Shown piece after piece: positions 1 to 64,000 of a stretch of DNA of 64,000 nucleotides. The stretch's first letter is position 1. The number at the start of each line of letters is the position of its first letter. The notes below the pieces were generated by a model. That model was not told the origin of the DNA. It did not search any database and saw only the letters and a program-made list of their open reading frames with translations. Source of the stretch: Jiangella alba (GTDB lineage Bacteria > Actinomycetota > Actinomycetes > Jiangellales > Jiangellaceae); assembly GCF_900106035.1 (NCBI RefSeq), contig NZ_FNUC01000004.1, positions 744,001 through 808,000 on the forward strand, given 5' to 3'. The position numbers and the translations under genes are program-made.

Positions 1-1329
1 ACGTCCGACGCCGCTGCCGAACTGGTCGGCCCCTGGGGCCCGCCGCCACCGGGCGGGAAGGCCGCCTGGCTGCGCGGACGGCTGATCGACGCGATCCTCG
101 GCGGACGGTTGCCGCCGGGCACGGCGCTGCCCGGCGCCCGCGACCTCGCCCAGGCCGTCGGCCTCGCCCGCGGCACGACCGACGCCGTCTACGCGCAACT
201 GCAGGACGAGGGGTTCATCCGCTCGGCGCCGCGGCGGCGGCCGGTCGTCACCGGCGGGCCGGGTCCCGGCGCACCGGCGCTGGCGCCGCCCAGCTCGGCC
301 GCCCCGCCGCCGTCGCCGGGCGTGCCCGATCCGGCGCTGTTCCCGCACCGCGCCTGGGCCGCGGCGACGCGTGAGGCGCTGGCCCGGCTGTCCGACCGGG
401 ACCTCGGGTACCCGGATCCGGCCGGTCATCCGCGGCTGCGCGCGGCGCTGGCCGACTGGCTGGCCCGGACCCGCGGCGTGTCCGCCGAACCAGACCAGAT
501 CCACGTCACCGGCGGCGTCTCGCACGCGATGTGGATGCTGACGACGGTGCTCGGCGTCGCGACGTGGGCGGTCGAGCGGCCGTGCTCGCCCGGCACCATG
601 CATCACCTGGTGCGCCGTCCGGTCGAGGTCGTCGAGGTGCCGATCGACGCGGACGGCCTGGATCCGGCGCTGCTGGACGGGGCGGGCGTCGGTCTCGGCT
701 CGGGGCCACGCTCCGGCTTCGGCGGCTCGCGCGTCGGGGCGGTGATGATCACGCCGAGCCACCAGTACCCGACCGGCGTGCAGCTGTCCGCGCCGCGGCG
801 ACGGTCGCTGGTCGACGGGTGCCGCGCGGCGGGCCGCTGGCTCGTCGAGGACGATTACGACTCGCACATCGCCGCCCCAGGCGTCGTGCCGGCGGCGGTG
901 CAGGCGCTGGCGCCGGATCTGGTGGTGTTCACCGGGTCGCTGTCGAAGCTGCTGGCGCCGGGGCTGCGGCTCGGCTGGATCGTCGCGCCGCCCACCGTGG
1001 CCGACCGGTTGCGCGAGCAGCGCGAAGACTCCGACCTCGGCGTCTCGGTCGTGCTGCAGCTGACCGTGGCGGCGCTGATCGAGTCCGGCGGGCTGGACCG
1101 CCACCTGCGCCGCGCCCGCCGCGTCTACGACGAACGCCGGTCACTGCTGGCCGCGCGGCTGGCGCCTCGGTACGAGCTCGGCGGCGCGCCGGTCGGGGTG
1201 CACGCCTTCGCCCCGACGGCGGACGCGGCGGCGCTGGCGGGCGAGCTGCGGTCGTCCGGCGTACCGGCCGCCCCCGTCGACGACGTGCGTCACCCCGGCG
1301 CCGTGATCTCCGTGGCCGCCGTCCGCTGA
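1..1329 (+). CDS. MocR-type GntR/aminotransferase regulator (5' truncated)
   Basis: The reading frame is open from the first base and has no start codon before the first clear domain, so the gene begins outside the window. The visible part opens with the end of a GntR winged helix (around LPGARDLAQAVGLARGTTDA), followed by a Pro/Ala linker and a class I aminotransferase-like domain. The PLP-binding lysine is in the SLSKLLAPGLRLGW segment, and a DDYDSH motif precedes it. MocR/PdxR proteins are PLP-responsive transcription factors, often of vitamin B6, GABA or transport genes. The target is not visible here. The family call is firm; the regulon is unknown. Confidence 0.9.
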   Translation, partial: TSDAAAELVGPWGPPPPGGKAAWLRGRLIDAILGGRLPPGTALPGARDLAQAVGLARGTTDAVYAQLQDEGFIRSAPRRRPVVTGGPGPGAPALAPPSSAAPPPSPGVPDPALFPHRAWAAATREALARLSDRDLGYPDPAGHPRLRAALADWLARTRGVSAEPDQIHVTGGVSHAMWMLTTVLGVATWAVERPCSPGTMHHLVRRPVEVVEVPIDADGLDPALLDGAGVGLGSGPRSGFGGSRVGAVMITPSHQYPTGVQLSAPRRRSLVDGCRAAGRWLVEDDYDSHIAAPGVVPAAVQALAPDLVVFTGSLSKLLAPGLRLGWIVAPPTVADRLREQREDSDLGVSVVLQLTVAALIESGGLDRHLRRARRVYDERRSLLAARLAPRYELGGAPVGVHAFAPTADAAALAGELRSSGVPAAPVDDVRHPGAVISVAAVR

Positions 1330-1510
1330 CGGCCACTGGCCGCTGGCGCCTGCAGGCGGCGCTGCCTCCCGACGGTCGATGCCCGCCGACGGTCGCCGTG
1401 GCCGGGCTCCTGGCGGACGTCTCCGCTGACCGGCTCAGCGTCAGCGTCCAGCGACGGTCCCTCCGGGCGTGCGGCCGCAACCAGGCACCCAGCCGTAGCC
1501 GATTCCGTCA

Positions 1511-1556
1511 AAGAAAAAACAGAACGGCGGCCGCCCCCAGTGGGAGCGGCCGCCGT
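1511..1556 (-). terminator. Intrinsic terminator of hppA
   Basis: An 11-bp perfect stem (1524-1534 with 1546-1556, ACGGCGGCCGC against GCGGCCGCCGT) is followed on the minus strand by six T residues (1514-1519). It lies 17 bp beyond the hppA stop codon, which is the classic rho-independent layout. Confidence 0.9.
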
Positions 1557-1572
1557 GCCGTGGATCAGCGGG

Positions 1573-3831
1573 TCAGACCGCCGCGCCCTCGCGGGCCGGC
1601 TCGTCCTCGCCGATGATGGCCGAACGCCGCTTCGAGAACCAGACGGCTGCGACGATGATCGCGACCGCCACGATGGCGATCGTGTAGCGCAGACCGTCGT
1701 TGGCGTCAGCGCCCACCGACATCGAGACGATGGCCGGGGCGATCAGCACGGAGACCAGGTTCATCACCTTGATCAGCGGGTTGATGGCCGGACCGGCGGT
1801 GTCCTTGAACGGGTCGCCGACAGTGTCGCCGATGACGGTGGCGTCGTGGGCGCCGGAGCCCTTGCCGCCGTGGTTGCCGTCCTCGACCAGCTTCTTCGAG
1901 TTGTCCCAGGCGCCACCGGAGTTGGCCAGGAACACCGCCATGAGCACACCGGTCGCGATGGCACCGGCCAGGTAGCCGGCCAGCGGGCCGACACCGAGAC
2001 CGAAGCCGACCGCGATCGGCGCCAGCGCCGCCATGAGGCCCGGCGTCGCCAGCTCACGCAGCGAGTCCTTCGTGACGATGTCGACGACGCGGCCGTAGGC
2101 CGGGGTCGACGTGCCGGCCATGATGCCCGGGTCGTCGCGGAACTGGCGGCGCACCTCGAACACGACCGCACCGGCGGCACGGCCGACGGCGTTGATGGCC
2201 AGGCCCGAGAACATGAACACGACCGCGGCGCCGATGACCACGCCGACCAGGACGTTCGGCGACACGATCTCGAGCAGGAACGACGTGTTGCCGGCGATGT
2301 CGCCGCCGACGTTGGCCAGTTCGCGCGAGATGGCGTCCATGTAGGAGCCGAACAGCGCCGTCGCCGCCAGGACCGCCGTGGCGATCGCGATGCCCTTGGT
2401 GATGGCCTTCGTGGTGTTGCCGACCGCGTCCAGCTCGGTGAGGATCTGCGCGCCCTCGCCGTCGACGTCGCCCGACATCTCCGCGATGCCCTGGGCGTTG
2501 TCGCTGACCGGCCCGAACGTGTCCATCGCGACGATGACGCCGACGGTGGTCAGCAGACCCGTGCCGGCCAGTGCGATGAGGAACAGCGACAGCTCGACCG
2601 AGCCGTCACCCAGCAGGAACGCACCGTAGACCGCACCGCCGATGACCAGCGCGGTGTAGACCGCCGACTCCAGCCCGAGCGCGATGCCGGACAGGATCAC
2701 CGTCGCCGGACCGGTGAGCGACGTCTTGGCGACGTCCTCGGTCGGCTTCTTGTCGGTGCCGGTGAAGTAGCCGGTCAGCCACAGGATGACGCCGGCCAGC
2801 ACGATGCCGAGGAACACGGCGGCGGTCGCGAGGACCCGCGGGTCGCCGTCGTGGTCGCCGAGGCCGCCGTCGAGCTGCGCGAAGCTGTCGGGCAGATAGG
2901 CGAACGCGGCGATGGCACACAGCACCGCGGATACCACCGCGGAGATGTAGAACGCCCGGTTGATTGTGGTCAGGCCGTTCTCGCCGGGGCGCGGTCGGGT
3001 CAGGTAGATGCCGAGGACGGCGGTGAGCGCACCGAGCGCCGGGACGATCAGCGGGAAGACCAGGCCCTCCTGGCCGAAGGCGACCTGGCCCAGGATCAGC
3101 GCGGCCACCAGCGTGACGGCGTACGACTCGAACAGGTCCGCCGCCATGCCGGCACAGTCACCGACGTTGTCGCCCACGTTGTCGGCGATGGTCGCGGCGT
3201 TGCGGGGGTCGTCCTCGGGGATGCCCTGCTCGACCTTGCCGACGAGGTCGGCGCCGACGTCGGCGGCCTTCGTGAAGATGCCGCCGCCGACACGCATGAA
3301 CATGGCGAGCAGCGCGGCGCCGAAGCCGAAGCCCTCGAGCACCGTCGGCGCGTCCTCCTGATAGACGAGGACGACGACGGCCGCGCCCAGGAGTCCGAGG
3401 CCGACAGTGGCCATACCGACGGTGCCACCGGTGCGGAACGCGACCTTCATCGCCGGGTCGCGGCCCTCATCGCGAGCAGCGGCGGCGACACGGACGTTCG
3501 CCCGCGTGGCCAGCCACATGCCCATATAGCCGATGGCGGCGGAGAACGCCGCACCGACCAGGAAGAACAACGACCGGCCGAACCGGACGCCGGCATCGCC
3601 GGGGAGCAGGAAGAGCAGGCCGAAGACCAGCACCACGAAGATGCCCAGCGTCCGGAACTGCCGGTTGAGGTAGGCCGCGGCGCCCTCCTGCACGGCGCGC
3701 GCGATCGTCTTCATGTTCTCGGTGCCCTCACTTGCACTGAGAACTTCTCGGCGAAACAGCGCCGCCATCGCCAGGGCTGCCACCGCGATCAACGCGACGA
3801 CAACCACATAGGAGAGGTTGAGCCCGGTCAT
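1573..3831 (-). CDS. hppA: K+-independent membrane proton-pumping pyrophosphatase
   Basis: The product (752 aa) couples PPi hydrolysis to proton export across the cytoplasmic membrane. It has about 16 membrane segments. The catalytic region carries the hallmark DNVGDNVGDCAGMAADLFE and an ADVGADLVGKVE motif. The key-site segment GNTTKAITKG has Lys, with Thr three residues later, which marks the K+-independent subclass; K+-dependent enzymes have Ala at both sites. I placed the start at ATG 3831, preceded by GGAGGA at 5-nt spacing. The longer open frame upstream (to 4008) is arginine-rich and lacks family similarity. It is transcribed alone and ends at a strong terminator. Confidence 0.96.
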   Translation of the reverse strand: MTGLNLSYVVVVALIAVAALAMAALFRREVLSASEGTENMKTIARAVQEGAAAYLNRQFRTLGIFVVLVFGLLFLLPGDAGVRFGRSLFFLVGAAFSAAIGYMGMWLATRANVRVAAAARDEGRDPAMKVAFRTGGTVGMATVGLGLLGAAVVVLVYQEDAPTVLEGFGFGAALLAMFMRVGGGIFTKAADVGADLVGKVEQGIPEDDPRNAATIADNVGDNVGDCAGMAADLFESYAVTLVAALILGQVAFGQEGLVFPLIVPALGALTAVLGIYLTRPRPGENGLTTINRAFYISAVVSAVLCAIAAFAYLPDSFAQLDGGLGDHDGDPRVLATAAVFLGIVLAGVILWLTGYFTGTDKKPTEDVAKTSLTGPATVILSGIALGLESAVYTALVIGGAVYGAFLLGDGSVELSLFLIALAGTGLLTTVGVIVAMDTFGPVSDNAQGIAEMSGDVDGEGAQILTELDAVGNTTKAITKGIAIATAVLAATALFGSYMDAISRELANVGGDIAGNTSFLLEIVSPNVLVGVVIGAAVVFMFSGLAINAVGRAAGAVVFEVRRQFRDDPGIMAGTSTPAYGRVVDIVTKDSLRELATPGLMAALAPIAVGFGLGVGPLAGYLAGAIATGVLMAVFLANSGGAWDNSKKLVEDGNHGGKGSGAHDATVIGDTVGDPFKDTAGPAINPLIKVMNLVSVLIAPAIVSMSVGADANDGLRYTIAIVAVAIIVAAVWFSKRRSAIIGEDEPAREGAAV

Positions 3832-4067
3832 TCGTCCTCCTTGACGTCGCCCTCGGGCAGGGCGTTGAAACAGCTGTCCGCGCCCGGTCCGCTGGACCGA
3901 CCGCTGACAGGAATCGGCTCGTTCGTATCGACGGACCGCAAGATGGGCAGGATCCGACCGACCTGCGGAGTCTAGAGCGCCCTCCACCCAAAGTTCACGT
4001 CGGTCCACCTACCGACATGGTTACCTTCGTGTGAAAGTACCCACACGATGCCGCCTGCGCGAGCCCC

Positions 4068-4415
4068 TCAGGGCGTCTCCGTGGCGGCCACGGCCTCCTC
4101 GAGCGTCTCGTGAATCGGAAAGACCTTCGTCAGGCCGGTGATCCGGAAGATCTTCAGGATCCGCTCCTGGTTGCAGACGAGGCGGAGGGAACCGTCGTGC
4201 TGGCCGACCCGCTTGAGGCCGCCGACGAGCACGCCGAGCCCGGTCGAGTCGAGAAACTCGACCTCACGCATGTCGACGACGATGTGGTAGTGACCCGAGT
4301 CGACGAGCTCGACAAGCTGGTCGCGCAGTCTCGGCGCCGTGTAGACGTCGATCTCACCACCGACCGCGACCACGCTGCGGCCGCTCTCGGTACGGGTCGA
4401 CAACGACAGGTCCAC
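4068..4415 (-). CDS. bldG: Anti-sigma factor antagonist, BldG-like STAS protein
   Basis: This 115-aa single-domain STAS protein has the phospho-acceptor serine in [14 protein letters not shown]. The sequence closely follows Streptomyces BldG from [10 protein letters not shown] through [19 protein letters not shown] to [18 protein letters not shown]. BldG-type proteins release sigma factors from partner anti-sigma kinases and are controlled by serine phosphorylation. I chose GTG 4415, not the upstream ATG, because GGAGGATCTGC precedes it and the Streptomyces protein starts at this residue. No cognate anti-sigma gene lies next to it. It is divergent from the helicase gene (89 bp between starts). 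Confidence 0.93.
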
Positions 4416-4504
4416 GCAGATCCTCCATGCCTCCATCGGTCAACACACAGCGCTCACCGCGTGCCGGGCTCATCCGCATTCAACCATGATGCGAGACTCA
4501 CGAG

Positions 4505-7075
4505 GTGCCCCGCCCGAACGACCTGCTCGATGTCCTGCTGACCGGTCCGCACCGGACCGGACGAGTCACGCACATCGAATCGATACCCGCCCGGGCCGCC
4601 AAGCCCGGCGCGTGGCCGCTCTGGGTGGATCCCGTCGTGCGCGATCGCTTCATGACCGCAGGCATCGTAGCGCCCTGGGCCCATCAGGCACAGGCCGCTG
4701 CGCTGGCCTGGTCGCGACGGCACGTCGTCATCGCCACCGGCACCGCGTCGGGCAAGTCGCTGGCCTATCAGCTCCCGGCGTTGACGGCGGCCCGCACCGG
4801 CCGGCGCCTCGGCGGCACAACGCTGTACATATCGCCCACCAAGGCACTGGCCGCCGACCAGCTGCGATCGCTCGACGAGCTCGGCGTCCCCGGCGTCATG
4901 GCCACCACCTACGACGGCGACACCCCCATCGAGCTGCGTGACGTGGCCCGGACGCACGCGACGTACCTGCTGACGAACCCGGACATGCTGCACCACGCGA
5001 TTCTGCCGGCGCACCACCGCTGGGCCGGATTCCTCCGGTCGCTGCGGTTCATCGTGGTCGACGAGTGCCACGGCTACCGCGGCGTCTTCGGCTCCCACGT
5101 GGCGCAGGTGCTACGGCGGCTGCGGCGCGTCTGCGCGATATACGGTTCGACGCCGACGTTCGTCCTCGCCTCCGCGACGACGGCCAACCCGGCCCGCACC
5201 GCCGAGCTGCTCATCGGCATGCTGCCCATCGAGGCCGTGACCGAGGACGGCTCGCCCAGCGGCGCGAAGACCTTCCTCCTCTGGGAGCCGCCCCTTCTCG
5301 GCGACGGCGCCACCCGGGACGCGCGCGGCGCCGGTGCCGACCCTCGCCCCACCCCCGGCGATGCGGCCGCCAGCAGCGCGAACGCCGCCCCCAGCGACGC
5401 CGACGACGCCGCCGGCGCTCCGCCCGCCACCGCGACGGCCGCCGGCCGAGTGGCCCGGAGCCCGCATCTCGGCGCCGCCGAGCCCAGCCGTCCGGCCGTC
5501 AGCTCCCCGATCACCACCGGCGACGGCGCACCCGACCCCGCCGGTTCCGAGGGTGGCTCCGGATCCTGGGGCGTCGATGGCGGCAGCGCGCGGCGGCGAA
5601 GCGTGCTGGCCGAGACCGCGGACCTGCTCACCGATCTCGTCATCGCCGACGCCCGGACCGTCGCGTTCGTCCGCTCCCGCCGCGCCGCCGAGACCGTCGC
5701 CGGGCTCGCGCGGTCGGCGTTGACCGAGGTGGACGCCTCGCTGCCGAATCGGGTCGCCTCGTACCGGGCCGGTTACCTCGCCTACGAGCGCCGGTCCTTG
5801 GAGGCCGCGCTCAACGACGGATCGCTCGTCGGCCTCGCCGCGACGACGGCCCTCGAGCTGGGCGTCGACGTCAGCGGGCTCGACGCCGTGCTGATCGCCG
5901 GCTGGCCGGGAACCCGGGCGTCGCTGTGGCAGCAGGCAGGTCGCGCCGGCCGCGCAGGTCAGGAGAGCCTCGCCGTCCTGGTGGCCAGCGACAACCCGCT
6001 CGACTCGTACCTCGTCCAGCACCCCGAGGCGATCTTCGAGCAGCCCGTCGAGGAGACCGTGCTGGACCCGGACAACCCGTACGTCCTGGCGCCGCACCTG
6101 TGCGCCGCAGCGGCCGAGCGTCCGCTGACCTCCAAGGACGCGGCCATCTTCGGCCCGTCGACCGACGACGTCCTGGCGACGCTGGAGCATCGGAGGCTGC
6201 TGCGGCGGAGGGTGAAGGAGGAGACCACCTGGCACTGGACCAAGCGCGAGCGCCCGACCGACCTGGCCGACCTGCGTGGCTCCGGCGGACTGGTCAGCCT
6301 CGTCGAGGCCGGCACCGGCCGCGTGCTCGGCACCGTCGACGGGGTCCGCGCGCATTCGACCGCCCACGAGGGCGCCGTCTACGTCCACCAGGGCGACACC
6401 TACGTCATCGAGAGCCTCGACCTCGACGACGGCGTCGCGATTGCGTTGCCCGGCGCGCCCGACTACACGACGACGGCGCGCGAGGTCAGCACGTTGCGGG
6501 TGCTCGAGGAGTCGGCGTCGGAGAAGTGGGGGCCGGCGCGCCTCGCCTTCGGCACCGTCGAGGTGGTCAGCCAGGTCGTCGGCTACCTCAAGCGGGCGCT
6601 GCGCAACGGCGCGGTGCTCGGAGAGGTGCCGCTCGACCTGCCCGAACGCCGTCTGCGCACCCGGTCGGTCTGGTGGACGCTGCCCGACGACGTGATCGCC
6701 GCCGCCGGGGTGTCGATGGCGGACGCGCCAGGCGCGGCGCACGCCGCGGAGCATGCGTCGATCGGGATCCTGCCGCTCGTGGCCAGTTGCGACCGCTGGG
6801 ACATCGGCGGGCTGTCGACGCTGCTGCACCCGGACACCGGCATGCTCACCGTCTTCGTGCACGACGGTCATCCCGGCGGCGCCGGCTTCGCGGAGCGCGG
6901 TTTCCACGCGGCGCGGTCCTGGCTGACGGCGACGCGCGACACCATCGCCGCCTGCCCCTGCCGCGACGGCTGCCCGTCGTGTGTGCAGTCGCCGAAGTGC
7001 GGCAATGGCAACGAGCCGCTCGACAAGGCCGGCGCGGTGCGGCTGCTGGACATGCTGCTCTCCGGGACCGACTGA
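4505..7075 (+). CDS. DEAD/DEAH-box helicase with C-terminal cysteine cluster (YprA/MrfA-like)
   Basis: This 856-aa superfamily 2 helicase has Walker A TGTASGKS near residue 80 and a DECH motif in VVDECHGYRG. Its second RecA domain includes LAATTALELGVDVSG and an arginine-finger segment (QQAGRAGRAGQ). The C-terminal region ends with CPCRDGCPSCVQSPKCGNG, a four-cysteine motif of the DUF1998/MrfA group. B. subtilis MrfA is a 3'-5' helicase in mitomycin C repair, and Rv3649 is the mycobacterial counterpart. Residues about 265-360 are an Ala/Pro/Gly-rich insert between the RecA lobes. The start is GTG. DNA repair is inferred from the family. Confidence 0.92.
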   Translation: MPRPNDLLDVLLTGPHRTGRVTHIESIPARAAKPGAWPLWVDPVVRDRFMTAGIVAPWAHQAQAAALAWSRRHVVIATGTASGKSLAYQLPALTAARTGRRLGGTTLYISPTKALAADQLRSLDELGVPGVMATTYDGDTPIELRDVARTHATYLLTNPDMLHHAILPAHHRWAGFLRSLRFIVVDECHGYRGVFGSHVAQVLRRLRRVCAIYGSTPTFVLASATTANPARTAELLIGMLPIEAVTEDGSPSGAKTFLLWEPPLLGDGATRDARGAGADPRPTPGDAAASSANAAPSDADDAAGAPPATATAAGRVARSPHLGAAEPSRPAVSSPITTGDGAPDPAGSEGGSGSWGVDGGSARRRSVLAETADLLTDLVIADARTVAFVRSRRAAETVAGLARSALTEVDASLPNRVASYRAGYLAYERRSLEAALNDGSLVGLAATTALELGVDVSGLDAVLIAGWPGTRASLWQQAGRAGRAGQESLAVLVASDNPLDSYLVQHPEAIFEQPVEETVLDPDNPYVLAPHLCAAAAERPLTSKDAAIFGPSTDDVLATLEHRRLLRRRVKEETTWHWTKRERPTDLADLRGSGGLVSLVEAGTGRVLGTVDGVRAHSTAHEGAVYVHQGDTYVIESLDLDDGVAIALPGAPDYTTTAREVSTLRVLEESASEKWGPARLAFGTVEVVSQVVGYLKRALRNGAVLGEVPLDLPERRLRTRSVWWTLPDDVIAAAGVSMADAPGAAHAAEHASIGILPLVASCDRWDIGGLSTLLHPDTGMLTVFVHDGHPGGAGFAERGFHAARSWLTATRDTIAACPCRDGCPSCVQSPKCGNGNEPLDKAGAVRLLDMLLSGTD

Positions 7076-7152
7076 CCAGGGCCGGATTCGCCCGCGGACG
7101 GGCCGGTGATCGCTACGGTGGACCCCGGGGGATCGATGAAGGGGTGGTCGTC

Positions 7153-7566
7153 GTGGTAGCTGTCGCACTGATCGTTCTCCTGCTCGCTCTGTTGCTCACC
7201 ATCGGTGTGCTCACCGGCGCCGGCGAGTCGCTCTCCGTGGACCTGCTCGGTTCCGAGGTCACGACGTCGGGTTCCGGTCTGTACATCGCCGGTCTGATCA
7301 CCGGCCTGGCGACGCTGGCCGCCCTGTGGTTGCTGCGGATCGGACTGCGCAAGGAGCTGAAGCAACGCAAGCGGATCCGCGACCTCGAACGACGTGCCGA
7401 CCGCGCCGACGACCCGCACGGTTCGCCTACTGCCGGCCAGCCGTCCTCCCCCAGCGACGGCCAGCACACTGACGGCGACGGCCGCGGCAAGGACGCTGAC
7501 GGCGATCGCCAGCAGCCCGCCCGCGCCGACTCCGGCTCACCGGCCTCCGACCGCGACAACTCCTGA
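7153..7566 (+). CDS. LapA-like small membrane protein with hydrophilic tail
   Basis: The protein is about 137 aa. It has two hydrophobic helices (VALIVLLLALLLTIGVL and YIAGLITGLATLAALWLL), a basic coil (RKELKQRKRIRDLERRADRADD) and a Ser/Gly/Asp-rich disordered tail. The two-helix plus basic-coil plan matches LapA/DUF1049 proteins. The start is uncertain: GTG 7144 and GTG 7153 are in frame, and AAGGGG at 7139-7144 favours 7153. It follows the helicase by 77 bp in the same direction. Function is not established. Confidence 0.7.
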   Translation: MVAVALIVLLLALLLTIGVLTGAGESLSVDLLGSEVTTSGSGLYIAGLITGLATLAALWLLRIGLRKELKQRKRIRDLERRADRADDPHGSPTAGQPSSPSDGQHTDGDGRGKDADGDRQQPARADSGSPASDRDNS

Positions 7567-7733
7567 CACCCGGCCCCGGCCAGCCCGCAGCCCGCGGCCC
7601 GCAGCGCGCTCTCGCCCGGCCCAACGCGCACCTCACCGCGTCGCCACAGGCTCCCTCGCCGCCGCAGGCTCCCCTCGCCGCACACCCCCGGCGCTGGACC
7701 GAGGCGGGTCGGCCCAGCGCCTAGGCTGACCGC

Positions 7734-8603
7734 GTGACGTCGCCACTCGGGTCGATTCCCGCTCCCGGGCTGGTGCTCGGCGGGATCTTCTCGCTGCAGA
7801 TCGGCGCCGGACTCGCGAAAGGCCTGTTCGACACCCTGCCGCCGACCGCCGTCGTGTTCCTGCGACTGGCGTTCTCGGCCGTAGCGCTGGTGGCCATCAC
7901 TCAGCACGCTGTCCGCGCGGCGCTGCGCCGGGCATCACGCGGTGACCTGGGGCTCGCGATCACGTTCGGGCTCTCGCTGGCCGCGATGAACATCGCGATC
8001 TACGAGTCCTTCTCACGCATCCCGCTCGGCGTCGCCGTCACCATCGAGTTCATCGGACCGCTCGGGGTGGCGGTCGCGCTGTCGCGACGCCGGCTCGACC
8101 TGCTCTGGGTGCTGCTGGCCGGCAGCGGTGTCGTCCTCCTGGCCCGCGGCGGGTCAGGCGACATCGATCCGGTCGGCGTGATGTTCGCACTGGTGGCGGC
8201 CGCCGGCTGGGCGTCGTACATCCTGCTCGGCAAACAGCTCGGTCAGCGTTTCCCGGGCTCGTCCGGACTGACCGTGGCCAGCGTCGTGGGCGCGGCCGCG
8301 GTGGCGCCGATCGGCCTGACGACCGGCGGGTCCGACCTCTGGCAGACGCACGTGCTGCTGCTGGCTGCTGGGATCGCTCTGCTTTCATCGGTGATTCCGT
8401 ACTCCTTCGAATTGGAAGCGTTGCGTCGCATGCCCGCGACGGTGTTCGGGATCCTGATGAGCCTCGAACCGGCGGCGGCCGCGCTCGTCGGGCTCGTCGT
8501 GCTGAACGAGGTCCTGCATGTCCAGGAGTGGCTCGCGATCGGACTCGTCGTGGCGGCCTGCCTCGGCGCGACCCGGCAACGTCCGAGCCGCGCCGAGCCC
8601 TGA
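7734..8603 (+). CDS. EamA/RhtA-type drug/metabolite exporter
   Basis: This 289-aa protein has ten predicted membrane helices and two EamA repeats, typical of the DMT superfamily. The segment around GVAVTIEFIGPLGVAVALSR and the C-terminal VFGILMSLEPAAAALVGL are typical of RhtA (threonine/homoserine efflux). The start is GTG 7734. About 165 bp of non-coding, repeat-poor sequence separates it from the previous gene. The substrate is not shown by the sequence. Confidence 0.88.
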   Translation: MTSPLGSIPAPGLVLGGIFSLQIGAGLAKGLFDTLPPTAVVFLRLAFSAVALVAITQHAVRAALRRASRGDLGLAITFGLSLAAMNIAIYESFSRIPLGVAVTIEFIGPLGVAVALSRRRLDLLWVLLAGSGVVLLARGGSGDIDPVGVMFALVAAAGWASYILLGKQLGQRFPGSSGLTVASVVGAAAVAPIGLTTGGSDLWQTHVLLLAAGIALLSSVIPYSFELEALRRMPATVFGILMSLEPAAAALVGLVVLNEVLHVQEWLAIGLVVAACLGATRQRPSRAEP

Positions 8604-8697
8604 CCTGACCTGACCGCACCGAGACGCAGGCCACCGTGCTGGGCGTCAGCGAGCACGACCGAGCCGATCCAGGCGCCGCGACCACGTCGTCCGGACG

Positions 8698-9066
8698 TCA
8701 GCCGGGCCGCGGCGGACCGGCACGGGCGCGTCGCTCCTGATCCGGCAGCCACGGCAACACGGAGGTCGTCGGCACCCGCACCTGGACCTCGACCTCCATG
8801 CCGTCGATGACGCAGTCGCGCAGAGCGGCGCCGTTGGCGTCGGCGATGCGACCGGCGACGGCACAGGGATCGGCCGAACCGAGCGCCAGTTGATTCGCTC
8901 CCGCCAGCGCGGCCAGGTCCGCCGCCGCGGCCGCCTGGTGACGGGCCGACTGACCCGTTGCCAGGACCGCCACGGCCTGCACCGCGACCATGATCACCAT
9001 CACCACCGACAGGATCAGCACCGTCCCCGCACCGCGCTCGCCCGGGCGGCGTCGGACCGGCATCAT
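8698..9066 (-). CDS. TadE-like pseudopilin, Rv3654c type
   Basis: This 122-aa protein has a short basic N-terminus (MMPVRRRPGERG), one hydrophobic helix (AGTVLILSVVMVIMVAVQAVAVLATG) and an Ala-rich segment with two conserved cysteines (DPCAVAG, LRDC). It matches the helicase/secretion-neighbourhood TadE-like family found last in actinobacterial tad operons. Its ATG overlaps the stop of the next gene upstream by ATGA, so it is translationally coupled. It probably contributes a minor pilin to the Tad pilus. Confidence 0.85.
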   Translation of the reverse strand: MMPVRRRPGERGAGTVLILSVVMVIMVAVQAVAVLATGQSARHQAAAAADLAALAGANQLALGSADPCAVAGRIADANGAALRDCVIDGMEVEVQVRVPTTSVLPWLPDQERRARAGPPRPG

Positions 9067-9440
9067 CCGGCCTCGGCCAACGCGACCGAGCGCCCCGACA
9101 CCGTGGTCGTCGGCAGCGTGTCGCCCAGCGGGCCCGGCATGGCCAGTCGCGCGCTGACCCGCACCTCGATCAACCCGTCGACCTCGTCGATGACGACGTT
9201 CGCGCCCGACGGCGCCGACTCTGCCGCGACCTCGCGCACGACCGCCAGGTCCTCGCCACGAGCTGCCGCCCGAGCGGCCTCACGAGCGGCGTCGGAGCAC
9301 CGCAGCTGCCCAGTGGCGAACGTGATGGCCCAGATCGCCATGAGCAGCACCAGCACGAGGGCGGGGAATCCGGCGGCGAGCTCGGCCGTCACCATGCCGC
9401 GCTGCGGATCGCCCCGGGCCGCGGGTCGTCGGCGCCTCAT
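9063..9440 (-). CDS. TadE family minor pilin
   Basis: This 125-aa protein starts with a basic leader (MRRRRPAARGDPQRG) and then MVTAELAAGFPALVLVLLMAIWAI. That is the TadE signature, with a prepilin-like G-M-V-T-A-E cleavage region and one helix. The conserved SDAAREAARAAARGED follows. It corresponds to Rv3655c. The start at ATG 9440 overlaps the upstream pilin stop by ATGA, and its own stop overlaps the next start. It belongs to the Tad (Flp) pilus apparatus. Confidence 0.88.
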   Translation of the reverse strand: MRRRRPAARGDPQRGMVTAELAAGFPALVLVLLMAIWAITFATGQLRCSDAAREAARAAARGEDLAVVREVAAESAPSGANVVIDEVDGLIEVRVSARLAMPGPLGDTLPTTTVSGRSVALAEAG

Positions 9441-9625
9441 CCGCCGATCACCCCGAACGCCTTCTCGATGACGTTGTTCAGCAGAGTCTGAACCGGCTCG
9501 CTGGTCAGCAGCTTGTAGAGGACGCCGCCGAAGCCGCACGCCGCGACCGTTCCGACGGCGTACTCGGCGGTGGTCATGCCGCGCTCGCTGCGCAACCGAC
9601 CGAGCCTGCTGATGAGCTTGGACAT
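9437..9625 (-). CDS. Flp-pilin-like DUF4244 protein
   Basis: This 62-aa pilin-like protein has SERGMTTAEYAVGTVAACGFGGVLYKLL, a G-M-T-T-A-E-Y cleavage/assembly motif and one hydrophobic helix. It is the Rv3656c family (DUF4244) and the probable major Tad pilin. The start at ATG 9625 has GGGAGG at 6-nt spacing; the longer upstream open frame is not pilin-like. It heads the three-gene pilin sub-operon. Confidence 0.9.
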   Translation of the reverse strand: MSKLISRLGRLRSERGMTTAEYAVGTVAACGFGGVLYKLLTSEPVQTLLNNVIEKAFGVIGG

Positions 9626-9720
9626 GGTGAACCTCCCTGGATTCCGGCGACCGGCCGGCGCGGAGCCCACGAGCTGTGGGCCTGCGACCAGGTTCTTCGG
9701 GCGGGCGAGCGGATCCCAGC

Positions 9721-9762
9721 GCCGAATCCGGTTTTGGGGACAACCAGCAAAACCGGATCGGC
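9721..9762. repeat. Near-perfect 15-bp inverted repeat upstream of the pilin genes
   Basis: The left arm GCCGAATCCGGTTTTG (9721-9736) and right arm CAAAACCGGATCGGC (9748-9762) pair along 15 bp with one bulged A. The loop is 11 nt. It lies about 96 bp upstream of the pilin start and 124 bp beyond the PPOX stop. It could end PPOX transcription or act as a regulatory dyad. There is no clear T-run after either arm. Confidence 0.75.
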
Positions 9763-9763
9763 C

Positions 9764-9772
9764 TGTGGACAA
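9764..9772 (-). promoter_or_regulatory. DnaA-box match (TTGTCCACA)
   Basis: TGTGGACAA on the plus strand is the exact reverse complement of TTGTCCACA, the high-GC actinobacterial DnaA box. It lies next to the inverted repeat at 9721-9762, upstream of the pilin genes. Binding is inferred from sequence only. Confidence 0.45.
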
Positions 9773-9885
9773 CCCGAGGCGCATCGGCGGTTGCCGCGCG
9801 GCGACTCAGCGGGGCCGACCGCCGGTACGTCTATCGGTAGGGGCTCAGCGCCGTGGCCGAGCAGTGACGCCCCTCGCTGCGGCCG

Positions 9886-10314
9886 TCAGGCGTAGGACCA
9901 GCCGGACCAGGCGGTGATCTCGATCAGGATGACCGGCCCGCGCGGCGGTTCGGCTCGGTACTGGCCGTAGCGCAGGCTCAGCGCGACGAGTGCGCCGTCG
10001 CGGCCGTTGCCGTCGTCGAGGACGACGGCACGGCCGTCGGCGCGGACCCACCAGAGCTGCGTCCAGTCCTCGTCGTAGTGGTCGCACAGGAGCGAGACCA
10101 GCGGGTTCTCGGCGATGTTGCGCAGCCGCCGCAATGCGACAGTGGTCTTCGGCTTCTGGTCGACGGCGATCGCGATGCGGTCGGCGCTGGACGACGTCAC
10201 CAGGGCGAAGGTGACGGGGACCAGGTGCGGCTGACCGTCGGCGCCGGTCGTGGCCAGGTGCGCGACCCGAGCCGCCGACATCCGCTGCCTACACGTTTCC
10301 GGCGCCAGCCGCAC
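9886..10314 (-). CDS. PPOX-class F420-dependent oxidoreductase (TIGR03668-like)
   Basis: This 142-aa split-barrel flavin/F420 protein has VAHLATTGADGQPHLVPVTFAL at the N-terminus, a basic cofactor region (DQKPKTTVALRRLRNI) and LLCDHYDEDWTQLWWVRADG. It matches the small actinobacterial PPOX F420 family and probably reduces an unidentified substrate with F420H2. The start is GTG 10314. It sits inside the tad locus, between the pilin genes and tadC, with no obvious link to piliation. In M. tuberculosis, as I recall, the tad genes are contiguous here. Confidence 0.85.
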   Translation of the reverse strand: MRLAPETCRQRMSAARVAHLATTGADGQPHLVPVTFALVTSSSADRIAIAVDQKPKTTVALRRLRNIAENPLVSLLCDHYDEDWTQLWWVRADGRAVVLDDGNGRDGALVALSLRYGQYRAEPPRGPVILIEITAWSGWSYA

Positions 10315-10350
10315 GACGCATCACCTCGGGTCGAGGCTACCGGTGCGGCG

Positions 10351-11172
10351 TCAGAGCAGCAGCGGCCCCGAGGTCGCGATGATCGGCACGACTCCGACCA
10401 GCACGAACGCCGGCAGGAAGCACAGCCCCAACGGCGCGGCGGCCCGGGCGCCCAGGGACCGGGCGCGTGCCTCTCCGGCCCAGCGGGCGGCGTCGCGAGC
10501 ATCGGCGGCCACCCGCTCCAGCACGGGCGACGGTGACGTCCCCCGCGTCATCGCCCCGGTCAGGGCTCGCGCCAGCGGCCGGACCGCCGGCTCGGCCGCG
10601 AGGCCGGACCAGGCTCGGTCCGGTTCGACGCCGACGCTCGCCGCCGCGGCGGCGTCGATGAGCGCACGACCGAGTGGTCCGCCGATTGCCGCGCCGACCG
10701 ACTCGGCTGCGGCCGCCGGTGGGCAACCGGCCGACAGCGCCGCCGTCATGAGGTCAGCCGCGAGCGGCAGCGTCGCGACGATCCGTTCACGGTCGCGCTT
10801 CCGGGCTGCTGGTTCGAGCCGGCCCAGCCCGAACCAGGCCGAGGCGACAACGCCGGCGCCGAGGACGATCCCGGCCGCGTCACCGAACAGCACGAACGCC
10901 GCGAGGCCGGCGATCGCGGCCGCGAGTCCACGGCTGGCGCTGGAGACCGCGGCCGAGCCAGGAGCTTCGGGCCTACCGAACTGACGACGGCCCTTCGCCC
11001 CGCCACGTGGTGGCAGGCGCCCGGGCCGGGCAGGTTCCGAGGGATCGGCTCGCGACCTGGTCCAGCGCCGCTCGCGGCGGTGCAGGACGGTACGGAGCCG
11101 GACCACGCCAGGCGCCGGCGCGAACACCACGGCGGCCGCGAGGGCGGCGCAGAGCATGGACAGCAACGTCAC
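10351..11172 (-). CDS. TadC-like type II/IV secretion F-family membrane protein
   Basis: This 273-aa protein has an N-terminal helix, a hydrophilic basic stretch, two central helices (GLAAAIAGLAAFVLFGDAAGIVLGAG), a T2SSF cytoplasmic domain (LPLAADLMTAALSAGCPPAAAAESVG) and C-terminal helices (LGLCFLPAFVLVGVVPII). It corresponds to Rv3657c and should form the inner-membrane platform with TadB. The start is GTG 11172. TadB ends 82 bp upstream on the same strand. Confidence 0.88.
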   Translation of the reverse strand: MTLLSMLCAALAAAVVFAPAPGVVRLRTVLHRRERRWTRSRADPSEPARPGRLPPRGGAKGRRQFGRPEAPGSAAVSSASRGLAAAIAGLAAFVLFGDAAGIVLGAGVVASAWFGLGRLEPAARKRDRERIVATLPLAADLMTAALSAGCPPAAAAESVGAAIGGPLGRALIDAAAAASVGVEPDRAWSGLAAEPAVRPLARALTGAMTRGTSPSPVLERVAADARDAARWAGEARARSLGARAAAPLGLCFLPAFVLVGVVPIIATSGPLLL

Positions 11173-11254
11173 GGGCGGCTCACCAACCTCGCCCCGGGCG
11201 CACGGGCACCTCGACGCGCCGCTCGCGGCGGCAAGCCGGCTGGGTGTGGTTTCG

Positions 11255-12064
11255 TCACGGCTCCCATGACGACCTGGTCTGCCGCGACACCCGGTCGACC
11301 CAGAACAGGCCGGCTGCGACGAACAGCACGGCGAGCACCAGGCACGCGAGCCCGTACGGCGTCCCGGTCAGGAAGCCGAGCGCGTCGCCGTCACCCGACG
11401 AGAACAGCAGCAACGTCGCCACCGGCAGGCACGCCATCAGCCGTGCCGTCGCCCGGACAGCCGCCAACTGGGCATCGGACTCGCGCCGGACGGTCGCCTC
11501 GGCGCGCACCGAGTCGGCCACCGCGACGAGCACTGTGGACGGCGCGGCACCCGTGCGCTCGGACACCTCCCAGGCCGCCGCGACCGCATGCAGCGCCCCC
11601 GCTCCCGGAAGTGCGCCGGTGGCGCGCAGGGCGTCAGAAGGGTCGCCGCCGAGGGCGGTTCGACCCGCGGCGGGGCCGAACAGCTCGGGCCACTCGTCGG
11701 CGACCGCGCCCAGTGCGTGGGCGGGCGGCACGCCCGACGCGAGCTCACCCGCGAGCGCGACGCAGCCTTCCGCGACGTCGGACTCGCGGCGTCGCCGGTC
11801 CAGCCGCTGCCGCCGGCGCCGCAGCCAGACCCGTCCGAGTGGGACCGCGAGCAGGCCGGCCACCAGCCCGGCCGTTCCCGCGACCGTGAGGCCGGCCGAT
11901 CCGGCGACGACCGACCCGCCGATGAGCAGGAGTCGTGGCGGCAGCCGCCTCAACACCGCAGCACGACCCGCGGGCCGTCCGAGCCGAGTCTCCAGCAACG
12001 ACGGACGCCCGGCCCACACGACCGCCGCCAACCCACCCAGCACGATCGCCAGCAGCCCCGTCAC
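11255..12064 (-). CDS. TadB-like inner-membrane platform protein
   Basis: This protein is about 269 aa. It has paired N-terminal helices, a basic stretch (RVWLRRRRQRLDRRRRESD), a T2SSF cytoplasmic domain (VALAGELASGVPPAHALGAVADEWP) and C-terminal helices (ATARLMACLPVATLLLFSSG, LACLVLAVLFVAAGLFWV). It corresponds to Rv3658c. GTG 12064 overlaps the tadA stop as GTGA; GTG 12073 is an alternative three codons longer. Confidence 0.88.
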   Translation of the reverse strand: MTGLLAIVLGGLAAVVWAGRPSLLETRLGRPAGRAAVLRRLPPRLLLIGGSVVAGSAGLTVAGTAGLVAGLLAVPLGRVWLRRRRQRLDRRRRESDVAEGCVALAGELASGVPPAHALGAVADEWPELFGPAAGRTALGGDPSDALRATGALPGAGALHAVAAAWEVSERTGAAPSTVLVAVADSVRAEATVRRESDAQLAAVRATARLMACLPVATLLLFSSGDGDALGFLTGTPYGLACLVLAVLFVAAGLFWVDRVSRQTRSSWEP

Positions 12065-13269
12065 GGTTCCCACCCCCGCCGCGCGAGCAGATCGGCCAGC
12101 ACGCCGAACCCCGGACCGCGCGCCACCACGCCGTCGCCGCCGACCCGGAAGGCCGCCGCCGTCGCCAGTCCGCCGCCGACCCGACCGTCCGATCCGCCGC
12201 CACCGCCGACCACGTCGACCGCACCGTCGCCGACCACGTCGACCTGCACCACCCGGCGCCGGCCGTCGTCGTCTCTGACGAGGTGGACCACGGCATCGAG
12301 AGCCGCCCGTGCCTGAGCGTGCACCGCCGCCCGCCCCAACCCCGCCGCCAGCCCGAGCGCCTCCAGTCGCGCCGGCACGTCCGCCGTCGAGTTGGCGTGC
12401 AGAGTTCCGCAGCCGCCCTCGTGACCCGTGTTCAGTGCGGCCAGCAGATCGACGACCTCGGCACCACGCACCTCGCCGACGACGATCCGGTCGGGCCGCA
12501 TGCGCAACGCCTGCCGGACCAACACGTCGAGTCCGATGCGACCGGCACCTTCGACGTTGGCCACACGCGCCTCGAGCCGGACCACGTGCGGGTGATCGGG
12601 ACGCAGCTCGCCGGCATCTTCGACGAGCACGATGCGCTCACGTGGATCGCAGACGCCGAGCAACGCCTCGAGCACCGTGGTCTTGCCGCAGCCCGTCCGC
12701 CCGGTGATCAGGAACGCCAGCCGAGCCCGCACGAGCGCCGTCAGCCAGGGCTCCAGCGCGCTGGGGACCGTGCCCGCGGCGACTAGGTCGCCGAGGCTCA
12801 GCGCACGCCCGGAAGGGACCCGCAGCGAGATGACCGTGCCGTCCGGCGCGACCGGCGGCACGACGGCGTGGAGCCGCACGCCGCCGGCGAGCCGGGCGTC
12901 GACGTACGGAACCGCGTCGTCGAGCCGGCGTCCGGCCGAGGCGGCGAGCCGAACCGCGAGCCGTCGCACCGCGGTCTCGTCCCGGAACCGCACCAGCTCG
13001 CGCCGCAAGCCGTCACCGTCGTCGATCCAGACCTCATCGGGCGCGTTGACCAGCACGTCCGTCACCCCGGGACGGCGCAACAGCGGATCGAGCGGCCCGG
13101 CGCCGATGATCTCGGCCCGCAGCGCCTCGGTGACCTCGAGCACCGCGGCGTCGCCGAGGACGGCGCCCTCGGAGCGCAGCAACGCGGCGACCCGGGCGGG
13201 CGTCGGCGCCTCGGCAGCCTGCGCGAGCGTGCCCCGGATGCGGTCGAGCAGCGTCTCGTCGAACTTCAT
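12061..13269 (-). CDS. TadA/VirB11-like secretion ATPase
   Basis: This 402-aa hexameric ATPase powers pilus assembly. It has the VirB11-type N-terminal region (GAGPLDPLLRRPGVTDVLVN), Walker A GRTGCGKT, Walker B-like RIVLVEDAGEL with a nearby Asp box, and MRPDRIVVGEVRGAEV with GTLHANS downstream. It corresponds to Rv3659c. The start at ATG 13269 overlaps the ssd stop as ATGA, which excludes a longer frame reaching 13320. The C-terminal 60 residues are Gly/Val-rich (DVVGGGGGSDGRVGGG). Confidence 0.94.
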   Translation of the reverse strand: MKFDETLLDRIRGTLAQAAEAPTPARVAALLRSEGAVLGDAAVLEVTEALRAEIIGAGPLDPLLRRPGVTDVLVNAPDEVWIDDGDGLRRELVRFRDETAVRRLAVRLAASAGRRLDDAVPYVDARLAGGVRLHAVVPPVAPDGTVISLRVPSGRALSLGDLVAAGTVPSALEPWLTALVRARLAFLITGRTGCGKTTVLEALLGVCDPRERIVLVEDAGELRPDHPHVVRLEARVANVEGAGRIGLDVLVRQALRMRPDRIVVGEVRGAEVVDLLAALNTGHEGGCGTLHANSTADVPARLEALGLAAGLGRAAVHAQARAALDAVVHLVRDDDGRRRVVQVDVVGDGAVDVVGGGGGSDGRVGGGLATAAAFRVGGDGVVARGPGFGVLADLLARRGWEP

Positions 13270-14393
13270 GTGCCGACCAGCCGGTGGTCGCGGAGGAGCG
13301 ATTCGAGCAGCCGGCCGCACCCCTGAACCATTGGACCCTTGTTGTCGAGGCCGGGCGATTCACCGCGATCGAGTTGCGTCCCGAGCCGGGGCTCGGCCGG
13401 GAGATGCAGGGCGAACGGCAGTCCGAGCGCCATCGCGACGTCCGGTCCACGCAGGCCTGAGGACGAGGGGCCACGTGTCACCACGCGCACGTCGGCGGCG
13501 AGCGTGGTGAGGCTCGCCGCGACCCGATTGGCCGACGCGACCGCTCGCACCTCGGCCGGCACGACCAGGAGCACGGAGGCGCACAGCCCGATGGCGTACT
13601 CGGCGGCTGGATCGGGCCATCGCGGCAGATCGAGCACGACCAGGTCGACGGCCCGTCTGGCCGCGGCAAGGACCACGTCGGCGGCGTCGGGAGCGAGCGT
13701 CAGCAGGTCGCCGCGATCCCAGGACAGGACGGCCAGCCCGTGACGACCGGGCAGCTCGGATCGCAGCGCCCGCGCCCCGAGGCGGCCCCTGCTTTCGGCG
13801 AGGTCGGGCCAGCGCAGACCGGTGACGTCCTCGGCGCCGAGGACGAGGTCGAGGCCGCCGCCGAGCGGATCGAGGTCGGCCAGGATGACCGTCATCCCCT
13901 GCCGGCTCGCCGTCACCGCCAGTCCGGTGGCCAGCACGGACGCGCCCGCGCCGCCGCGACCACCCATGACGCCGACCACCAGCGCGTCCCCGCCGCCGCC
14001 CTCGGCCGCGTCGGCGAACCGGCCCGCCAGCCAGGGCTCGCCCTCCGGGAAGAACAGCACCTGTTCCGCCCCGATGGCGACGCCGCGACGCCAGATTCCG
14101 GCGTCGTCCTCGTGAACGCCGACCAGGATGACGCCCGGCCGACGTGGCAACGACATCGCGGTGACGGCGTCGGCCTCATCGTCGCCGACGACCACCAGTG
14201 GAACGTGTGACCAGCGTGATCGCGCCGATTCGAGGCGATCGACGACCTCGAGCTCGACGGACGCGGCGGCCGCGATGCGGAGCAGATCGTCGAGGACGGC
14301 GTCGTTGTGGGTGATGACCAGCGGCCGTGGTGGCGGCGGCACGTCGATCGGGCCGGCTGGACGACGGCGGGGGCGGGTGGCGGTGCGGGACAC
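13266..14393 (-). CDS. ssd: Septum-site-determining protein Ssd / CpaE-like ATPase
   Basis: This 375-aa MinD/CpaE-family protein has a receiver-like N-terminal domain followed by a P-loop domain with GVMGGRGGAGASVLATGLA. In this deviant Walker A the usual GKT end reads GAS, as in actinobacterial Ssd. Further motifs are VILADLDPLGGGLDLVLG and LVVLDLPRWPDPAAEYA. Rv3660c (Ssd) affects septum formation, while CpaE positions Tad machinery. I chose GTG 14393 on the GGAGGT just upstream. It heads the tad operon. Two DnaA-box matches lie 80-117 bp upstream of its start. Confidence 0.9.
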   Translation of the reverse strand: MSRTATRPRRRPAGPIDVPPPPRPLVITHNDAVLDDLLRIAAAASVELEVVDRLESARSRWSHVPLVVVGDDEADAVTAMSLPRRPGVILVGVHEDDAGIWRRGVAIGAEQVLFFPEGEPWLAGRFADAAEGGGGDALVVGVMGGRGGAGASVLATGLAVTASRQGMTVILADLDPLGGGLDLVLGAEDVTGLRWPDLAESRGRLGARALRSELPGRHGLAVLSWDRGDLLTLAPDAADVVLAAARRAVDLVVLDLPRWPDPAAEYAIGLCASVLLVVPAEVRAVASANRVAASLTTLAADVRVVTRGPSSSGLRGPDVAMALGLPFALHLPAEPRLGTQLDRGESPGLDNKGPMVQGCGRLLESLLRDHRLVGT

Positions 14394-14472
14394 GGGACCT
14401 CCGGGGATGGGTGCGGAACTCCCTTTCACCCTTGCCGCTGCGAGCGTTTCGTTCGCGGGCCGATTCGCGGAT

Positions 14473-14510
14473 TGTGGACAACTCGGCGAATTCGTTGGGG
14501 CTGTGGACAA
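14473..14510 (-). promoter_or_regulatory. Pair of DnaA-box matches upstream of ssd
   Basis: Exact TTGTCCACA boxes on the minus strand lie at 14473-14481 and 14502-14510, 29 bp apart centre to centre (about three helical turns). They lie upstream of the ssd/tad operon start. The spacing and exactness suggest cooperative DnaA binding, but this is inferred. Confidence 0.5.
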
Positions 14511-14545
14511 CTGCCTGTCGAGGGGGCGCAGCCGCCGGTGGCGCG

Positions 14546-15200
14546 GCGCTCGGGAGGTCCGCAGAACGACGCTCGATCAGTCGGCGGCGCTCGGACGGCC
14601 GGCGGCCTGCGGTAGACGGCGCGGCACTCAGGCGGCCGGCCGGCGGCGCAGCGCTCGGGCGGTCCGCTGAACGACGCTCGATCAGTCGGCGGCGCGCGGC
14701 ACTCGGTCTGCCGACGCTCGATCGGTCGGCGGCCGGTGGCGCGCGGCACTCGGTCGGTCGGCGGCGTGCGGTAGACGGAACCGGCGCTCGGGAGGTCCGC
14801 GGAACGACGCTCGATCGGTCGGCGGCCGGTGGCGTGCGGTGGCCCGGCCGGAACGGCGCGGCGTGCGGCGGCCGAACGGTGGTCAAGCGGCGGTGCGGCA
14901 CTCAGGCGCCGGCTGGTAGCACGGCGGCCGGCGGTACGGCGGCCGGCGGCACGGCGGCGTGCGGCCGGTGGCGTGCGGCCGGCAGGACGGCGCCCGGGCG
15001 GTCGGTCCGCGGAACGGCGCGACAGCCTGCGGGCCGATGGGGGCGGGACGCGCGGGCCAACCCCCGGATCGAGGCACGGCCCGGCGACGGCCCACTCGGC
15101 GACGGCGACGACGGCCGACCCGACGACGCACAGCCCGGCAACGCACGACCCGGCGACGGCCGACCCGGAGACGCGCGGCTCGCCCCACACCCGAGCAGCG
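14546..15200. repeat. Degenerate interspersed repeats in the ssd-6C intergenic region
   Basis: A unit of about 43 bp, beginning GCGCTCGGGAGGTCCGC and ending GACGCTCGATCGGTCGGCGG, recurs at 14546-14588, 14651-14693 and 14784-14826. Partial copies lie at about 14708-14733 and 14992-15025. The spacers also repeat (GGCCGGTGGCGTGCGG, GCGGTAGACGG). From about 15070 to 15180 a second family built on CCCGGCGACGGCC follows. Open frames exist on both strands but none resembles a protein. I see no gene between ssd and the 6C RNA. Confidence 0.7.
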
Positions 15201-15255
15201 TGGCGAACCGGAAACGGTCCCCGTCGCCCAGCAGCGCTGATGAAACCGGTACCGG

Positions 15256-15297
15256 AAAAAAGACACGGCCCCTGCCGGGTGGGAGGCAGGAGCCGTG
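15256..15297 (-). terminator. Intrinsic terminator of the 6C RNA
   Basis: On the minus strand a 12-bp stem with one mismatch (15264-15276 with 15285-15297) is followed by TCTTTTTTCC. It faces left, away from the HAD gene, so it cannot serve that gene. It ends the 6C RNA. Confidence 0.9.
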
Positions 15298-15360
15298 CGG
15301 ACCCGGCCAGGGGGCGGGCCGGGTCAAAAGGCGGCGGGGGGGTGCCGCCAGAACGCATCG
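15256..15360 (-). ncRNA. 6C small RNA (B11-type)
   Basis: On the minus strand three hairpins follow one another, each with a C-rich loop. Stem GGCGGC/GCCGCC (15330-15349) has seven C in the loop. Stem ACCCGGCC/GGCCGGGT (15301-15324) has loop CGCCCCCT. The terminal stem (15264-15297) has loop TCCCACCC. The last stem is followed by a T-run. C-rich hairpin loops define the 6C RNA, and in M. tuberculosis 6C (B11) lies between ssd and the HAD gene Rv3661, exactly as here. The 5' end (about 15360) is estimated from a weak GACGAT -10. 6C RNAs act on GC-rich mRNAs through their C loops. Confidence 0.88.
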
Positions 15361-15468
15361 TCCCCAACGGTGGCTGGGGCCAAACCAACGCGACGACTTT
15401 TAATCCGGCGCCCGCCACGGAGCCGCCTGGGCAGCGGCCACCGGCACTCCTGGATATCCTCGTTACTC

Positions 15469-16278
15469 GTGGACAACGACGACCGCCCTGCGACCGCGGC
15501 GTTCTTCGACCTCGATAAGACGATCATCGCGAAGTCGAGCACGCTGGCCTTCTCCAAGAGCTTCTACCAGGGCGGTCTGATCAACCGTCGAGCTGTGCTG
15601 CGCAGCGCGTATGCCCAGTTCGTCTATCTGGTGGGTGGCGCCGACCACGACCAGATGGAGCGCATGCGCGAGTACCTCTCGGGCCTGGTCACCGGCTGGG
15701 ACGTGCAGGTGGTCAAGGACATCGTCGCGGAGACGCTGCACACGATCGTCGACCCCATCGTGTACGACGAGGCGGTCACGCTGATCGAGGAGCACCACCT
15801 GGCCGGCCGCGAGGTCGTCGTGGTGTCGTCGAGCGGCGCGGAGGTGGTCGAGCCGATCGGCGACATGCTGGGGGCCGACCGCGTCATCGCGACCCGCATG
15901 GTCGTGGGCGACGACGGCAAGTACACCGGCGAGATCGACTACTACGCGTACGGCGACAACAAGGCCGAGGCGATCCGCGAGCTGGCCAAGGACAAGGGCT
16001 ACGACCTCAGCCGCAGCTACGCGTACACGGATTCCGCGACCGACCTGCCGATGCTGGAGGCGGTCGGCCACCCGTACGCCGTCAACCCCGACCGCGCGCT
16101 GCGCCGAGCCGCCGCCGACAACGGCTGGCCGGTGCTGGTGTTCTCGAAGCCGGTGGCGCTGCGCCAGCGGGCGTCGATCAGGGACGCGCCGAAACCGGCC
16201 ATCGCGGCGGCGGCGATCAGTGCGGGGGCGGCGGCAGCGGGGCTGGCCTGGTACGCCGTCCGGCGGCGCCGCTCCTGA
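15469..16278 (+). CDS. HAD-IB family phosphatase (SerB1-like) with C-terminal membrane anchor
   Basis: This 269-aa HAD hydrolase has motif I AFFDLDKTII, motif II VVVSSSGAEV, the motif III lysine in YGDNKAEAIREL and motif IV YAYTDSATDLPMLE. A C-terminal hydrophobic helix (AAAAISAGAAAAGLAWYAV) followed by RRRRS suggests membrane attachment. It corresponds to Rv3661, annotated SerB1; the substrate is unproven. The start is GTG 15469. A TATCCT -10-like hexamer at 15455-15460 ends 8 nt before it and there is no ribosome site, so the message may be leaderless. A near-match to the DnaA box overlaps the start codon. Confidence 0.88.
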   Translation: MDNDDRPATAAFFDLDKTIIAKSSTLAFSKSFYQGGLINRRAVLRSAYAQFVYLVGGADHDQMERMREYLSGLVTGWDVQVVKDIVAETLHTIVDPIVYDEAVTLIEEHHLAGREVVVVSSSGAEVVEPIGDMLGADRVIATRMVVGDDGKYTGEIDYYAYGDNKAEAIRELAKDKGYDLSRSYAYTDSATDLPMLEAVGHPYAVNPDRALRRAAADNGWPVLVFSKPVALRQRASIRDAPKPAIAAAAISAGAAAAGLAWYAVRRRRS

Positions 16279-16481
16279 GACCTCTGGATTGACGGAATCG
16301 GCTGGGAGCTTGCTGCCCCTCGAGCAGGACGAGGGCCGTGCGACCGTCCTCCGTTGCCGCGGCGTCCCGGCCAGGTCCTCAGCGCGCCGGACCTCCAGGC
16401 GGCCGGCGCGGGGGAGAATGCGACGTGCACCACGGCCGAAAGTCCGCCGCGTCGACCCCTCACCCGCCGCGCCGACCCCGG

Positions 16482-16934
16482 TCACCCGCCGAACTCGCGG
16501 CCCTTCTCGCGGTAGTACGCCGCCTCGTCGTCGCGGCCGAGCTCGTAGAGGACCTCGCTGAGCCGCGCCACGGCGGGACCGTGACCGGCGGCGGCGGCGC
16601 GGCGGTAGAACCGTTCCGCGGAGTCGAACTCCTGCCGCTCCACGTAGGAGTCGGCGAGGAACATCCAGTTGGAGATGTTGCCGGCGGACGGGTCGGTGAC
16701 CTGCGCGGAATCGACCGTCTGCTCCGTTCCGACCACGGGCTGCTGGGCCAGTGCCCGCGATCCGACCACGAGCGCCGCGGAGATGACACCACAGACCGCG
16801 AGGATCGTCGCCGACGCGGCTGTGGAGATCTCGACGTCCCTGGCGATCGCCACGATCAGGGCAGCGAGCAGCACTACGACGCCGGCCAGTACGAACCACA
16901 TGACGTATCTGAGCCGGTTCCCCCGGTTCACCAT
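16482..16934 (-). CDS. Small membrane protein with TPR/Sel1-like C-terminus
   Basis: This 150-aa protein has two N-terminal helices (YVMWFVLAGVVVLLAALIVAIA and ATILAVCGVISAALVVGSRAL). The cytoplasmic C-terminus resembles tetratricopeptide repeats (WMFLADSYVERQEFDSAERFYRRAAAAGHGPAVARLSEVLYELG). It may scaffold partners at the membrane. It is divergent from the next gene (100 bp between starts). About 200 bp separate it from the HAD gene, with no clear signal. I do not recognise a specific function. Confidence 0.75.
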   Translation of the reverse strand: MVNRGNRLRYVMWFVLAGVVVLLAALIVAIARDVEISTAASATILAVCGVISAALVVGSRALAQQPVVGTEQTVDSAQVTDPSAGNISNWMFLADSYVERQEFDSAERFYRRAAAAGHGPAVARLSEVLYELGRDDEAAYYREKGREFGG

Positions 16935-17034
16935 GGTTTCCGATCATGGCCTCGATGAGCAGACCTCGCAAACGGAACGAACCGTGACCGCCGCGTGATG
17001 TCCCGACGAGCAAGTAGCGGGTCACAATCGGTCC

Positions 17035-17946
17035 ATGGAGACCGACGACGAGCGCGACGTGCCACTTGAGCTGGGCACCGTCGGCCCGTCGCCCACTGAC
17101 GACGCCCCGGAATCGGCCCGTCCGACGCCGCGATGGAAGCTCTGGGGCGGGCTCGGCGCGGCGCTGGTCGTGGGCGCCGTTCTTGGCATTGTGGCGAACA
17201 ACGCGCGCAACGACGCCGCCGAGTACGCCGAGGTCGACCTCGTCCGCGGCTCGGTGGACACCGAATACGGCTCGCCGCTGTCGTCGAACTCACAGCGCCT
17301 GTACGTCAACCTGATCAACACCGGCCCGCGTGAGCTGGAGATCCTCTCCGTCGACGTCGAGGGATTCACGTCGCTGGACGACCCCGACGGCGGGCCCGTC
17401 ACCGCGGCGCCGGGCGAGTGGGTCCGCGTCGGCGCGATCGTTGAGGCGGACTGCGGCACCCGTCCGCCCGGAACGCTGCAGGTCCGCGTCCGCACCGCCT
17501 CCGGTGAGCAGACGGTCGTCGTGACCGGGCAGCCCGGCGACGACCAGCTGATCTGGGCCTGGCAGGGCGGCTGCGACACGGCCAGCGGCACCGGCGTCCT
17601 GGTCGGCGAGACCCGGACCGTCTCGGCCGACGCGAGCGGCGCGCACATCGTCCTGCCGGTGTCGAACAGCAGCGAGGAACGCCTCACCGTCACGGCGCTG
17701 GAGACCACGACCCCAGGCTTCGCGATGACCACCGATCCGCTGCCGATCGACATCGAGGCCGGAGAGACGGTGCAGGTCGAAACCACGTGGACCGTGACCG
17801 ACTGCGACAGCGCCGCCCAGTTCGCGGAGGCGACCGTCGCCGTCAACATCCACAACGACACCATGGACACCCGCGTCTCGCAGCCGCTGGGGAATCCGAC
17901 CCTGATCGAGCTGGTCCGACTGGCCGTCAGGGTCTGCGAAACGTAA
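17035..17946 (+). CDS. Single-pass membrane protein with two Ig-like extracytoplasmic domains, unknown
   Basis: This 303-aa protein has an acidic/Pro-rich cytoplasmic N-terminus, one helix (WGGLGAALVVGAVLGIVANNA) and an extracellular region. Two beta-rich segments look like repeats of one fold: RLYVNLINTGPRELEILSVD with a later Cys, and HIVLPVSNSSEERLTVTAL with VTDCDSAAQF. Four or five cysteines (ADCGT, GGCDT, TDCDS, VRVCET) could form disulfides. I do not recognise a family. Confidence 0.75.
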   Translation: METDDERDVPLELGTVGPSPTDDAPESARPTPRWKLWGGLGAALVVGAVLGIVANNARNDAAEYAEVDLVRGSVDTEYGSPLSSNSQRLYVNLINTGPRELEILSVDVEGFTSLDDPDGGPVTAAPGEWVRVGAIVEADCGTRPPGTLQVRVRTASGEQTVVVTGQPGDDQLIWAWQGGCDTASGTGVLVGETRTVSADASGAHIVLPVSNSSEERLTVTALETTTPGFAMTTDPLPIDIEAGETVQVETTWTVTDCDSAAQFAEATVAVNIHNDTMDTRVSQPLGNPTLIELVRLAVRVCET

Positions 17947-17989
17947 AGATCTACCCGTTGCCCTTTCGCTCTGCCCCCGTGATGTCTTA

Positions 17990-18165
17990 GAAACAAAGTA
18001 CGGACCGCAAGGTCCAGAGCACGGCGGAGGGAACCCACGCGGCGATCCACCCATGTACGGGCAGTCGTTCCCGGGTATGCCGGGGCGACGGACGAGATGC
18101 ACGCACTGGTAACCCATCTCAGCCGTGTCAGCGGCGGCGCCCTACCTCACGCGGGGCGCCGCTCG
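17990..18165 (+). ncRNA. Candidate structured RNA / orphan leader
   Basis: This 400-bp gap (17947-18346) has no convincing gene. A weak promoter (TTGCCC at about 17957) is followed by a short hairpin (GGACC-GCAA-GGTCC, 18002-18015). Next come GGAGGGAACCCAC (18027-18039), GGGGCGACGG, and finally a GC-rich hairpin GGCGGCGCC/GGGCGCCGC (about 18132-18162). GAACCCA followed by GGGGCGA recalls actinobacterial c-di-AMP leaders, but I could not match the conserved 3' part. No plus-strand gene follows for about 1 kb. Confidence 0.3.
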
Positions 18166-18346
18166 CATGTGCGTGACGCCGCCTCGTCGACCTCCCGCCG
18201 CCCCCGCTGCCTGAGGACCCCGACGACGTGACGCCGCCCGCCAGCGTGACGCCGTCCCGCCCCATGACGGCGCCCCACAGCCCGACGCCGCCGCGCCTCG
18301 CCGGGCCGCGCCTCGCCAGGCCGCGCCATCGCCGTCGCCGCCCAGC

Positions 18347-19081
18347 TCAGCCAGCCTCGGACGCCGCCGTCCGCACCCGTTCGGCCAGTGTGAGCCCCAC
18401 CTCCGCTCCTCTCGCATAGGCGTCCGCACACTGACGGATCCAGGCGCCGACGCCGTCGGGCGCGCCACTCGCGTATGCCTGCGCCACCGGCTCGTACGCC
18501 CGCTCCAGCGCACGATGCCCGGCTTCGGGCACGCTCACGGCCTTGGTGTCGACACCCAGTGAGACCAGGACGACGCGTTCGGCGGCCCGCGCGACCACGC
18601 CGTCCGCGACGCCGAACGGACGCAGCGCGAGCAGCTCGCCGTGCACCAGCGCCGCCACCACGACGCCCGGCGCCTCCGTCGGCCCCGTGGCGAGCCGCAA
18701 CAACTGGTCCAGCCGAGCGGCGTCGACGCTCGCGCGCGGCCGGCCCAGCTCCGACTCGTCGGTGACGAGATCGCGCGCCGCCAGCATGTGCAGCCGGGCC
18801 AGCGCCTGCCGCGGCGACCGTCCCCACACCTGCGCCAGCTCGGGCACCTCGGCCGTGACCCGCAGCGCACCCTGCAGGACCGGATCGTCGACGGCGTCGG
18901 GGTCGCCGCCGTCGAGCGCGGCCGACGCCTGGGCGCCCTGCAGCGCCGACAGCGCCGCCACCCGCCCGGCGTCGCGGCGCATGACGGGATGCCGGAGCAG
19001 GGCGTCGACGGAGCTACGCGCCTGAGCGGCAGCCGCGCCGACGCCGGTCAGAGTGAGCACCACAGCGAGCGGATCGTCCAT
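18347..19081 (-). CDS. Degenerate Fic-fold protein
   Basis: This 244-aa Ala-rich helical protein contains LALRPFGVADGVVARAAERVV where Fic AMP-transferases carry HPFxDGNGR. The catalytic His is Arg and the GNGR phosphate loop reads GVVAR, so AMPylation is unlikely. The helical arrangement around it, including a preceding VVVAALVHGEL segment, fits a Fic core. Actinobacterial members are often annotated simply as oxidoreductases without support. It is divergent from the regulator at 19146 across a 64-bp AT-rich promoter region. Confidence 0.65.
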   Translation of the reverse strand: MDDPLAVVLTLTGVGAAAAQARSSVDALLRHPVMRRDAGRVAALSALQGAQASAALDGGDPDAVDDPVLQGALRVTAEVPELAQVWGRSPRQALARLHMLAARDLVTDESELGRPRASVDAARLDQLLRLATGPTEAPGVVVAALVHGELLALRPFGVADGVVARAAERVVLVSLGVDTKAVSVPEAGHRALERAYEPVAQAYASGAPDGVGAWIRQCADAYARGAEVGLTLAERVRTAASEAG

Positions 19082-19145
19082 GCCGCCAGCCTAGCCAGAA
19101 AAGTCCATTGACAAAAATCTGCTTTACATACAAGAATCTCTTCAC

Positions 19146-19724
19146 ATGAAGGATGTGCTGTACCTCGACGAGGTCGACAGAGCCGAAGCGCTGATGAAGC
19201 CGCAGCGCGTCGAAGTGCTGCGTCAGCTCGCCGAGCCGCACTCGTGCACCGAGGTCGCGAAGGCGCTCGGCCAGACGCCGCAGTGGGTCTACTACCACGT
19301 GAAGCGCCTGGTCGACGCCGGTCTGGCCACCCGCGTCAGCGAGCGCCGGGTGCGCGGCATCAACGAGGGCGTGTACCAGGCGACGGCGCGGTCGTACTGG
19401 CTGTCGCCGCGGCTGGTCGGCCGGCTCGGGCCGCGCCGCAGCCGCGACGCGCTCAGCCTCGGCTACCTGCTCGACCTCATGGAGGACGTGCAGGACGACG
19501 TCGCCACCATCGCCGGCCTCGCGGGCAGCCCGGCCGCGCCGGAACTGCCGTCCATCGGTGTGTCCGGCGAGATCCGCGTCCGCCCGGAACGGCGTCAGGA
19601 GTTCCTCGCCGACCTCCAGTCCACCCTTCAGGACCTCTTCACCCGCTACGGCGGCGCCGAGGGCGACGAGTTCCGCCTCGCGGTCGCGCTGTACCCACGC
19701 CTCGTCAAGGAGAACCCACGATGA
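19146..19724 (+). CDS. ArsR-like winged-helix regulator
   Basis: This 192-aa protein has a helix-turn-helix (RVEVLRQLAEPHSCTEVAKA) and wing region (GQTPQWVYYHVKRLVDAGLA) near the N-terminus, then an extended C-terminal domain (GEIRVRPERRQEFLADLQSTL). It first sits in an operon with SRPBCC and MFS genes, coupled by ATGA overlaps, so it probably senses a compound that the MFS pump exports. The 5' region is AT-rich for this genome (19095-19145). It has TTGACA and a direct repeat of AAAATCT/AGAATCT that may form its operator. Confidence 0.85.
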   Translation: MKDVLYLDEVDRAEALMKPQRVEVLRQLAEPHSCTEVAKALGQTPQWVYYHVKRLVDAGLATRVSERRVRGINEGVYQATARSYWLSPRLVGRLGPRRSRDALSLGYLLDLMEDVQDDVATIAGLAGSPAAPELPSIGVSGEIRVRPERRQEFLADLQSTLQDLFTRYGGAEGDEFRLAVALYPRLVKENPR

Positions 19725-20602
19725 CCCCGCCCACCCTGCTGCGCGCCCGCGCGCAGGCCCCGCTGGCCACGGTGCACCGCGCGCTCACCGACGCCGACGC
19801 CATGCGCGTCTGGCTGGCCGAGCACGCCGACGTCGACCTCGCGCGGCAGCGGTACGTGTTCTGGGGCCGCTACACCCCCGACGGCGCCGAGCCCCGGCAG
19901 CGCCTCGTCCACGTCGACGACACCACCCTCCGGTTCATCTGGCCGCTCGGCGGTGAGGACGCGACGACGGAGATCTCGCTGGCCGAGGACGGACCCGACG
20001 CCACGCTCATCACGCTCACACAGACCCACGTGCCGCCATGGAGCGTCGCCGTGGCCGAGACGCACGTCCGCGGCATGCTCCCGACCTTCTGGGAACTGTC
20101 CATCGCCAACCTCGTCGACTACGTCGAGGGTCGCGAGCTCACCCCGAAGTGCGACTTCACCACGCTACGCATGCGCGGCCAGGTGACCATCGGCGCGGCG
20201 CCCGGCGAGGTCTACGACTCGCTGATCGACCCCGAGCGGTACCGCCGGTGGTTCGGCGCCAACGTCGACATCGAAGCGCGCGTCGGCGGACGGTTCGCGA
20301 TGGGCAGTTTAGACCTCGACGACGAGCCGGCGATCATCGTCGAGCTGGAACCCGAGCGCAAGGTGGTGCTCGAGTGGCCCTCGCTGGTCGCCACCTGGGA
20401 GCTCGAGGGCACCGACGGCGGCACCCGGCTGACATTCGTGAACAGCGGCTTCGACGAGGAACGCCCGCCGTACGGCGGCTGGCTCGGCTGGCTCGGTGGC
20501 GTCGCGTCGCTCCGGCGCTACCACGAAGTGCGCCACGACATCATCTGGGTCGACGTCCGTCTGCCCGGTCTCCCCGACGGCATGCTGGCGACCGAGCCAT
20601 GA
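19721..20602 (+). CDS. Tandem SRPBCC (AHSA1-like) protein
   Basis: This 293-aa protein has two SRPBCC halves. The first (residues about 5-140) is diverged; the second starts at MRGQVTIGAAPGEVYDSLIDPERYRRWFG and runs through GGRFAMGSLDLDDEPAIIVELEPERKVVLEW to a C-terminal helix. SRPBCC folds bind hydrophobic ligands in a deep pocket. ATGA overlaps join it to the upstream regulator and downstream MFS gene. That suggests a ligand-binding partner in a regulation-export unit; the ligand is unknown. Confidence 0.85.
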   Translation: MTPPTLLRARAQAPLATVHRALTDADAMRVWLAEHADVDLARQRYVFWGRYTPDGAEPRQRLVHVDDTTLRFIWPLGGEDATTEISLAEDGPDATLITLTQTHVPPWSVAVAETHVRGMLPTFWELSIANLVDYVEGRELTPKCDFTTLRMRGQVTIGAAPGEVYDSLIDPERYRRWFGANVDIEARVGGRFAMGSLDLDDEPAIIVELEPERKVVLEWPSLVATWELEGTDGGTRLTFVNSGFDEERPPYGGWLGWLGGVASLRRYHEVRHDIIWVDVRLPGLPDGMLATEP

Positions 20603-22056
20603 CCACCACCGACGTCGCGCCACGGGCCGGTCGCCGCGAGTACGCCGGCCTCGCCGTCCTCACGCTGCCCACCACACTCGTCTCGCTGGACATGAGCGTG
20701 CTGTACCTCGCGCTGCCGCATCTCGGCGCCGACCTCGGCGCGAGCAGCCTGCAGCAGCTGTGGATCACCGACGTGTACGGGTTCATGGTCGCCGGGCTGC
20801 TGATCACGATGGGCACCATCGGCGACCGCATCGGCCGGCGCCGGCTGCTGCTCATCGGCGCCGCCGCGTTCACCGTCGCGTCGGTCGTGGCCGCCTACTC
20901 CACCAGCGCCGAGATGCTCATCGTCAGCCGCGCGCTCCTGGGTGTCGCCGGCGCCACGCTGATGCCGTCGACGCTGACCCTGATCAGCACGATGTTCCGC
21001 GACCCACGCCAGCACGGCATGGCCATCGCCATCTGGATGGCCTGCTTCATGGGCGGCCTGGCGCTCGGCCCGATCATCGGCGGCGTGCTGCTGGAGCACT
21101 TCTGGTGGGGCTCGGTGTTCCTCCTCGGCGTGCCGGTCATGCTGCTGCTCCTGGTCACCGGTCCGGCGGTGCTGCCCGAGTACCGCAACCCAGCGGGCGG
21201 GCGGCTCGACCCAGCCAGCGTCGTGCTCTGCCTGGGGACGGTGCTGCCGCTGGTCTACGGGCTGAAGGAGATCTCCCGCGACGGCGTCAGGGTGCTGCCC
21301 GCGGCGGCGGTCGTCGTCGGGCTGCTGGCCGGACGCTGGTTCGTCCGGAGGCAGCGGCGACTCGCCGAGCCCATGCTCGACCTCCGGCTGTTCGGCAACC
21401 GGACGTTCACCGCTGGGCTGACCATCTCGACGATCGCCGGCGTCATGGCCGGCAGCCAGCTGTTCGTCTATCTGTACCTTCAGCTGGTGGCCGGGCTGTC
21501 GCCGCTCGACGCCGCGTTGTGGCTGCTGCCGTCGGCGCTCGTGACGATCGTCAGCCTGCAGGTCGCGCCGCTCCTCGCCCGGCGATTCGCGCCGGCGCGG
21601 GTCATGGCGGCCGGGCTCGTACTCGTGGCCGCGGGATACGTCCTACTCACCCGGGTCGACGGGTCCGGCTCACTCGGTTTGCTGATCACCGGTCTCGTCG
21701 TGACGGCGGTCGGCATCGGGCCGATGGCCGGGCTCAGCATGGGGCTGGCGCTCGGCTCCGTCCAGCCCGAGCAGGCTGGCTCGGCGGCGGCCATGTCCGA
21801 GACGGCGGGCGAGTTCGGCATCGCCGCCGGGGTCGCCGTCATGGGGGTCATCGGCACCGCGATCTACCGCCACGGCGCCGACGCCGACCAACTGCCCGCC
21901 CCCGGCGTCGACCTCGCCGCCGACGTGCGCGACGCGCTGGCCGGCGCTCTCAACGGCACGGCCACCGTGAGCGCGGCCATCGCCGTCGGCCTCGGTGTGC
22001 TCGCGCTGGCCGGTCTGCGCCACGTTCGTCCGGTCGGCGCCCAGGAGCCGACATGA
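20599..22056 (+). CDS. MFS drug exporter, DHA2 (EmrB/SmvA) type, 14 TM
   Basis: This 485-aa protein has motif A-like GTIGDRIGRRRLLLIGA between helices 2 and 3, motif C-like MGGLALGPIIGGVLLEHFWW, and 14 predicted helices, as in DHA2 proton-driven multidrug pumps (SmvA/QacA). The N-terminal LDMSVLYLALPHL contains motif D1. It is third in the regulator-SRPBCC-MFS operon, coupled by ATGA. It may export a cationic or lipophilic toxicant. Confidence 0.92.
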   Translation: MTTTDVAPRAGRREYAGLAVLTLPTTLVSLDMSVLYLALPHLGADLGASSLQQLWITDVYGFMVAGLLITMGTIGDRIGRRRLLLIGAAAFTVASVVAAYSTSAEMLIVSRALLGVAGATLMPSTLTLISTMFRDPRQHGMAIAIWMACFMGGLALGPIIGGVLLEHFWWGSVFLLGVPVMLLLLVTGPAVLPEYRNPAGGRLDPASVVLCLGTVLPLVYGLKEISRDGVRVLPAAAVVVGLLAGRWFVRRQRRLAEPMLDLRLFGNRTFTAGLTISTIAGVMAGSQLFVYLYLQLVAGLSPLDAALWLLPSALVTIVSLQVAPLLARRFAPARVMAAGLVLVAAGYVLLTRVDGSGSLGLLITGLVVTAVGIGPMAGLSMGLALGSVQPEQAGSAAAMSETAGEFGIAAGVAVMGVIGTAIYRHGADADQLPAPGVDLAADVRDALAGALNGTATVSAAIAVGLGVLALAGLRHVRPVGAQEPT

Positions 22057-22099
22057 CGCCCCGTCCGGCTCCGGCGTCGGCCGGTCCGCCCATCCAGCC

Positions 22100-22430
22100 C
22101 GGTGCCCGTGGTCCCGGAGACCGCGACCCGGGTGCCCGAAGTCTCGGCGGCCGCGACCCCGGTGCCCGCAACCCCGGCGGCCGCGACCCCGGTGCCCACA
22201 GCCCCGGCGCCCGCAACCCCGGCGCCCACAGCCCCGGTGCGCGGATCCGAACGACCGGCGGTCGCATGGCCGCGTATCGGTCTGGCCCGAGCGGCCGGTC
22301 GACGCCGGCCCAGACGACGCGGGCCCGGACGACGCCGGCCCGGACGACGCCGGCCTGGACGACGCGGGCCCGGACGACGCGGGCCCGGACGACGCCGGCT
22401 TGGACGAACTGCGCCCACACGAGCCGCCGG
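22100..22430. repeat. Two 15-bp tandem repeat arrays between MFS and phosphotransferase genes
   Basis: About 22120-22245 is built of 15-bp units of the type CGCGACCCCGGTGCC / CACAGCCCCGGCGCC. About 22310-22410 is built of units of the type GACGACGCGGGCCCG. One frame (22053-22487) is open throughout; its ATG overlaps the MFS stop and its TGA overlaps the next GTG. That frame encodes pentapeptides (GARNP, GGRDP, GAHSP, then TTRAR, TTPAW). Another frame, continuous with the phosphotransferase, reads DDAGP repeats in the second array. Neither frame is clearly coding, so I list the region as repeats. Confidence 0.8.
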
Positions 22431-22483
22431 CACAAGGCGAGCAGCCGGGCCATCCGATCCATCCGAGCCGAGGCGGCGGCCGG

Positions 22484-23485
22484 GTGACCACCGCGGTGTG
22501 GTCGTCCGCAGCGTGGCTGGCGGAGGCGACCGGATGGCTCGACAACCAGCTCGCCGACGCAGGGCGGGTCCGCACCGGTCCGGTGAGCCAGCCGCACCTG
22601 CGCCCGTGGGGCACCGTCCTCACGGCGCCGACCGACCGTGGCCAGGTCTGGCTCAAGGCGCCGGGCCCGGAGACGGCGTTCGAGGTGCCGTTGTACGGGT
22701 TGCTGGCGCGAGTCGCGCCCGACAGCGTGCTGGCGCCGATCGCCGCCGACGTCGACCACGGCCGGCTACTGCTCCCCGACGGAGGTGCACCGCTGGGCGA
22801 CGGGCTGGCGGCCGAGGATCTTCCGGACGCGCTGGCGGCCGTCGTGCCTCAGTACGCCGAGCTACAGCGCACCCTCGCCGCCCACGTCGGCGATCTGCTC
22901 ACCTTCGGCCTCGCCGACATGCGGCCGGCAGCGTTGCCCGAGCGGCTGGACGAGGCCGTCGAGGCGATCGGCCGTTACCTCGGCCGGCACGCCTCCGACG
23001 ACGACCACACCGCGTTGCGCCGGGTCGCCGCCGCCCGGCCGACAGTGGCCGAGTGGTGCGATCGGCTGACGGGCGGGGTCGCGACGGCCAGCCTGGACCA
23101 CAACGACCTCCACGTCTGGAACGTCCTGACGACGCCCTCGGGCCGGCGTCGCTTCTACGACTGGGGCGACGCCGTCGTGGCGCACCCGTTCGCCAGCATG
23201 CTGGTGACGCTCGGCTTCCTGCGCTCCGAACTCCACCTCACCGACGACGACCCGCGGCTGCTGCGGGTGCGCGACGCCTATCTCGCGGGGTTCGCCGAGC
23301 TGGGCTCGCGGGCGGAGCTCGTGACGGAGCTGGAGCTGGCCTGCCGTGTCGGTTCGATCGCGCGGTCGTTGGTGTGGTTGCGCGCGGTCCGGGCCGAGAG
23401 ATTCGAGCACGCGGGCACGTTCGCCCGGGCACCGCTGGAGACGCTGGCCGCGCTCTTGACTGAGTCGCCCTTCGACCTCGGCTGA
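22484..23485 (+). CDS. Aminoglycoside phosphotransferase-family kinase
   Basis: This 333-aa APH-fold protein has the Brenner motif LDHNDLHVWNVL (HxDxxxxN) and the metal motif FYDWGDAVVAHP in place of DFG. An ATP-lobe lysine is plausible in GQVWLKAPGPE. GTG 22484 overlaps the stop of the repeat ORF as GTGA. An in-frame extension back into the DDAGP repeats is open, so the N-terminus could be longer. The substrate (sugar, amino alcohol or drug) cannot be told from sequence. No resistance gene context is evident beyond the MFS pump upstream. Confidence 0.82.
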   Translation: MTTAVWSSAAWLAEATGWLDNQLADAGRVRTGPVSQPHLRPWGTVLTAPTDRGQVWLKAPGPETAFEVPLYGLLARVAPDSVLAPIAADVDHGRLLLPDGGAPLGDGLAAEDLPDALAAVVPQYAELQRTLAAHVGDLLTFGLADMRPAALPERLDEAVEAIGRYLGRHASDDDHTALRRVAAARPTVAEWCDRLTGGVATASLDHNDLHVWNVLTTPSGRRRFYDWGDAVVAHPFASMLVTLGFLRSELHLTDDDPRLLRVRDAYLAGFAELGSRAELVTELELACRVGSIARSLVWLRAVRAERFEHAGTFARAPLETLAALLTESPFDLG

Positions 23486-23994
23486 CGCAGCGACCCGGCC
23501 CACCAGACCACCTTCATCGCACCTCTCCCACCAACTCGACGACAGCGCACAGGCCGCCCGAACCCACCACCAGCACCACGGCGACACGCAGGCCGGCCAT
23601 GGCACGACCCCCACCAGCACGACGACGGCGCACGGGCCGCTCGAACGCTCCACCCCGCCAGAGCACGATGGGGAGGTGAAGGACGGTGCCGCCGCGAAGA
23701 CCGCCGGTGACGGCGGCGCGCCGCCGGTCGGCCGCCCCGGGCGCACCTGCCGCCGCGCCGTACACCCGGCTCCCGCGAACCGCGAACCGCGGACCAGCGC
23801 CTTCGACCGTCGCAGCCGCCGGGCGCGGATCACGACGACGATCCGTGCCGTGCCGTGCCGTGCCGTGCCGGTGGCGGCGGCGAGGCCGAGCGGGCAGGTA
23901 TGCCGTCGTCGATCGAGCCATGGCGCACCGCCCGTCGGCGGGTCGGCCGGCGTCGTCCGCAGCAACGAGCGACGCCGGCCAAGGCGAGGGGCCG
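23486..23994. other. Non-coding gap with pentanucleotide microsatellite
   Basis: These 509 bp between the phosphotransferase and the convergent DUF1707 gene hold no gene I can support. About 23520-23640 is loosely repetitive (CACCACCAGCACGACG-like). A CCGTG microsatellite of five units runs from 23843 to 23870. Several open frames span the region only because of the GC content. Confidence 0.6.
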
Positions 23995-24765
23995 TCAGCG
24001 GCTGGTCACCCAGCCGCCACGGGGCTGCGGCCCCCAGCCGGGGCGGGCCGGCGGCCAGTCGCGGCGCTCGGCGGACCGTTCGTCGCGGCCTGGCGACGCC
24101 CAGCCACGGCGGCTCGCGCCGCCCCAACCCCGCTGGCTCAGACCGTCCCAACCTCGCCGACTCGAACCGTCCCGGCCACCGCGACCGAAATCGTCCTGCT
24201 CATCGAGGCCGGCATCGTCCCGATCGCTACGGCCGAAGTCGTTCCAGCCACGGCGGCTCGGGCCGTCCCAGCGACCAGGCGGACCCCAGCGGCCCGGCGG
24301 GCCCCAGCCGGGAGGTCCCCAGCCCGACCGCGGGCCGCCTCCGTCGTGGCGGTGCCAGTGGCGGCGCCGGCCGGGCGGCCCGCCGAGCAGGAACAGCAGC
24401 CCGAACACGAACAGCAGCCACGGCGCCGCCCAGACGATGAGGAACAGCAGCCCGCCGAACGCCATCATCGCCACCGGCGCCAGGAGCAGCAGCCGCGGCA
24501 GCGACCGCGGCCCACCGGCCCACGGCCCACGGGCCCGCGGCGAATGCGCCCGCGGTTCCGGCGAGAAGCCCGTCTGGACGGCGACCGGCTGCGGCAGGTC
24601 GGTGAAGAGCTCGTCGAGATCGTCGGCGAACCGCGCCGCCCAGGCGCGGCCGGACCGCTCATCGAACTCGTCCTTGGTGAGCCGGCCCGCGGCGAAGTGC
24701 TCGCCGAGGGCCGACACGGCGGCGTCGCGCTCGGCGTCGCCGACCCGGAAGGCCGGCCCGCTCAT
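23995..24765 (-). CDS. DUF1707 membrane protein with Arg/Gly/Trp repeat tail
   Basis: This 256-aa protein starts with a DUF1707 (SHOCT-like) domain: FRVGDAERDAAVSALGEHFAAGRLTKDEFDERSGRAWAAR with a following LFTDLP. Two helices come next (LLLLAPVAMMAFGGLLFLIVW and PWLLFVFGLLFLLGG), then a long tail rich in Trp, Gly, Arg and Pro. The tail has repeats such as GPPGRWGPPGRW, SRRGWNDFG, SRRGWDGLSQRGWGGASRRGW. ATGA overlaps the stop of the PadR gene, so PadR probably controls it. DUF1707 proteins are common in actinobacteria; the role is unknown. Confidence 0.85.
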   Translation of the reverse strand: MSGPAFRVGDAERDAAVSALGEHFAAGRLTKDEFDERSGRAWAARFADDLDELFTDLPQPVAVQTGFSPEPRAHSPRARGPWAGGPRSLPRLLLLAPVAMMAFGGLLFLIVWAAPWLLFVFGLLFLLGGPPGRRRHWHRHDGGGPRSGWGPPGWGPPGRWGPPGRWDGPSRRGWNDFGRSDRDDAGLDEQDDFGRGGRDGSSRRGWDGLSQRGWGGASRRGWASPGRDERSAERRDWPPARPGWGPQPRGGWVTSR

Positions 24766-25361
24766 CGGGGGCCACCCTCCGGGTCGTCGCCGTCGGCGAG
24801 GATGCCGTACAGCTTGCGCCGGGTGTCGGCCAGCACCTCACGGGCGCGGGCCTGCTGGTCGGGGCTGCCGGTGGCCATGATCTGCCACAGCGCCTGTGCG
24901 GTCTGCCCGACGAGCGGACGCAGACCGGCGGCGTCGTCGTCCTCGGCGTTGGCCGACATCGACTCCCACGGCGCGTTGACCTCGGCCGCGTGCTCCTGGA
25001 CGTACGTCTCACCCTCGGACGTCAGCCGGAACGTGCGACGGCCGCTCGCCTCGTCGGCCTCGATGAGCCCCTCGTCCTCGAGCTGTTGCAGCGTCGGGTA
25101 GATCGAGCCGGGGCTCGGCTTCCACGCACCGCCGCTGCGCTCGGCGATCTCCTGGATCATCTGGTAGCCGTTCATCGGCCGGTCGGCCAGCACCCCCAGG
25201 ATCGCCGCGCGGATGTCGCCACGGCGCGCCTTCGGGCCTCGTCGCGCCCAGGGCGGCCCGCCCCACGGGCCACCACCCCACGGCGGTCCACCCCAGGAGC
25301 CGCGGCCCCCTCCGAACATGTCCCACGGCCCGAAGCCGTGTCCTCCGCGTCGTCCGTGCAT
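24762..25361 (-). CDS. PadR-family transcriptional repressor
   Basis: This protein is about 199 aa. The N-terminal 45 residues are Gly/Trp/Pro-rich (HGRRGGHGFGPWDMFGGG). A PadR winged helix follows (RGDIRAAILGVLADRPMNGYQMIQ, then GGAWKPSPGSIYPTLQQLEDEGLI). A C-terminal dimerisation helix (QALWQIMATGSPDQQARAREVLADTRRKLY) ends the protein. ATG 25361 is preceded by AGGTGAG; GTG 25370 is possible. An operator-like inverted repeat lies 29 bp upstream. It is co-transcribed with the DUF1707 gene. Confidence 0.9.
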   Translation of the reverse strand: MHGRRGGHGFGPWDMFGGGRGSWGGPPWGGGPWGGPPWARRGPKARRGDIRAAILGVLADRPMNGYQMIQEIAERSGGAWKPSPGSIYPTLQQLEDEGLIEADEASGRRTFRLTSEGETYVQEHAAEVNAPWESMSANAEDDDAAGLRPLVGQTAQALWQIMATGSPDQQARAREVLADTRRKLYGILADGDDPEGGPR

Positions 25362-25389
25362 CGTTCTCACCTACTCTTCCATCGAACGG

Positions 25390-25416
25390 TCGCGATACTC
25401 AGACGATATATCGCGA
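25390..25416 (-). promoter_or_regulatory. PadR operator / promoter candidate
   Basis: The inverted repeat TCGCGATA (25390-25397) and TATCGCGA (25409-25416) has 8-bp arms 11 bp apart. On the minus strand TGAACA (-35) is followed after 17 nt by GAGTAT (-10), and the -10 overlaps one arm. The layout fits repression of the padR-DUF1707 operon by PadR, but binding is not shown. Confidence 0.7.
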
Positions 25417-25458
25417 TTGTTCAGGCGGCAACCCCTCAGGCGGAGTTACGCTCACGAG

Positions 25459-26184
25459 GTGACGACCGACGAGTTCCAGCTGCGCGCCAGTTCCTTCGGC
25501 GGGGTCGCCGACGTCTACGAACGCGCCCGGCCGGGTTACCCCGACGACGCGGTGCGCTGGCTGACCGGCGAGCGGCCGGCGCGGGTCCTCGACCTCGGCG
25601 CCGGGACCGGCAAGCTGACGAGGTCGCTCGTCGCCGCCGGGCACGCGGTCGTCGCGGTCGACCCGTCCGAGCCGATGCTCACCCAGCTACGGACGGCGCT
25701 CCCCGACGTCGACGCGCGGGCCGGGACGGCGGAGCGGCTGCCGCTGGACGACGCGTCCGTCGACGTCGTGACGGCGGGCCAGGCCTACCACTGGTTCGAC
25801 CCGGCGACGGCGCTGCCCGAGATCGCCCGCGTGCTGCGTCCGGGCGGACGGCTCGGACTGGTGTGGAACCTGCGCGACGACTCCGTCGGCTGGGTGGACG
25901 AACTGTGGTCGATGTTCGGCGACCACGAGGGCCGGCGCGCCGACGACCCGCAGGTCGTCCCGCCGTTCGGGCCGTTCGAGCAGCGGACGTTCGTGCACGA
26001 GCAGCGGCTGGACCGCGACGGCCTGCTCGGCCTCATCGCGTCGCGCTCGTACGTGGCGATTCTCGCGGCGCCCGAGCGGGAGGCGCTGCTGGGCCGGGTC
26101 GGCGCACTCTACGACCGCGTCGCCGGCCCCGACGGCGTCGTGCTGCCGTACCGCACACACTGCTACCGCTCGACCCGCGCCTGA
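25459..26184 (+). CDS. Class I SAM-dependent methyltransferase (Methyltransf_11)
   Basis: This 241-aa protein has SAM motif I VLDLGAGTGKLT, motif II acidic residue VVAVDPSEPML and motif III/IV region VDVVTAGQAYHWFDP with LRPGGRLGLVWN. It is close to small-molecule methyltransferases of the ubiE-like group. I chose GTG 25459 because the N-terminal FQLRASSFGGVADVYERARPGYP begins there; the open frame upstream overlaps padR and is not methyltransferase-like. It is divergent from padR. The substrate is unknown. Confidence 0.88.
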   Translation: MTTDEFQLRASSFGGVADVYERARPGYPDDAVRWLTGERPARVLDLGAGTGKLTRSLVAAGHAVVAVDPSEPMLTQLRTALPDVDARAGTAERLPLDDASVDVVTAGQAYHWFDPATALPEIARVLRPGGRLGLVWNLRDDSVGWVDELWSMFGDHEGRRADDPQVVPPFGPFEQRTFVHEQRLDRDGLLGLIASRSYVAILAAPEREALLGRVGALYDRVAGPDGVVLPYRTHCYRSTRA

Positions 26185-26265
26185 CGGAGCTCGCGGCGCA
26201 GCCACGCCCGGCATCCGAGCCAGCGGCACACGGGAGCCGTGCGGGTTGCGCCGTGGTAGGCATGA

Positions 26266-26310
26266 CCCTCCCGGCCCGGGTGGGGCCCACCCTACGGGCG
26301 GGCACCGACA
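26266..26310 (+). repeat. Dispersed palindromic element, copy 1 (intergenic)
   Basis: The right half (CCCACCCTACGGGCGGGC, then ACCGACA) is identical to the intragenic copies; the left half (CCCTCCCGGCCCGGGTGGGG) has diverged. It lies between the methyltransferase and the iron transporter. Related copies lie at 29835-29880, 30099-30144 and 60673-60718. Confidence 0.8.
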
Positions 26311-26385
26311 ACGCGCCTCAAAGCCCGGACCGGCCACACCTGCCGCCGCGCCAGTGCCGGACGGGGGTGGATTCGCGCGGTGGGG

Positions 26386-26404
26386 GTAGGTAAGGCTAGC
26401 CTCT
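26386..26404 (+). promoter_or_regulatory. Iron box (DmdR/IdeR operator)
   Basis: GTAGGTAAGGCTAGCCTCT matches the 19-bp DtxR/IdeR consensus at 14 of 19 positions and contains the perfect palindrome AGGCTAGCCT. It ends 4 bp before the ATG of the first permease gene. TAAGGCT can double as the -10, giving a very short leader. Iron repression of the whole permease/ATPase operon is therefore likely. Confidence 0.82.
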
Positions 26405-26408
26405 GCTC

Positions 26409-27533
26409 ATGCCCGTTCCCGCCGTCGACCGGCCGCCCGAGCCGTCCGGCAGCGCCGCGACCGGCTCCGGCAGCGCCTCGCCGAACGGCTCCGCGACGAC
26501 CGACGACGCCGCGAGGGCGGCCGCCGGGCTGGTGCGCACGACCCGCGGCCGGCTGCTGTGGCTCGTCGTCTGCGCGGCCGTGCTGGCCGTGACCTGCCTG
26601 GCCAGCATCGCGATCGGCGCGAAGTACATCCCGCTGGACGAGGTCGTGCGCGCGCTGTTCGACTCCGGCGACGCGAACAACCAGGTCATCGTCGGGGACA
26701 TGCGGGTCAACCGGACGTTGCTCGGCGTGATCTGCGGCATCGCGCTCGGCCTCGCCGGAGCGCTCATGCAGGCGCTCACCCGCAACCCGCTGGCCGACCC
26801 CGGCATCCTCGGCGTCAACGCCGGCGCCGCCTTCGCCGTGGTGCTCGGCGTGACGCTGTTCGGCTCGATGAGCCTGTACGGCTACATCTGGTTCGCGTTC
26901 GGCGGCGCGGCGCTGGCCAGCGTCGTCGTGTATGCGCTGGCGTCGCTGGGACGGGGTCAGGCGTCGCCGGTGCGGCTGGCGCTGTCGGGCATCGCGCTGG
27001 CGGCCGTGCTGCTCGGGTTCACCCAGGCGATGGTGATCATGGACCCGGAGGTCCTCGACGTCTACCGGTTCTGGCAGGTCGGGTCGCTGGCCGGGCGCGA
27101 CGTCGAGACCGTCGGGTCGGTGCTGCCGTTCATCGTGGTCGGGGTGCTGCTCGCGCTGGGCCTGGCCCGGACGCTGGACGCGATGGCGCTCGGCGACGAC
27201 ACCGCCGCGGCGCTCGGGGTGAACGTGCTGCTGGCCCGCGTGATCGGCGTGCTGGCGGTGACGCTGCTGTGCGGCGCGGCGACGGCGGCGATGGGCCCGG
27301 TCGCGTTCGTCGGGCTGATCGTGCCGCACATCGTGCGCGCGTTCACTGGACCCGACCAACGCTGGATCCTGCCGTTCTGCCTGGTCGTCTCGCCGATCCT
27401 GCTGCTGGTGTCCGACATCGTCGGCCGGGTGGTGCTGTCGACGGGCGAGCTGCAGGTCGGCATCGTCACGACGGTCATCGGCGGGCCGGTGCTGATCGCG
27501 CTGGTGCGCCGCAAGCAGATGGTGGCGTCGTGA
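26409..27533 (+). CDS. Ferric-siderophore ABC permease, FecCD family (1)
   Basis: This 374-aa protein has a Ser/Ala-rich N-terminal tail and about nine to ten helices of the FecCD/BtuC fold. Family motifs include RVNRTLLGVICGIALGLAGALMQALTRNPLADPGILGVNAGAA and the cytoplasmic coupling helix LGDDTAAALGVNV. GPVAFVGLIVPHIVR near the C-terminus is diagnostic. It imports Fe-siderophore together with the next two genes. Its ATG lies 4 bp from an iron box. A substrate-binding protein gene is absent from the window. Confidence 0.94.
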   Translation: MPVPAVDRPPEPSGSAATGSGSASPNGSATTDDAARAAAGLVRTTRGRLLWLVVCAAVLAVTCLASIAIGAKYIPLDEVVRALFDSGDANNQVIVGDMRVNRTLLGVICGIALGLAGALMQALTRNPLADPGILGVNAGAAFAVVLGVTLFGSMSLYGYIWFAFGGAALASVVVYALASLGRGQASPVRLALSGIALAAVLLGFTQAMVIMDPEVLDVYRFWQVGSLAGRDVETVGSVLPFIVVGVLLALGLARTLDAMALGDDTAAALGVNVLLARVIGVLAVTLLCGAATAAMGPVAFVGLIVPHIVRAFTGPDQRWILPFCLVVSPILLLVSDIVGRVVLSTGELQVGIVTTVIGGPVLIALVRRKQMVAS

Positions 27534-28627
27534 CGGCCCCGGCCACGCCCGCGCGGACCCGGCGGTTCACCGTCGCACCGACCGACCTGTCGCCCACCGA
27601 CCACGTGCTGCGCGGACCGCGCGAGCTGTCCGTCCGGTTCGACCGCCGCGTCGTGCTGATGTGCGGGCTGCTCGTCGCGGTGCTGGTCGCGGTGTTCCTG
27701 ACGTCGCTGGCGGTCGGCGACTTCACCATCTCACCGGGCGACGTGGTCAGGACGCTGTTCGGGAACCCGCCGGACCCGCTGGCCGACTTCATCGTCAACG
27801 GCCGCCGGCTGCCGCGGGTGCTGGTCGCGTTCCTGGTCGGCGGCGCGCTGGGCGCGTCCGGCGCGGTGTTCCAGAGCCTGTCGCGCAACCCGCTGGGCAG
27901 CCCGGACGTCATCGGCTTCACGTCCGGCGCGTCGGCCGGCGCGGTGTTCGTGATCCTGGTGACGGGCGGCAGCATGCTGCAGGTCGCGGGCGGCGCCGTC
28001 ATCGGCGGACTGGTCACCGCGATCGCCGTCTACCTGCTGGCGTACAAGCGCGGCGTCCAGGGCTTCCGGCTGATCCTCGTCGGCATCGCGGCCGGCGCCA
28101 TGCTGACGTCGGCGGTCCACTACATGCTGATGCGCGCGGAGCTGATCCAGGCGGCCAGCGCGCAGGTCTGGCTCACCGGGTCGCTGAACACCCGCGCCTG
28201 GGACCACGTCATCGCCGTCGGCATCGGCGTCGCGCTGGTCGCGCCGATGCTCGCCGTCCTGTCGCGGCCGATGCGGCTGATCGAGATGGGCGACGAGGCC
28301 GCGACGGGGCTCGGCGTCAACGCCGAACGGACCCGGCTCGGCATGCTGATCGCCGCGACGGTGCTCGCCGCGATCGCCGTCGCGGCGGCCGGGCCGATCG
28401 CGTTCATCGCGCTGTCGGCGCCGCACCTGGCCCGGCGGCTGACGGGGGCGTCCGGCGCGGCGACCGGTGCGGCCGCGCTGATGGGCGCGGCGCTGCTGGG
28501 CGCCAGCGACCTCGTCGCCCAGTGGGTGCTGCCGACGCCGCTGCCGGTCGGTGTGGTGACGGTGTGTATCGGTGGTCTGTACCTCGTCTGGCTCCTCGCG
28601 CGGGAAGGGCGGCGCAACCATGTCTGA
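27530..28627 (+). CDS. Ferric-siderophore ABC permease, FecCD family (2)
   Basis: This 365-aa FecCD/FepG-like permease has RRLPRVLVAFLVGGALGASGAVFQSLSRNPLGSPDVIGFTSGA, the coupling-helix MGDEAATGLGVNAERTR, and GPIAFIALSAPHLARRL. The start is GTG 27530, overlapping the previous stop as GTGA. It should form the heterodimeric channel with the first permease. Confidence 0.94.
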   Translation: MTAPATPARTRRFTVAPTDLSPTDHVLRGPRELSVRFDRRVVLMCGLLVAVLVAVFLTSLAVGDFTISPGDVVRTLFGNPPDPLADFIVNGRRLPRVLVAFLVGGALGASGAVFQSLSRNPLGSPDVIGFTSGASAGAVFVILVTGGSMLQVAGGAVIGGLVTAIAVYLLAYKRGVQGFRLILVGIAAGAMLTSAVHYMLMRAELIQAASAQVWLTGSLNTRAWDHVIAVGIGVALVAPMLAVLSRPMRLIEMGDEAATGLGVNAERTRLGMLIAATVLAAIAVAAAGPIAFIALSAPHLARRLTGASGAATGAAALMGAALLGASDLVAQWVLPTPLPVGVVTVCIGGLYLVWLLAREGRRNHV

Positions 28628-29426
28628 ACCCCGGCTGCACGGGAACGACCTCACGCTCGCATACGACGAGCGGGTCATCTCCCGCGAGCTGTCCGTGTCG
28701 ATCCCGGACGGGTCGTTCACGGTGATCGTCGGGCCGAACGCGTGCGGCAAGTCGACGCTGCTGCGCGCGCTGGCCCGCATGCTCAAGCCGTCAGCCGGCG
28801 CCGTGCATCTGGACGGCCAGCTGATCACCCAGTACTCGACGAAGGAGGCGGCGCGCCGGCTCGGGCTGCTGCCGCAGTCGTCGATCGCGCCCGAGGGCAT
28901 CACCGTCGCCGATCTCGTGTCGCGCGGCCGGTACCCGCACCAGCGGCTGTTCCGGCAGTGGTCCGGCGCCGACACCGAGGCGGTGGCGGACGCGATGGCG
29001 AACACGGGCATCACCGACCTGCGGCACCGCCGGGTGGACGAGCTGTCCGGGGGGCAGCGGCAGCGGGTCTGGCTGGCGATGGTACTGGCGCAGCAGACGC
29101 CGATCCTGCTGCTGGACGAGCCGACGACGTTCCTCGACATCGCGCACCAGATCGAGGTGCTCGACCTCTGCCACGACCTGCACGTGTCGCACGGCCGCAC
29201 ACTGGTCGCCGTCCTGCACGACCTCAACCACGCCTGCCGCTACGCGACCCACCTGATCGCGATGCGCGACGGCGAGATCGTCGCCGAGGGCGCGCCGTCG
29301 GCCATCGTCGACGAGACGCTGGTGCGTGACGTGTTCGGGCTGGCCTGCCGCATCATCGACGACCCCGAGACCGGCACGCCGCTGGTCATCCCGGCCGCGA
29401 AGCAGCCGGTCGTCACCACGGCGTGA
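28620..29426 (+). CDS. Ferric-siderophore ABC ATPase (FecE/FepC type)
   Basis: This 268-aa protein has Walker A GPNACGKST, Q-loop LPQSSIAPEGITV, signature LSGGQRQRVW, Walker B ILLLDEPTTFLD and H-loop LHDLNHACRYA. The DIAHQIEVLDL segment is typical of FepC. ATG 28620 overlaps the permease stop by 8 bp. Its 3' end overlaps the convergent LysR gene by 14 bp. Confidence 0.95.
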   Translation: MSEPRLHGNDLTLAYDERVISRELSVSIPDGSFTVIVGPNACGKSTLLRALARMLKPSAGAVHLDGQLITQYSTKEAARRLGLLPQSSIAPEGITVADLVSRGRYPHQRLFRQWSGADTEAVADAMANTGITDLRHRRVDELSGGQRQRVWLAMVLAQQTPILLLDEPTTFLDIAHQIEVLDLCHDLHVSHGRTLVAVLHDLNHACRYATHLIAMRDGEIVAEGAPSAIVDETLVRDVFGLACRIIDDPETGTPLVIPAAKQPVVTTA

Positions 29427-30759
29427 ACTCGGCGGCCGCCTCGCGCAGCGCCGTCCGGAACGCCTGGACGGGGAGCGGGGCGGGCGAGCGGCCGTAGGTG
29501 GCGACGGCGACGGTGCGGCCGTCGCCGGGCAGCGGGTCGGCCCGGACGCCGGGATGACGGTTCGCCGTCAGCGCCAGCCCGGGCAGCGTGCTCACCCCGA
29601 GCCCGGCCGCGACCAGCGCCTGGACCGCCACGTAGTCGTCGGTCTCGAACGCGATGGCGGGCGTGAACCCGGCCCGCTCGCAGGACGCGACGAGGTGCGC
29701 GCGGCACCGCTCGCACCCGGCGATCCAGCGGGCGCCGGCGAACGCGGCGAGAGCGCCGGCGGGACCGGCGCGCGCGTCACCGGCCGGTGCGCCAGCGGCC
29801 GGCGCGTCACCGGCGGGATCGGCGCGCGCGAGTCTGTCGGTGCCCGCCCGTAGGGTGGGCACCCTCCCAGCCGGGCGGGGACCGAACTCCGCGTCATCGG
29901 CGCGCGCGGCGCCGGCCGGCACGTCACCAGCCGGCAAGTCATCGGCGAGCTCGGCGCGCGCGTCAGCGGCCGGCGCGTCACCGGCGACCGTGTCGCCCTC
30001 GAGCGCATCACCGGCCCGCAAGCCACCAGCCGGCGCGTCACCGGCCGGCGCGTCACCAGCGGCCGGCGCGCCAGCGGCGGGATCGGCGCGCGCGAGTCTG
30101 TCGGTGCCCGCCCGTAGGGTGGGCACCCTCCCAGCCGGGCGGCGACCGAACTCCGCGTCGCCGACGAGCGCATCACCGGCCGGCACGTCACCACCCAGCG
30201 CGTCATCGACGAGCTCAGCACCAGCAAGCTCGGCAGCGGCCGGGGTCACGAGGTAGAGCGGCTCGGTGAGCAGCGGCTCGACCGTCACGCCGCGTTCCTC
30301 CAGCGGGCCGTGTGCGAAGACGACCGCGACGTCGACGGCGCCGGTGCGCAGGGCCGTCATCGCGGCCGGCGGCTCGGCCTCGGTGAGCGCCAGCTCGACG
30401 TCCGGATGCGCGGCCGCGAACCGGGCCGCTGCCGCCGGAACCAGCGTGGCCAGCGCCGACGGGAACGCCGCCAGCCGGACCCGGCCGGTGCGCAGGCCCG
30501 CGTGCGCCGACAGCTCCGTCTCGGCCGCCTCGACCTGGCCCAGGATCTCCTCGGCCCGCCGCGCCAGCAGCTCGCCCGCCTCGGTGAGCCGCAGCCCGCG
30601 GCCGGCCCGCTGGGTCAGCGGCAGCCCCACCTCCGCCTCGAGCCGGGCGAGATGGTGACTGACGGAGGGCTGGGCGTAGTGCAGTGCGTCGGCGGCCGCC
30701 GTGACCGACCCCTCGCGGGCGACCGCCACCAGCACCCGCAACCGGGTCAGATCCAGCAT
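29413..30759 (-). CDS. LysR-family regulator with about 150-aa repeat insertion
   Basis: This 448-aa protein is about half as long again as a usual LysR (near 300). The HTH (residues 1-60, LRVLVAVAREGSVTAAADAL) and first effector half (to about 175) are normal. The second half resumes at about 336 (AAFAGARWIAGCERCRAHL, then VQALVAAGLGVSTLPG). Between them lie about 160 residues of APAGD-type pentapeptides with two copies of RPAGRVPTLRAGTD. The frame is intact. ATG 30759 starts the domain. It is divergent from the PLP dehydratase (73 bp), its probable target. Whether it still senses a ligand is doubtful. Confidence 0.9.
   Translation of the reverse strand: MLDLTRLRVLVAVAREGSVTAAADALHYAQPSVSHHLARLEAEVGLPLTQRAGRGLRLTEAGELLARRAEEILGQVEAAETELSAHAGLRTGRVRLAAFPSALATLVPAAAARFAAAHPDVELALTEAEPPAAMTALRTGAVDVAVVFAHGPLEERGVTVEPLLTEPLYLVTPAAAELAGAELVDDALGGDVPAGDALVGDAEFGRRPAGRVPTLRAGTDRLARADPAAGAPAAGDAPAGDAPAGGLRAGDALEGDTVAGDAPAADARAELADDLPAGDVPAGAARADDAEFGPRPAGRVPTLRAGTDRLARADPAGDAPAAGAPAGDARAGPAGALAAFAGARWIAGCERCRAHLVASCERAGFTPAIAFETDDYVAVQALVAAGLGVSTLPGLALTANRHPGVRADPLPGDGRTVAVATYGRSPAPLPVQAFRTALREAAAEFTPW
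29835..29880 (-). repeat. Dispersed palindromic element, copy 2 (inside LysR gene)
   Basis: Read on the minus strand the outer arms are CCCGCCCG and CGGGCGGG, with an inner AGGGTG/CACCCT hairpin and a CACCGACA tail. It encodes RPAGRVPTLRAGTD in the LysR frame. It lies inside a longer direct duplication shared with copy 3 (about 29815-29895 against 30079-30160). Confidence 0.88.
30099..30144 (-). repeat. Dispersed palindromic element, copy 3 (inside LysR gene)
   Basis: It is nearly identical to copy 2 (one difference in the first arm) and encodes the same peptide in the same frame. The flanks GGGATCGGCGCGCGCGAGTC and ACCGAACTCCGCGTC are shared with copy 2, so these two arose by local duplication. 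Confidence 0.88.
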
Positions 30760-30832
30760 GCATAGACGATATCGATGGAGACCGAGAAGACCGGCATTGG
30801 ACCTATGAGTCGTCGCGGGTGACGGTGGATGG

Positions 30833-31834
30833 ATGGAGCCACCCACCCTCGCCGACGTCCTGGACGCCCAGCGGCTGCTCGCCGCACACCTGCCGCCGAC
30901 ACCCACGTGGAACTATCCCGCGCTGGACGCGACGGCCGGCGCGACGGTGTTCGTCAAGCACGAGAACGCCCAGCCGACCGGCGCGTTCAAGGTGCGCGGA
31001 GGGATCACGCTGCTGTCGCGGCTGGACCCGGTGGTGCGCCGCCGCGGCGTCGTCGGGTACTCGACCGGCAACCACGCGCAGTCGCTGGCGTACGCGGCGC
31101 ACCTGTTCGGCGTCCCGTGCACCATCGTCATGCCGGAGCACCCCAACCCGGCCAAGGCCGACGCCGTGCGGCGGCTCGGCGCGGAACTGGTCGAGCACGG
31201 CGCGACCTTCGACGACGCCGCGCCGCACGCCCAGGCTCTGGCGGACGAGCGCGGGATGTGGCTGGTCAGCGCGGCGAACGATCCGGACATCATCGCCGGG
31301 GTCGCGACGGCGTACGCCGAGCTGTTCGCGCAGCAGCCGCACCTGGACGCCGTCGTCGTCCCGGTCGGGAGCGGCAGCGGCGCGGCGGCGGCCTGCCTGG
31401 TCGCGGCCGCGCTGGCGCCCGGGTGCGAGGTGATCGCGGTGCAGGCGGCGGACTCGCCGGCGGCGTACGAGTCCTGGCGCGACGGCGAGCTCCTGCGGCG
31501 GCCGAACCGGACCGCCGTCGAGGGACTGGCCACCGGATCCGGGTTCGCGCTGCCGCAGCAGGTGATGCGCGAGCGGCTCACCGACTTCGTGCTGGTCGAC
31601 GACGACCAGATCGCCGCGGCGCAGTGGTGCCTCATGCGCGACGCGCACACGCTGTCCGAGGGCGCCGGCGCGGCCGCGCTCGCGGCGGTGCTGGCCGACC
31701 CGGACCGGTTCGCCGGCCGTCGCGTCGCCGTCGTCTGCACCGGCGGCAACGCCAGCGAGGCGGAGATCCGGCGCAGCGCCGGGCTCGGCGAGGCAGCCGT
31801 GGCGCCGGCGCTCGCCCTCAGCCGGCGGTCGTGA
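30833..31834 (+). CDS. PLP-dependent threonine/serine dehydratase-like enzyme
   Basis: This 333-aa fold-type II PLP enzyme has the Schiff-base lysine (about K53) in HENAQPTGAFKVRGG, a substrate loop STGNHAQSLAYAAHL and a glycine-rich phosphate loop VPVGSGSGAAAACL. It resembles catabolic threonine dehydratase and EutB-type hydroxyectoine dehydratases. It lacks a regulatory ACT domain, so it is probably catabolic. It is divergent from LysR, which probably regulates it. Its 3' end overlaps the next convergent gene by 17 bp. Confidence 0.88.
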   Translation: MEPPTLADVLDAQRLLAAHLPPTPTWNYPALDATAGATVFVKHENAQPTGAFKVRGGITLLSRLDPVVRRRGVVGYSTGNHAQSLAYAAHLFGVPCTIVMPEHPNPAKADAVRRLGAELVEHGATFDDAAPHAQALADERGMWLVSAANDPDIIAGVATAYAELFAQQPHLDAVVVPVGSGSGAAAACLVAAALAPGCEVIAVQAADSPAAYESWRDGELLRRPNRTAVEGLATGSGFALPQQVMRERLTDFVLVDDDQIAAAQWCLMRDAHTLSEGAGAAALAAVLADPDRFAGRRVAVVCTGGNASEAEIRRSAGLGEAAVAPALALSRRS

Positions 31835-32579
31835 AGACGTCCGACGAGATCGTCTGGTTGCCGCTCTGCTCGATCGCCAGCACCTCCCAGCTGTACGCGG
31901 TGCCGGCCTTCAGGAATCCCGGAGGGACGTCCACGCTGGTGGCCGACGGCGGCATCATCACGTCCATCGTGGCCTCCGGCAGCGCGTCGAGCCCGGTGTT
32001 CTCGTCCACCACGATCACCTCGTACGCGATGATCGGGCTCCCGTTCGCCGGCCCGACCCGCTCCCAGGTCACGGTGGTGTCGGCCGGATCCTGCGGTCCG
32101 TCGCCCTCGGTCGGCGAGACCAACGTGGGCCCGTCGGGGAGGTCGTGGGTCAGCTCCGCCTCCCCGACCAGCCGCTCGCCGTCGATGCCCCGGCCGCGGA
32201 ACTCGTAGGTCCCCTCCGGGAAGCGGGCGAGCAGCTCGTCCAGGGGCAGGTCGGTGAACGGCGGCTCGCCGCTCTCCAGGAACAGCTCGGTGCCGCCCTG
32301 CCGGCCGAGGCTCCCCTTGGCCGTCGACGTGAAGATCCGCCGGCCGTGTGGGTCGAAGACCGACAGCCGGGCCCACGGGTCCTCGGCATCGCCGAAGACC
32401 TGGACGCCGCCGTCGCCGTCCGTGGAGTTGATCTCGAACTTCAGGCGCGCATCCTCCAGCTGCACGACCGGTGGTGCGCCCCGGGACGTCGACGCGGCGC
32501 CCCCATCGGCGAGTGCCGCACCGGCCAGGCCGCCCGCGGCCAGGACCGGCGCAAGTGCCGCCACCCATAGTCCTTTCAT
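31818..32579 (-). CDS. Secreted fibronectin-III-like protein, unknown
   Basis: This 253-aa protein has a signal peptide (MKGLWVAALAPVLAAGGLAGAALA). A beta-rich N-terminal domain with SVFDPHGRRIFTSTAKGSL and ELFLESGEPPF follows. The C-terminal FN3-like domain contains TTVTWERVGPANGSPIIAYEVIV and AGTAYSWEVLAIEQSGNQT. GGAGGAG precedes the ATG. It is monocistronic and divergent from the LytS-type kinase. No enzyme motif is seen. Confidence 0.8.
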   Translation of the reverse strand: MKGLWVAALAPVLAAGGLAGAALADGGAASTSRGAPPVVQLEDARLKFEINSTDGDGGVQVFGDAEDPWARLSVFDPHGRRIFTSTAKGSLGRQGGTELFLESGEPPFTDLPLDELLARFPEGTYEFRGRGIDGERLVGEAELTHDLPDGPTLVSPTEGDGPQDPADTTVTWERVGPANGSPIIAYEVIVVDENTGLDALPEATMDVMMPPSATSVDVPPGFLKAGTAYSWEVLAIEQSGNQTISSDVFTTAG

Positions 32580-32667
32580 GGCTCCTCCCTCATCCGTTGT
32601 CGTGAGGTCTCAGCCGTGACCCTAGGAAGCCGGTGCTGAAACAGGACTGAACGCTAGGGTCCGGTGC

Positions 32668-33849
32668 ATGGAGCAGCCGGTCATCGTCGTCGCCGTCGCG
32701 GTCGTCGCGGTGTCGCTGGCGGCCGTGCTGCTCACGCGGCTGGTCCGGTCACGGCTGGTGCTGGGCACCACCGAGGACCAGACGACGTACCGCATCCTGC
32801 ACACGACGAGCCTCGCCTCGCCGGAGCTGCGGGCCGGGCTGGCCGCGGGCGCCGACAAGGCCGTCCGGCATCTGCGCGAACTGCTGGCCACGCCCGCCAT
32901 GGCGCTCACCGACGGCGACGACGTCGTGACGTGGGACGGCGTGGGCGCGAACCAGCACGTGCACGACGTCCGGCGGCACGCGGCCCGCGCGCTGGACGGC
33001 GGCACCGACGTGCTGGGGCCGAACGTCGTCGAGTGCGACCGGGTCGACTGCCCCGTCCGGCACGCCGTCGCCGCCGCTCTGACGACGGACGAGCGGGTGG
33101 CCGGCGCGCTGATCGCGTACACCTCGGCGCGGCCGTCCGCCGGTCTCGTCCGCGCCGTCGAGGAGGTCGCCCGGTTCGTGTCCGGTCAGCTGGAACTGGC
33201 CGAGTTCGACCGCGAACGGGCCAAGCTGGCCGAGGCGGAGATCCGGGCGCTGCGGGCGCAGATCTCGCCGCACTTCATCTACAACGCGCTCGGCGCCATC
33301 GCGTCGTACGTCCGCACCGACCCCGAGCACGCCCGCGAGCTGCTGCTGGAGTTCGCCGACTTCACCCGGTACTCGTTCCGGCGGCACGGCGACTTCACGA
33401 CGCTGGCCGAGGAACTGCGCTCGATCGAGCGGTACCTGACGCTGGAGAAGGCGCGGTTCGGCGACCGGCTGTCGGTGACGCTGCGGGTCGCGCCCGAGGT
33501 GCTGCCCGTCGCCGTCCCGTTCCTGTGCCTGCAGCCGCTGGTCGAGAACGCCGTGCGGCACGGGCTGGAGGGCCGCGCCGACCCCGGGCACATCACGATC
33601 ATCGCCGAGGACGCCGGCAACGAGGCCCTGATCAGCATCGACGACGACGGCGTCGGCATGGACCCCGAGCTGGCCCGCGGCCTGCTCACCGGCGACGCCG
33701 GCGACCGCGTCGGCCTCGGCAACGTCGACGAACGGCTGCGCGCCGTCTTCGGCGACGAATACGGCCTGGTCATCGAGACCGCGCACGGCGCCGGGACGAA
33801 GGTCAGCCTGCGGGTGCCCAAGTACCGCCCCGGCGTGCACGCGACCTAG
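32668..33849 (+). CDS. LytS/YehU-type sensor histidine kinase
   Basis: This 393-aa protein has one N-terminal helix (VIVVAVAVVAVSLAAVLLTRLV). A GAF-like sensing region (residues about 60-180) contains CDRVDCPVRHAV. A His_kinase domain carries the phospho-His in IRALRAQISPHFIYNALGAI, and a HATPase (LVENAVRHGLEG, DDDGVGMD, VGLGNVDERL) follows. The cognate LytTR regulator lies 615 bp downstream, but a toxin-antitoxin pair sits between them. The DUF485-like and symporter genes beyond suggest it senses a carboxylate such as acetate or pyruvate. Confidence 0.92.
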   Translation: MEQPVIVVAVAVVAVSLAAVLLTRLVRSRLVLGTTEDQTTYRILHTTSLASPELRAGLAAGADKAVRHLRELLATPAMALTDGDDVVTWDGVGANQHVHDVRRHAARALDGGTDVLGPNVVECDRVDCPVRHAVAAALTTDERVAGALIAYTSARPSAGLVRAVEEVARFVSGQLELAEFDRERAKLAEAEIRALRAQISPHFIYNALGAIASYVRTDPEHARELLLEFADFTRYSFRRHGDFTTLAEELRSIERYLTLEKARFGDRLSVTLRVAPEVLPVAVPFLCLQPLVENAVRHGLEGRADPGHITIIAEDAGNEALISIDDDGVGMDPELARGLLTGDAGDRVGLGNVDERLRAVFGDEYGLVIETAHGAGTKVSLRVPKYRPGVHAT

Positions 33850-33885
33850 CTCCGGTGGACCAGCGCGCGTAGCTCGACGCAACAT

Positions 33886-34128
33886 ATGGACGTGACCGTT
33901 GAGGAGCGCCCCACGAGGGGCGAGATCTGGCAAGCTCGCATACCAGCCGACCTGGCTCGTGACGTCGAGAAGGATGCCGAGGTGCTCGGTCTGAAGGGTC
34001 GAAGCGAGATCGTCCGCGAAGCACTGAACCGGTGGCATCGGCAACCACTCGCACAACGCATGGCCGATGAGATCGCTGAGTACTACGGGGGCGAGCAACC
34101 CCCGCTGCCCGCCGGCCTGGACCGCTGA
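33886..34128 (+). CDS. Ribbon-helix-helix antitoxin-like protein
   Basis: This 80-aa protein has a predicted RHH segment (ARIPADLARDVEKDAEVLGLKGRSEIVREALNRW) and an acidic C-terminal tail (AEYYGGEQPPLPAGLDR) that could mask a toxin. Its stop overlaps the toxin ATG (TGATG). Base use is less GC-biased than in neighbours (for example CTCGCATACCAGCC), which hints at transfer. The N-terminus contains RGEIW, also found at the toxin start. Family assignment rests on pattern and context. Confidence 0.8.
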   Translation: MDVTVEERPTRGEIWQARIPADLARDVEKDAEVLGLKGRSEIVREALNRWHRQPLAQRMADEIAEYYGGEQPPLPAGLDR

Positions 34129-34454
34129 TGTCGGGCTGGCCGCCCGCGCGTGGTGAGATCTGGGACGCGGACATCGTCGAAGCCGGTGTGCTCCCCGCCG
34201 TCGTGCTCTCGGCCGCCGACCTCAACCAGCGACTCGGAGACCTCACGGTTGTCGTCATCACCGGCACTCCGGGCCCCGCAGTGACCCATGTCCCGCTCAA
34301 CAACCCAGGACTGACCGGCTCCCAGCCGTTCTATGCCGACGCGACCTATCTACGGCCGGTGACGAAGGAGCAGTTCATCGAACGGCGTGGACTGTGCTCG
34401 AAGGATGAGCTGATGCGCATCGGGAGCCTGGTCCGGGTGTACCTGGAGCTGTAA
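34128..34454 (+). CDS. PemK/MazF-type endoribonuclease toxin
   Basis: This 108-aa protein has RGEIWDADI at the N-terminus, the hallmark MazF/PemK start. PAVVLSAADLNQRLGDLTVVVIT and the conserved beta-strand region with PLNNPGLTGSQPFYADATYLRPVTKEQF follow. MazF toxins cleave mRNA at short motifs. It is coupled to the RHH antitoxin upstream. The pair occupies the space between the kinase and the response regulator of one two-component system. Confidence 0.87.
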   Translation: MSGWPPARGEIWDADIVEAGVLPAVVLSAADLNQRLGDLTVVVITGTPGPAVTHVPLNNPGLTGSQPFYADATYLRPVTKEQFIERRGLCSKDELMRIGSLVRVYLEL

Positions 34455-34464
34455 TCTCGCCGCC

Positions 34465-35199
34465 ATGCTCAGCGTTCTGGCGGTCGACGACGAGCCACCG
34501 GCGCTGGCCGAGCTCGCCTACCTGCTGGAGCAGAACGAGCACGTCGGCCAGGTGCTGACGGCCGGTGACGGGGCGGCGGCGCTGCGCCTGCTCGAGCAGC
34601 AGCACGTCGACACCGTCTTCCTCGACATCCGGATGCCCGGCCTGTCCGGCCTCGACCTCGCCCGCGTGCTGGCCCGGTTCCGCCGCCCGCCCGCCGTCGT
34701 GTTCGTGACGGCGTACGACGACCACGCCGTCACCGCGTTCGACCTCAACGCCGTCGACTACGTGATGAAGCCGTACCGGCGCGAGCGGCTGTTCGAGGCG
34801 ATCCGGCGGGCCACCGACGCGGTGAGCGATGCGCGGGCGGCCGGCGACGACGCGGACGACGAGACCATCTCGGTCGAGCTGGGCGGCGTCACCCGGTTCA
34901 TCCGGCGCAGCGAGGTCGCCTACGTCAGCGCCCAGGGCGACTACGCCCGGCTGCACACCGCCGACGGCGGCAGCCACCTGCTGCGGATGCCGCTCGCGAC
35001 GCTCGAGGACCGCTGGGCACCGGTCGGGTTCGTCCGCATCCACCGCAGCTACCTGGTCGCACTGACGTCCATCGAGGAGCTGCGCGCCGACGCCGGGCGG
35101 TACACCGTCGTCATCGGCGAGACCACGCTGCCGGTGAGCCGGCGACACACCCGCGAGCTGCGCGACCGCCTGGTCCGGCGGGCCGGCGGGACCCGGTGA
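34465..35199 (+). CDS. LytTR-family response regulator
   Basis: This 244-aa protein has an N-terminal receiver with acidic pocket VDDEPPA, phospho-Asp in VDTVFLDIRMPGLSG, and the Lys region YVMKPYRRERL. The C-terminal LytTR DNA-binding domain has VAYVSAQGDYARLHT and GFVRIHRSYLVAL. It pairs with the LytS-type kinase at 32668. It probably activates the symporter gene behind it, as BtsR/YpdB do for pyruvate transporters in E. coli (inference). Confidence 0.92.
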   Translation: MLSVLAVDDEPPALAELAYLLEQNEHVGQVLTAGDGAAALRLLEQQHVDTVFLDIRMPGLSGLDLARVLARFRRPPAVVFVTAYDDHAVTAFDLNAVDYVMKPYRRERLFEAIRRATDAVSDARAAGDDADDETISVELGGVTRFIRRSEVAYVSAQGDYARLHTADGGSHLLRMPLATLEDRWAPVGFVRIHRSYLVALTSIEELRADAGRYTVVIGETTLPVSRRHTRELRDRLVRRAGGTR

Positions 35200-35203
35200 C
35201 GCC

Positions 35204-35566
35204 GTGACGGAGCGCGTCACCGTCACCGGGCCGCGGCGTCGCCGGCCACCCGCCCGCCGTCGCGCCGTCACCGCGGAGATCGACGCGCAGACGCAGCTCG
35301 GCGAGGTGTACATGCGGGCGCTGCTGCGCGCCCAGCTGCGGCTCAGCCTGTCCGTCGCCGGCGTCGTGCTGGGGCTGCTGGCGACGCTGCCACTGCTGTT
35401 CGCCGTCGCGCCGCGGGTCAGCGCGATCGAGCTGGCCGGCGTGCCGCTGCCGTGGCTGGTGCTCGGCGGGCTGATCTATCCCGCGCTGGTCGCGGCGGCC
35501 TGGTTCTACATCCGCGCCGCCGAACGGGTCGAGCGCGACTTCGGCGACATGGTGAACCGGCGGTGA
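35204..35566 (+). CDS. Two-helix membrane protein next to symporter (DUF485-like position)
   Basis: This 120-aa protein has a basic N-terminus and two helices (LSLSVAGVVLGLLATLPLLFAVA and GVPLPWLVLGGLIYPALVAAAWFYI). It sits exactly where DUF485 partners of sodium:acetate symporters occur and shares the two-helix plan, but lacks an obvious DUF485 signature. Its stop overlaps the symporter GTG (GTGA), so it is very likely a partner of the transporter. Confidence 0.72.
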   Translation: MTERVTVTGPRRRRPPARRRAVTAEIDAQTQLGEVYMRALLRAQLRLSLSVAGVVLGLLATLPLLFAVAPRVSAIELAGVPLPWLVLGGLIYPALVAAAWFYIRAAERVERDFGDMVNRR

Positions 35567-37290
35567 GCACCACCATCGGCATCGTCGCGGTCGCCCTGAC
35601 CGCGGTCGCGACCGTCCTCATCGGCATGTACGGCGTCCGCGCCGCCCGCACCACCAGCGACTTCTACGTCGCGTCCCGCACCGTGACGCCGTGGTGGAAC
35701 GCGTCGGCCATCGGCGGCGAGTACCTCTCGGCGGCGTCGTTCCTGGGCGTGGCCGGGCTGGTGCTGGCGTACGGGACCGACATGCTGTGGTTCCCGGTCG
35801 GCTACACGGCCGGGTACCTCATGCTGCTGGTGCTGGTGGCGGCGCCGCTGCGGCGATCCGGGGCGTACACGCTGCCCGACTTCGCCGAGGCGCGGCTGGA
35901 GTCGGCGGCGGCGCGGCGGGTGGCCAGCATCCTCGTCGTCACCATCGGCTGGCTGTACCTGCTGCCGCAGTTCCAGGCCGCCGGACTGACGCTGCGCACC
36001 GTCACCGGGGCGCCGCAGTGGGCCGGCCCCGTCGTCGTCGCGCTGGTCGTGCTGGTGAGCGTGCTCGGCGGCGGCATGCGCAGCATCACGTTCGTCCAGG
36101 CGTTCCAGTACTGGCTGAAGCTGACCGCGCTGCTGGTGCCGGTGATCTTCCTGCTGCTGGTGTGGGCCGGCGACGGACGGCCCGAGCTGGCCGCGCCCGG
36201 CGAGCCGGTGTTCGAGGAGGCGACGTCGGTCGAGGTCACCATCGACGTGACGGTGGACGTGCCGTCGCGGGTCGTGGTCGTCGCGGACGGGTCGCCGCTG
36301 GTGCTGGAGCCCGGCGAGCACGACATCGAGGCCGGGACGGTCCTGGACTTCCCGGCCGGCGCGCCGATCCCGCACGCCTCGTCGCTGACGCCGATGACCG
36401 GCGAGGCGTGGGCGCTGCCGCTGACCTCGGGCGGCGACCATCCGCTGTATGCGACGTACTCGCTGATCGTCGCGCTGTTCTTCGGCACGATGGGGCTGCC
36501 GCACGTGCTGGTGCGGTTCTACACCAACCCCGACGGACGGGCCGCGCGGCGCACGACGCTGGCGGTGCTCGGGCTGCTGGGCGTGTTCTACGTGCTGCCC
36601 GGGCTGTACGGCGCACTGGGCCGGCTGTACACGCCGGAACTGCTGCTCACCGGCCGGACGGACGCCGTCGTGCTGGTGCTGCCCGGGCGGCTGGTCGACG
36701 GGGCGGCCGGCGAGGCGCTGTCGATGCTGGTGACGGCGGGCGCGTTCGCGGCGTTCCTGTCGACGTCGTCGGGGCTGACGGTGTCGGTGGCCGGCGTGCT
36801 GTCGCAGGACCTGCTGCACGCGCGGGTCCGCAACCCCGTCACCGGGTTCCGGCTGGGCGCGTTCCTGGCGCTGCTGGTGCCGATCGGGCTCGCGTTGACC
36901 AGCCCGTTCCTCGGGATCGCCGACGTGGTCGGCCTCGCCTTCGCCGTCGCGGCGTCGTCGTTCTGCCCGCTGCTGCTGCTCGGCATCTGGTGGCGGCGGC
37001 TGACCTGGCCGGGCGCCGTGGCGGGCCTGCTGGTGGGCGGCGGCGCCTCCACCCTCGCCGTCGTCGTGACGATCCTCGGCGGTCCGCAGTCGGGGTGGAT
37101 CGGCGCCCTCCTCGCCCAGCCGGCCGCCTGGACGATGCCGCTCGCCTTCCTCGTCATGATCGCCGTCTCCCTGGCGACGCAGCAGCACATGGCGCCGGGG
37201 GTGAACCGCACCATGGTCCGCCTGCACACCCCCGAGAACCTCGACCTCAACCGCGGCGACTGGGACCCCGAGGACCGCTGGCGCACGTAG
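35563..37290 (+). CDS. Sodium:solute symporter (SSS family), monocarboxylate type, with extra loop
   Basis: This 575-aa protein has SSS core motifs SDFYVASRTVTPWWNASAIGGEYLSAASFLG, GTMGLPHVLVRFYTNPDG and a C-terminal GIADVVGLAFAVAASSFCPLLLLGIWW. It resembles ActP/MctP acetate-pyruvate carriers. Residues about 205-290 form a Val/Thr/Asp-rich insert (VEVTIDVTVDVPSRVVVVADG) absent from the ActP-like paralogue at 43071. GTG 35563 is coupled to the preceding small gene. Control by the LytS/LytTR pair is inferred. Confidence 0.9.
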   Translation: MSTTIGIVAVALTAVATVLIGMYGVRAARTTSDFYVASRTVTPWWNASAIGGEYLSAASFLGVAGLVLAYGTDMLWFPVGYTAGYLMLLVLVAAPLRRSGAYTLPDFAEARLESAAARRVASILVVTIGWLYLLPQFQAAGLTLRTVTGAPQWAGPVVVALVVLVSVLGGGMRSITFVQAFQYWLKLTALLVPVIFLLLVWAGDGRPELAAPGEPVFEEATSVEVTIDVTVDVPSRVVVVADGSPLVLEPGEHDIEAGTVLDFPAGAPIPHASSLTPMTGEAWALPLTSGGDHPLYATYSLIVALFFGTMGLPHVLVRFYTNPDGRAARRTTLAVLGLLGVFYVLPGLYGALGRLYTPELLLTGRTDAVVLVLPGRLVDGAAGEALSMLVTAGAFAAFLSTSSGLTVSVAGVLSQDLLHARVRNPVTGFRLGAFLALLVPIGLALTSPFLGIADVVGLAFAVAASSFCPLLLLGIWWRRLTWPGAVAGLLVGGGASTLAVVVTILGGPQSGWIGALLAQPAAWTMPLAFLVMIAVSLATQQHMAPGVNRTMVRLHTPENLDLNRGDWDPEDRWRT

Positions 37291-37293
37291 GAC

Positions 37294-39675
37294 CTACTCG
37301 GTCCGCAGCGCCGTGGCCGTGCGGGTGCGAGCGGCCCAGCCGGCCGGCGGCAGCGACCCGGCGATCGCCACCAGCACACCGGCGGCGCCGAGCAGGACCA
37401 GCAGACCCGGCCCGTACACGTCCGTCACGATCTGCGGCAGCCGCAGGCCGGCGCTGTCGCCCATGGCGGGCATGACGACGGCGTGCAGGGCGTAGCCGAG
37501 CGCGACGCCCACCGCGGCGCCCACGACGCCGGGCAGCAGGACCGATGCGAGCACCAGCGTGATGGTCTGGCGCGGCGCCATGCCGAGTGCCTTGTGGATG
37601 CCGAGCTCACGGACCCGGTCGCGGATGTCGAGCAGGACGCCGTTGAGCACGCCCAGCACGGCGACGGTGACGAGCAGCAGCGACAGCATCGCGGCCAGCG
37701 CGTTCAGCGTCGCGGTGACGGTGCTCTCCTGCTCCTCGCCGCCGGGCATGGCCGCCAGGCCGAGCGGCTCGACCTCAGCGGTGAGGGCGTCGATGTACGC
37801 GCCGACGTCGGTGCCGTCGGCCACGGCCACGTGGTAGTCGAACGGGGTGAGCGGCCGGCCCGCGTCGGCGAACGTGGCCGCGTCGATGAACACGGTCTTG
37901 CCGCCGTCGGTCGTGTCGAACACCTCGCCGACGATCCGCACCGGAATCGCGACGCCCTCGTGGTTCAGCGTGATGGTGTCGCCGACGGCGGACCCGCTCG
38001 CCGTCAGGAACGGCGTCGGGAGCACCACCTCGCCGGCCCGCTCGATCCAGCGGCCGGAGATCATCTCGTAGCCGCCCCACGACGCGTCGCCGGTGAACGC
38101 CTCGACCTCCACCGCGCCGGTCATCCCGGACACCGTCACCTCGGCCCGCGCCGTGCTGTAGAAGTCCTCTGTCTCCGGCTGGGCCTCGATGACGGCGGCG
38201 ACGGCGGCATGGTCGGCAGTCGCGCCGCCCTCCGGGCGGGTCCCCGGCCCCGCCATCACCGGCTGCACGCGCACGTCGGCGCTGTCGTTGGCCGTCGCGG
38301 CCAGCACCTCGCTCAGCGACGAGCCCAGCCCGACGGTGAAGGTGATGGCCGTGGCGCCGAACGCGACGCTGGCCATCATGGCGACGGCGCGCGCCGGCCG
38401 GGCGAACGGACGCACCAGTCCGAGGCTGAGCGGCCGCGGCACCGGCAGCCGAGCCGCCAGCCGCGCGGCGCCGAGTCCCCGGCCGGCGGCCGGCGTGCGT
38501 CCGACCGCGAGCGCGTCGACGGTGCGCAGCCGCCCGGCCCGCCAGGCGGCGGCCACCGCGGTGACGGCCACGACCAGCAGGATCGCGGCGGACGCGGCGA
38601 CGTTCACCCACCACGCGACAGCCAGCCCGGAGGCGCCGTACGCGGTCTCCGCCTGGTCCAGGATCGGCACCGCGAGCAGGTTGCCGGCGACGACGCCGAG
38701 CACCGTGCCGACGGCGGCCGGCACGAGCGCCTGCACGACGTAGGCGCGCACGACCTGCGACGGGGTGAAGCCCAGCGACTTGAGGATGCCGATGCGGCGC
38801 GCACCGGAGCCGACGGCGCTCGCGATCACGTTGCCGACGATCAACACCGACATGAGCAGCCCGATCAGGCCGAAGGCGGCGAGGAACGGCACGAACAGCG
38901 CCGTTTCGCGGGTCAGGTCCTCGCGCACGGCGAGCCACGACTGCGACCCGGTCATCGCGTCGGCACCCACGACGGCGGCGACGGCGTCCCGGCCCGCGGC
39001 CACGTCCGCCACGGTCTCGGCGTCGGCGAACCGGAAGAGCATCTGGTACGCCACGGACGCGCCGGGCGCCGTCAGCCCCTCGACCGCCGCCGGCGTCGTC
39101 CACGCGTCCGCCGTCCGGGTCGCCGAGCGGGCCTTGCCGACGACCGTCAGCGTCGGGCTGCCGGGTGCGTCGGCGAAGGTGAGCGTCGTGCCGAGCGGCT
39201 CGGGCCGGTCGGCGGCGACGACGATCTCGTCCGCCGTGTCCGCCCACTCGCCCTCGGTCAGCGCGAGCTCGTCGACGTCGCTGCCGGGGTCGTCGCGGCC
39301 GACGACCGTGATCGGGCCGGTCGTCCCGCCGCCGGGACCGCCCGGCCCCTCGCCCGGCTCCTCGTCGGCCGGCAGCTCGATGGTCGGAGCGATCGACACC
39401 GCCGGGAACGGCCCGGCCGTCGCGGTCACGCCGTCGGCCGAACCGCCGGCCGCCGACAGGTCCGCGGCGCTCACCGCGCCCCCGTCGAACTGCGCCGACA
39501 GGTGCGCGCCGTCGTACCGGCCGAACGCGTCGTCGAACGGGTCGTCGGACGCGACCAGCAGCGACCCGCCCAGGATCGTCGCGGTCACCGCCATCATCGT
39601 CGACAGCGTGATCACGACGGTCTGCACCCGGCGCCGTCCGACGCCGGAGCGCACCACCGTGCCCAGCCCGCTCAC
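37294..39675 (-). CDS. FtsX/MacB-type ABC permease, duplicated form
   Basis: This 793-aa protein has an N-terminal helix, a large extracytoplasmic MacB-like domain, a first FtsX block (FGLIGLLMSVLIVGNVIASAVGSGARRIGILKSLGF) and a second extracytoplasmic domain. A second FtsX block (MLSLLLVTVAVLGVLNGVLLDIRDRVRELGIHKALGM) precedes the C-terminal helices. Such proteins extrude lipids, lipoproteins or peptides with an ATPase partner. GTG 39675 overlaps the ATPase stop. Only 3 bp separate its stop from the convergent symporter stop. Confidence 0.92.
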   Translation of the reverse strand: MSGLGTVVRSGVGRRRVQTVVITLSTMMAVTATILGGSLLVASDDPFDDAFGRYDGAHLSAQFDGGAVSAADLSAAGGSADGVTATAGPFPAVSIAPTIELPADEEPGEGPGGPGGGTTGPITVVGRDDPGSDVDELALTEGEWADTADEIVVAADRPEPLGTTLTFADAPGSPTLTVVGKARSATRTADAWTTPAAVEGLTAPGASVAYQMLFRFADAETVADVAAGRDAVAAVVGADAMTGSQSWLAVREDLTRETALFVPFLAAFGLIGLLMSVLIVGNVIASAVGSGARRIGILKSLGFTPSQVVRAYVVQALVPAAVGTVLGVVAGNLLAVPILDQAETAYGASGLAVAWWVNVAASAAILLVVAVTAVAAAWRAGRLRTVDALAVGRTPAAGRGLGAARLAARLPVPRPLSLGLVRPFARPARAVAMMASVAFGATAITFTVGLGSSLSEVLAATANDSADVRVQPVMAGPGTRPEGGATADHAAVAAVIEAQPETEDFYSTARAEVTVSGMTGAVEVEAFTGDASWGGYEMISGRWIERAGEVVLPTPFLTASGSAVGDTITLNHEGVAIPVRIVGEVFDTTDGGKTVFIDAATFADAGRPLTPFDYHVAVADGTDVGAYIDALTAEVEPLGLAAMPGGEEQESTVTATLNALAAMLSLLLVTVAVLGVLNGVLLDIRDRVRELGIHKALGMAPRQTITLVLASVLLPGVVGAAVGVALGYALHAVVMPAMGDSAGLRLPQIVTDVYGPGLLVLLGAAGVLVAIAGSLPPAGWAARTRTATALRTE

Positions 39676-40364
39676 CGGACCGGCTCCGCCCTGACGTCGG
39701 AGACGACCCGCCCGTCCACCAGCTCGACCGTGCGGGTCGTGCAGGCCCGGGCCAGCCGGACGTCGTGCGTGACGACGACGATCGTCTGCCCGTCTGCGTT
39801 CAGGTCCGCGAGCAGCCCGATGACGTCCTCACCCGACGCGGTGTCCAGGGCGCCGGTCGGCTCGTCGGCGAGCAGCAGCGGCGGCCGGTTCATCAGCGCC
39901 CGGGCGACCGCGACACGCTGCCGCTCGCCGCCGGACAGCCGGCCCGGATAGGCGCCGGTGTGACGGTCGATCCCGAGCGTCTCGAGCAGCTCGCCGGCCC
40001 GGCGCCGGGCCTCCCTCCGGGGCATGCCGGCCAGCTGTGCCGGCAGCACGACGTTCTCGGTCACGGTGAGGTCGTCGAGCAGGTTGAAGAACTGGAAGAT
40101 CATCCCGAGCGTGCGGCGACGGTAGCCCGCGGACGCGGTCTCGCCCAGGGAGTCGACGCGCACGCCGTTCACCGTCACGGTGCCGGAGTCCGGGCGGTCC
40201 AGCCCGGCGACCAGGTTGAGCAGCGTCGACTTGCCGCTGCCGGACGGCCCCAGGATCGCGACCGCCTCGCCCGGGACGACGGTGAGCGTCACGTCGTCCA
40301 GGGCCGGCGGGCCCTCGTCGTAGCGGCGGGTGGCGGCGCGTACGGCGATCATCGGTTCGGTCAT
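39672..40364 (-). CDS. ABC exporter ATPase, MacB/LolD type
   Basis: This 230-aa protein has Walker A GPSGSGKST, Q-loop IFQFFNLLDDLTV, signature LSGGERQRVAVARALM, Walker B LLLADEPTGALD and H-loop VTHDVRLA. It is the partner of the duplicated FtsX permease, with which it overlaps by GTGA. The ATG is at 40364. A NarL-type two-component system is transcribed divergently 203 bp away and may control it, as BceRS/LiaSR-like systems do (inference). Confidence 0.94.
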   Translation of the reverse strand: MTEPMIAVRAATRRYDEGPPALDDVTLTVVPGEAVAILGPSGSGKSTLLNLVAGLDRPDSGTVTVNGVRVDSLGETASAGYRRRTLGMIFQFFNLLDDLTVTENVVLPAQLAGMPRREARRRAGELLETLGIDRHTGAYPGRLSGGERQRVAVARALMNRPPLLLADEPTGALDTASGEDVIGLLADLNADGQTIVVVTHDVRLARACTTRTVELVDGRVVSDVRAEPVR

Positions 40365-40567
40365 GGTCGGTTCCCTTCGGGTCCGCGGGGTGGCCAGCTC
40401 GACGCTAGGAGCGCGCCCACGCCGTCCGCGTCTGTCGTGGGAGCCATCTCGGATACCGCGATCGGACGACCCCCGCCCGTGTCATCCCCTGGATGTAGTC
40501 CCCCGGGGTAGCCGGGCTCCTCCCTGATGACGTCGCCACCGGCCCGGCCGTCGGCCAGAATGGACCG

Positions 40568-41857
40568 GTGACGTGGCTGTCGATCGCGCAGCGGCTGCGC
40601 GGCTGGGCGACGCTGGTCGCGCGGCCGTCCGGTCCGCCGCCGCGGCCGACCCGTCGCAACCTGTTCTTCGACGCCGGCCTGGCCCTGGCGGTGGCCGTCG
40701 CCGCGGTCTGGTACGCGCTCGACGGCTCCGACGGCCCGCTCCTCGTCGTGCAGGACGTCGGGATGCCGGAGCCGCCGGCGCCTCCGCCGCCGGAGGGCCC
40801 GGACTCCGACACCCGGATCCAGGGGACGATCACCGCGCTCGCCTGCTCGGCGGCGCTCGTGCTGCGCCGGCGGTTCCCGCTCACCGTCCTGTGCGTCGTG
40901 CTGGCCGTCACCACCATCGTCGTCTCCGACGAGCCGCGGCTCACGTTCTACGCGCTGGTCATCGCCGCGTACAGCGCGGCGGCGTACAGCCCGTACCGGG
41001 TGCCGACGATCGCGGCCATCGGCGCGACGACGGTGGCGGTCACCATCGCGCACGACTCCGCGCTGCCGGTCGTGTCCGCCGACTACGTCCCGCTGCTGGT
41101 GCTCGTGCCGATCGCCGTCGCGGCCGACGGCCTGCGCCGGTGGAAACTGCGGGTCGAGCAGGGCCGGGTCCGGATGGCGGAGCTGGAACGCGAGCAGGCC
41201 GCGGCGGTGCGTCGCGCCGCCGAGGACGAACGGTCCCGGCTGGCCCGTGAGCTGCATGACGTCGTCACCCACAACGTGAGCGTCATGGTCATCCAGGCCG
41301 GCGCCGCCCGGACGGTGATGGCGACGGCGCCGGAGCAGGCGAACGAGGCGCTGCTCGCCGTCGAGGCCGGCGGGCGGGCGGCGATGGCCGACCTGCGCCA
41401 GGTCATGGGACTGCTGAGCCGCGACGACGATGGCTCGGAGCCGGGCGACCCGGACGACCTGGCCCCGCAGCCGGGCCTCGACCGGCTGAACTCGCTGGTC
41501 GACCGGGTCCGCGCCGCCGGCCTGCCGGTCGAGCTGACGGTCACCGGACGGGTCCGGCCGCTGCCGCCGGGCATCGAGCTGGCCGCCTACCGTGTGGTGC
41601 AGGAGGCGCTGACCAACACGATGACGCACGCACAGGGCTCCGCCGCCACGGTCACGCTCGACTACGGCGACGATCGCCTGCGCGTCGACGTCGCCGACAC
41701 CGGCGGCACGCCCGTCACGCCCGCGAAGTCCGGCGGCGGCCGCGGCCTGACCGGGCTGGGCGACCGGCTGGCCGTCCACGGCGGCACACTGGTGACCGGG
41801 CGCCGGCTCACCGGCGGCTACCGGGTCCAGGCCGAGCTGCCGGTGGAGGCGTCGTGA
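40568..41857 (+). CDS. NarL-type sensor histidine kinase
   Basis: This 429-aa protein has a membrane-embedded sensor with about five helices, a short Pro-rich extracytoplasmic segment (PEPPAPPPPEGPDSD) and a coiled coil. HisKA_3 has the phospho-His in LARELHDVVTHNVSVMVIQAG. HATPase_c (LAAYRVVQEALTNTMTHAQG, GRGLTGLGDRL) ends the protein. The start is GTG 40568. It is coupled to the response regulator by GTGA and faces the MacB-like exporter, whose substrate or envelope stress it may sense. Confidence 0.93.
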   Translation: MTWLSIAQRLRGWATLVARPSGPPPRPTRRNLFFDAGLALAVAVAAVWYALDGSDGPLLVVQDVGMPEPPAPPPPEGPDSDTRIQGTITALACSAALVLRRRFPLTVLCVVLAVTTIVVSDEPRLTFYALVIAAYSAAAYSPYRVPTIAAIGATTVAVTIAHDSALPVVSADYVPLLVLVPIAVAADGLRRWKLRVEQGRVRMAELEREQAAAVRRAAEDERSRLARELHDVVTHNVSVMVIQAGAARTVMATAPEQANEALLAVEAGGRAAMADLRQVMGLLSRDDDGSEPGDPDDLAPQPGLDRLNSLVDRVRAAGLPVELTVTGRVRPLPPGIELAAYRVVQEALTNTMTHAQGSAATVTLDYGDDRLRVDVADTGGTPVTPAKSGGGRGLTGLGDRLAVHGGTLVTGRRLTGGYRVQAELPVEAS

Positions 41858-42531
41858 CCGAAACGCTGCGCGTCGTCGTCGCCGACGACCAGACGCTCGT
41901 CCGCACCGGGTTCCGGTTGATCCTGACCGCCGGCGGCATCGACGTCGTCGCCGAGGCGACGAACGGCGCGGAGGCCGTCGACGCCGTCCGCCGGACCCGT
42001 CCCGACGTCGTCCTGATGGACATCCGGATGCCGGAGCTCGACGGCCTCGAGGCGACCCGGCGGATCCTGACCAGCGCGGCCGGCGAGCCGCGGATCATCA
42101 TCCTGACCACGTTCGACCTCGACCAGTACGTCTACGCCGCGCTGTCCGCCGGCGCCAGCGGCTTCCTGCTCAAGGACGTCACGCCCGAGCAGCTGGTGAC
42201 CGCCGTCCGCACCGTCCGGGCCGGCGACGCCCTGCTCGCCCCGGTCATCACCCGGCGGCTGGTGGCCCGGTTCGCCCACCGCGACGGCGATTCGGCCGCC
42301 CAGCATCGTGACCTGTCCGAGCTGACGCCGCGCGAGGTCGAGGTGCTGACACTCGTCGCCCGCGGGCTGAGCAACGCCGAGCTGGCGCAGCGACTGCACA
42401 TCTCCGAGGCGACGGTCAAGACGCATGTGGCGCGCGTCCTCGCCAAGCTGGGCGTCCGCGACCGCGTCCAGGCCGTGGTGGTCGCCTACGAGACCGGCCT
42501 GGTCACCGTCGGGGACGCACAGCCGAGCTGA
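41854..42531 (+). CDS. NarL/LuxR-type response regulator
   Basis: This 225-aa protein has a receiver with ADDQTLVRTGF and phospho-Asp in PDVVLMDIRMPELDG, conserved Lys in GFLLKDVTPEQL, and a LuxR HTH (ELTPREVEVLTLVARGLSNAELAQ). GTG 41854 overlaps the kinase stop. Its likely target is the divergent ABC exporter operon at 40364. No further gene follows in the operon for 189 bp. Confidence 0.94.
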   Translation: MTETLRVVVADDQTLVRTGFRLILTAGGIDVVAEATNGAEAVDAVRRTRPDVVLMDIRMPELDGLEATRRILTSAAGEPRIIILTTFDLDQYVYAALSAGASGFLLKDVTPEQLVTAVRTVRAGDALLAPVITRRLVARFAHRDGDSAAQHRDLSELTPREVEVLTLVARGLSNAELAQRLHISEATVKTHVARVLAKLGVRDRVQAVVVAYETGLVTVGDAQPS

Positions 42532-42720
42532 GGTCAGGACCGACCGCTCGTCGCACTGCAACGACCGTTCATCGCAGGCCCGAACTCCGCACGCCGCAGT
42601 CTCGAACCGCTCACCGCACGCCCCTGTGCGGCGTCTCCCGAGGCCGGAGGCCCCGGCCCTACCGTGGCGCCCCACCGGATCACTGTGAGCCGGACCACAT
42701 GACGACGAGGAGGTCGGAGC

Positions 42721-43071
42721 GTGGCCAGTCTCGAGACACCCCCGCCCGAACGCGCCGTGCCCACCGCCGAGGAGTACGAGCGCATGCAGGCCAGCCCGGA
42801 GTTCGCCGAACTCCGCCGGCGGTTCCGCAATTTCGCGTTCCCCATGACCGCCGCCTTCCTGTCCTGGTACCTGCTGTACGTGCTGCTGTCGACGTACGCG
42901 GTCGACTTCATGTCGGAACGGGTGGTCGGCAACATCAACGTCGGCCTGCTGTTCGGTCTCGGCCAGTTCGCGTCGACGTTCCTGATCACGTGGCTGTACA
43001 TCCGGCACGCCGACCGGAAGCTGGACCCGATCGCCAAGCAGATCCGCGACGAGCTGGAGGAGGTGCGCTGA
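42721..43071 (+). CDS. DUF485 partner of acetate symporter
   Basis: This 116-aa protein has the DUF485 pattern: SPEFAELRRRFRNFAFPMTAAFLSWYLLYVLLSTYAVDFM with a second helix (GLLFGLGQFASTFLITWLYIRHADR). GTG 42721 is preceded by GAGGAGG. Its stop overlaps the symporter ATG (TGATG). YjcH, the E. coli relative, sits beside actP in the same way. Confidence 0.93.
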   Translation: MASLETPPPERAVPTAEEYERMQASPEFAELRRRFRNFAFPMTAAFLSWYLLYVLLSTYAVDFMSERVVGNINVGLLFGLGQFASTFLITWLYIRHADRKLDPIAKQIRDELEEVR

Positions 43072-44687
43072 TGGAGACCCATGTCGGCAGTCCCGGCGTC
43101 AACATCACGATCTTCGCCCTCTTCGTCGCGGTCACGCTGGTCATCGTGCTGCGTGCGTCGAAGAACAACCGGACCGCGGCGGACTTCTACGCCGGCGGCC
43201 GGGCGTTCACCGGCCAGCAGAACGGCATCGCGATCGCCGGCGACTACCTGTCCGCCGCGTCGTTCCTCGGCATCGCCGGGGCCATCGCGATCTACGGCTA
43301 CGACGGCTTCCTGTACTCCATCGGCTTCCTGGTGGCGTGGCTGGTGGCACTGCTGCTGGTCGCCGAGCTGCTGCGGAACACCGGCCGGTTCACCATGGCG
43401 GACGTGCTGTCGTTCCGGATGCGGCAGCGCCCGGTACGGACGGCGGCCGCGACGTCGACGCTCGCGGTGTCGTTCTTCTACCTGCTGGCCCAGATGGCCG
43501 GCGCCGGTGGCCTCGTCGCGCTGCTGCTGGGCGTCACCGACCGCGGCGGGCAGGGCGTCGTCATCGCCGTCGTGGGCGCGCTGATGGTCTTCTACGTCCT
43601 GGTGGGCGGCATGAAGGGCACCACCTGGGTGCAGATCGTCAAGGCGGTCCTGCTGATCACCGGCGCCTTCGTCATGACGATCTGGGTGCTGGCGCAGCAC
43701 GACTTCAACCTGTCGCAGCTGCTCGGCGCGGCCGTCGACAGCGCCGGCGGCGCCGCTGGCCTGCTGGACCCGATGAACCAGTACGGCGCGTCGGACACCT
43801 CGAAGCTGGACTTCATCTCGCTGGCGCTGGCCCTGGTGCTCGGCACCGCCGGCCTGCCGCACGTCCTGATGCGCTTCTACACGGTGCCGACGTCGCGCGA
43901 CGCCCGGCACAGCGTGACCTGGGCGATCGCGCTGATCGGCCTGTTCTACCTGCTGACGCTGGTGCTCGGGTACGGCGCGGGCGCGCTGGTCGGCCCGGAG
44001 GAGATCCTGGGCGCACCGGGCGGCGTGAACTCCGCGGCGCCGCTACTGGCCTACGAACTGGGCGGGACGATCCTGCTCGGCGTCATCGCGGCGGTGGCGT
44101 TCGCGACCATCCTCGCCGTCGTCGCGGGCCTGACGATCACCGCGTCGGCCTCGTTCGCGCACGACGTGTACGCCAACGTCATCAAGAAGGGCGAGGTGGA
44201 GCCGAACGACGAGGTGCGGGTCGCCCGCATCACCGCCGTCGTCATCGGCGCGGTGGCCATCGTCGGCGGCATCTTCGCCAACGGCCAGAACATCGCGTTC
44301 CTCGTGGCGCTCGCGTTCGCCGTCGCCGCCAGCGCGAACCTGCCGGTGATCCTGTACTCGCTGTTCTGGAGGCGGTTCAACACCCAGGGCGCGGTGTGGA
44401 GCATCTACGGCGGTCTGCTGACGGCGGTGACGTTGATCGTGTTCTCGCCGGTGGTGTCGGGCAAGCCGGTGAACCCGGCGACCGGCCGCAGCCCGTCGAT
44501 GTTGCAGGACGTCGACTTCCACTGGTTCCCGCTCGACAACCCCGGCATCATCTCGATTCCGGCCGGATTCTTGTTCGGTTTCGTGGGGGCCCGGTTGTCC
44601 AAGGAATACAACAAGGCCAAGTACGCCGAAATGGAAGTCAGGTCCCTGACCGGCGCCGGAGCCGAGAAGGCCACGTCCGCGCACTGA
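43071..44687 (+). CDS. Cation/acetate symporter, ActP-like
   Basis: This 538-aa SSS carrier has AADFYAGGRAFTGQQNGIAIAGDYLSAASFLGIAG, GTAGLPHVLMRFYTVPTSRDAR, ATILAVVAGLTITASASFAHDVYANV and IAFLVALAFAVAASANLPVILYSLFWRRF, all close to E. coli ActP. Thirteen helices are expected. With DUF485 upstream and acs 141 bp downstream it forms an acetate uptake and activation unit. A Shine-Dalgarno GGAGGAGG (about 43057-43064) lies just upstream of the ATG. Confidence 0.93.
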   Translation: METHVGSPGVNITIFALFVAVTLVIVLRASKNNRTAADFYAGGRAFTGQQNGIAIAGDYLSAASFLGIAGAIAIYGYDGFLYSIGFLVAWLVALLLVAELLRNTGRFTMADVLSFRMRQRPVRTAAATSTLAVSFFYLLAQMAGAGGLVALLLGVTDRGGQGVVIAVVGALMVFYVLVGGMKGTTWVQIVKAVLLITGAFVMTIWVLAQHDFNLSQLLGAAVDSAGGAAGLLDPMNQYGASDTSKLDFISLALALVLGTAGLPHVLMRFYTVPTSRDARHSVTWAIALIGLFYLLTLVLGYGAGALVGPEEILGAPGGVNSAAPLLAYELGGTILLGVIAAVAFATILAVVAGLTITASASFAHDVYANVIKKGEVEPNDEVRVARITAVVIGAVAIVGGIFANGQNIAFLVALAFAVAASANLPVILYSLFWRRFNTQGAVWSIYGGLLTAVTLIVFSPVVSGKPVNPATGRSPSMLQDVDFHWFPLDNPGIISIPAGFLFGFVGARLSKEYNKAKYAEMEVRSLTGAGAEKATSAH

Positions 44688-44828
44688 CACCGGCGCGCGC
44701 TGCCGTCGACCCTTGTCGTCCTTGCCCAGCAGGGCCATGCGATGGTGAGGTTAGACGGCAGCGCGCCCCGATGCGCCGCCGGGCAGTCGCGGTTGCCCAG
44801 GATCACTGACATGAGGAGCAGACCGAAC

Positions 44829-46790
44829 GTGACCAATGACGCTCTCTCCAATCTGCTGCATGAGGACCGGAGCTTCCCCCCGTCCGCGGAGTTCGCCGCC
44901 CAGGCCAACGCCAAAGCAGACCTGTACGAGGAGGCCTCGGCGGACCGCCTGGCGTTCTGGGAGCGCCAGGCTCGTGAGCTGCTGAGCTGGAACACCGAGT
45001 GGTCCCAGGTGCTCGACTGGAGCAACCCGCCGTTCGCCAAGTGGTTCGTCGGCGGCAAGCTCAACGTCGCCTACAACTGCGTCGACCGGCACGTCGAGGC
45101 CGGCCACGGCGACCGCGTCGCCATCTACTGGGAGGGCGAGCCCGGCGACAGCCGCGCGCTGACCTACGCCGACCTGCAGCGCGAGGTCTCGAAGGCCGCC
45201 AACGCGCTGACGGAGCTGGGCGTCGGCCACGGCGACCGCGTCGCGATCTACCTGCCGATGATCCCCGAGGCGGCCATCTCGATGCTGGCCTGCGCCCGCA
45301 TCGGCGCCATCCACTCGGTGGTGTTCGGCGGGTTCTCGGCCGAGGCGCTGCGCAGCCGCATCGAGGACGCGCAGGCCAAGCTGGTCATCACGGCCGACGG
45401 CGGGTTCCGGCGGGGCAAGCCGTCGGCGCTGAAGCCGGCCGTCGACGAAGCCGTCGCGAAGTCGCCGTCCATCGAGAAGGTGCTGGTCGTGCGGCGCACC
45501 GAGCAGGAGGTCGCCTGGGACGACAGCCACGACGTGTGGTGGCACGACCTCGTCGACCGCCAGTCCGACCAGCACGACCCGCAGCCGCACGACGCCGAGG
45601 ACACCCTGTACATCCTGTACACGTCCGGCACCACCGGGAAGCCGAAGGGCATCAAGCACACGTCGGCCGGTTACCTGCTGCAGTCCGCGTACACCCACCG
45701 CAACGTCTTCGACCTCAAGCCCGAGACCGACGTGTACTGGTGCACGGCCGACGTCGGCTGGGTCACCGGCCACAGCTACATCGTCTACGGGCCGCTGGCC
45801 AACGGCGCCACGCAGGTGATGTACGAGGGCACGCCCGACTTCCCCGAGGCCGGCCGCTGGTGGGACATCGTCGAGAAGTACAAGGTCAGCATCCTGTACA
45901 CCGCGCCGACGGCCATCCGCACGTTCATGAAGCAGGGCGACGAGATCCCCGGCCGCCGCGACCTCTCGTCGCTGCGGGTCCTGGGCAGCGTCGGCGAGCC
46001 GATCAACCCCGAGGCGTGGATCTGGTACCGCCGCGTCATCGGCGGCGACCGCACCCCCGTCGTCGACACGTGGTGGCAGACCGAGACCGGCGCCATCATG
46101 ATCAGCCCGCTGCCCGGCGTCACGTCCGCCAAGCCCGGCTCGGCACAGACTCCGGTGCCGGGCATCGTGGCCGACGTGGTCGACGACGCCGGCAACGTGG
46201 TGCCCGACGGCCACGGCGGCTACCTCGTGCTGACCGAGCCGTGGCCGTCCATGCTGCGCACCATCTGGGGCGACGACGAGCGCTTCATCGACACCTACTG
46301 GTCGCGCTTCCCGGGCCGCTACTTCGCCGGCGACGGCGCCAAGAAGGACGACGACGGCGACATCTGGCTGCTCGGCCGCGTCGACGACGTCATGAACGTG
46401 TCGGGCCACCGCATCTCCACCACGGAGGTCGAGTCGGCGCTGGTGTCGCACCCGAAGGTGGCCGAGTCCGCCGTCGTCGGCGCCTCCGACCCGACCACCG
46501 GCCAGGGCATCGTCGCGTTCGTCATCCTGCGCACCGCCGCGGGCGACGGCGGCGCCGACGTCGTCCAGGAATTGCGCAACCACGTGGCGAAGGAGATCGG
46601 CCCGATCGCCAAGCCGCGGCAGATCATGGTCGTGCCGGAGCTGCCGAAGACGCGTTCCGGCAAGATCATGCGCCGTCTCCTGCGCGACGTCGCCGAGAAC
46701 CGCGAGCTGGGCGACGTCCAGACGCTGGCCGACCCGACGGTCATGAACCTCATCAGCGACGGCCTGTCGAAGGGCTCGTCCGAGGACTGA
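44829..46790 (+). CDS. acs: Acetyl-CoA synthetase (AMP-forming)
   Basis: This 653-aa protein, the usual length, converts acetate, ATP and CoA to acetyl-CoA. Motifs are [15 protein letters not shown] (A3), [10 protein letters not shown] (A5), [34 protein letters not shown] (A7/A8) and the acetylatable lysine in [14 protein letters not shown] 44829 agrees with Streptomyces Acs N-termini ([16 protein letters not shown]) and has a GAGGAG upstream. The longer frame to 44742 is not Acs-like. It follows the acetate symporter. Acs is probably controlled by acetylation of the motif lysine (family knowledge). Confidence 0.96.
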
Positions 46791-46809
46791 CCTCAGCACC
46801 ATGACGTGG

Positions 46810-46835
46810 GCCGGCGCCGTTTCGACGGCGCCGGC
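46810..46835. terminator. Bidirectional hairpin between acs and WYL gene
   Basis: Stem GCCGGCGCCG (46810-46819) and CGGCGCCGGC (46826-46835) pairs along 10 bp with loop TTTCGA. It lies between the convergent acs and WYL stops. There is no T-run, so termination is likely but not of the canonical intrinsic type. Confidence 0.6.
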
Positions 46836-47801
46836 TCACGCGTTCCTGGCGGCGACCTCGAGCGCGACGGAGCGGAGGGCGGCCCGTAGCGACACGGGCT
46901 CCAGCACCTCGACACCGGTCATCAGGGCGAACAGCTGGGTGGCGGCGACCTCTTCGGACTCGGTCCACAGGTCGGTCTCGGACCAGCCGTCGGCGCCGGG
47001 CTCGGACGCGGTGTCGCGGGCCTGCGTTGCCGCGAGGGCGCCGACCGCCGTGTGCAGGCGACGCAGCGCGGGCGCGGACAGCCGGACGCGGCAGCGATAG
47101 CGCAGCAGCGACCGGTCGAACTGCGCCGACGACGCGGCCCACCAGGCGGCGAGGTCGAAGTCGTCCGGGCGCCAGGCGGCGTCGGGACCGACGGCGGCGG
47201 CGTCGATGCGGCTCACGCGGTACGTCCGCACCTGCTGCCGGTGCGCCGCGACGAGGTACCAGGTGCCGCCCTTGAGCACCAGGCCGAGCGGGTCGAGCAG
47301 CCGCGACACCGTCCGGTCGGAGCGCTGGTACGAGACGTCGAGCCGACGGCCGGACCACACCGCGTCGGACACCGTGGCCAGCGCCTCCGGCGGCGCCACC
47401 TCGCCGAACCAGCCGGGCGCGTCGACATGGAAGCGCTCGCGCAGGCGGGCGGCCCGGCCGCGCAGCTCGGGCGGCAGCATGGCGATGACCTTCGTCTGCG
47501 CCGCGACGAGGACCGTGCCCAGCCCGAGGTCGGCCGCCGCGCTCGGGACGCCGCCGACGAACAGCGCGGCCGCTTCGTCGCCGGTGAGGCCGTCGAGCGT
47601 CGTGCGCCAGCCCTCGACCAGCCTGATGCCGCCGCCCGGCCCCGACTCCGTCCACAGCGGGACGCCGGAGGCCTGCAGCGCCGCGATGTCGCGGTACACC
47701 GTGCGCACCGACACCTCGAGCTCGTCGGCCACCTCGGCCGCCGTCACCATGCGCCGCTGCTGGATCAGCAGCATCATCGCCATCAACCTGCTGGCTCTCA
47801 C
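46836..47801 (-). CDS. WYL-domain transcriptional regulator (YafY type)
   Basis: This 321-aa protein has an N-terminal HTH_11 (ASRLMAMMLLIQQRRMVTAAEVADELEVSVRTVYRDIAAL). A WYL domain contains the variant motif TWYLVAAHRQQVRTYRVSRIDAA. WYL domains bind nucleotides or DNA ends and regulate stress genes. It is divergent from a PPOX protein at 47857, with a perfect inverted repeat between them. It is probably an autoregulator of that pair. Confidence 0.92.
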   Translation of the reverse strand: MRASRLMAMMLLIQQRRMVTAAEVADELEVSVRTVYRDIAALQASGVPLWTESGPGGGIRLVEGWRTTLDGLTGDEAAALFVGGVPSAAADLGLGTVLVAAQTKVIAMLPPELRGRAARLRERFHVDAPGWFGEVAPPEALATVSDAVWSGRRLDVSYQRSDRTVSRLLDPLGLVLKGGTWYLVAAHRQQVRTYRVSRIDAAAVGPDAAWRPDDFDLAAWWAASSAQFDRSLLRYRCRVRLSAPALRRLHTAVGALAATQARDTASEPGADGWSETDLWTESEEVAATQLFALMTGVEVLEPVSLRAALRSVALEVAARNA

Positions 47802-47823
47802 GGCACCGAACCTACGCCAGATC

Positions 47824-47842
47824 GCTGACAGCGGATGTCAGC
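47824..47842. promoter_or_regulatory. Operator-like inverted repeat between WYL and PPOX genes
   Basis: GCTGACA (47824-47830) and TGTCAGC (47836-47842) form a perfect 7-bp dyad with a 5-bp spacer. It lies in the 55-bp gap between divergent starts. Binding by the WYL regulator is inferred from position. Confidence 0.65.
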
Positions 47843-47856
47843 AATGGGTCGGCAGC

Positions 47857-48342
47857 ATGGATGTCATGGCGACCTGGAAGCAGTTCGAAGACGAGGTACC
47901 CGAGCTGGCGGCGATCGTGCACGCGCAGCTCACGGCCACCAAGCACCACGTGCTCGCGACGCTGCGGGCGGACGGCTCACCGCGGGTCAGCGGCACCGAG
48001 GTCGACTTCGACGGCGACCACCTCACGCTCGGCTCGATGCCCGAGGCCCGCAAGGCGCACGACCTGCAGCGCGACCCGCGCTACGCGGTGCACAACAACC
48101 CCGGCGACGCAACGATGACGGTGCCGGACGTGAAGATCTCCGGCCGCGCCGTCGAGGTCACCGGCCCCGAGTTCGACGCCTACCAGTCGGCGCACGCCGG
48201 CGCGCTGCCGCCGGGACCGTTCCACCTGTTCCGGCTCGGTATCGACGAGGTGGTGCTGGCCGGCCTGAACGACACCCGCACGGGCATGGCGATCACCCTC
48301 TGGCGCCCCGGCCAGCAGGTGCGGACGTTCGCCCGCGCTTAG
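47857..48342 (+). CDS. PPOX (pyridoxamine 5'-phosphate oxidase-like) family protein
   Basis: This 161-aa split-barrel protein has LTATKHHVLATLRADGSPRVSGTEVDFDGDHLTLGSMPEARKAHDLQRDPR, the typical flavin/F420 binding N-half, and VPDVKISGRAVEV. The starts MDVMATW at 47857 and MATW at 47866 are both possible; neither has a clear ribosome site. It is divergent from the WYL regulator, its probable controller. The substrate is unknown. Confidence 0.85.
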   Translation: MDVMATWKQFEDEVPELAAIVHAQLTATKHHVLATLRADGSPRVSGTEVDFDGDHLTLGSMPEARKAHDLQRDPRYAVHNNPGDATMTVPDVKISGRAVEVTGPEFDAYQSAHAGALPPGPFHLFRLGIDEVVLAGLNDTRTGMAITLWRPGQQVRTFARA

Positions 48343-48476
48343 GGGTCGAGGCGATCGAGCAGGTCGGAGACCTCGACGGTAGACCCGGCTGCGCGACCCG
48401 CTAAAATATCCACTGGTGTGCCGGGAAGTCTGGTCGGCGTGACATCGTCATGTCCACCACCAGATGAGGTGATCCC

Positions 48477-49760
48477 GTGCCCCGCCGTCTGTTCGCCCGC
48501 TCCACCTGGCCCGAGGCGCAGTACGTCGCGTCCGTGCTGCGCAGCGAGACCACCGGCGGGTTCCTCATGCTGGTGGCCGCGGCCACCGCCATCGTCTGGG
48601 CGAACGTCGGCACCGACTCCTACGAGGCGCTGCGCACGGCCACCATCGGCCCGTCGGCGCTGCATCTCGACCTCGACCTCGCGACGTGGGCGGCCGACGG
48701 GCTGTTGGCGGTGTTCTTCCTGGTCGCCGGGCTGGAGCTGAAGCGCGAGCTGGTCGTCGGCAGCCTGCGCCGGCCGGCCGAGGCGGCGCTGCCGATCATC
48801 GCGGCGGTCTGTGGCATGGCCGGGCCGATCGTCGTCTACGTGGTGGTGAACGCCATCGGCGGCGGTCCCATGACGGGCTGGGCGGTGCCGACGGCCACCG
48901 ACATCGCGTTCGCGCTGGCCGTGCTGGCCGTCATCGGGTCGCGGCTGCCGTCGGCGCTGCGGGCGTTCCTGCTGACGCTGGCGGTGGTCGACGACCTGCT
49001 GGCGATCCTGCTGATCGCGATCTTCTTCACCACCGACGTGCGCATCTGGCCGCTGCTGGGCGCCGCCGCCATTCTCGTCGCGTACGACCTCATGCAGCGC
49101 CGCGACATCAGCGCCTGGTGGCTGTACGTGCCGATGGGCGTGGTCGCCTGGGCGCTCATGCACGAGAGCGGCGTGCACGCCACCGTCGTCGGCGTCGCGT
49201 TCGGCCTGCTGACCAGGGCACACCGCAAGGAGGGCGAGGAGCAGGCGCCGGCCGAGCGCATCGAGCACCGGGTCCGGCCGTTCTCCGCGGTGCTCTGCGT
49301 GCCGGTCTTCGCACTGTTCGCCGCCGGCGTCACCATCTCGTCCGACTCGCTGCGCGAGGTGTTCACGCAGCCCGTGGCGCTGGGTGTCGCGCTGGGGCTG
49401 GTCGCCGGCAAGGCCATCGGCATCTTCGGCGGGACGTACCTCACCGCCCGGTTCACCCGTGCCGAACTGAGCAACGACCTGACCTGGGGCGACGTGTTCG
49501 GGCTGGCGACCATCGCGGGCATCGGCTTCACCGTGTCGCTGCTGATCGGCGAGCTGGCGTTCCGCGACGAACCCCACCACGCGGAACTGGTGAAGACGGC
49601 GGTGCTGGTCGGTTCGCTGCTGGCGGCGCTGCTGGCCACCATCGTGCTCGGCCGGCGCAACGTCATCTACAAACGGCTGGCCGACGAGGAGGCCCGCGAC
49701 GACGATCACGACGGCATCCCGGACGTGTACCAGGCCGAGGAACGGGGCACTCGGCCGTGA
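48477..49760 (+). CDS. nhaA: Na+/H+ antiporter NhaA
   Basis: This 427-aa protein has AVVDDLLAILLIAIFF, containing the ion-binding Asp pair of E. coli NhaA, plus GWAVPTATDIAFALAVLAVIG and GLATIAGIGFTVSLLIGELAF. It extrudes Na+ in exchange for protons. GTG 48477 follows GAGGTGAT. A promoter TAAAAT lies at 48402-48407, about 70 bp upstream. The C-terminus ends in an acidic tail with DDDHDGIPDVYQ, which resembles a calcium-binding DxDxDG loop. Confidence 0.95.
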   Translation: MPRRLFARSTWPEAQYVASVLRSETTGGFLMLVAAATAIVWANVGTDSYEALRTATIGPSALHLDLDLATWAADGLLAVFFLVAGLELKRELVVGSLRRPAEAALPIIAAVCGMAGPIVVYVVVNAIGGGPMTGWAVPTATDIAFALAVLAVIGSRLPSALRAFLLTLAVVDDLLAILLIAIFFTTDVRIWPLLGAAAILVAYDLMQRRDISAWWLYVPMGVVAWALMHESGVHATVVGVAFGLLTRAHRKEGEEQAPAERIEHRVRPFSAVLCVPVFALFAAGVTISSDSLREVFTQPVALGVALGLVAGKAIGIFGGTYLTARFTRAELSNDLTWGDVFGLATIAGIGFTVSLLIGELAFRDEPHHAELVKTAVLVGSLLAALLATIVLGRRNVIYKRLADEEARDDDHDGIPDVYQAEERGTRP

Positions 49761-49881
49761 CCGGTCGGCCCGTCTATGCGACCAGGCCCCTCGACCTGCT
49801 CTAGAGTCGAACACGAGGCCACGCCGGCAGCTCGCCGCCGCGGCCGACGTGATTCGTGACTACTGCGACGAGGGGGTTCCG

Positions 49882-50295
49882 ATGGCCGCGCGGGCAACCA
49901 GTGAGGCCGACGGCTCGGCCTCCATCGGCCAGCTCGTGGCCGCCATCAAGGACGACGTCACCGGGCTGGTCCGCGACGAGATCGAGTTGGCGAAGGCCGA
50001 ACTGAAAGCGGACGCCAGAGAGGCCGGGCTCGGCATCGGCCTCATCGCGGCGGCGGCCGTCCTCGGCCTGCTGATCGCCATCCTCGGCTCGTTCGCCCTC
50101 GTGTACGGCGTCCATGCGCTCGGCCTCGGCCTCGGCTGGTCGTTCCTCGTGGTGACCGGTTTCTACCTGCTCGTCGCACTCATCCTGCTGCTGGTGGCCC
50201 GGGGCCGTCTCGGCAGGATCTCCAAGGCCGAGCGGACGAAGACCACCGCCCGCGCGGCCGCCCACGCCCTGAAGAGGTCCAGCAGCAGCACGTGA
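49882..50295 (+). CDS. Holin-like (phage holin superfamily) membrane protein
   Basis: This 137-aa protein has an amphipathic N-terminal segment (IGQLVAAIKDDVTGLVRDEIELAKAELKADAREAG) and two helices (GIGLIAAAAVLGLLIAILGSFALVYG and LGWSFLVVTGFYLLVALILLLVARGRL). This is the actinobacterial PF07332 type that corresponds to Rv3669. It is not a prophage remnant; it is conserved beside the epoxide hydrolase-like gene and is coupled to it by GTGA. ATG 49882 has GAGGGGG upstream. Confidence 0.85.
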   Translation: MAARATSEADGSASIGQLVAAIKDDVTGLVRDEIELAKAELKADAREAGLGIGLIAAAAVLGLLIAILGSFALVYGVHALGLGLGWSFLVVTGFYLLVALILLLVARGRLGRISKAERTKTTARAAAHALKRSSSST

Positions 50296-51221
50296 TCACC
50301 AACGACGCACATCGCCAGACGGTCGAGATCCCCGGCCCCTGGACGCATCGGACCGTCGCCGCCAACGGCGCGCAGTTCCATGCGGCGGAGATGGGAGACG
50401 GCCCGCTCGTGCTGCTCCTGCACGGGTTCCCGGAGTTCTGGTGGGCCTGGCGGCACCAGCTGCCCGCGCTCGCCGCGGCCGGCTGGCGCGCCGTCGCGCT
50501 CGATCTGCGCGGCGCCGGCGGCAGCGACAAGACCCCGCGCGGGTACGACGCCTTCACGTTCGCCGCCGACATCACCGGCGCGATCCGCTCCCTCGGCGAG
50601 CGCCGCGCCGTGCTCGTCGGGCACGGCTGGGGCGCCTACGGTGCGTGGACGGCGGCGGCCATGCGGCCCGCGCACGTCGACGCGCTCGCCGTCCTGTCGA
50701 TGCCGCATCCCCTGGTGCTGCGCCGGCACCTGCTGAAGGGCCGGCTGCGGCGCAGCGGCTCGCTGGCCTGGGTGCAGACACCGATGGCGCCGGAGCGCCG
50801 GCTCATCGCCGACGACGGCGCGCACGTCGAGACGCTGCTGCGGCGCTGGTCGGCGCCGGGGTCGGCGTTCCCCGACGACGAAGCGTCGCGCCACTACCGC
50901 GCGGCCATGCAGCTGTGGCCGGCCCCGCACTGCGCGCTGGAGTACCAGCGCTGGCTGTTCCGCTCGCTGTTCCGCGGCGACGGCCGCCGGTTCGCCAAGC
51001 GCGTCCAGGACCCGCTCACCATGCCGGTGCTGCAGGTGCACGGCGTCCAGGACTCCAACTTCGACATCGAGCTGGCGGCGGCGTCGCGCGAGCTGGTGGC
51101 CGGCGAGTACCACTGGCTGTCGGTGGAGGCGGCCGGGCACTTCCCGCACGAGGAGACGCCCGACGCCGTCACCGACGCGCTGCTGGACTGGCTGGTGAAG
51201 CAGCGCGACCGGCACGACTGA
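50292..51221 (+). CDS. Alpha/beta hydrolase, epoxide hydrolase-like, nucleophile replaced by Gly
   Basis: This 309-aa protein has the oxyanion HGFPEFWWAWRHQLPAL, the elbow VLVGHGWGAYGAW and the C-terminal His in AGHFPHEET (about H283). The elbow reads G-H-G-W-G: the nucleophile position (residue 112) is Gly where epoxide hydrolases have Asp (GHDWG) and esterases have Ser. The rest of the fold is intact, so it may be a non-classical or non-catalytic member. It corresponds in position to Rv3670 (ephE). GTG is coupled to the holin-like gene. Confidence 0.88.
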   Translation: MITNDAHRQTVEIPGPWTHRTVAANGAQFHAAEMGDGPLVLLLHGFPEFWWAWRHQLPALAAAGWRAVALDLRGAGGSDKTPRGYDAFTFAADITGAIRSLGERRAVLVGHGWGAYGAWTAAAMRPAHVDALAVLSMPHPLVLRRHLLKGRLRRSGSLAWVQTPMAPERRLIADDGAHVETLLRRWSAPGSAFPDDEASRHYRAAMQLWPAPHCALEYQRWLFRSLFRGDGRRFAKRVQDPLTMPVLQVHGVQDSNFDIELAAASRELVAGEYHWLSVEAAGHFPHEETPDAVTDALLDWLVKQRDRHD

Positions 51222-51235
51222 GCTATGATCATCGA

Positions 51236-51340
51236 CGTTCGTGTTGCTGCGAGGAGCTGAGAGGACGTGAGGGTGATGTCGGCGCGACAGGCCGTCGTGG
51301 CCTGACCTCACTCTGACCTCATTCACCCCGAACACGAACG
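51236..51340 (+). ncRNA. Structured leader or small RNA with uORF upstream of GNAT gene
   Basis: A TATGAT -10 at 51224-51229 places the start at about 51236. The RNA begins with CGTTCGTGTT (51236-51245) and ends with its perfect complement AACACGAACG (51331-51340), a 10-bp closing helix around 85 nt. Inside lies a short ORF (51276-51305, MSARQAVVA) with a purine-rich GAGGACGTGAGGG before it, which can pair with CCTCAC further on. The RNA is followed by TTCTCTCTCTT, right up to the GNAT ATG. This could be an attenuator/riboswitch or a separate sRNA. I recognise no known class. Confidence 0.6.
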
Positions 51341-51354
51341 GGATTCTCTCTCTT

Positions 51355-51864
51355 ATGCACTCGCAGTGGATCACGCGCGCCGAAACCGGCGCCGACATCG
51401 CGGCCATCCGCGACATCACCATCGCGGCGTTCGACCGCCCGGACGAGGCCGACCTCGTCGACCTGCTCCGCGCCGACGAGGCGTGGATCGACGGCCTGTC
51501 GATCGTCGCGGCCGCACCCGACGGCATCGTCGTCGGGCACGCCCTGCTGACCCGCTGCCACATCGGCGACACCCCGGCGCTGTGCCTCGGGCCGTGCTCG
51601 GTGCGGCCGGGGCAGCAGAAGTCCGGCGCCGGTTCGGCCGCCATCCGGGCCGGGCTGCAGGCCGCCTACGACCGCGGCGAGCGCTTCGTCACGGTGCTCG
51701 GGCACCCGGAGTACTACCCGCGGTTCGGCTTCGGCCGGGCGTCCAAGCACGGCATCGGCGTGGGCTTCGACGTGCCCGATGACGCGCTGATGGCGCTCAC
51801 GCTGGACGACGCGCACCTGCTGCCGTCCGGCACCATCCGGTACGCGGCGCCGTTCGGCGTGTGA
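51355..51864 (+). CDS. GNAT family N-acetyltransferase
   Basis: This 169-aa protein has the GNAT core, including acetyl-CoA binding LGPCSVRPGQQKSGAGSAAIRAGLQ and ALLTRCHIGD. GHPEYYPRFGFGRAS is typical of YhbS-like acetyltransferases. The ATG has no Shine-Dalgarno; it directly follows a U-rich run and the structured RNA at 51236-51340, which may control it. The substrate is unknown. Confidence 0.87.
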   Translation: MHSQWITRAETGADIAAIRDITIAAFDRPDEADLVDLLRADEAWIDGLSIVAAAPDGIVVGHALLTRCHIGDTPALCLGPCSVRPGQQKSGAGSAAIRAGLQAAYDRGERFVTVLGHPEYYPRFGFGRASKHGIGVGFDVPDDALMALTLDDAHLLPSGTIRYAAPFGV

Positions 51865-51882
51865 CCCGAGCCGTCGGCGCGG

Positions 51883-53076
51883 TCAGGTGCACGAGCCGGT
51901 CGAGACCGGCTCGGTGGCCTCGGCCGCGTCGGCGGCGACGTCGGTGAACTCGCTCGGCGCCAGCGCGTAGCCGGTGTCGGGGTCGGTCAGCGACGCCGCG
52001 AACACCACGCCCAGCACGGTGCCGTCGGGCGAGATGAGCGGCCCGCCGGAGTTGCCCGGCCGGATGCTGCCGCGCAGCGAGACGACCTCGCGGGTGATGG
52101 TGTTCTCGTCGTAGATGTCGTGCCCGATCAGCTCGTGGACGTCGCGGACGCGGACCTCCTCGCTGCGCAGCGGGCCGTTGTTCGGGTAGCCGATGACGGC
52201 GGCTTCGTCGCCGTTGCCGGGGTCGTCGGCCGTCATGGTGAGCTGCGGCAGCGTCAGCCCGGGGACGGACAGCACGGCGAGGTCGGTCTCGGGGTCGAAC
52301 GCCACCACCTGGGCGGCCAGCGGTTCGCCGTCGGGGAAGGTGACGACCGGCTCGCGGACACCGGCCACGACGTGGGCGTTGGTGAGGATGCGCTCGGGCG
52401 CGACCACGAAGCCGCTGCCGGTGATGACCCGCTCGCAGGCGTCGGCCCGGCCGGTGATCTGGACGACGCTCTCGGCCGCCGTGCGCACCTCGGGGTCGCG
52501 GCGCAGCAGGCTGCCGGGCGGGCCGACGTCGACGATCGGCTCGGCCGCCCACGGCACCACGACCTGCGGGAACCCGCCGGCCGCGACGACGTCCTCGAAG
52601 GCGTCGCGCAGGCTGTCGGGCGAGATCGGGACGGCTTGGTCGACGAGGTGCAGCAGCCGCGACTCGCGGACGCCGGGCGACGCGTACGGCACCGCCGCCG
52701 TCGAGATGGCCAGCCCGACGGCCCAGGCGGCCAGCAGCAGCCCGGCGACGCCGAGGACGGCGCCACCGGCGGCGTCGAACTTCTTCGCCGGCTGCGACGA
52801 CACCTTGGAGCGCACCCAGCCGCCGGCCCAGGCCAGCACGCCCTGCCCGATGGACGCGACGCCGAGCACCAGCAGGACCGCCAGCACCGACACCCCGAGC
52901 CCGGGGTCGAAGCCGCCGAGGACCAGCGGCACCAGCAGCAGTCCGGCGACCGCGCCGCCGACGAACCCGACGAAGGACAGGAGGCCGACGACGAAGCCGT
53001 GGGTCCAGCCGGTGTAGCCGACCACGACCGCCAGGATGATGATGATGAGGTCGACGGCGTTCAAGCCCAGCGTCAC
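51883..53076 (-). CDS. marP: Periplasmic serine protease MarP (CvpA plus trypsin-like)
   Basis: This 397-aa protein has a four-helix CvpA-like membrane domain (residues about 1-130, VDLIIIILAVVVGYTGWTHGFVVGLL). A linker leads to a chymotrypsin-fold protease with His in ILTNAHVVAG, Asp in DPETDLAVLSV and Ser in RPGNSGGPLIS. MarP of M. tuberculosis (Rv3671c) protects against acid and oxidative stress by processing envelope proteins such as RipA. A cysteine pair (DACERV and C-terminal TGSCT) may form a disulfide. GTG 53076 overlaps the NUDIX stop. Confidence 0.95.
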   Translation of the reverse strand: MTLGLNAVDLIIIILAVVVGYTGWTHGFVVGLLSFVGFVGGAVAGLLLVPLVLGGFDPGLGVSVLAVLLVLGVASIGQGVLAWAGGWVRSKVSSQPAKKFDAAGGAVLGVAGLLLAAWAVGLAISTAAVPYASPGVRESRLLHLVDQAVPISPDSLRDAFEDVVAAGGFPQVVVPWAAEPIVDVGPPGSLLRRDPEVRTAAESVVQITGRADACERVITGSGFVVAPERILTNAHVVAGVREPVVTFPDGEPLAAQVVAFDPETDLAVLSVPGLTLPQLTMTADDPGNGDEAAVIGYPNNGPLRSEEVRVRDVHELIGHDIYDENTITREVVSLRGSIRPGNSGGPLISPDGTVLGVVFAASLTDPDTGYALAPSEFTDVAADAAEATEPVSTGSCT

Positions 53077-53744
53077 GACCCACCTCGACCTTCACGGCTC
53101 AGGCCCATCACCGTGGGCAGCGGCTCGACCAGAGTACGATCCCACGGCTCGGCGAGCCCTGCCGCATCGAACAACGCGGACAGTACGCCCGCCGTGAACC
53201 CCCAGATGAGCATGCCACCGGCCCGGAACGCGGGACCGGACTGGCCGGACGGGTAGCGCAGCTGCAGCCGGTGGGCCGGGTCGGTGAGCTCACTGACCGG
53301 GACGCGCTGCACCGACGCCACCTCGACGGGATCGGCGACGCGCACCTCGCACGGCTCGCGCCACCACGCCAGCACCGGCGTGACCGAGTAGTTCGAGACG
53401 GAGATCCACAGCGGCGGCAGCGTGGTGATGACCTCGACGCCGGCGGGGTCGACGCCGGTCTCCTCGGCGCACTCGCGCAACGCGGTGCCGACCGGTCCGG
53501 CGTCGCCGGGCTCGGCGCCGCCGCCGGGGAACGCCGCCTGGCCCGCGTGGCTGCGCAACCCGGCCGCCCGCTCGATCAGCAGGACGTCGGAGCGGCCGTC
53601 GGTGTCGCCGAACAGCAGCAGGACCGCGGACTCGCGCGCGGTGTCGTCAGGGGCGGACCATCGACCGGCGTGGTCGGCCCACGCGCCGGTGGCGGCGTCG
53701 GCGACGCGCCGCAGCCATGGTGGCGGGCCGTCGGCGGTCGTCAT
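53073..53744 (-). CDS. NUDIX hydrolase, CoA pyrophosphatase type
   Basis: This 223-aa protein has a Nudix box in [25 protein letters not shown], preceded by [11 protein letters not shown], the CoA-diphosphatase (NUDT7/CoaSE) upstream motif. It corresponds to Rv3672c. It lies between nth and marP with overlaps on both sides. A thioredoxin-like gene that I recall as Rv3673c in mycobacteria is missing here. Confidence 0.9.
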
Positions 53745-54445
53745 GCACGCGGCCCTTCACGGACCAGTTTGGCGGCCACCTTGGGGTCGGTGGGGCCCTC
53801 GCCGTAGGCGGGGCACAGCCGTGCCAGCGGGCACGCCCCGCAGGCCGGGCGGCGGGCGTGGCAGCGGCGGCGTCCGTGCCAGATGACGCGATGCGACAGC
53901 ATGGTCCAGTCGCTCTTCGGGAACAGCGCGCCGATCTCGGCCTCGACCTTGTCGGGGTCGGTCTGCGTGGTCCAGCCGAACCGGCGCACCAGCCGCCCGA
54001 AGTGGGTGTCGACGGTGATGCCGGGGACGTCGAACGCGTTGCCGAGCACGACGTTGGCGGTCTTGCGGCCGACGCCGGGCAGCGTGACGAGGTCTTTCAG
54101 CGTGCCGGGCACCTCGCCGCCGAAGCGGTCGACCAGCGCCTGCGACAGCCCGAGGATGGACTGCGTCTTCGCCCGGAAGAACCCGGTGGGCTGGATGATC
54201 TTCTCGACGTCGTCGCGCTCGGCCGCCGCCAGCGCGACCGCGTTGGGGTAGCGCGCGAACAGCGTGGGCGTGACGCCGTTGACCCGCACGTCGGTGGTCT
54301 GCGCCGACAGCACCGTGGCGATCAGCAACTCGAACGGCGTGGTGAAGTCGAGCTCGCAGTGAGCGTCGGGATACAGGGCGTCGAGCTCGCGGTTGATCTT
54401 GCGGGCCCGCCGCGTGAGGGCGAGCTTGGACTCGGTAGCGACCAT
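53741..54445 (-). CDS. nth: Endonuclease III (base-excision DNA glycosylase)
   Basis: This protein is about 234 aa. It has the HhH motif with the catalytic lysine, [20 protein letters not shown], the catalytic Asp in [16 protein letters not shown], and a [4Fe-4S] cluster [17 protein letters not shown]. It excises oxidised pyrimidines. ATG 54445 or GTG 54454 may be the start. Its stop overlaps the NUDIX start by ATGA. It is divergent from crp. Confidence 0.96.
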
Positions 54446-54675
54446 CGACACCACTTCACTCTACGTTCTGGGACCGACAGGCCCGCGTTTGCGCGGCGAA
54501 ACCCAGTTGCCCGGGAGCTCGGCGCGAATCCGTACCTGTGCCGCGCGCCGAATTCTGCTGTGTGGGGGCGAATGGTCCGCCATGATGGCCCCACGGCACA
54601 ATGGGTTGCGGCCGACGTGACGCGAAACACCAGACCGTTGACCGCGCGTGGCTCGACGGCAGGGAGGATCTGGCA

Positions 54676-55353
54676 GTGGTTGACGACGTTCTACGGAGCG
54701 CGCTTCTGTTCCGCGAACTCGATGACGAGGCGGCCGGCGCGCTGCGTGCGTCGATGACCGAAGTGCACCTCAGCCGGGGCGAGACCCTGTTCCGCGAGGG
54801 CGACGAGGGCGACCGCGTTTACGTCGTGACCGAGGGCAAGATCAAGCTGGGCCGCACCGCGCCCGACGGCCGCGAGAACCTGCTGGCGCTGCTCGGACCG
54901 GGTCAGATGTTCGGCGAACTGTCGCTGTTCGACCCCGGCCCGCGCTCGGCCACGGCCACGGCCGTCACCGACACCACGCTGTGGAGCCTCAGCCACGCCG
55001 ACCTCACGCCCTGGCTGACGGGGCGGCCCGAGGTGGCCCGCGGCCTGCTGCTGCAGCTGGCGTCGCGGCTGCGCCGGTCCAACGACATCCAGACCGACCT
55101 CGTCTTCTCCGACGTGCCGGGCCGGGTGGCCAAGCAGCTGCTGGACCTCTCGACGCGCTTCGGCGTGCCGTCCGAGGAGGGCATGCGGGTCGTCCACGAC
55201 CTCACGCAGGAAGAGCTGGCCCAGCTGGTCGGCGCGTCGCGCGAGACCGTCAACAAGGCGCTGGCCGACTTCGTGTCGCGCGGCTGGCTGCGGCTCGAGC
55301 AGCGCTCGGTGGTCGTCCTCGACGTCGACCGGCTGCGCCGCCGGGCCCGCTGA
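54676..55353 (+). CDS. crp: Crp/Fnr-family cAMP receptor protein
   Basis: This 225-aa protein has the cyclic nucleotide domain with LFREGDEGDRVYVVTEGKIKLG and the phosphate cassette FGELSLFDPGPRSATATAV. The HTH (LTQEELAQLVGASRETVNKALADF) matches M. tuberculosis Crp and GlxR almost exactly. It is a global regulator of carbon and stress genes. GTG 54676 fits Crp N-termini and follows AGGGAGG; the frame extended to 54601 is not conserved. Known targets include acetate metabolism, so the acs and symporter genes here are candidates (inference). Confidence 0.96.
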   Translation: MVDDVLRSALLFRELDDEAAGALRASMTEVHLSRGETLFREGDEGDRVYVVTEGKIKLGRTAPDGRENLLALLGPGQMFGELSLFDPGPRSATATAVTDTTLWSLSHADLTPWLTGRPEVARGLLLQLASRLRRSNDIQTDLVFSDVPGRVAKQLLDLSTRFGVPSEEGMRVVHDLTQEELAQLVGASRETVNKALADFVSRGWLRLEQRSVVVLDVDRLRRRAR

Positions 55354-55363
55354 CGCCGTCCGC

Positions 55364-56125
55364 TCAGCCGGGGGCGCGCAGGTAGGCCAGGGTGGCCTCG
55401 ACGGTGCTCTCGGCGGCCGGCCAGAGCGCACGGTCGACGTCGGCGTAGACCACCTCGACGACGTCGCGGGCGGTCCGCGCGCCGCCGGCCAGCGCGGCCC
55501 GGACCTGCGCGATCCGCTGCCGCCGGTGCGCCACGTACTCGTCGACGACATCGGTGGCGCGCCACCGCAGCGGGCCGTGGCCGGGCAGCAGCAGCGCGTC
55601 GGGGGGCACGGCCGTGCGCAGCAGTTCGAGCGACGCCAGATAGTCGCCGAGGTCGCCGTCGGGGTGCGACACGATCGTGGTGCCGCGGCCGAGCACGGTG
55701 TCGCCGGTGAACAGCAGCACCGACTCGCCGTCGTCGGCGACGAACGAGACGGAGTCGGCGGTGTGACCCGGGGTGTCCAGGACCGTGAGGCCGAAGTCGT
55801 CCAGCCGCTGCCCGTGCGGCGGCAGCTCGGCGTCGGCGCCGCTGGCGGCAGGGTCGCGGGCCAGCACCGGCGCACCGCCGGTCAGCTCGCGGAACAGGTC
55901 GACGCCGCCGCAGTGGTCGGCATGGTGGTGGGTGATCAGCCCGACCGACACCGGTCCGAGCGACAGGACCGCGTCGAGGTGCTCCTCCAGCCACGGACCG
56001 GGGTCGATGACGACGTTGCCGTCACCGGTCCGCAGCACGTACGTGTTGGTGCCGTCGAGGGTCATCGGGCCGGGGTTGTCCGCCCGCACCAGCCGGCACC
56101 ACGCCGGCAGCTCCACGTCGGTCAC
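55364..56125 (-). CDS. MBL-fold metallo-hydrolase (LACTB2-like)
   Basis: This 253-aa protein has LITHHHADHCGGVDLFREL (HxHxDH), LDTPGHTADSVSF, LLFTGDTVLG and LLPGHGP, the complete metallo-beta-lactamase metal set. The N-terminal NPGPMTLDGTNTYVLRTG and C-terminal winged-helix-like region match LACTB2-type enzymes, some of which are RNases. It corresponds to Rv3677c. GTG 56125 overlaps the NUDIX stop. It is convergent with crp, 10 bp apart. Confidence 0.93.
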   Translation of the reverse strand: MTDVELPAWCRLVRADNPGPMTLDGTNTYVLRTGDGNVVIDPGPWLEEHLDAVLSLGPVSVGLITHHHADHCGGVDLFRELTGGAPVLARDPAASGADAELPPHGQRLDDFGLTVLDTPGHTADSVSFVADDGESVLLFTGDTVLGRGTTIVSHPDGDLGDYLASLELLRTAVPPDALLLPGHGPLRWRATDVVDEYVAHRRQRIAQVRAALAGGARTARDVVEVVYADVDRALWPAAESTVEATLAYLRAPG

Positions 56126-56796
56126 TGCGCGTCTCCTGGGTCGTCGCCGGGGAAGTCGGGGTCGCCGGGCAGCAGCGCCCACACCCGCTCGCCGTCGTCG
56201 AGCCAGCCGGGCACGACGGTCTCGACGGCCCGCCCGGCGCCCGCGGCCAGCGCCTCGGCCGTCGTCGCGAAACCGGTGAGCGAGGCCAGCACCACCGCCG
56301 TCGGCGGCAGCATGACCCACTCGCCGGCGTCGCCGCGGGCCAGCGCGTCGGCCGGGCGCACCCATTCCACCCGCGACGCCTCGCCGGAGACGTCGGCGGT
56401 CGCCTGCCCGGACGGCAGCGCCGCCAGGTAGAACCAGGTGTCGTAGCGGCGTTCCTCGAACCGCGGCGTGATCCAGTGCGCCCACGGCACGAGCTCGCCG
56501 GGCGTCAGCTCGACGCCGGTCTCCTCGTGCGTCTCACGGATCGCCGCCCGGACGAACGCGTCGTCCGGGTCGGCGCCGTCGGCGGGGTCGACCTTGCCGC
56601 CGGGGAAGGCCAGCATGCCGGCGGCGAAGGCCATGCCGACATGCCGGACGTGCACGTACACCTCGACGCCGGCCGGGGTGTCGCGCAGCAGCGCGACCGT
56701 CGCCGACGGCCGGGCCGGGACGACCGGCAGGTCGCCCACGGCGAACGCCCGGGCCCGCTCCGCGATGGGAGCGGGCAGCGCACGCCGGTCCGTCAG
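56122..56796 (-). CDS. NUDIX hydrolase with probable CTG start
   Basis: This protein is about 224 aa. The Nudix box lies in AFPGGKVDPADGADPDDAFVRAAIRETHEETGVEL. The family usually includes the N-terminal ERARAFAVGDLPVVPARPSATVALLRD. In this frame there is no ATG or GTG near the RidA stop. CTG 56796 overlaps that stop as CTGA, mirroring the ATGA/GTGA junctions of the operon. GTG 56739 would remove about 19 conserved-looking residues. The substrate is unknown. Confidence 0.82.
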   Translation of the reverse strand: MTDRRALPAPIAERARAFAVGDLPVVPARPSATVALLRDTPAGVEVYVHVRHVGMAFAAGMLAFPGGKVDPADGADPDDAFVRAAIRETHEETGVELTPGELVPWAHWITPRFEERRYDTWFYLAALPSGQATADVSGEASRVEWVRPADALARGDAGEWVMLPPTAVVLASLTGFATTAEALAAGAGRAVETVVPGWLDDGERVWALLPGDPDFPGDDPGDAQ

Positions 56797-57257
56797 CCCA
56801 CCTCGACGATCATCTCGACCTCGACCGGCGCGTCGAGCGGCAGCACCGTCAGGCCGACCGCGCTGCGGGCGTGCTGGCCGAGATCGCCGAAGACCTTGCC
56901 GAGCAGCTCGCTGGCGCCGTTGATGACCTGCGGCTGGCCGGTGAAGTCGGGCGTCGACGCGACGAACCCGAGCACCTTCACGACACGCGTGACGGCGGAC
57001 AGGTCGCCCACCTCGGCGCGGACCGCCGCCAGCGCGTTGAGGGCGCACTGCTGCGCGCACTCGTACGCCTGCTCGGGCGTGACCTCGCCGCCGACCTTGC
57101 CCTTGTGGATCAGCTCGCCGCCCCGTACCGGCACCTGGCCGGACGTGAACACGAACGAGCCGGTGCGCACGGCCGGCACGTACGCCGCGACCGGCTTGGC
57201 GACGTCCGGCAGGCTCAGGCCCAGCTCGGCCAGCCGCTCCTCGGGGGTGCCCGTCAT
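56793..57257 (-). CDS. RidA family (YjgF/UK114) enamine/imine deaminase
   Basis: This 154-aa protein has GSFVFTSGQVPVRGGELIHKGKVGGEVTPEQAYECAQQCALNALAAV and the C-terminal DAPVEVEMIVEV. It corresponds to Rv3678c. The family arginine of catalytic RidA (often in an RxxVxV segment) is not clear, as in many actinobacterial members, so deaminase activity is uncertain. ATG 57257 overlaps the DUF4177-like stop. Confidence 0.9.
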   Translation of the reverse strand: MTGTPEERLAELGLSLPDVAKPVAAYVPAVRTGSFVFTSGQVPVRGGELIHKGKVGGEVTPEQAYECAQQCALNALAAVRAEVGDLSAVTRVVKVLGFVASTPDFTGQPQVINGASELLGKVFGDLGQHARSAVGLTVLPLDAPVEVEMIVEVG

Positions 57258-57412
57258 TCCGCCTTCTCCCGCTTGAAGTAAGCCACCACGTTCTCGGGGT
57301 TCATACCCGGGACGATCTGGACCAGCTCCCAGCCGTCCTCGCCCCAGTTGTCCAGGATCTGCTTCGTCGCGTGCACCAGCACGGGTGCCGTCGCGTACTC
57401 CCACTTGGCCAT
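57254..57412 (-). CDS. Small DUF4177-like protein
   Basis: This 52-aa protein starts MAKWEYATAPVLVHATKQIL and continues DNWGEDGWELVQIVPG, with NVVAYFKREKAE at the end. WEY, GWELV and a closing FKR are typical of DUF4177. It is easily missed because of its length. It is coupled to ridA by ATGA and heads the leftward NUDIX-marP series of operons. No function is known. Confidence 0.85.
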   Translation of the reverse strand: MAKWEYATAPVLVHATKQILDNWGEDGWELVQIVPGMNPENVVAYFKREKAE

Positions 57413-57436
57413 GGGCGCGAGCCTACTGGTCGGCCC

Positions 57437-57949
57437 TCAGGCCCAGCGCGACCCCTGGCCGAGGTGCTCGTCGAAGACCAGCCAGGTGCGGGTGCTGAGC
57501 ACGCCGGCGACGTCCTGGATGTGTTCGAGCACGACGTGGCGCAGCTCGCTGTTGTTGGGCGCCCGGACCAGCGCGAGCACGTCGAAATCGCCGCCGACCA
57601 GCGCGAAGTGCTCGACGTACGGCAGCGAGCCGAGCGCTGCCGACACCTCGCGCCAGGCGTTCTGCTGGATCGACAGCATGACGTAGGCGCTCGTGGCCAG
57701 CCCGGCGCGTTCGGGGTTCACCTGGGCGGAGAAGCCGGTGATGACGCCGTCGGCGAGCAGGCGGTCGACCCGGGCGTAGGCGTTGGCCCGCGACACGTGG
57801 ACGCGTTCGGCCAGTTGCCGAATGGACAGCCGGCCCTGTTCGACCAGCTCAGCGAGGATGCGGCGGTCGACGTCGTCGAGATCGCGGGCAGACGAACGGC
57901 CGGTATTCCAGGTGTGACCGCCGTCACCCGGAGACGTTTGGTCGCTCAT
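57437..57949 (-). CDS. Lrp/AsnC family regulator of the bkd operon
   Basis: This 170-aa protein has an N-terminal HTH (DVDRRILAELVEQGRLSIRQLAERVHVSRANAYARV) and a C-terminal RAM domain (HFALVGGDFDVLALVRAPNNSELRHVV). It is divergent from the branched-chain 2-oxoacid dehydrogenase operon (114 bp between starts), the usual place for BkdR, which activates bkd genes in response to branched-chain amino acids. The gap holds a TTTTCGGCCGG stretch, but I cannot define the binding site. Confidence 0.9.
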   Translation of the reverse strand: MSDQTSPGDGGHTWNTGRSSARDLDDVDRRILAELVEQGRLSIRQLAERVHVSRANAYARVDRLLADGVITGFSAQVNPERAGLATSAYVMLSIQQNAWREVSAALGSLPYVEHFALVGGDFDVLALVRAPNNSELRHVVLEHIQDVAGVLSTRTWLVFDEHLGQGSRWA

Positions 57950-58062
57950 CGGCGCTCCCTACTGCCAGCTGTCACCGTTTTCGGCCGGTTGTAGAGATGA
58001 CCATCTCACGAGGAGCACTATTCGGGGATAGAGCGTCCGCCTGCCGGAGGGGTGACAGAGCC

Positions 58063-59190
58063 ATGACCACGCAGGCCGAACACCGGATGCCCGCGCCCGC
58101 CGCGCCGCCCGCCGAGGCCGGGCTGCTGCCGTCCGCCGAGCCGGTCCGGTTCCTCGACGACGACGGCTCCCCCGCGCCGGGCGACGCCCACGGCCGGTAC
58201 GAACGGCCGCCCAGCGAGCTGCTGCGCCGCGCCTACGACGCGATGGTGCTCGGCCGGCGGTTCGACGCGCAGGCCACGGCGCTGACGAAGCAGGGACGCC
58301 TCGCCGTCTACCCGTCCAGCCGCGGCCAGGAGGCGGGCGAGATCGGCGCCGTCCTCGCGCTGCGCGACACCGACTGGCTGTTCCCGACGTACCGCGACTC
58401 GATGGCGCTGATCGCCCGCGGCATCGACCCCGTCGAGGCGCTGACGCTGCTGCGCGGCAACTGGCACTGCGGCTACGACCCGGTGGCCACGCGCACGGCG
58501 CCGCAGTGCACGCCGCTCGCCACGCACGCGCCGCACGCCGTCGGGGTCGCCTACGCCGCCCGCCGGCGCGGCGAGGACACCGTCGCACTGGTGCTCATCG
58601 GCGACGGCGGCACCAGTGAGGGCGACTTCCACGAGGCGCTCAACTTCGCCGCCGTCTTCCAGGCTCCGGTCGTGTTCCTGGTGCAGAACAACGGCTACGC
58701 CATCTCCGTCCCGCTGTCGCGGCAGACGGCGGCGCCGTCGCTGGCGCACAAGGGGGTCGGCTACGGCGTGCGCAGCGAGCGGGTCGACGGCAACGATCCG
58801 CTCGCGATGCTGGCGGTGCTGGTCGACGCGGTCGAGTCCGCCCGCGCGGGCGGCGGGCCGGTGCTCGTCGAGGCGCACACGTACCGCGTCGAGCCGCACA
58901 CCAACGCCGACGACGACGGCCGCTACCGCGACCACGACGAGGTCGAGACGTGGAAGCGGCGCGACCCGATCGCGCGGCTCGAGGCACACCTGCGCTCGGC
59001 CGGCGAGCTGACCGACGACGACGTCTCGGCCGCCCGGGAGGCCGCCGAGGCGTTCGCGGGCGAGGTGCGCACGCGGCTGGCGGGGGAGGCGACCGGCGAC
59101 CCCGCCGACCTGTTCGCCCACGTCTACGCATCGCCGACGCCGCAGCTGAAGGAGCAGGCGACGTGGCTGGCGGAGGAGCTGGCGCGATGA
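58063..59190 (+). CDS. bkdA: Branched-chain 2-oxoacid dehydrogenase E1 alpha
   Basis: This 375-aa protein has the ThDP motif IGDGGTSEGDFHEALNFAA to QNNGYAISVP and the conserved phosphorylation-loop-like YRVEPHTNADDDGRYR. RGQEAGEIGAVLAL and PTYRDSMALIARG are typical of E1 alpha. ATG 58063 lies 13 nt beyond GGAGGGG; an in-frame upstream ATG at 57997 is less likely. It is coupled to E1 beta by ATGA. The complex converts valine-, leucine- and isoleucine-derived oxoacids to CoA starters for branched fatty acids. Confidence 0.94.
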   Translation: MTTQAEHRMPAPAAPPAEAGLLPSAEPVRFLDDDGSPAPGDAHGRYERPPSELLRRAYDAMVLGRRFDAQATALTKQGRLAVYPSSRGQEAGEIGAVLALRDTDWLFPTYRDSMALIARGIDPVEALTLLRGNWHCGYDPVATRTAPQCTPLATHAPHAVGVAYAARRRGEDTVALVLIGDGGTSEGDFHEALNFAAVFQAPVVFLVQNNGYAISVPLSRQTAAPSLAHKGVGYGVRSERVDGNDPLAMLAVLVDAVESARAGGGPVLVEAHTYRVEPHTNADDDGRYRDHDEVETWKRRDPIARLEAHLRSAGELTDDDVSAAREAAEAFAGEVRTRLAGEATGDPADLFAHVYASPTPQLKEQATWLAEELAR

Positions 59191-60191
59191 CGGTGACCAT
59201 GGGCAAGGCGCTCAACGCCGCCCTGCGCGACGCGATGCGCGAGGACGACACCGTCCTGATGTTCGGCGAGGACGTCGGCCCGCTCGGCGGCGTCTTCCGG
59301 GTCACCGACGGCCTGGCCGCCGAGTTCGGCGACGACCGCTGCTTCGACACCCCGCTGGCCGAGGCCGGCATCGTCGGCCTGGCCGTCGGCATGGCGATGA
59401 ACGGCTTCCGCCCCGTCGTCGAGATGCAGTTCGACGCGTTCGCCTACCCGGCGTTCGAGCAGATCGCCTCGCACGTCGCGAAGATGCGCAACCGCACCCG
59501 CGGCGCCGTCGGCCTGCCGATGGTCATCCGGGTTCCGTACGCGGGCGGTATCGGCGGCGTCGAGCACCACTCCGACTCCTCCGAGGCGTACTACGCGCAC
59601 ACGCCCGGCCTCAAGGTCGTCACGCCGGCCACCGTCGCCGACGCCTACTCGCTGCTGCGCGAGGCGATCGCCGACCCGGACCCGGTCGTGTTCATGGAGC
59701 CGAAGAAGTTGTACTGGGCCAAGGACGAGGTGACGCTGCCGGTTACTGCTCCGCCGTTCGGTTCTGCCGTGGTGCGGCGGGCCGGTACGGACGCGACGCT
59801 GGTCGCGTACGGGCCGGCGGTGCCGGTGGCGCTGGAGGCGGCGGAGGCCGCCGCGTCGGAGGGGCGCTCGCTGGAGGTCGTGGACCTGCGCACGCTGGTG
59901 CCGTTCGACGACGCGACGGTCGCGGAGTCCGTGCGCAAGACCGGCCGATGCGTCGTCGTCGCCGAGGCCACGGGGTTCGCCAGCGTGTCCGCCGAGATCG
60001 CGGCGCGCGTGCAGGAGCGCTGCTTCCACTCACTGTGGGCGCCGGTGCTGCGGGTGACCGGCTGGGACGTGCCGTTCCCGCCGCCGGTCCTGGAGAAGTA
60101 CCAGCTGCCCGGCGTCGACCGCGTCCTCGACACCGTCGATCGGCTGCAGTTCGACGACGCGCCGGACCCGCGATTCGTGGGGGCGCCGTGA
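59187..60191 (+). CDS. bkdB: Branched-chain 2-oxoacid dehydrogenase E1 beta
   Basis: This 334-aa transketolase-like subunit has LMFGEDVGPLGGVFRVT, FDTPLAEAGIVGLAVGMA, PYAGGIGGVEHHSDSSEAYYAHTPGLKVV and SLEVVDLRTLVPFD. It pairs with E1 alpha. Its ATG and stop overlap the neighbours as ATGA and GTGA. Confidence 0.95.
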   Translation: MTVTMGKALNAALRDAMREDDTVLMFGEDVGPLGGVFRVTDGLAAEFGDDRCFDTPLAEAGIVGLAVGMAMNGFRPVVEMQFDAFAYPAFEQIASHVAKMRNRTRGAVGLPMVIRVPYAGGIGGVEHHSDSSEAYYAHTPGLKVVTPATVADAYSLLREAIADPDPVVFMEPKKLYWAKDEVTLPVTAPPFGSAVVRRAGTDATLVAYGPAVPVALEAAEAAASEGRSLEVVDLRTLVPFDDATVAESVRKTGRCVVVAEATGFASVSAEIAARVQERCFHSLWAPVLRVTGWDVPFPPPVLEKYQLPGVDRVLDTVDRLQFDDAPDPRFVGAP

Positions 60192-61771
60192 CGGACGAGA
60201 CACGCTTCTCAGTCGAGTCCGAAAGGGAACCGGACCGCACCTTCTACCTACCTGACCTCGGCGAGGGCTTGACGGAGGCCGAGATCGTCGCCTGGCGCGT
60301 CTCGGTCGGCGACGTCGTGGCTGTCGATGACGTGGTGGTCGACGTCGAGACCGCGAAGGCGACGGTCGAGGTGCCGTGCCCGCACGCCGGTCGCGTGGTC
60401 ACCCTGCACGGCGCCGCGGGATCGACGATCGAGGTGGGCGCGCCGCTCATCACCGTCGCCGGGCCCGACGCCGGTCCCGACGCCGGTCCCGACGCCGGTG
60501 CGGCAGGCGGCGGCGACGCGGCGGAGTCGGGCGCCGTGCTGGTCGGGTACGGCACCGGGAACGCGACGTTGGCCCGGCGGGCACGCGGGCGAACGGCGAC
60601 GGTTCCGGCGGCGTCGTCGGCTTCTTCTGCGACGGTTTCGGCGGCGGCGACGTCGGTTTCGGCCGAGGTGACACCCCGCCCGGCCGGGAGGGCCCCCACC
60701 CTACGGGCGGGCACCGACAACCTCGAGCGCGCGGCGCACGTCGACCCAGCAGCGCACGGCGATCCAGCAGCGCACGGCGGCCCGGCGGCGCAGGGCGGCC
60801 CGGCGGCGCAGGGCGGCCCGGCGACGACCGGCGGCCCAGCGACGACCGGCGGAGCGCCACGCGTGCTCTCGCCGGTGGTCCGGCGGCTGGCGCGCGACCA
60901 CGGCATCGACGTGCGGGTGGTCAGCGGCTCGGGTCGCGGCGGCGTGATCCTCCGCCGCGACGTCGAGGCCGCCGCGGCGAACGGGACCGCCACGAGCAAC
61001 GGCACGGCCGCGGGCGACGCCGCCACGGCGCCACCTCAAGCGCCACCACAGCGGACCTCGCAGCCGATTCCGTCAGACCGGAGAGAACCCCTGCGGGGAG
61101 TGCGCCGCGCCGTCGCGGAGAAGCTGGCGCGCAGCCGGCGCGAGATCCCCGACGCCACCACGTGGGTCGACGTCGACGCGACGGGGCTGGTGGAGGCGCG
61201 CGACGCGCTGCGGGCGGCCGCACCGGACCGCCCCGTCGGCCTGCTGGCGCTGCTCGGACGCATCACCGTCACCGCGCTGGCTCGCTTCCCCGAGCTGAAC
61301 GCCTCCGTCGAGCAGGACGGCGACGAGCTCGTCCTCGTGCGCCACCAGCAGGTCGGCCTCGGCTTCGCCGCGCAGACCGACCGCGGCCTCGTCGTCCCCG
61401 TGGTCCACGACGCCCAGGAGCTCACGACCGCCGAACTGGCCGCGGAGCTGGCCCGCCTCACCGACGCCGCCCGCGCCGGCACGCTCACCCCGGCGGACCT
61501 CACCGGCGGCACCGTCACCCTCAACAACTACGGGGTCTTCGGCGTCGACGGCTCGACCCCGATCATCAACCACCCCGAGGCGGCGCTGCTCGGCGTCGGG
61601 CGCATCGTCGACAAGCCCTGGGTGGTCGACGGGCAGCTGGCGGTCCGCAAGGTCACCCAGCTCTCGCTCAGCTTCGACCACCGGGTCTGCGACGGCGGCG
61701 TCGCCGGCGGCTTCCTGCGCTACGTCGCCGACCGCGTCGAGTCGCCGCTCGGGCTACTCCTCGACCTCTGA
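60188..61771 (+). CDS. bkdC: Branched-chain 2-oxoacid dehydrogenase E2 with repeat-expanded linker
   Basis: This 527-aa dihydrolipoamide acyltransferase has an N-terminal lipoyl domain with the modified lysine in VDVETAKATVEVP. A long linker follows, then the E3-binding motif (SPVVRRLARDHGIDVRVVSGSGRGG) and a catalytic domain with SFDHRVCDGGV. The first linker holds GPDA repeats, an inserted palindromic element encoding RPAGRAPTLRAGTD, and an AAHGGPAAQGGP-type repeat array. GTG 60188 is coupled to E1 beta. Its 3' end overlaps the MarR-like gene by 18 bp. E3 is not in the window. Confidence 0.94.
   Translation: MTDETRFSVESEREPDRTFYLPDLGEGLTEAEIVAWRVSVGDVVAVDDVVVDVETAKATVEVPCPHAGRVVTLHGAAGSTIEVGAPLITVAGPDAGPDAGPDAGAAGGGDAAESGAVLVGYGTGNATLARRARGRTATVPAASSASSATVSAAATSVSAEVTPRPAGRAPTLRAGTDNLERAAHVDPAAHGDPAAHGGPAAQGGPAAQGGPATTGGPATTGGAPRVLSPVVRRLARDHGIDVRVVSGSGRGGVILRRDVEAAAANGTATSNGTAAGDAATAPPQAPPQRTSQPIPSDRREPLRGVRRAVAEKLARSRREIPDATTWVDVDATGLVEARDALRAAAPDRPVGLLALLGRITVTALARFPELNASVEQDGDELVLVRHQQVGLGFAAQTDRGLVVPVVHDAQELTTAELAAELARLTDAARAGTLTPADLTGGTVTLNNYGVFGVDGSTPIINHPEAALLGVGRIVDKPWVVDGQLAVRKVTQLSLSFDHRVCDGGVAGGFLRYVADRVESPLGLLLDL
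60673..60718 (+). repeat. Dispersed palindromic element, copy 4 (inside E2 linker)
   Basis: The outer arms are CCCGCCCG and CGGGCGGG, the inner GGGAGGG/CCCACCC, and the tail CACCGACA. It encodes RPAGRAPTLRAGTD in the E2 frame, followed by NLERA, matching RLARA after the LysR copies. It sits in a flexible linker between lipoyl and E3-binding domains. Confidence 0.88.
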
Positions 61772-62260
61772 GGACCGGGCGTACTGGGCCCGGTGCCGCT
61801 GCCAGCGCTCGATCATCAGCGGCAGCTCGGCCCGCATGAACTGCATGTAGTCGATGGTCTCGGTGATCCGTCGCGCGCCGCGGCCCTCGCCCAGGGCGTC
61901 GATGCCCTCGGAGAGGACGGCGATGTAGCGGCGCAGCAGCGGCTCGCGCTGCATGATGATGTGCGCCCAGACGTCGTCGTCGTAGATGCGATAGTGGTCG
62001 GCGCGCGAGCCCGGCTCGCGCTCGCGGGCCAGCAGACCGGCCTGGACCAGGGCGCGCACCGCCCCGGAGATGGCGGCCGGGCTGACCCGCAGGCCCTCGG
62101 CCAACTCGGACGCCGTGTAGCGCTCGGCATCCTCGGCCAGCACGTAGGCGAACACCCGCGCCGGCATGCGGGGAAGCCCGGACTCGGTGAGCACCAGCGC
62201 GAACTGCTCGACGAACCGCAGCAGCGCGTCCTGGTCATCGTCCGTGGCCGGACTGGTCAT
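61754..62260 (-). CDS. MarR/GbsR-like regulator 1
   Basis: This 168-aa winged-helix protein has FVEQFALVLTESGLPRMPARVFAYVLAEDAERYTASELAEGLRVSPAAISGAVRALVQAGLL and a wing SRADHYRIYDD. It is strongly similar to the regulator at 63236 along its length, including VSPAAISGAVR. Its start lies 45 bp from an operator that is repeated before the second regulator. It probably controls the divergent EamA-like transporter. Confidence 0.9.
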   Translation of the reverse strand: MTSPATDDDQDALLRFVEQFALVLTESGLPRMPARVFAYVLAEDAERYTASELAEGLRVSPAAISGAVRALVQAGLLAREREPGSRADHYRIYDDDVWAHIIMQREPLLRRYIAVLSEGIDALGEGRGARRITETIDYMQFMRAELPLMIERWQRHRAQYARSSEVEE

Positions 62261-62304
62261 CGGGCGTCCTCCTTCACCGTGTGCACCATCATACGTTCAG
62301 CCAT

Positions 62305-62333
62305 TTCACAACTTCGTGAATGCACGCTAGCCT
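62305..62333 (+). promoter_or_regulatory. MarR/GbsR operator and promoter of the DMT gene
   Basis: TTCAC-AACTTC-GTGAA (62305-62320) is a dyad. TTCACA (62305-62310) serves as -35, and TAGCCT (62328-62333) lies 17 nt further as -10. The same arrangement is present at 63794-63822, so both regulators may read both sites. Confidence 0.75.
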
Positions 62334-62445
62334 GTCCTGCAGGCGGGGGTGCCGAGGCCGCACGCCCCGGCGAACCACCGTATTCTCAGTGGAGCCGTGG
62401 GCGTTGCGGTCGAGCCGCCGCACGGCCGTGGATTGGGGGACGGCG

Positions 62446-63279
62446 GTGAGCAGCACAGGGTTCGCGGTGGCCTTCGCGGCCGGCGCCGCGAGCCTGCACG
62501 CGCTGGCCGCGCTCGGCATGGTCGCCCAGCGCCGCTGGTGGTACCCCACCGCACTCACCGTCGGCGCGTCCGCGCTGCACGTCGGCGCGCTGCACTTCGG
62601 CCCGCTCACCCTGGTGCAGCCATTGGGCGTGCTCAGCCTCGCGTTCGCGCTGGTGCTGTCGTGGGCGCTGACGCGGCGCCGGGTCACGCCGCGCGAGTGG
62701 CGCGGCATGGCGCTGAGCATGGCCGGCCTCGCCGGGTTGTTGCTGCTGGCCGCTCCGACGCGACCACGCAGCGAGCTGACCTCCACGCAGATCCTTCTCC
62801 TCACACTCGCCGTCGTCGCGCTGACCACGGTCGCCGTCGCGGGCGCGGCCCGGCTCCCGCTGCGGCCGGTCCGGCGCAGCCTGCTGTTCGCACTCGCCGC
62901 CGGCGCGACGTTCGGGGTGTCGTCGGCGCTGACCCAGACGGTGACCATCCGGGTCAGCGACTCCGGCATGTCCGCCGCCCTGCAGCCGGCCAGCGCTGTG
63001 GTGCTGGTGCTGGCGGCGACGGGGCTGCTGCTGGCCCGCCGGGCGTACCGCGGCGGTCTCGGCGCGCCGCTGGCCACCGCGACCATCGTCAACCCGGTGA
63101 CGGCCTCGGCCATCGGCATCGGGCTGCTCGGCGAGCGGTTCACCGGAGGCCCGGTCGAGGTGACGCTGTCGGTGGCGGCCGCGCTGACCGCCATGGCCGG
63201 GGTGGTGCTGCTGGCGCGCGGCAGCCGGGTGCCGGTCACTCGCCCGACGCGGCCCGAGCAGGTTCCGGTGACGCCGTGA
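62446..63279 (+). CDS. EamA/DMT-superfamily transporter
   Basis: This 277-aa protein has about ten helices with LGVLSLAFALVLSWALTRRR and LQPASAVVLVLAATGLLLARRAY, and a C-terminal NPVTASAIGIGLLGERFTGG, typical of DMT carriers. GTG 62446 is preceded by GGGGGA; the longer frame is unlikely. It is divergent from regulator 1, across the shared operator. The last 44 bp overlap regulator 2. The substrate is unknown. Confidence 0.88.
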   Translation: MSSTGFAVAFAAGAASLHALAALGMVAQRRWWYPTALTVGASALHVGALHFGPLTLVQPLGVLSLAFALVLSWALTRRRVTPREWRGMALSMAGLAGLLLLAAPTRPRSELTSTQILLLTLAVVALTTVAVAGAARLPLRPVRRSLLFALAAGATFGVSSALTQTVTIRVSDSGMSAALQPASAVVLVLAATGLLLARRAYRGGLGAPLATATIVNPVTASAIGIGLLGERFTGGPVEVTLSVAAALTAMAGVVLLARGSRVPVTRPTRPEQVPVTP

Positions 63280-63748
63280 CCTCGGCCCGGTGCGCCCGCC
63301 ACCGCGCCGACAGCGCGTCGATCTGCGTGTACATGAAGCGGTAGAACTCGCGCGTCTCGCCGACCCGCCGGCGACCGGCCCCCGGCTCCAGGACCTCCAG
63401 GCCCTTGGTGAGGAGCACGTCGATGTGGCCGAACATCGGGTCCTGCCGCTGGATGATCGTCGCCCATACGTCGTCGCTGTAGACGCGGTAGTGGTCGGAC
63501 CGTTCGCCCGGCACCCGCTCGCGCACCAGGATCCCCATGTCCATCAGCGGCCGCACCGCTCCCGAGATGGCCGCCGGGCTGACCTGCAGGCCGTCGGCGA
63601 GCTGGGTGGCGGTGTGCGACTCGGCGTCGGAGGCCAGCACGTAGGCGAACACACGGGCCGACATGCGCTGCATGCCGGCGTCGTTCAGCACCATCGCGAA
63701 CTGCTCGACGAACCGGCTGCGTGCGCGCTCGCGATCGTCAGCGGACAC
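63236..63748 (-). CDS. MarR/GbsR-like regulator 2 (paralogue of regulator 1)
   Basis: This 170-aa winged-helix protein has SRFVEQFAMVLNDAGMQRMSARVFAYVLASDAESHTATQLADGLQVSPAAISGAVRPLMDMGIL. It is closely related to regulator 1. GTG 63748 follows GGGGGTGG; GTG 63769 is possible. It is divergent from the ABC ATPase gene with an operator between them. The pair may have arisen by local duplication. Confidence 0.9.
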   Translation of the reverse strand: MSADDRERARSRFVEQFAMVLNDAGMQRMSARVFAYVLASDAESHTATQLADGLQVSPAAISGAVRPLMDMGILVRERVPGERSDHYRVYSDDVWATIIQRQDPMFGHIDVLLTKGLEVLEPGAGRRRVGETREFYRFMYTQIDALSARWRAHRAEVTASPEPARAASGE

Positions 63749-63793
63749 TCCGGACCACCCCCTGTGCACCCGACCATAACTGACTTAAAGCAA

Positions 63794-63822
63794 TTCACAA
63801 AACTGTGAAGAGTGTGTAGTGT
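63794..63822 (+). promoter_or_regulatory. MarR/GbsR operator and promoter of the ABC ATPase gene
   Basis: TTCACA-AAAC-TGTGAA (63794-63809) is a perfect 6-bp dyad. TTCACA is followed after 17 nt by TAGTGT (63817-63822), a -10, so transcription should begin about at the ATG (63830), giving a leaderless message. It matches the site at 62305. Confidence 0.8.
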
Positions 63823-63829
63823 CACCAAC

Positions 63830-64000
63830 ATGACAACTGCGATCGACGTCGCCGGCGTCGTGAAGACCTTCGGCACGGTCCGCGCCCTCGACGGGCTCGA
63901 CCTCCGGGTCTCCACCGGCGAGGTCCACGGTTTCCTCGGCCCCAACGGGGCCGGCAAGTCGACGACGATCCGCGTGCTGCTGGGGCTGCTGCGGGCCGAC
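63830..64000 (+). CDS. ABC transporter ATP-binding protein (3' truncated by window)
   Basis: The first 57 codons are visible: [20 protein letters not shown], then a Walker [19 protein letters not shown]. It belongs to the drug-export (DrrA/CcmA-like) ATPase type by the [15 protein letters not shown] pattern. No ribosome-binding site is present, which fits a leaderless start. The permease probably lies outside the window. Confidence 0.88.

Follow-up and report, generated by a model that had tools for sequence, protein, structure and literature searches.

A GC-rich palindromic repeat family, nearly confined to Jiangella, that probably spreads as short non-autonomous insertions

The genome of Jiangella alba is confirmed to carry a real, dispersed, insertion-type palindromic repeat. 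The most probable reading (roughly 0.78) is that its copies belong to a GC-rich palindromic family with a 63–75-bp unit, near-confined to Jiangella, that spreads as non-autonomous insertions. The observations behind this reading are the dispersal of the copies, their presence in some species and absence from others, insert lengths of 63, 72 and 75 bp, the statistics of frame and position, and tandem pairs. The element was first noticed in the window, the whole 64-kb stretch of DNA analysed here, which belongs to a J. alba genome of 7.68 Mb in four contigs (G000). A preliminary description of the window had proposed that an actinomycete harbours a dispersed palindromic element, with further copies to be expected elsewhere in the genome. 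Both proposals hold: G000 contains 112 matches to the core of the element at up to three mismatches, and the reversed control contains none.

The 25-bp core, CCCACCCTACGGGCGGGCACCGACA, has four exact matches in the window (Table 1), with 0.00 expected and none of 100 shuffles reaching four. The four copies lie within one base of the positions first proposed, three of them in two genes, encoding a LysR-type regulator and an E2 acyltransferase, and one between genes, as had been described. The three in-gene copies also read as reported, giving RPAGR(A/V)PTLRAGTD followed by NLERA or RLARA. The claim of shared arms stands in part, as CCCGCCCG is exact only in two of the four copies and the other two have CCCTCCCG and GCCGCCCG, respectively. 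The three in-gene units are present as counted and are read here as two events: the two LysR copies sit in 164-nt units that are 264 bp apart and 90% identical, and are taken as one insertion plus a tandem duplication. The peptide is repeated in the window because two insertions share a frame and one of them was duplicated. In the LysR protein, the copies begin at approximately residues 205 and 293, and the E2 insert is located at approximately residue 162, in the linker between the lipoyl and E3-binding domains. The 46 bp originally given as the inserted unit is too short, since the insert measures 63–75 bp at the three tightest sites. At the site of the intergenic copy, the orthologous locus in the Jiangella genome G008 lacks the element and is 114 bp shorter.

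Table 1. Element copies, duplicated units and host genes in the 64-kb window
Feature	Position	Strand	Remarks
Core match	26286-26310	+	exact
Core match	29835-29859	-	exact
Core match	30099-30123	-	exact
Core match	60695-60719	+	exact
Intergenic 46-bp unit	26265-26310	+	preceding predicted gene 80 bp away, next one 98 bp on
46-bp unit in LysR, member of tandem pair	29835-29880	-	
46-bp unit in LysR, other member of tandem pair	30099-30144	-	
46-bp unit in E2	60674-60719	+	family alignment took 60659-60732
Duplicated unit with one LysR copy	29792-29955		164 nt, 90% identical to 30056-30219
Duplicated unit with other LysR copy	30056-30219		164 nt, partner of 29792-29955
Host gene, LysR-type regulator	29413-30759	-	HTH_1 4-63; LysR_substrate in two stretches, best 88-184
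Host gene, E2 acyltransferase	60188-61771	+	Biotin_lipoyl 18-89, E3_binding 227-260, 2-oxoacid_dh 296-524

The architecture and position of the element were examined in 102 copies, comprising every core match with at most four mismatches in 75 fetched G000 regions and the window; 12 of the 112 G000 core matches lie outside this set. The unit is composed of two adjacent imperfect palindromes around the core. The left palindrome differs by subfamily (for example, CCCGCCCGGCYGGGAGGG, CCCTCCCGGCCCGGGTGGG and CCCGCCCCTCTAGGGAGGG), and the right palindrome is almost constant, with CCCACCCTACGGGCGGG exact in 86 of 102 copies and preceded by G in 63, a constancy that is partly an artefact of the use of the right half as the search query. 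In its commonest form, read on the bottom strand, the right palindrome is GCCCGCCC-GTA-GGGTGGGC, a GTA loop on a stem of 8 bp that includes one G-T pair. The predicted consensus pairs are nearly invariant, and none of 10 has changes on both sides (covariation). Because these pairs hardly vary, the backing for the folded form comes from palindromy, and an RNA role is neither supported nor excluded. The DNA-fold z-scores of five typed versions of the element are -1.84, 0.04, -2.78, -2.14 and -0.84, and no Rfam family reaches its gathering score in the seven loci scanned, six of which are from G000. A diverged pair of elements, with four core mismatches each and 129 bp apart, is found at L164:766-919 in a predicted TPR-protein gene and is perhaps an older subfamily.

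As far as seen, the family is confined almost wholly to Jiangella. A core search of 40 genomes including G000 gives matches in 12, and outside Jiangella two of 28 genomes have a single match each. The 12 Jiangella genomes range from 0 to 181 matches (besides G000: G001, 24; G002, 34; G003, 0; G004, 17; G005, 0; G006, 6; G007, 63; G008, 4; G009, 65; G010, 181; G011, 38). Match coordinates in G004 and G007 are identical to those in J. anatolica and J. endophytica, on which basis the series of genomes is assigned to Jiangella. A covariance model puts G000 at 144 copies or more and G010 at 150 or more, 150 being the number scored, and finds no copy in G003 or G005. In the named genome collection, the exact core occurs in 84 stretches, and all 80 among the matches listed are from Jiangella, in five species. 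The core-free G003 and G005 cluster with high support in a tree of the E1–E2 region, which is poorly resolved otherwise (two of nine inner branches well supported), and the distribution of the element over the Jiangella tree is patchy.

Comparison of filled and empty sites shows the insert close to base resolution. A clear LysR orthologue is present in eight of the 12 genomes (G003, G005, G006 and G009 are not scored for lack of an orthologue or anchor); five carry the element in the same linker and three do not, and the tightest filled and empty pairs differ by 63 bp. The E2 orthologues contain the element in four of 12 genomes and lack it in eight. Orthologues without the peptide, which the preliminary description had singled out for comparison, exist in several Jiangella species for both genes, and together with the many further copies they leave its own refuting outcomes unrealised. 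In the L184 gene, the element is found in G000 alone among 10 aligned orthologues (G003 and G007 lack an orthologue or anchor) as an insert of 75 bp, the compared stretch being 225 bp in G000, 150 bp in six orthologues, 156 bp in two and 171 bp in one. In the L198 gene, a 72-bp insert is present in G000 and, decayed, in G007, and is absent from six other aligned orthologues (G001, G003, G004 and G005 lack an orthologue or anchor). The length differences at LysR, L184 and L198 are all multiples of three. In a stricter flank comparison, 47 element-to-locus comparisons are empty and 106 are filled, counts that include overlapping loci and empties owed to a tandem-pair member and that do not represent independent events; a first comparison, in which 59 of 124 elements had an empty counterpart, was inflated by tandem pairs. 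Filled sites are 27 to 725 bp longer than the matching empty ones, in most cases by more than 100 bp, which is beyond the length of the element.

Recent movement looks rare and the family mostly old, since the G000 copies testable in G010 give 22 filled and three empty comparisons. One of the three empties, L198, is tight; L199 is a member of a tandem pair; and L216, which matches at only 74–78%, may not be orthologous between the two genomes. A model in which each site was filled once and then inherited strictly vertically does not fit cleanly, as the element is found in five of eight LysR and four of 12 E2 orthologues, and at L198 it is present in G000 and G007 and absent from G009 and G010. 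Given the patchy sites and the poor resolution of the tree, loss is indistinguishable from allele exchange and from repeated insertion.

The ends of the element bear on the idea of a MITE that belongs to a DDE insertion sequence and is mobilised in trans via terminal inverted repeats. A short palindrome that is present in some species and absent from others fits this idea, as do the words enriched beside the copies, with CGTT (34), GTTC (25) and TTCG (30) on the left against 8.7, 12.0 and 12.1 expected, and GAAC (29) and CGAA (30) on the right against 10.1 and 8.8 expected, although other words are enriched as well and neither an end-specific duplication nor a paired end signal emerges. In an offset scan of the ends (99 of 102 copies after removal of near duplicates), the top z-scores are 3.0 for direct and 3.7 for inverted similarity versus 1.7–2.3 for shuffles, which were themselves included in the mean used to score them; the peaks fall in scattered places away from the ends. 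In an end-similarity test (98 of 102 copies), the two ends resemble each other in inverted orientation no more than shuffled pairs do. Direct similarity is above all 60 shuffles (z 3.1–3.5) and is equally strong 52–116 bp away (z 3.3–4.0); it therefore gives no sign of a target-site duplication and is ascribed to tandem repeats. Inspection of the joints by eye reveals no duplication at L184 and a possible imperfect one of approximately 11 bp at L198. When 100 contexts of 1.3 kb are compared all against all, no repeated gene appears beside the copies; this also weighs against a MITE of this kind, and the explanation is considered unlikely.

About a dozen of these contexts do share a composite repeat located between genes. 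This palindromic composite of approximately 0.5 kb, located upstream of nine to eleven copies, was considered as a master copy and rejected. The composite is repetitive in its own right, occurring in 10 of 12 genomes and matching 43 times in G008, where there are four core matches; we therefore regard it as a distinct family, some copies of which carry the element. A second dispersed repeat, at L172:3050-3197 and further G000 loci, is a long palindrome, GGGGGCGCGGG..AAGCGG / CCGCTT..CCCGCGCCCCC; in nine G000 loci the element lies 375–498 bp further on, and in eight of these a GATCATCC hairpin lies between the two. This palindrome matches in 10 of 12 Jiangella genomes and in neither of the two element-free ones.

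The element is associated with tandem duplication. In the G000 regions, all 12 pairs of copies separated by less than 500 bp have the same orientation, and the L154 locus has two copies in G000 and one in J. muralis. The tandem-repeat content of intergenic DNA is 27% beside single copies (39 spaces) versus 7% in 75 element-free spaces of at least 200 bp (P ~ 3e-9). Separated by gene orientation, it is 0.249 with the element versus 0.065 without in tandem spaces (P 2e-6), 0.305 versus 0.121 in convergent spaces, a modest difference (P 0.02), and 0.212 versus 0.027 in divergent spaces, only four of which have the element. Within genes, the copy is doubled in LysR of G000 and in E2 of G010, and the linkers of both proteins are longer where the element is present. 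Other tandem repeats are observed in the window at 22285-22421 (a 15-bp unit, approximately seven units, after a predicted gene ending at 22056), at 22098-22217 (a 30-bp unit, four times, 77–80% alike to the first) and at 14534-14863 (a 92-nt repeat, three copies, 78% and 63% alike to the first).

The tandem-repeat link and the direct-only close pairs also speak for a reading with no dedicated mover, in which hairpin-prone DNA gives rise to copies through replication slippage, template switching or gene conversion and the genome is rich in tandem duplications, and the searches that found no Y1_Tnp domain in the genus and no RVT_1 domain in genomes with copies point the same way. More than 100 dispersed sites are, however, hard to reach by local processes alone, and the genes with the 72- and 75-bp inserts have six and nine aligned orthologues, respectively, that lack the element; this explanation is given the same low standing as a MITE.

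Position relative to genes was assessed with gene calls from a home-made gene finder. Of the 102 copies, 77 are intergenic, four overlap a gene end and 21 lie within genes; the intergenic copies comprise 36 between convergent, 35 between tandem and six between divergent genes. When spaces of at least 60 bp are counted, 32 convergent, 32 tandem and five divergent spaces bear the element, versus 20, 94 and 99 element-free spaces in the same regions (P ~ 7e-14), a strong excess of copies in convergent-gene spaces. REPs are likewise placed mainly between unidirectional and convergent genes in the available parts of a REP survey (PMC3733652). A functional site behind genes (a transcription end, or a supercoiling or nucleoid site) kept by selection would account for the share of convergent spaces, 32 of 69 element-bearing against 20 of 213 element-free; two Jiangella genomes with no core matches and two others with four and six speak against it, making it improbable as an explanation of the family, and some copies may have acquired a role of this kind secondarily.

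Two families of candidate movers, Y1_Tnp and RVT_1, were covered by the search. Y1_Tnp (PF01797, E <= 0.001) is found in none of the 12 Jiangella genomes and in five of 14 control genomes, and RVT_1 is absent from all Jiangella genomes with copies, its one positive among the 12 being the copy-free G005, where a single reverse transcriptase match is located at L301. A reverse transcriptase of a retro-element and a RAYT/Y1 enzyme were thus both rejected as movers. For a classical REP, mobilised by the Y1 tyrosine transposase RAYT through cleavage of a single-stranded hairpin at GTAG, the small palindromes and the convergent excess are as in the REPs of the survey's available parts (PMC3733652), and 49 of 102 copies do have GTAG at -40 to -20 relative to the core. 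The motif is nevertheless missing from over half of the copies and, mostly at -31/-30, lies some bases off the stem rather than abutting it, and the orientation of close pairs differs from the head-to-head or tail-to-tail dimers described there for REPs; together with the missing Y1_Tnp domain, these features make a RAYT-moved REP very improbable.

The 21 genic copies reside in 18 predicted genes and are read in several ways: 14 are sense (phases 0, 1 and 2 in seven, five and two copies) and seven antisense (phase 1 in six, phase 0 in one). Five of the six frames are used, and the unused antisense frame is closed by a stop in 99 of 102 copies. Within the 46-bp unit, stops interrupt the three sense frames in 3, 26 and 9 of the 102 copies and the two used antisense frames in 3 and 2; over 64 bp, the sense-frame counts rise to 31, 47 and 17. 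Insertion in a single frame is therefore not the typical behaviour that had been suggested, with 21 of 102 copies genic, on both strands and in several phases, and RPAGRxPTLRAGTD is one of several readings of the element. Pfam matches are found in 14 of the 18 host genes, including a GlnD-like uridylyltransferase, TilS (tRNA-lysidine synthetase), ABC transporters and the E2 acyltransferase. Thirteen of these 14 genes, against 7.5 expected, carry the insert outside their best-matching Pfam stretches, the lone in-domain insert being in an Exo_endo_phos protein; the test used the best stretch per family, and with a LysR copy that lies between two stretches of one domain counted as inside, the figure is 12 of 14. 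The proposal that unrelated genes carry copies in frame, for the most part in linkers, is thus borne out by the Pfam positions and by inserts that keep the frame. An ancestral or selected protein motif, suggested by the near-identical peptide in LysR and E2 and its retention in several species, is refuted as a general explanation and has almost no probability, with 77 of 102 copies intergenic, the genic ones in several frames on both strands, and the peptide missing from three of eight LysR and eight of 12 E2 orthologues.

The element works like a REP or a Rickettsia palindromic element (RPE) and conforms in full to neither definition. Its likeness to RPEs, which had been proposed at the outset, holds for a dispersed palindrome found in frame inside unrelated genes and fails for the use of several frames; the convergent intergenic excess is as in REPs. 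In the available parts of a MITE review, RPEs are approximately 150 bp with one conserved peptide, and their in-frame fusions are described (PMC10969869). The Jiangella element, in contrast, is 63–75 bp long and gives different peptides, and it resides in an actinomycete rather than Rickettsia, the likeness being one of description. RPE-4 and RPE-6 are assigned to CGTC-tagged REP families, which seem to be without a dedicated transposase, in the corresponding passages of the REP survey (PMC3733652); unlike these, the present element has CGTC in 36 of 102 copies, at +24 to +34 of the core, with no stem adjoining.

Similar to REPs, the Jiangella repeats are small palindromes with many copies between convergent or unidirectional genes and with intragenic cases, which the same passages report for REPs in several species (PMC3733652). 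They differ from RAYT-moved GTAG REPs in that no Y1_Tnp was found in the genus and in the placement of GTAG, and from REP dimers in that close pairs are direct. The survey also describes, in these parts, untagged REP-like families, including one in Mycobacterium tuberculosis, an actinobacterium (PMC3733652); the present element resembles them, at the level of that description, in being palindromic with no conserved terminal tetranucleotide. As with the MITEs of the review's available text (PMC10969869), it is short, non-autonomous and capable of possible in-frame fusions, and it may depart from them in that no end-specific duplication, paired end signal or partner element was found. The J. gansuensis genome paper, in its accessible parts, mentions CRISPR as the only repeats, and a literature search of open-licence papers found no report of the present Jiangella repeat family.

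For the preferred reading of a non-autonomous insertion family, new copies would insert as short DNA and persist mainly where they do little harm, in keeping with the convergent-gene excess; the position bias would then stem from selection rather than targeting. A trans-acting enzyme may move the element, perhaps acting on a hairpin form. A minority of copies land in genes; because most copies are open in five of six frames, an in-gene insert can persist as an extra stretch of linker if its length is a multiple of three and it falls between domains. After insertion, the element and its flank would often be duplicated in tandem, a second and local process that lengthens spacers and linkers. A more specific proposal, that a hairpin element moves without a Y1 transposase or reverse transcriptase and provokes tandem duplication, generating spacers and protein linkers, is doubtful at present.

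In-frame palindromic elements have been described from Rickettsia and several REP-bearing species in the available portions of both sources (PMC3733652, PMC10969869). Jiangella provides a series within one genus that runs from 0 to 181 core matches, includes several single-contig genomes and offers filled and empty sites near base resolution. The most interesting part of the finding is that the element is tied to tandem duplication and to the lengthening of linkers, a connection open to direct testing.
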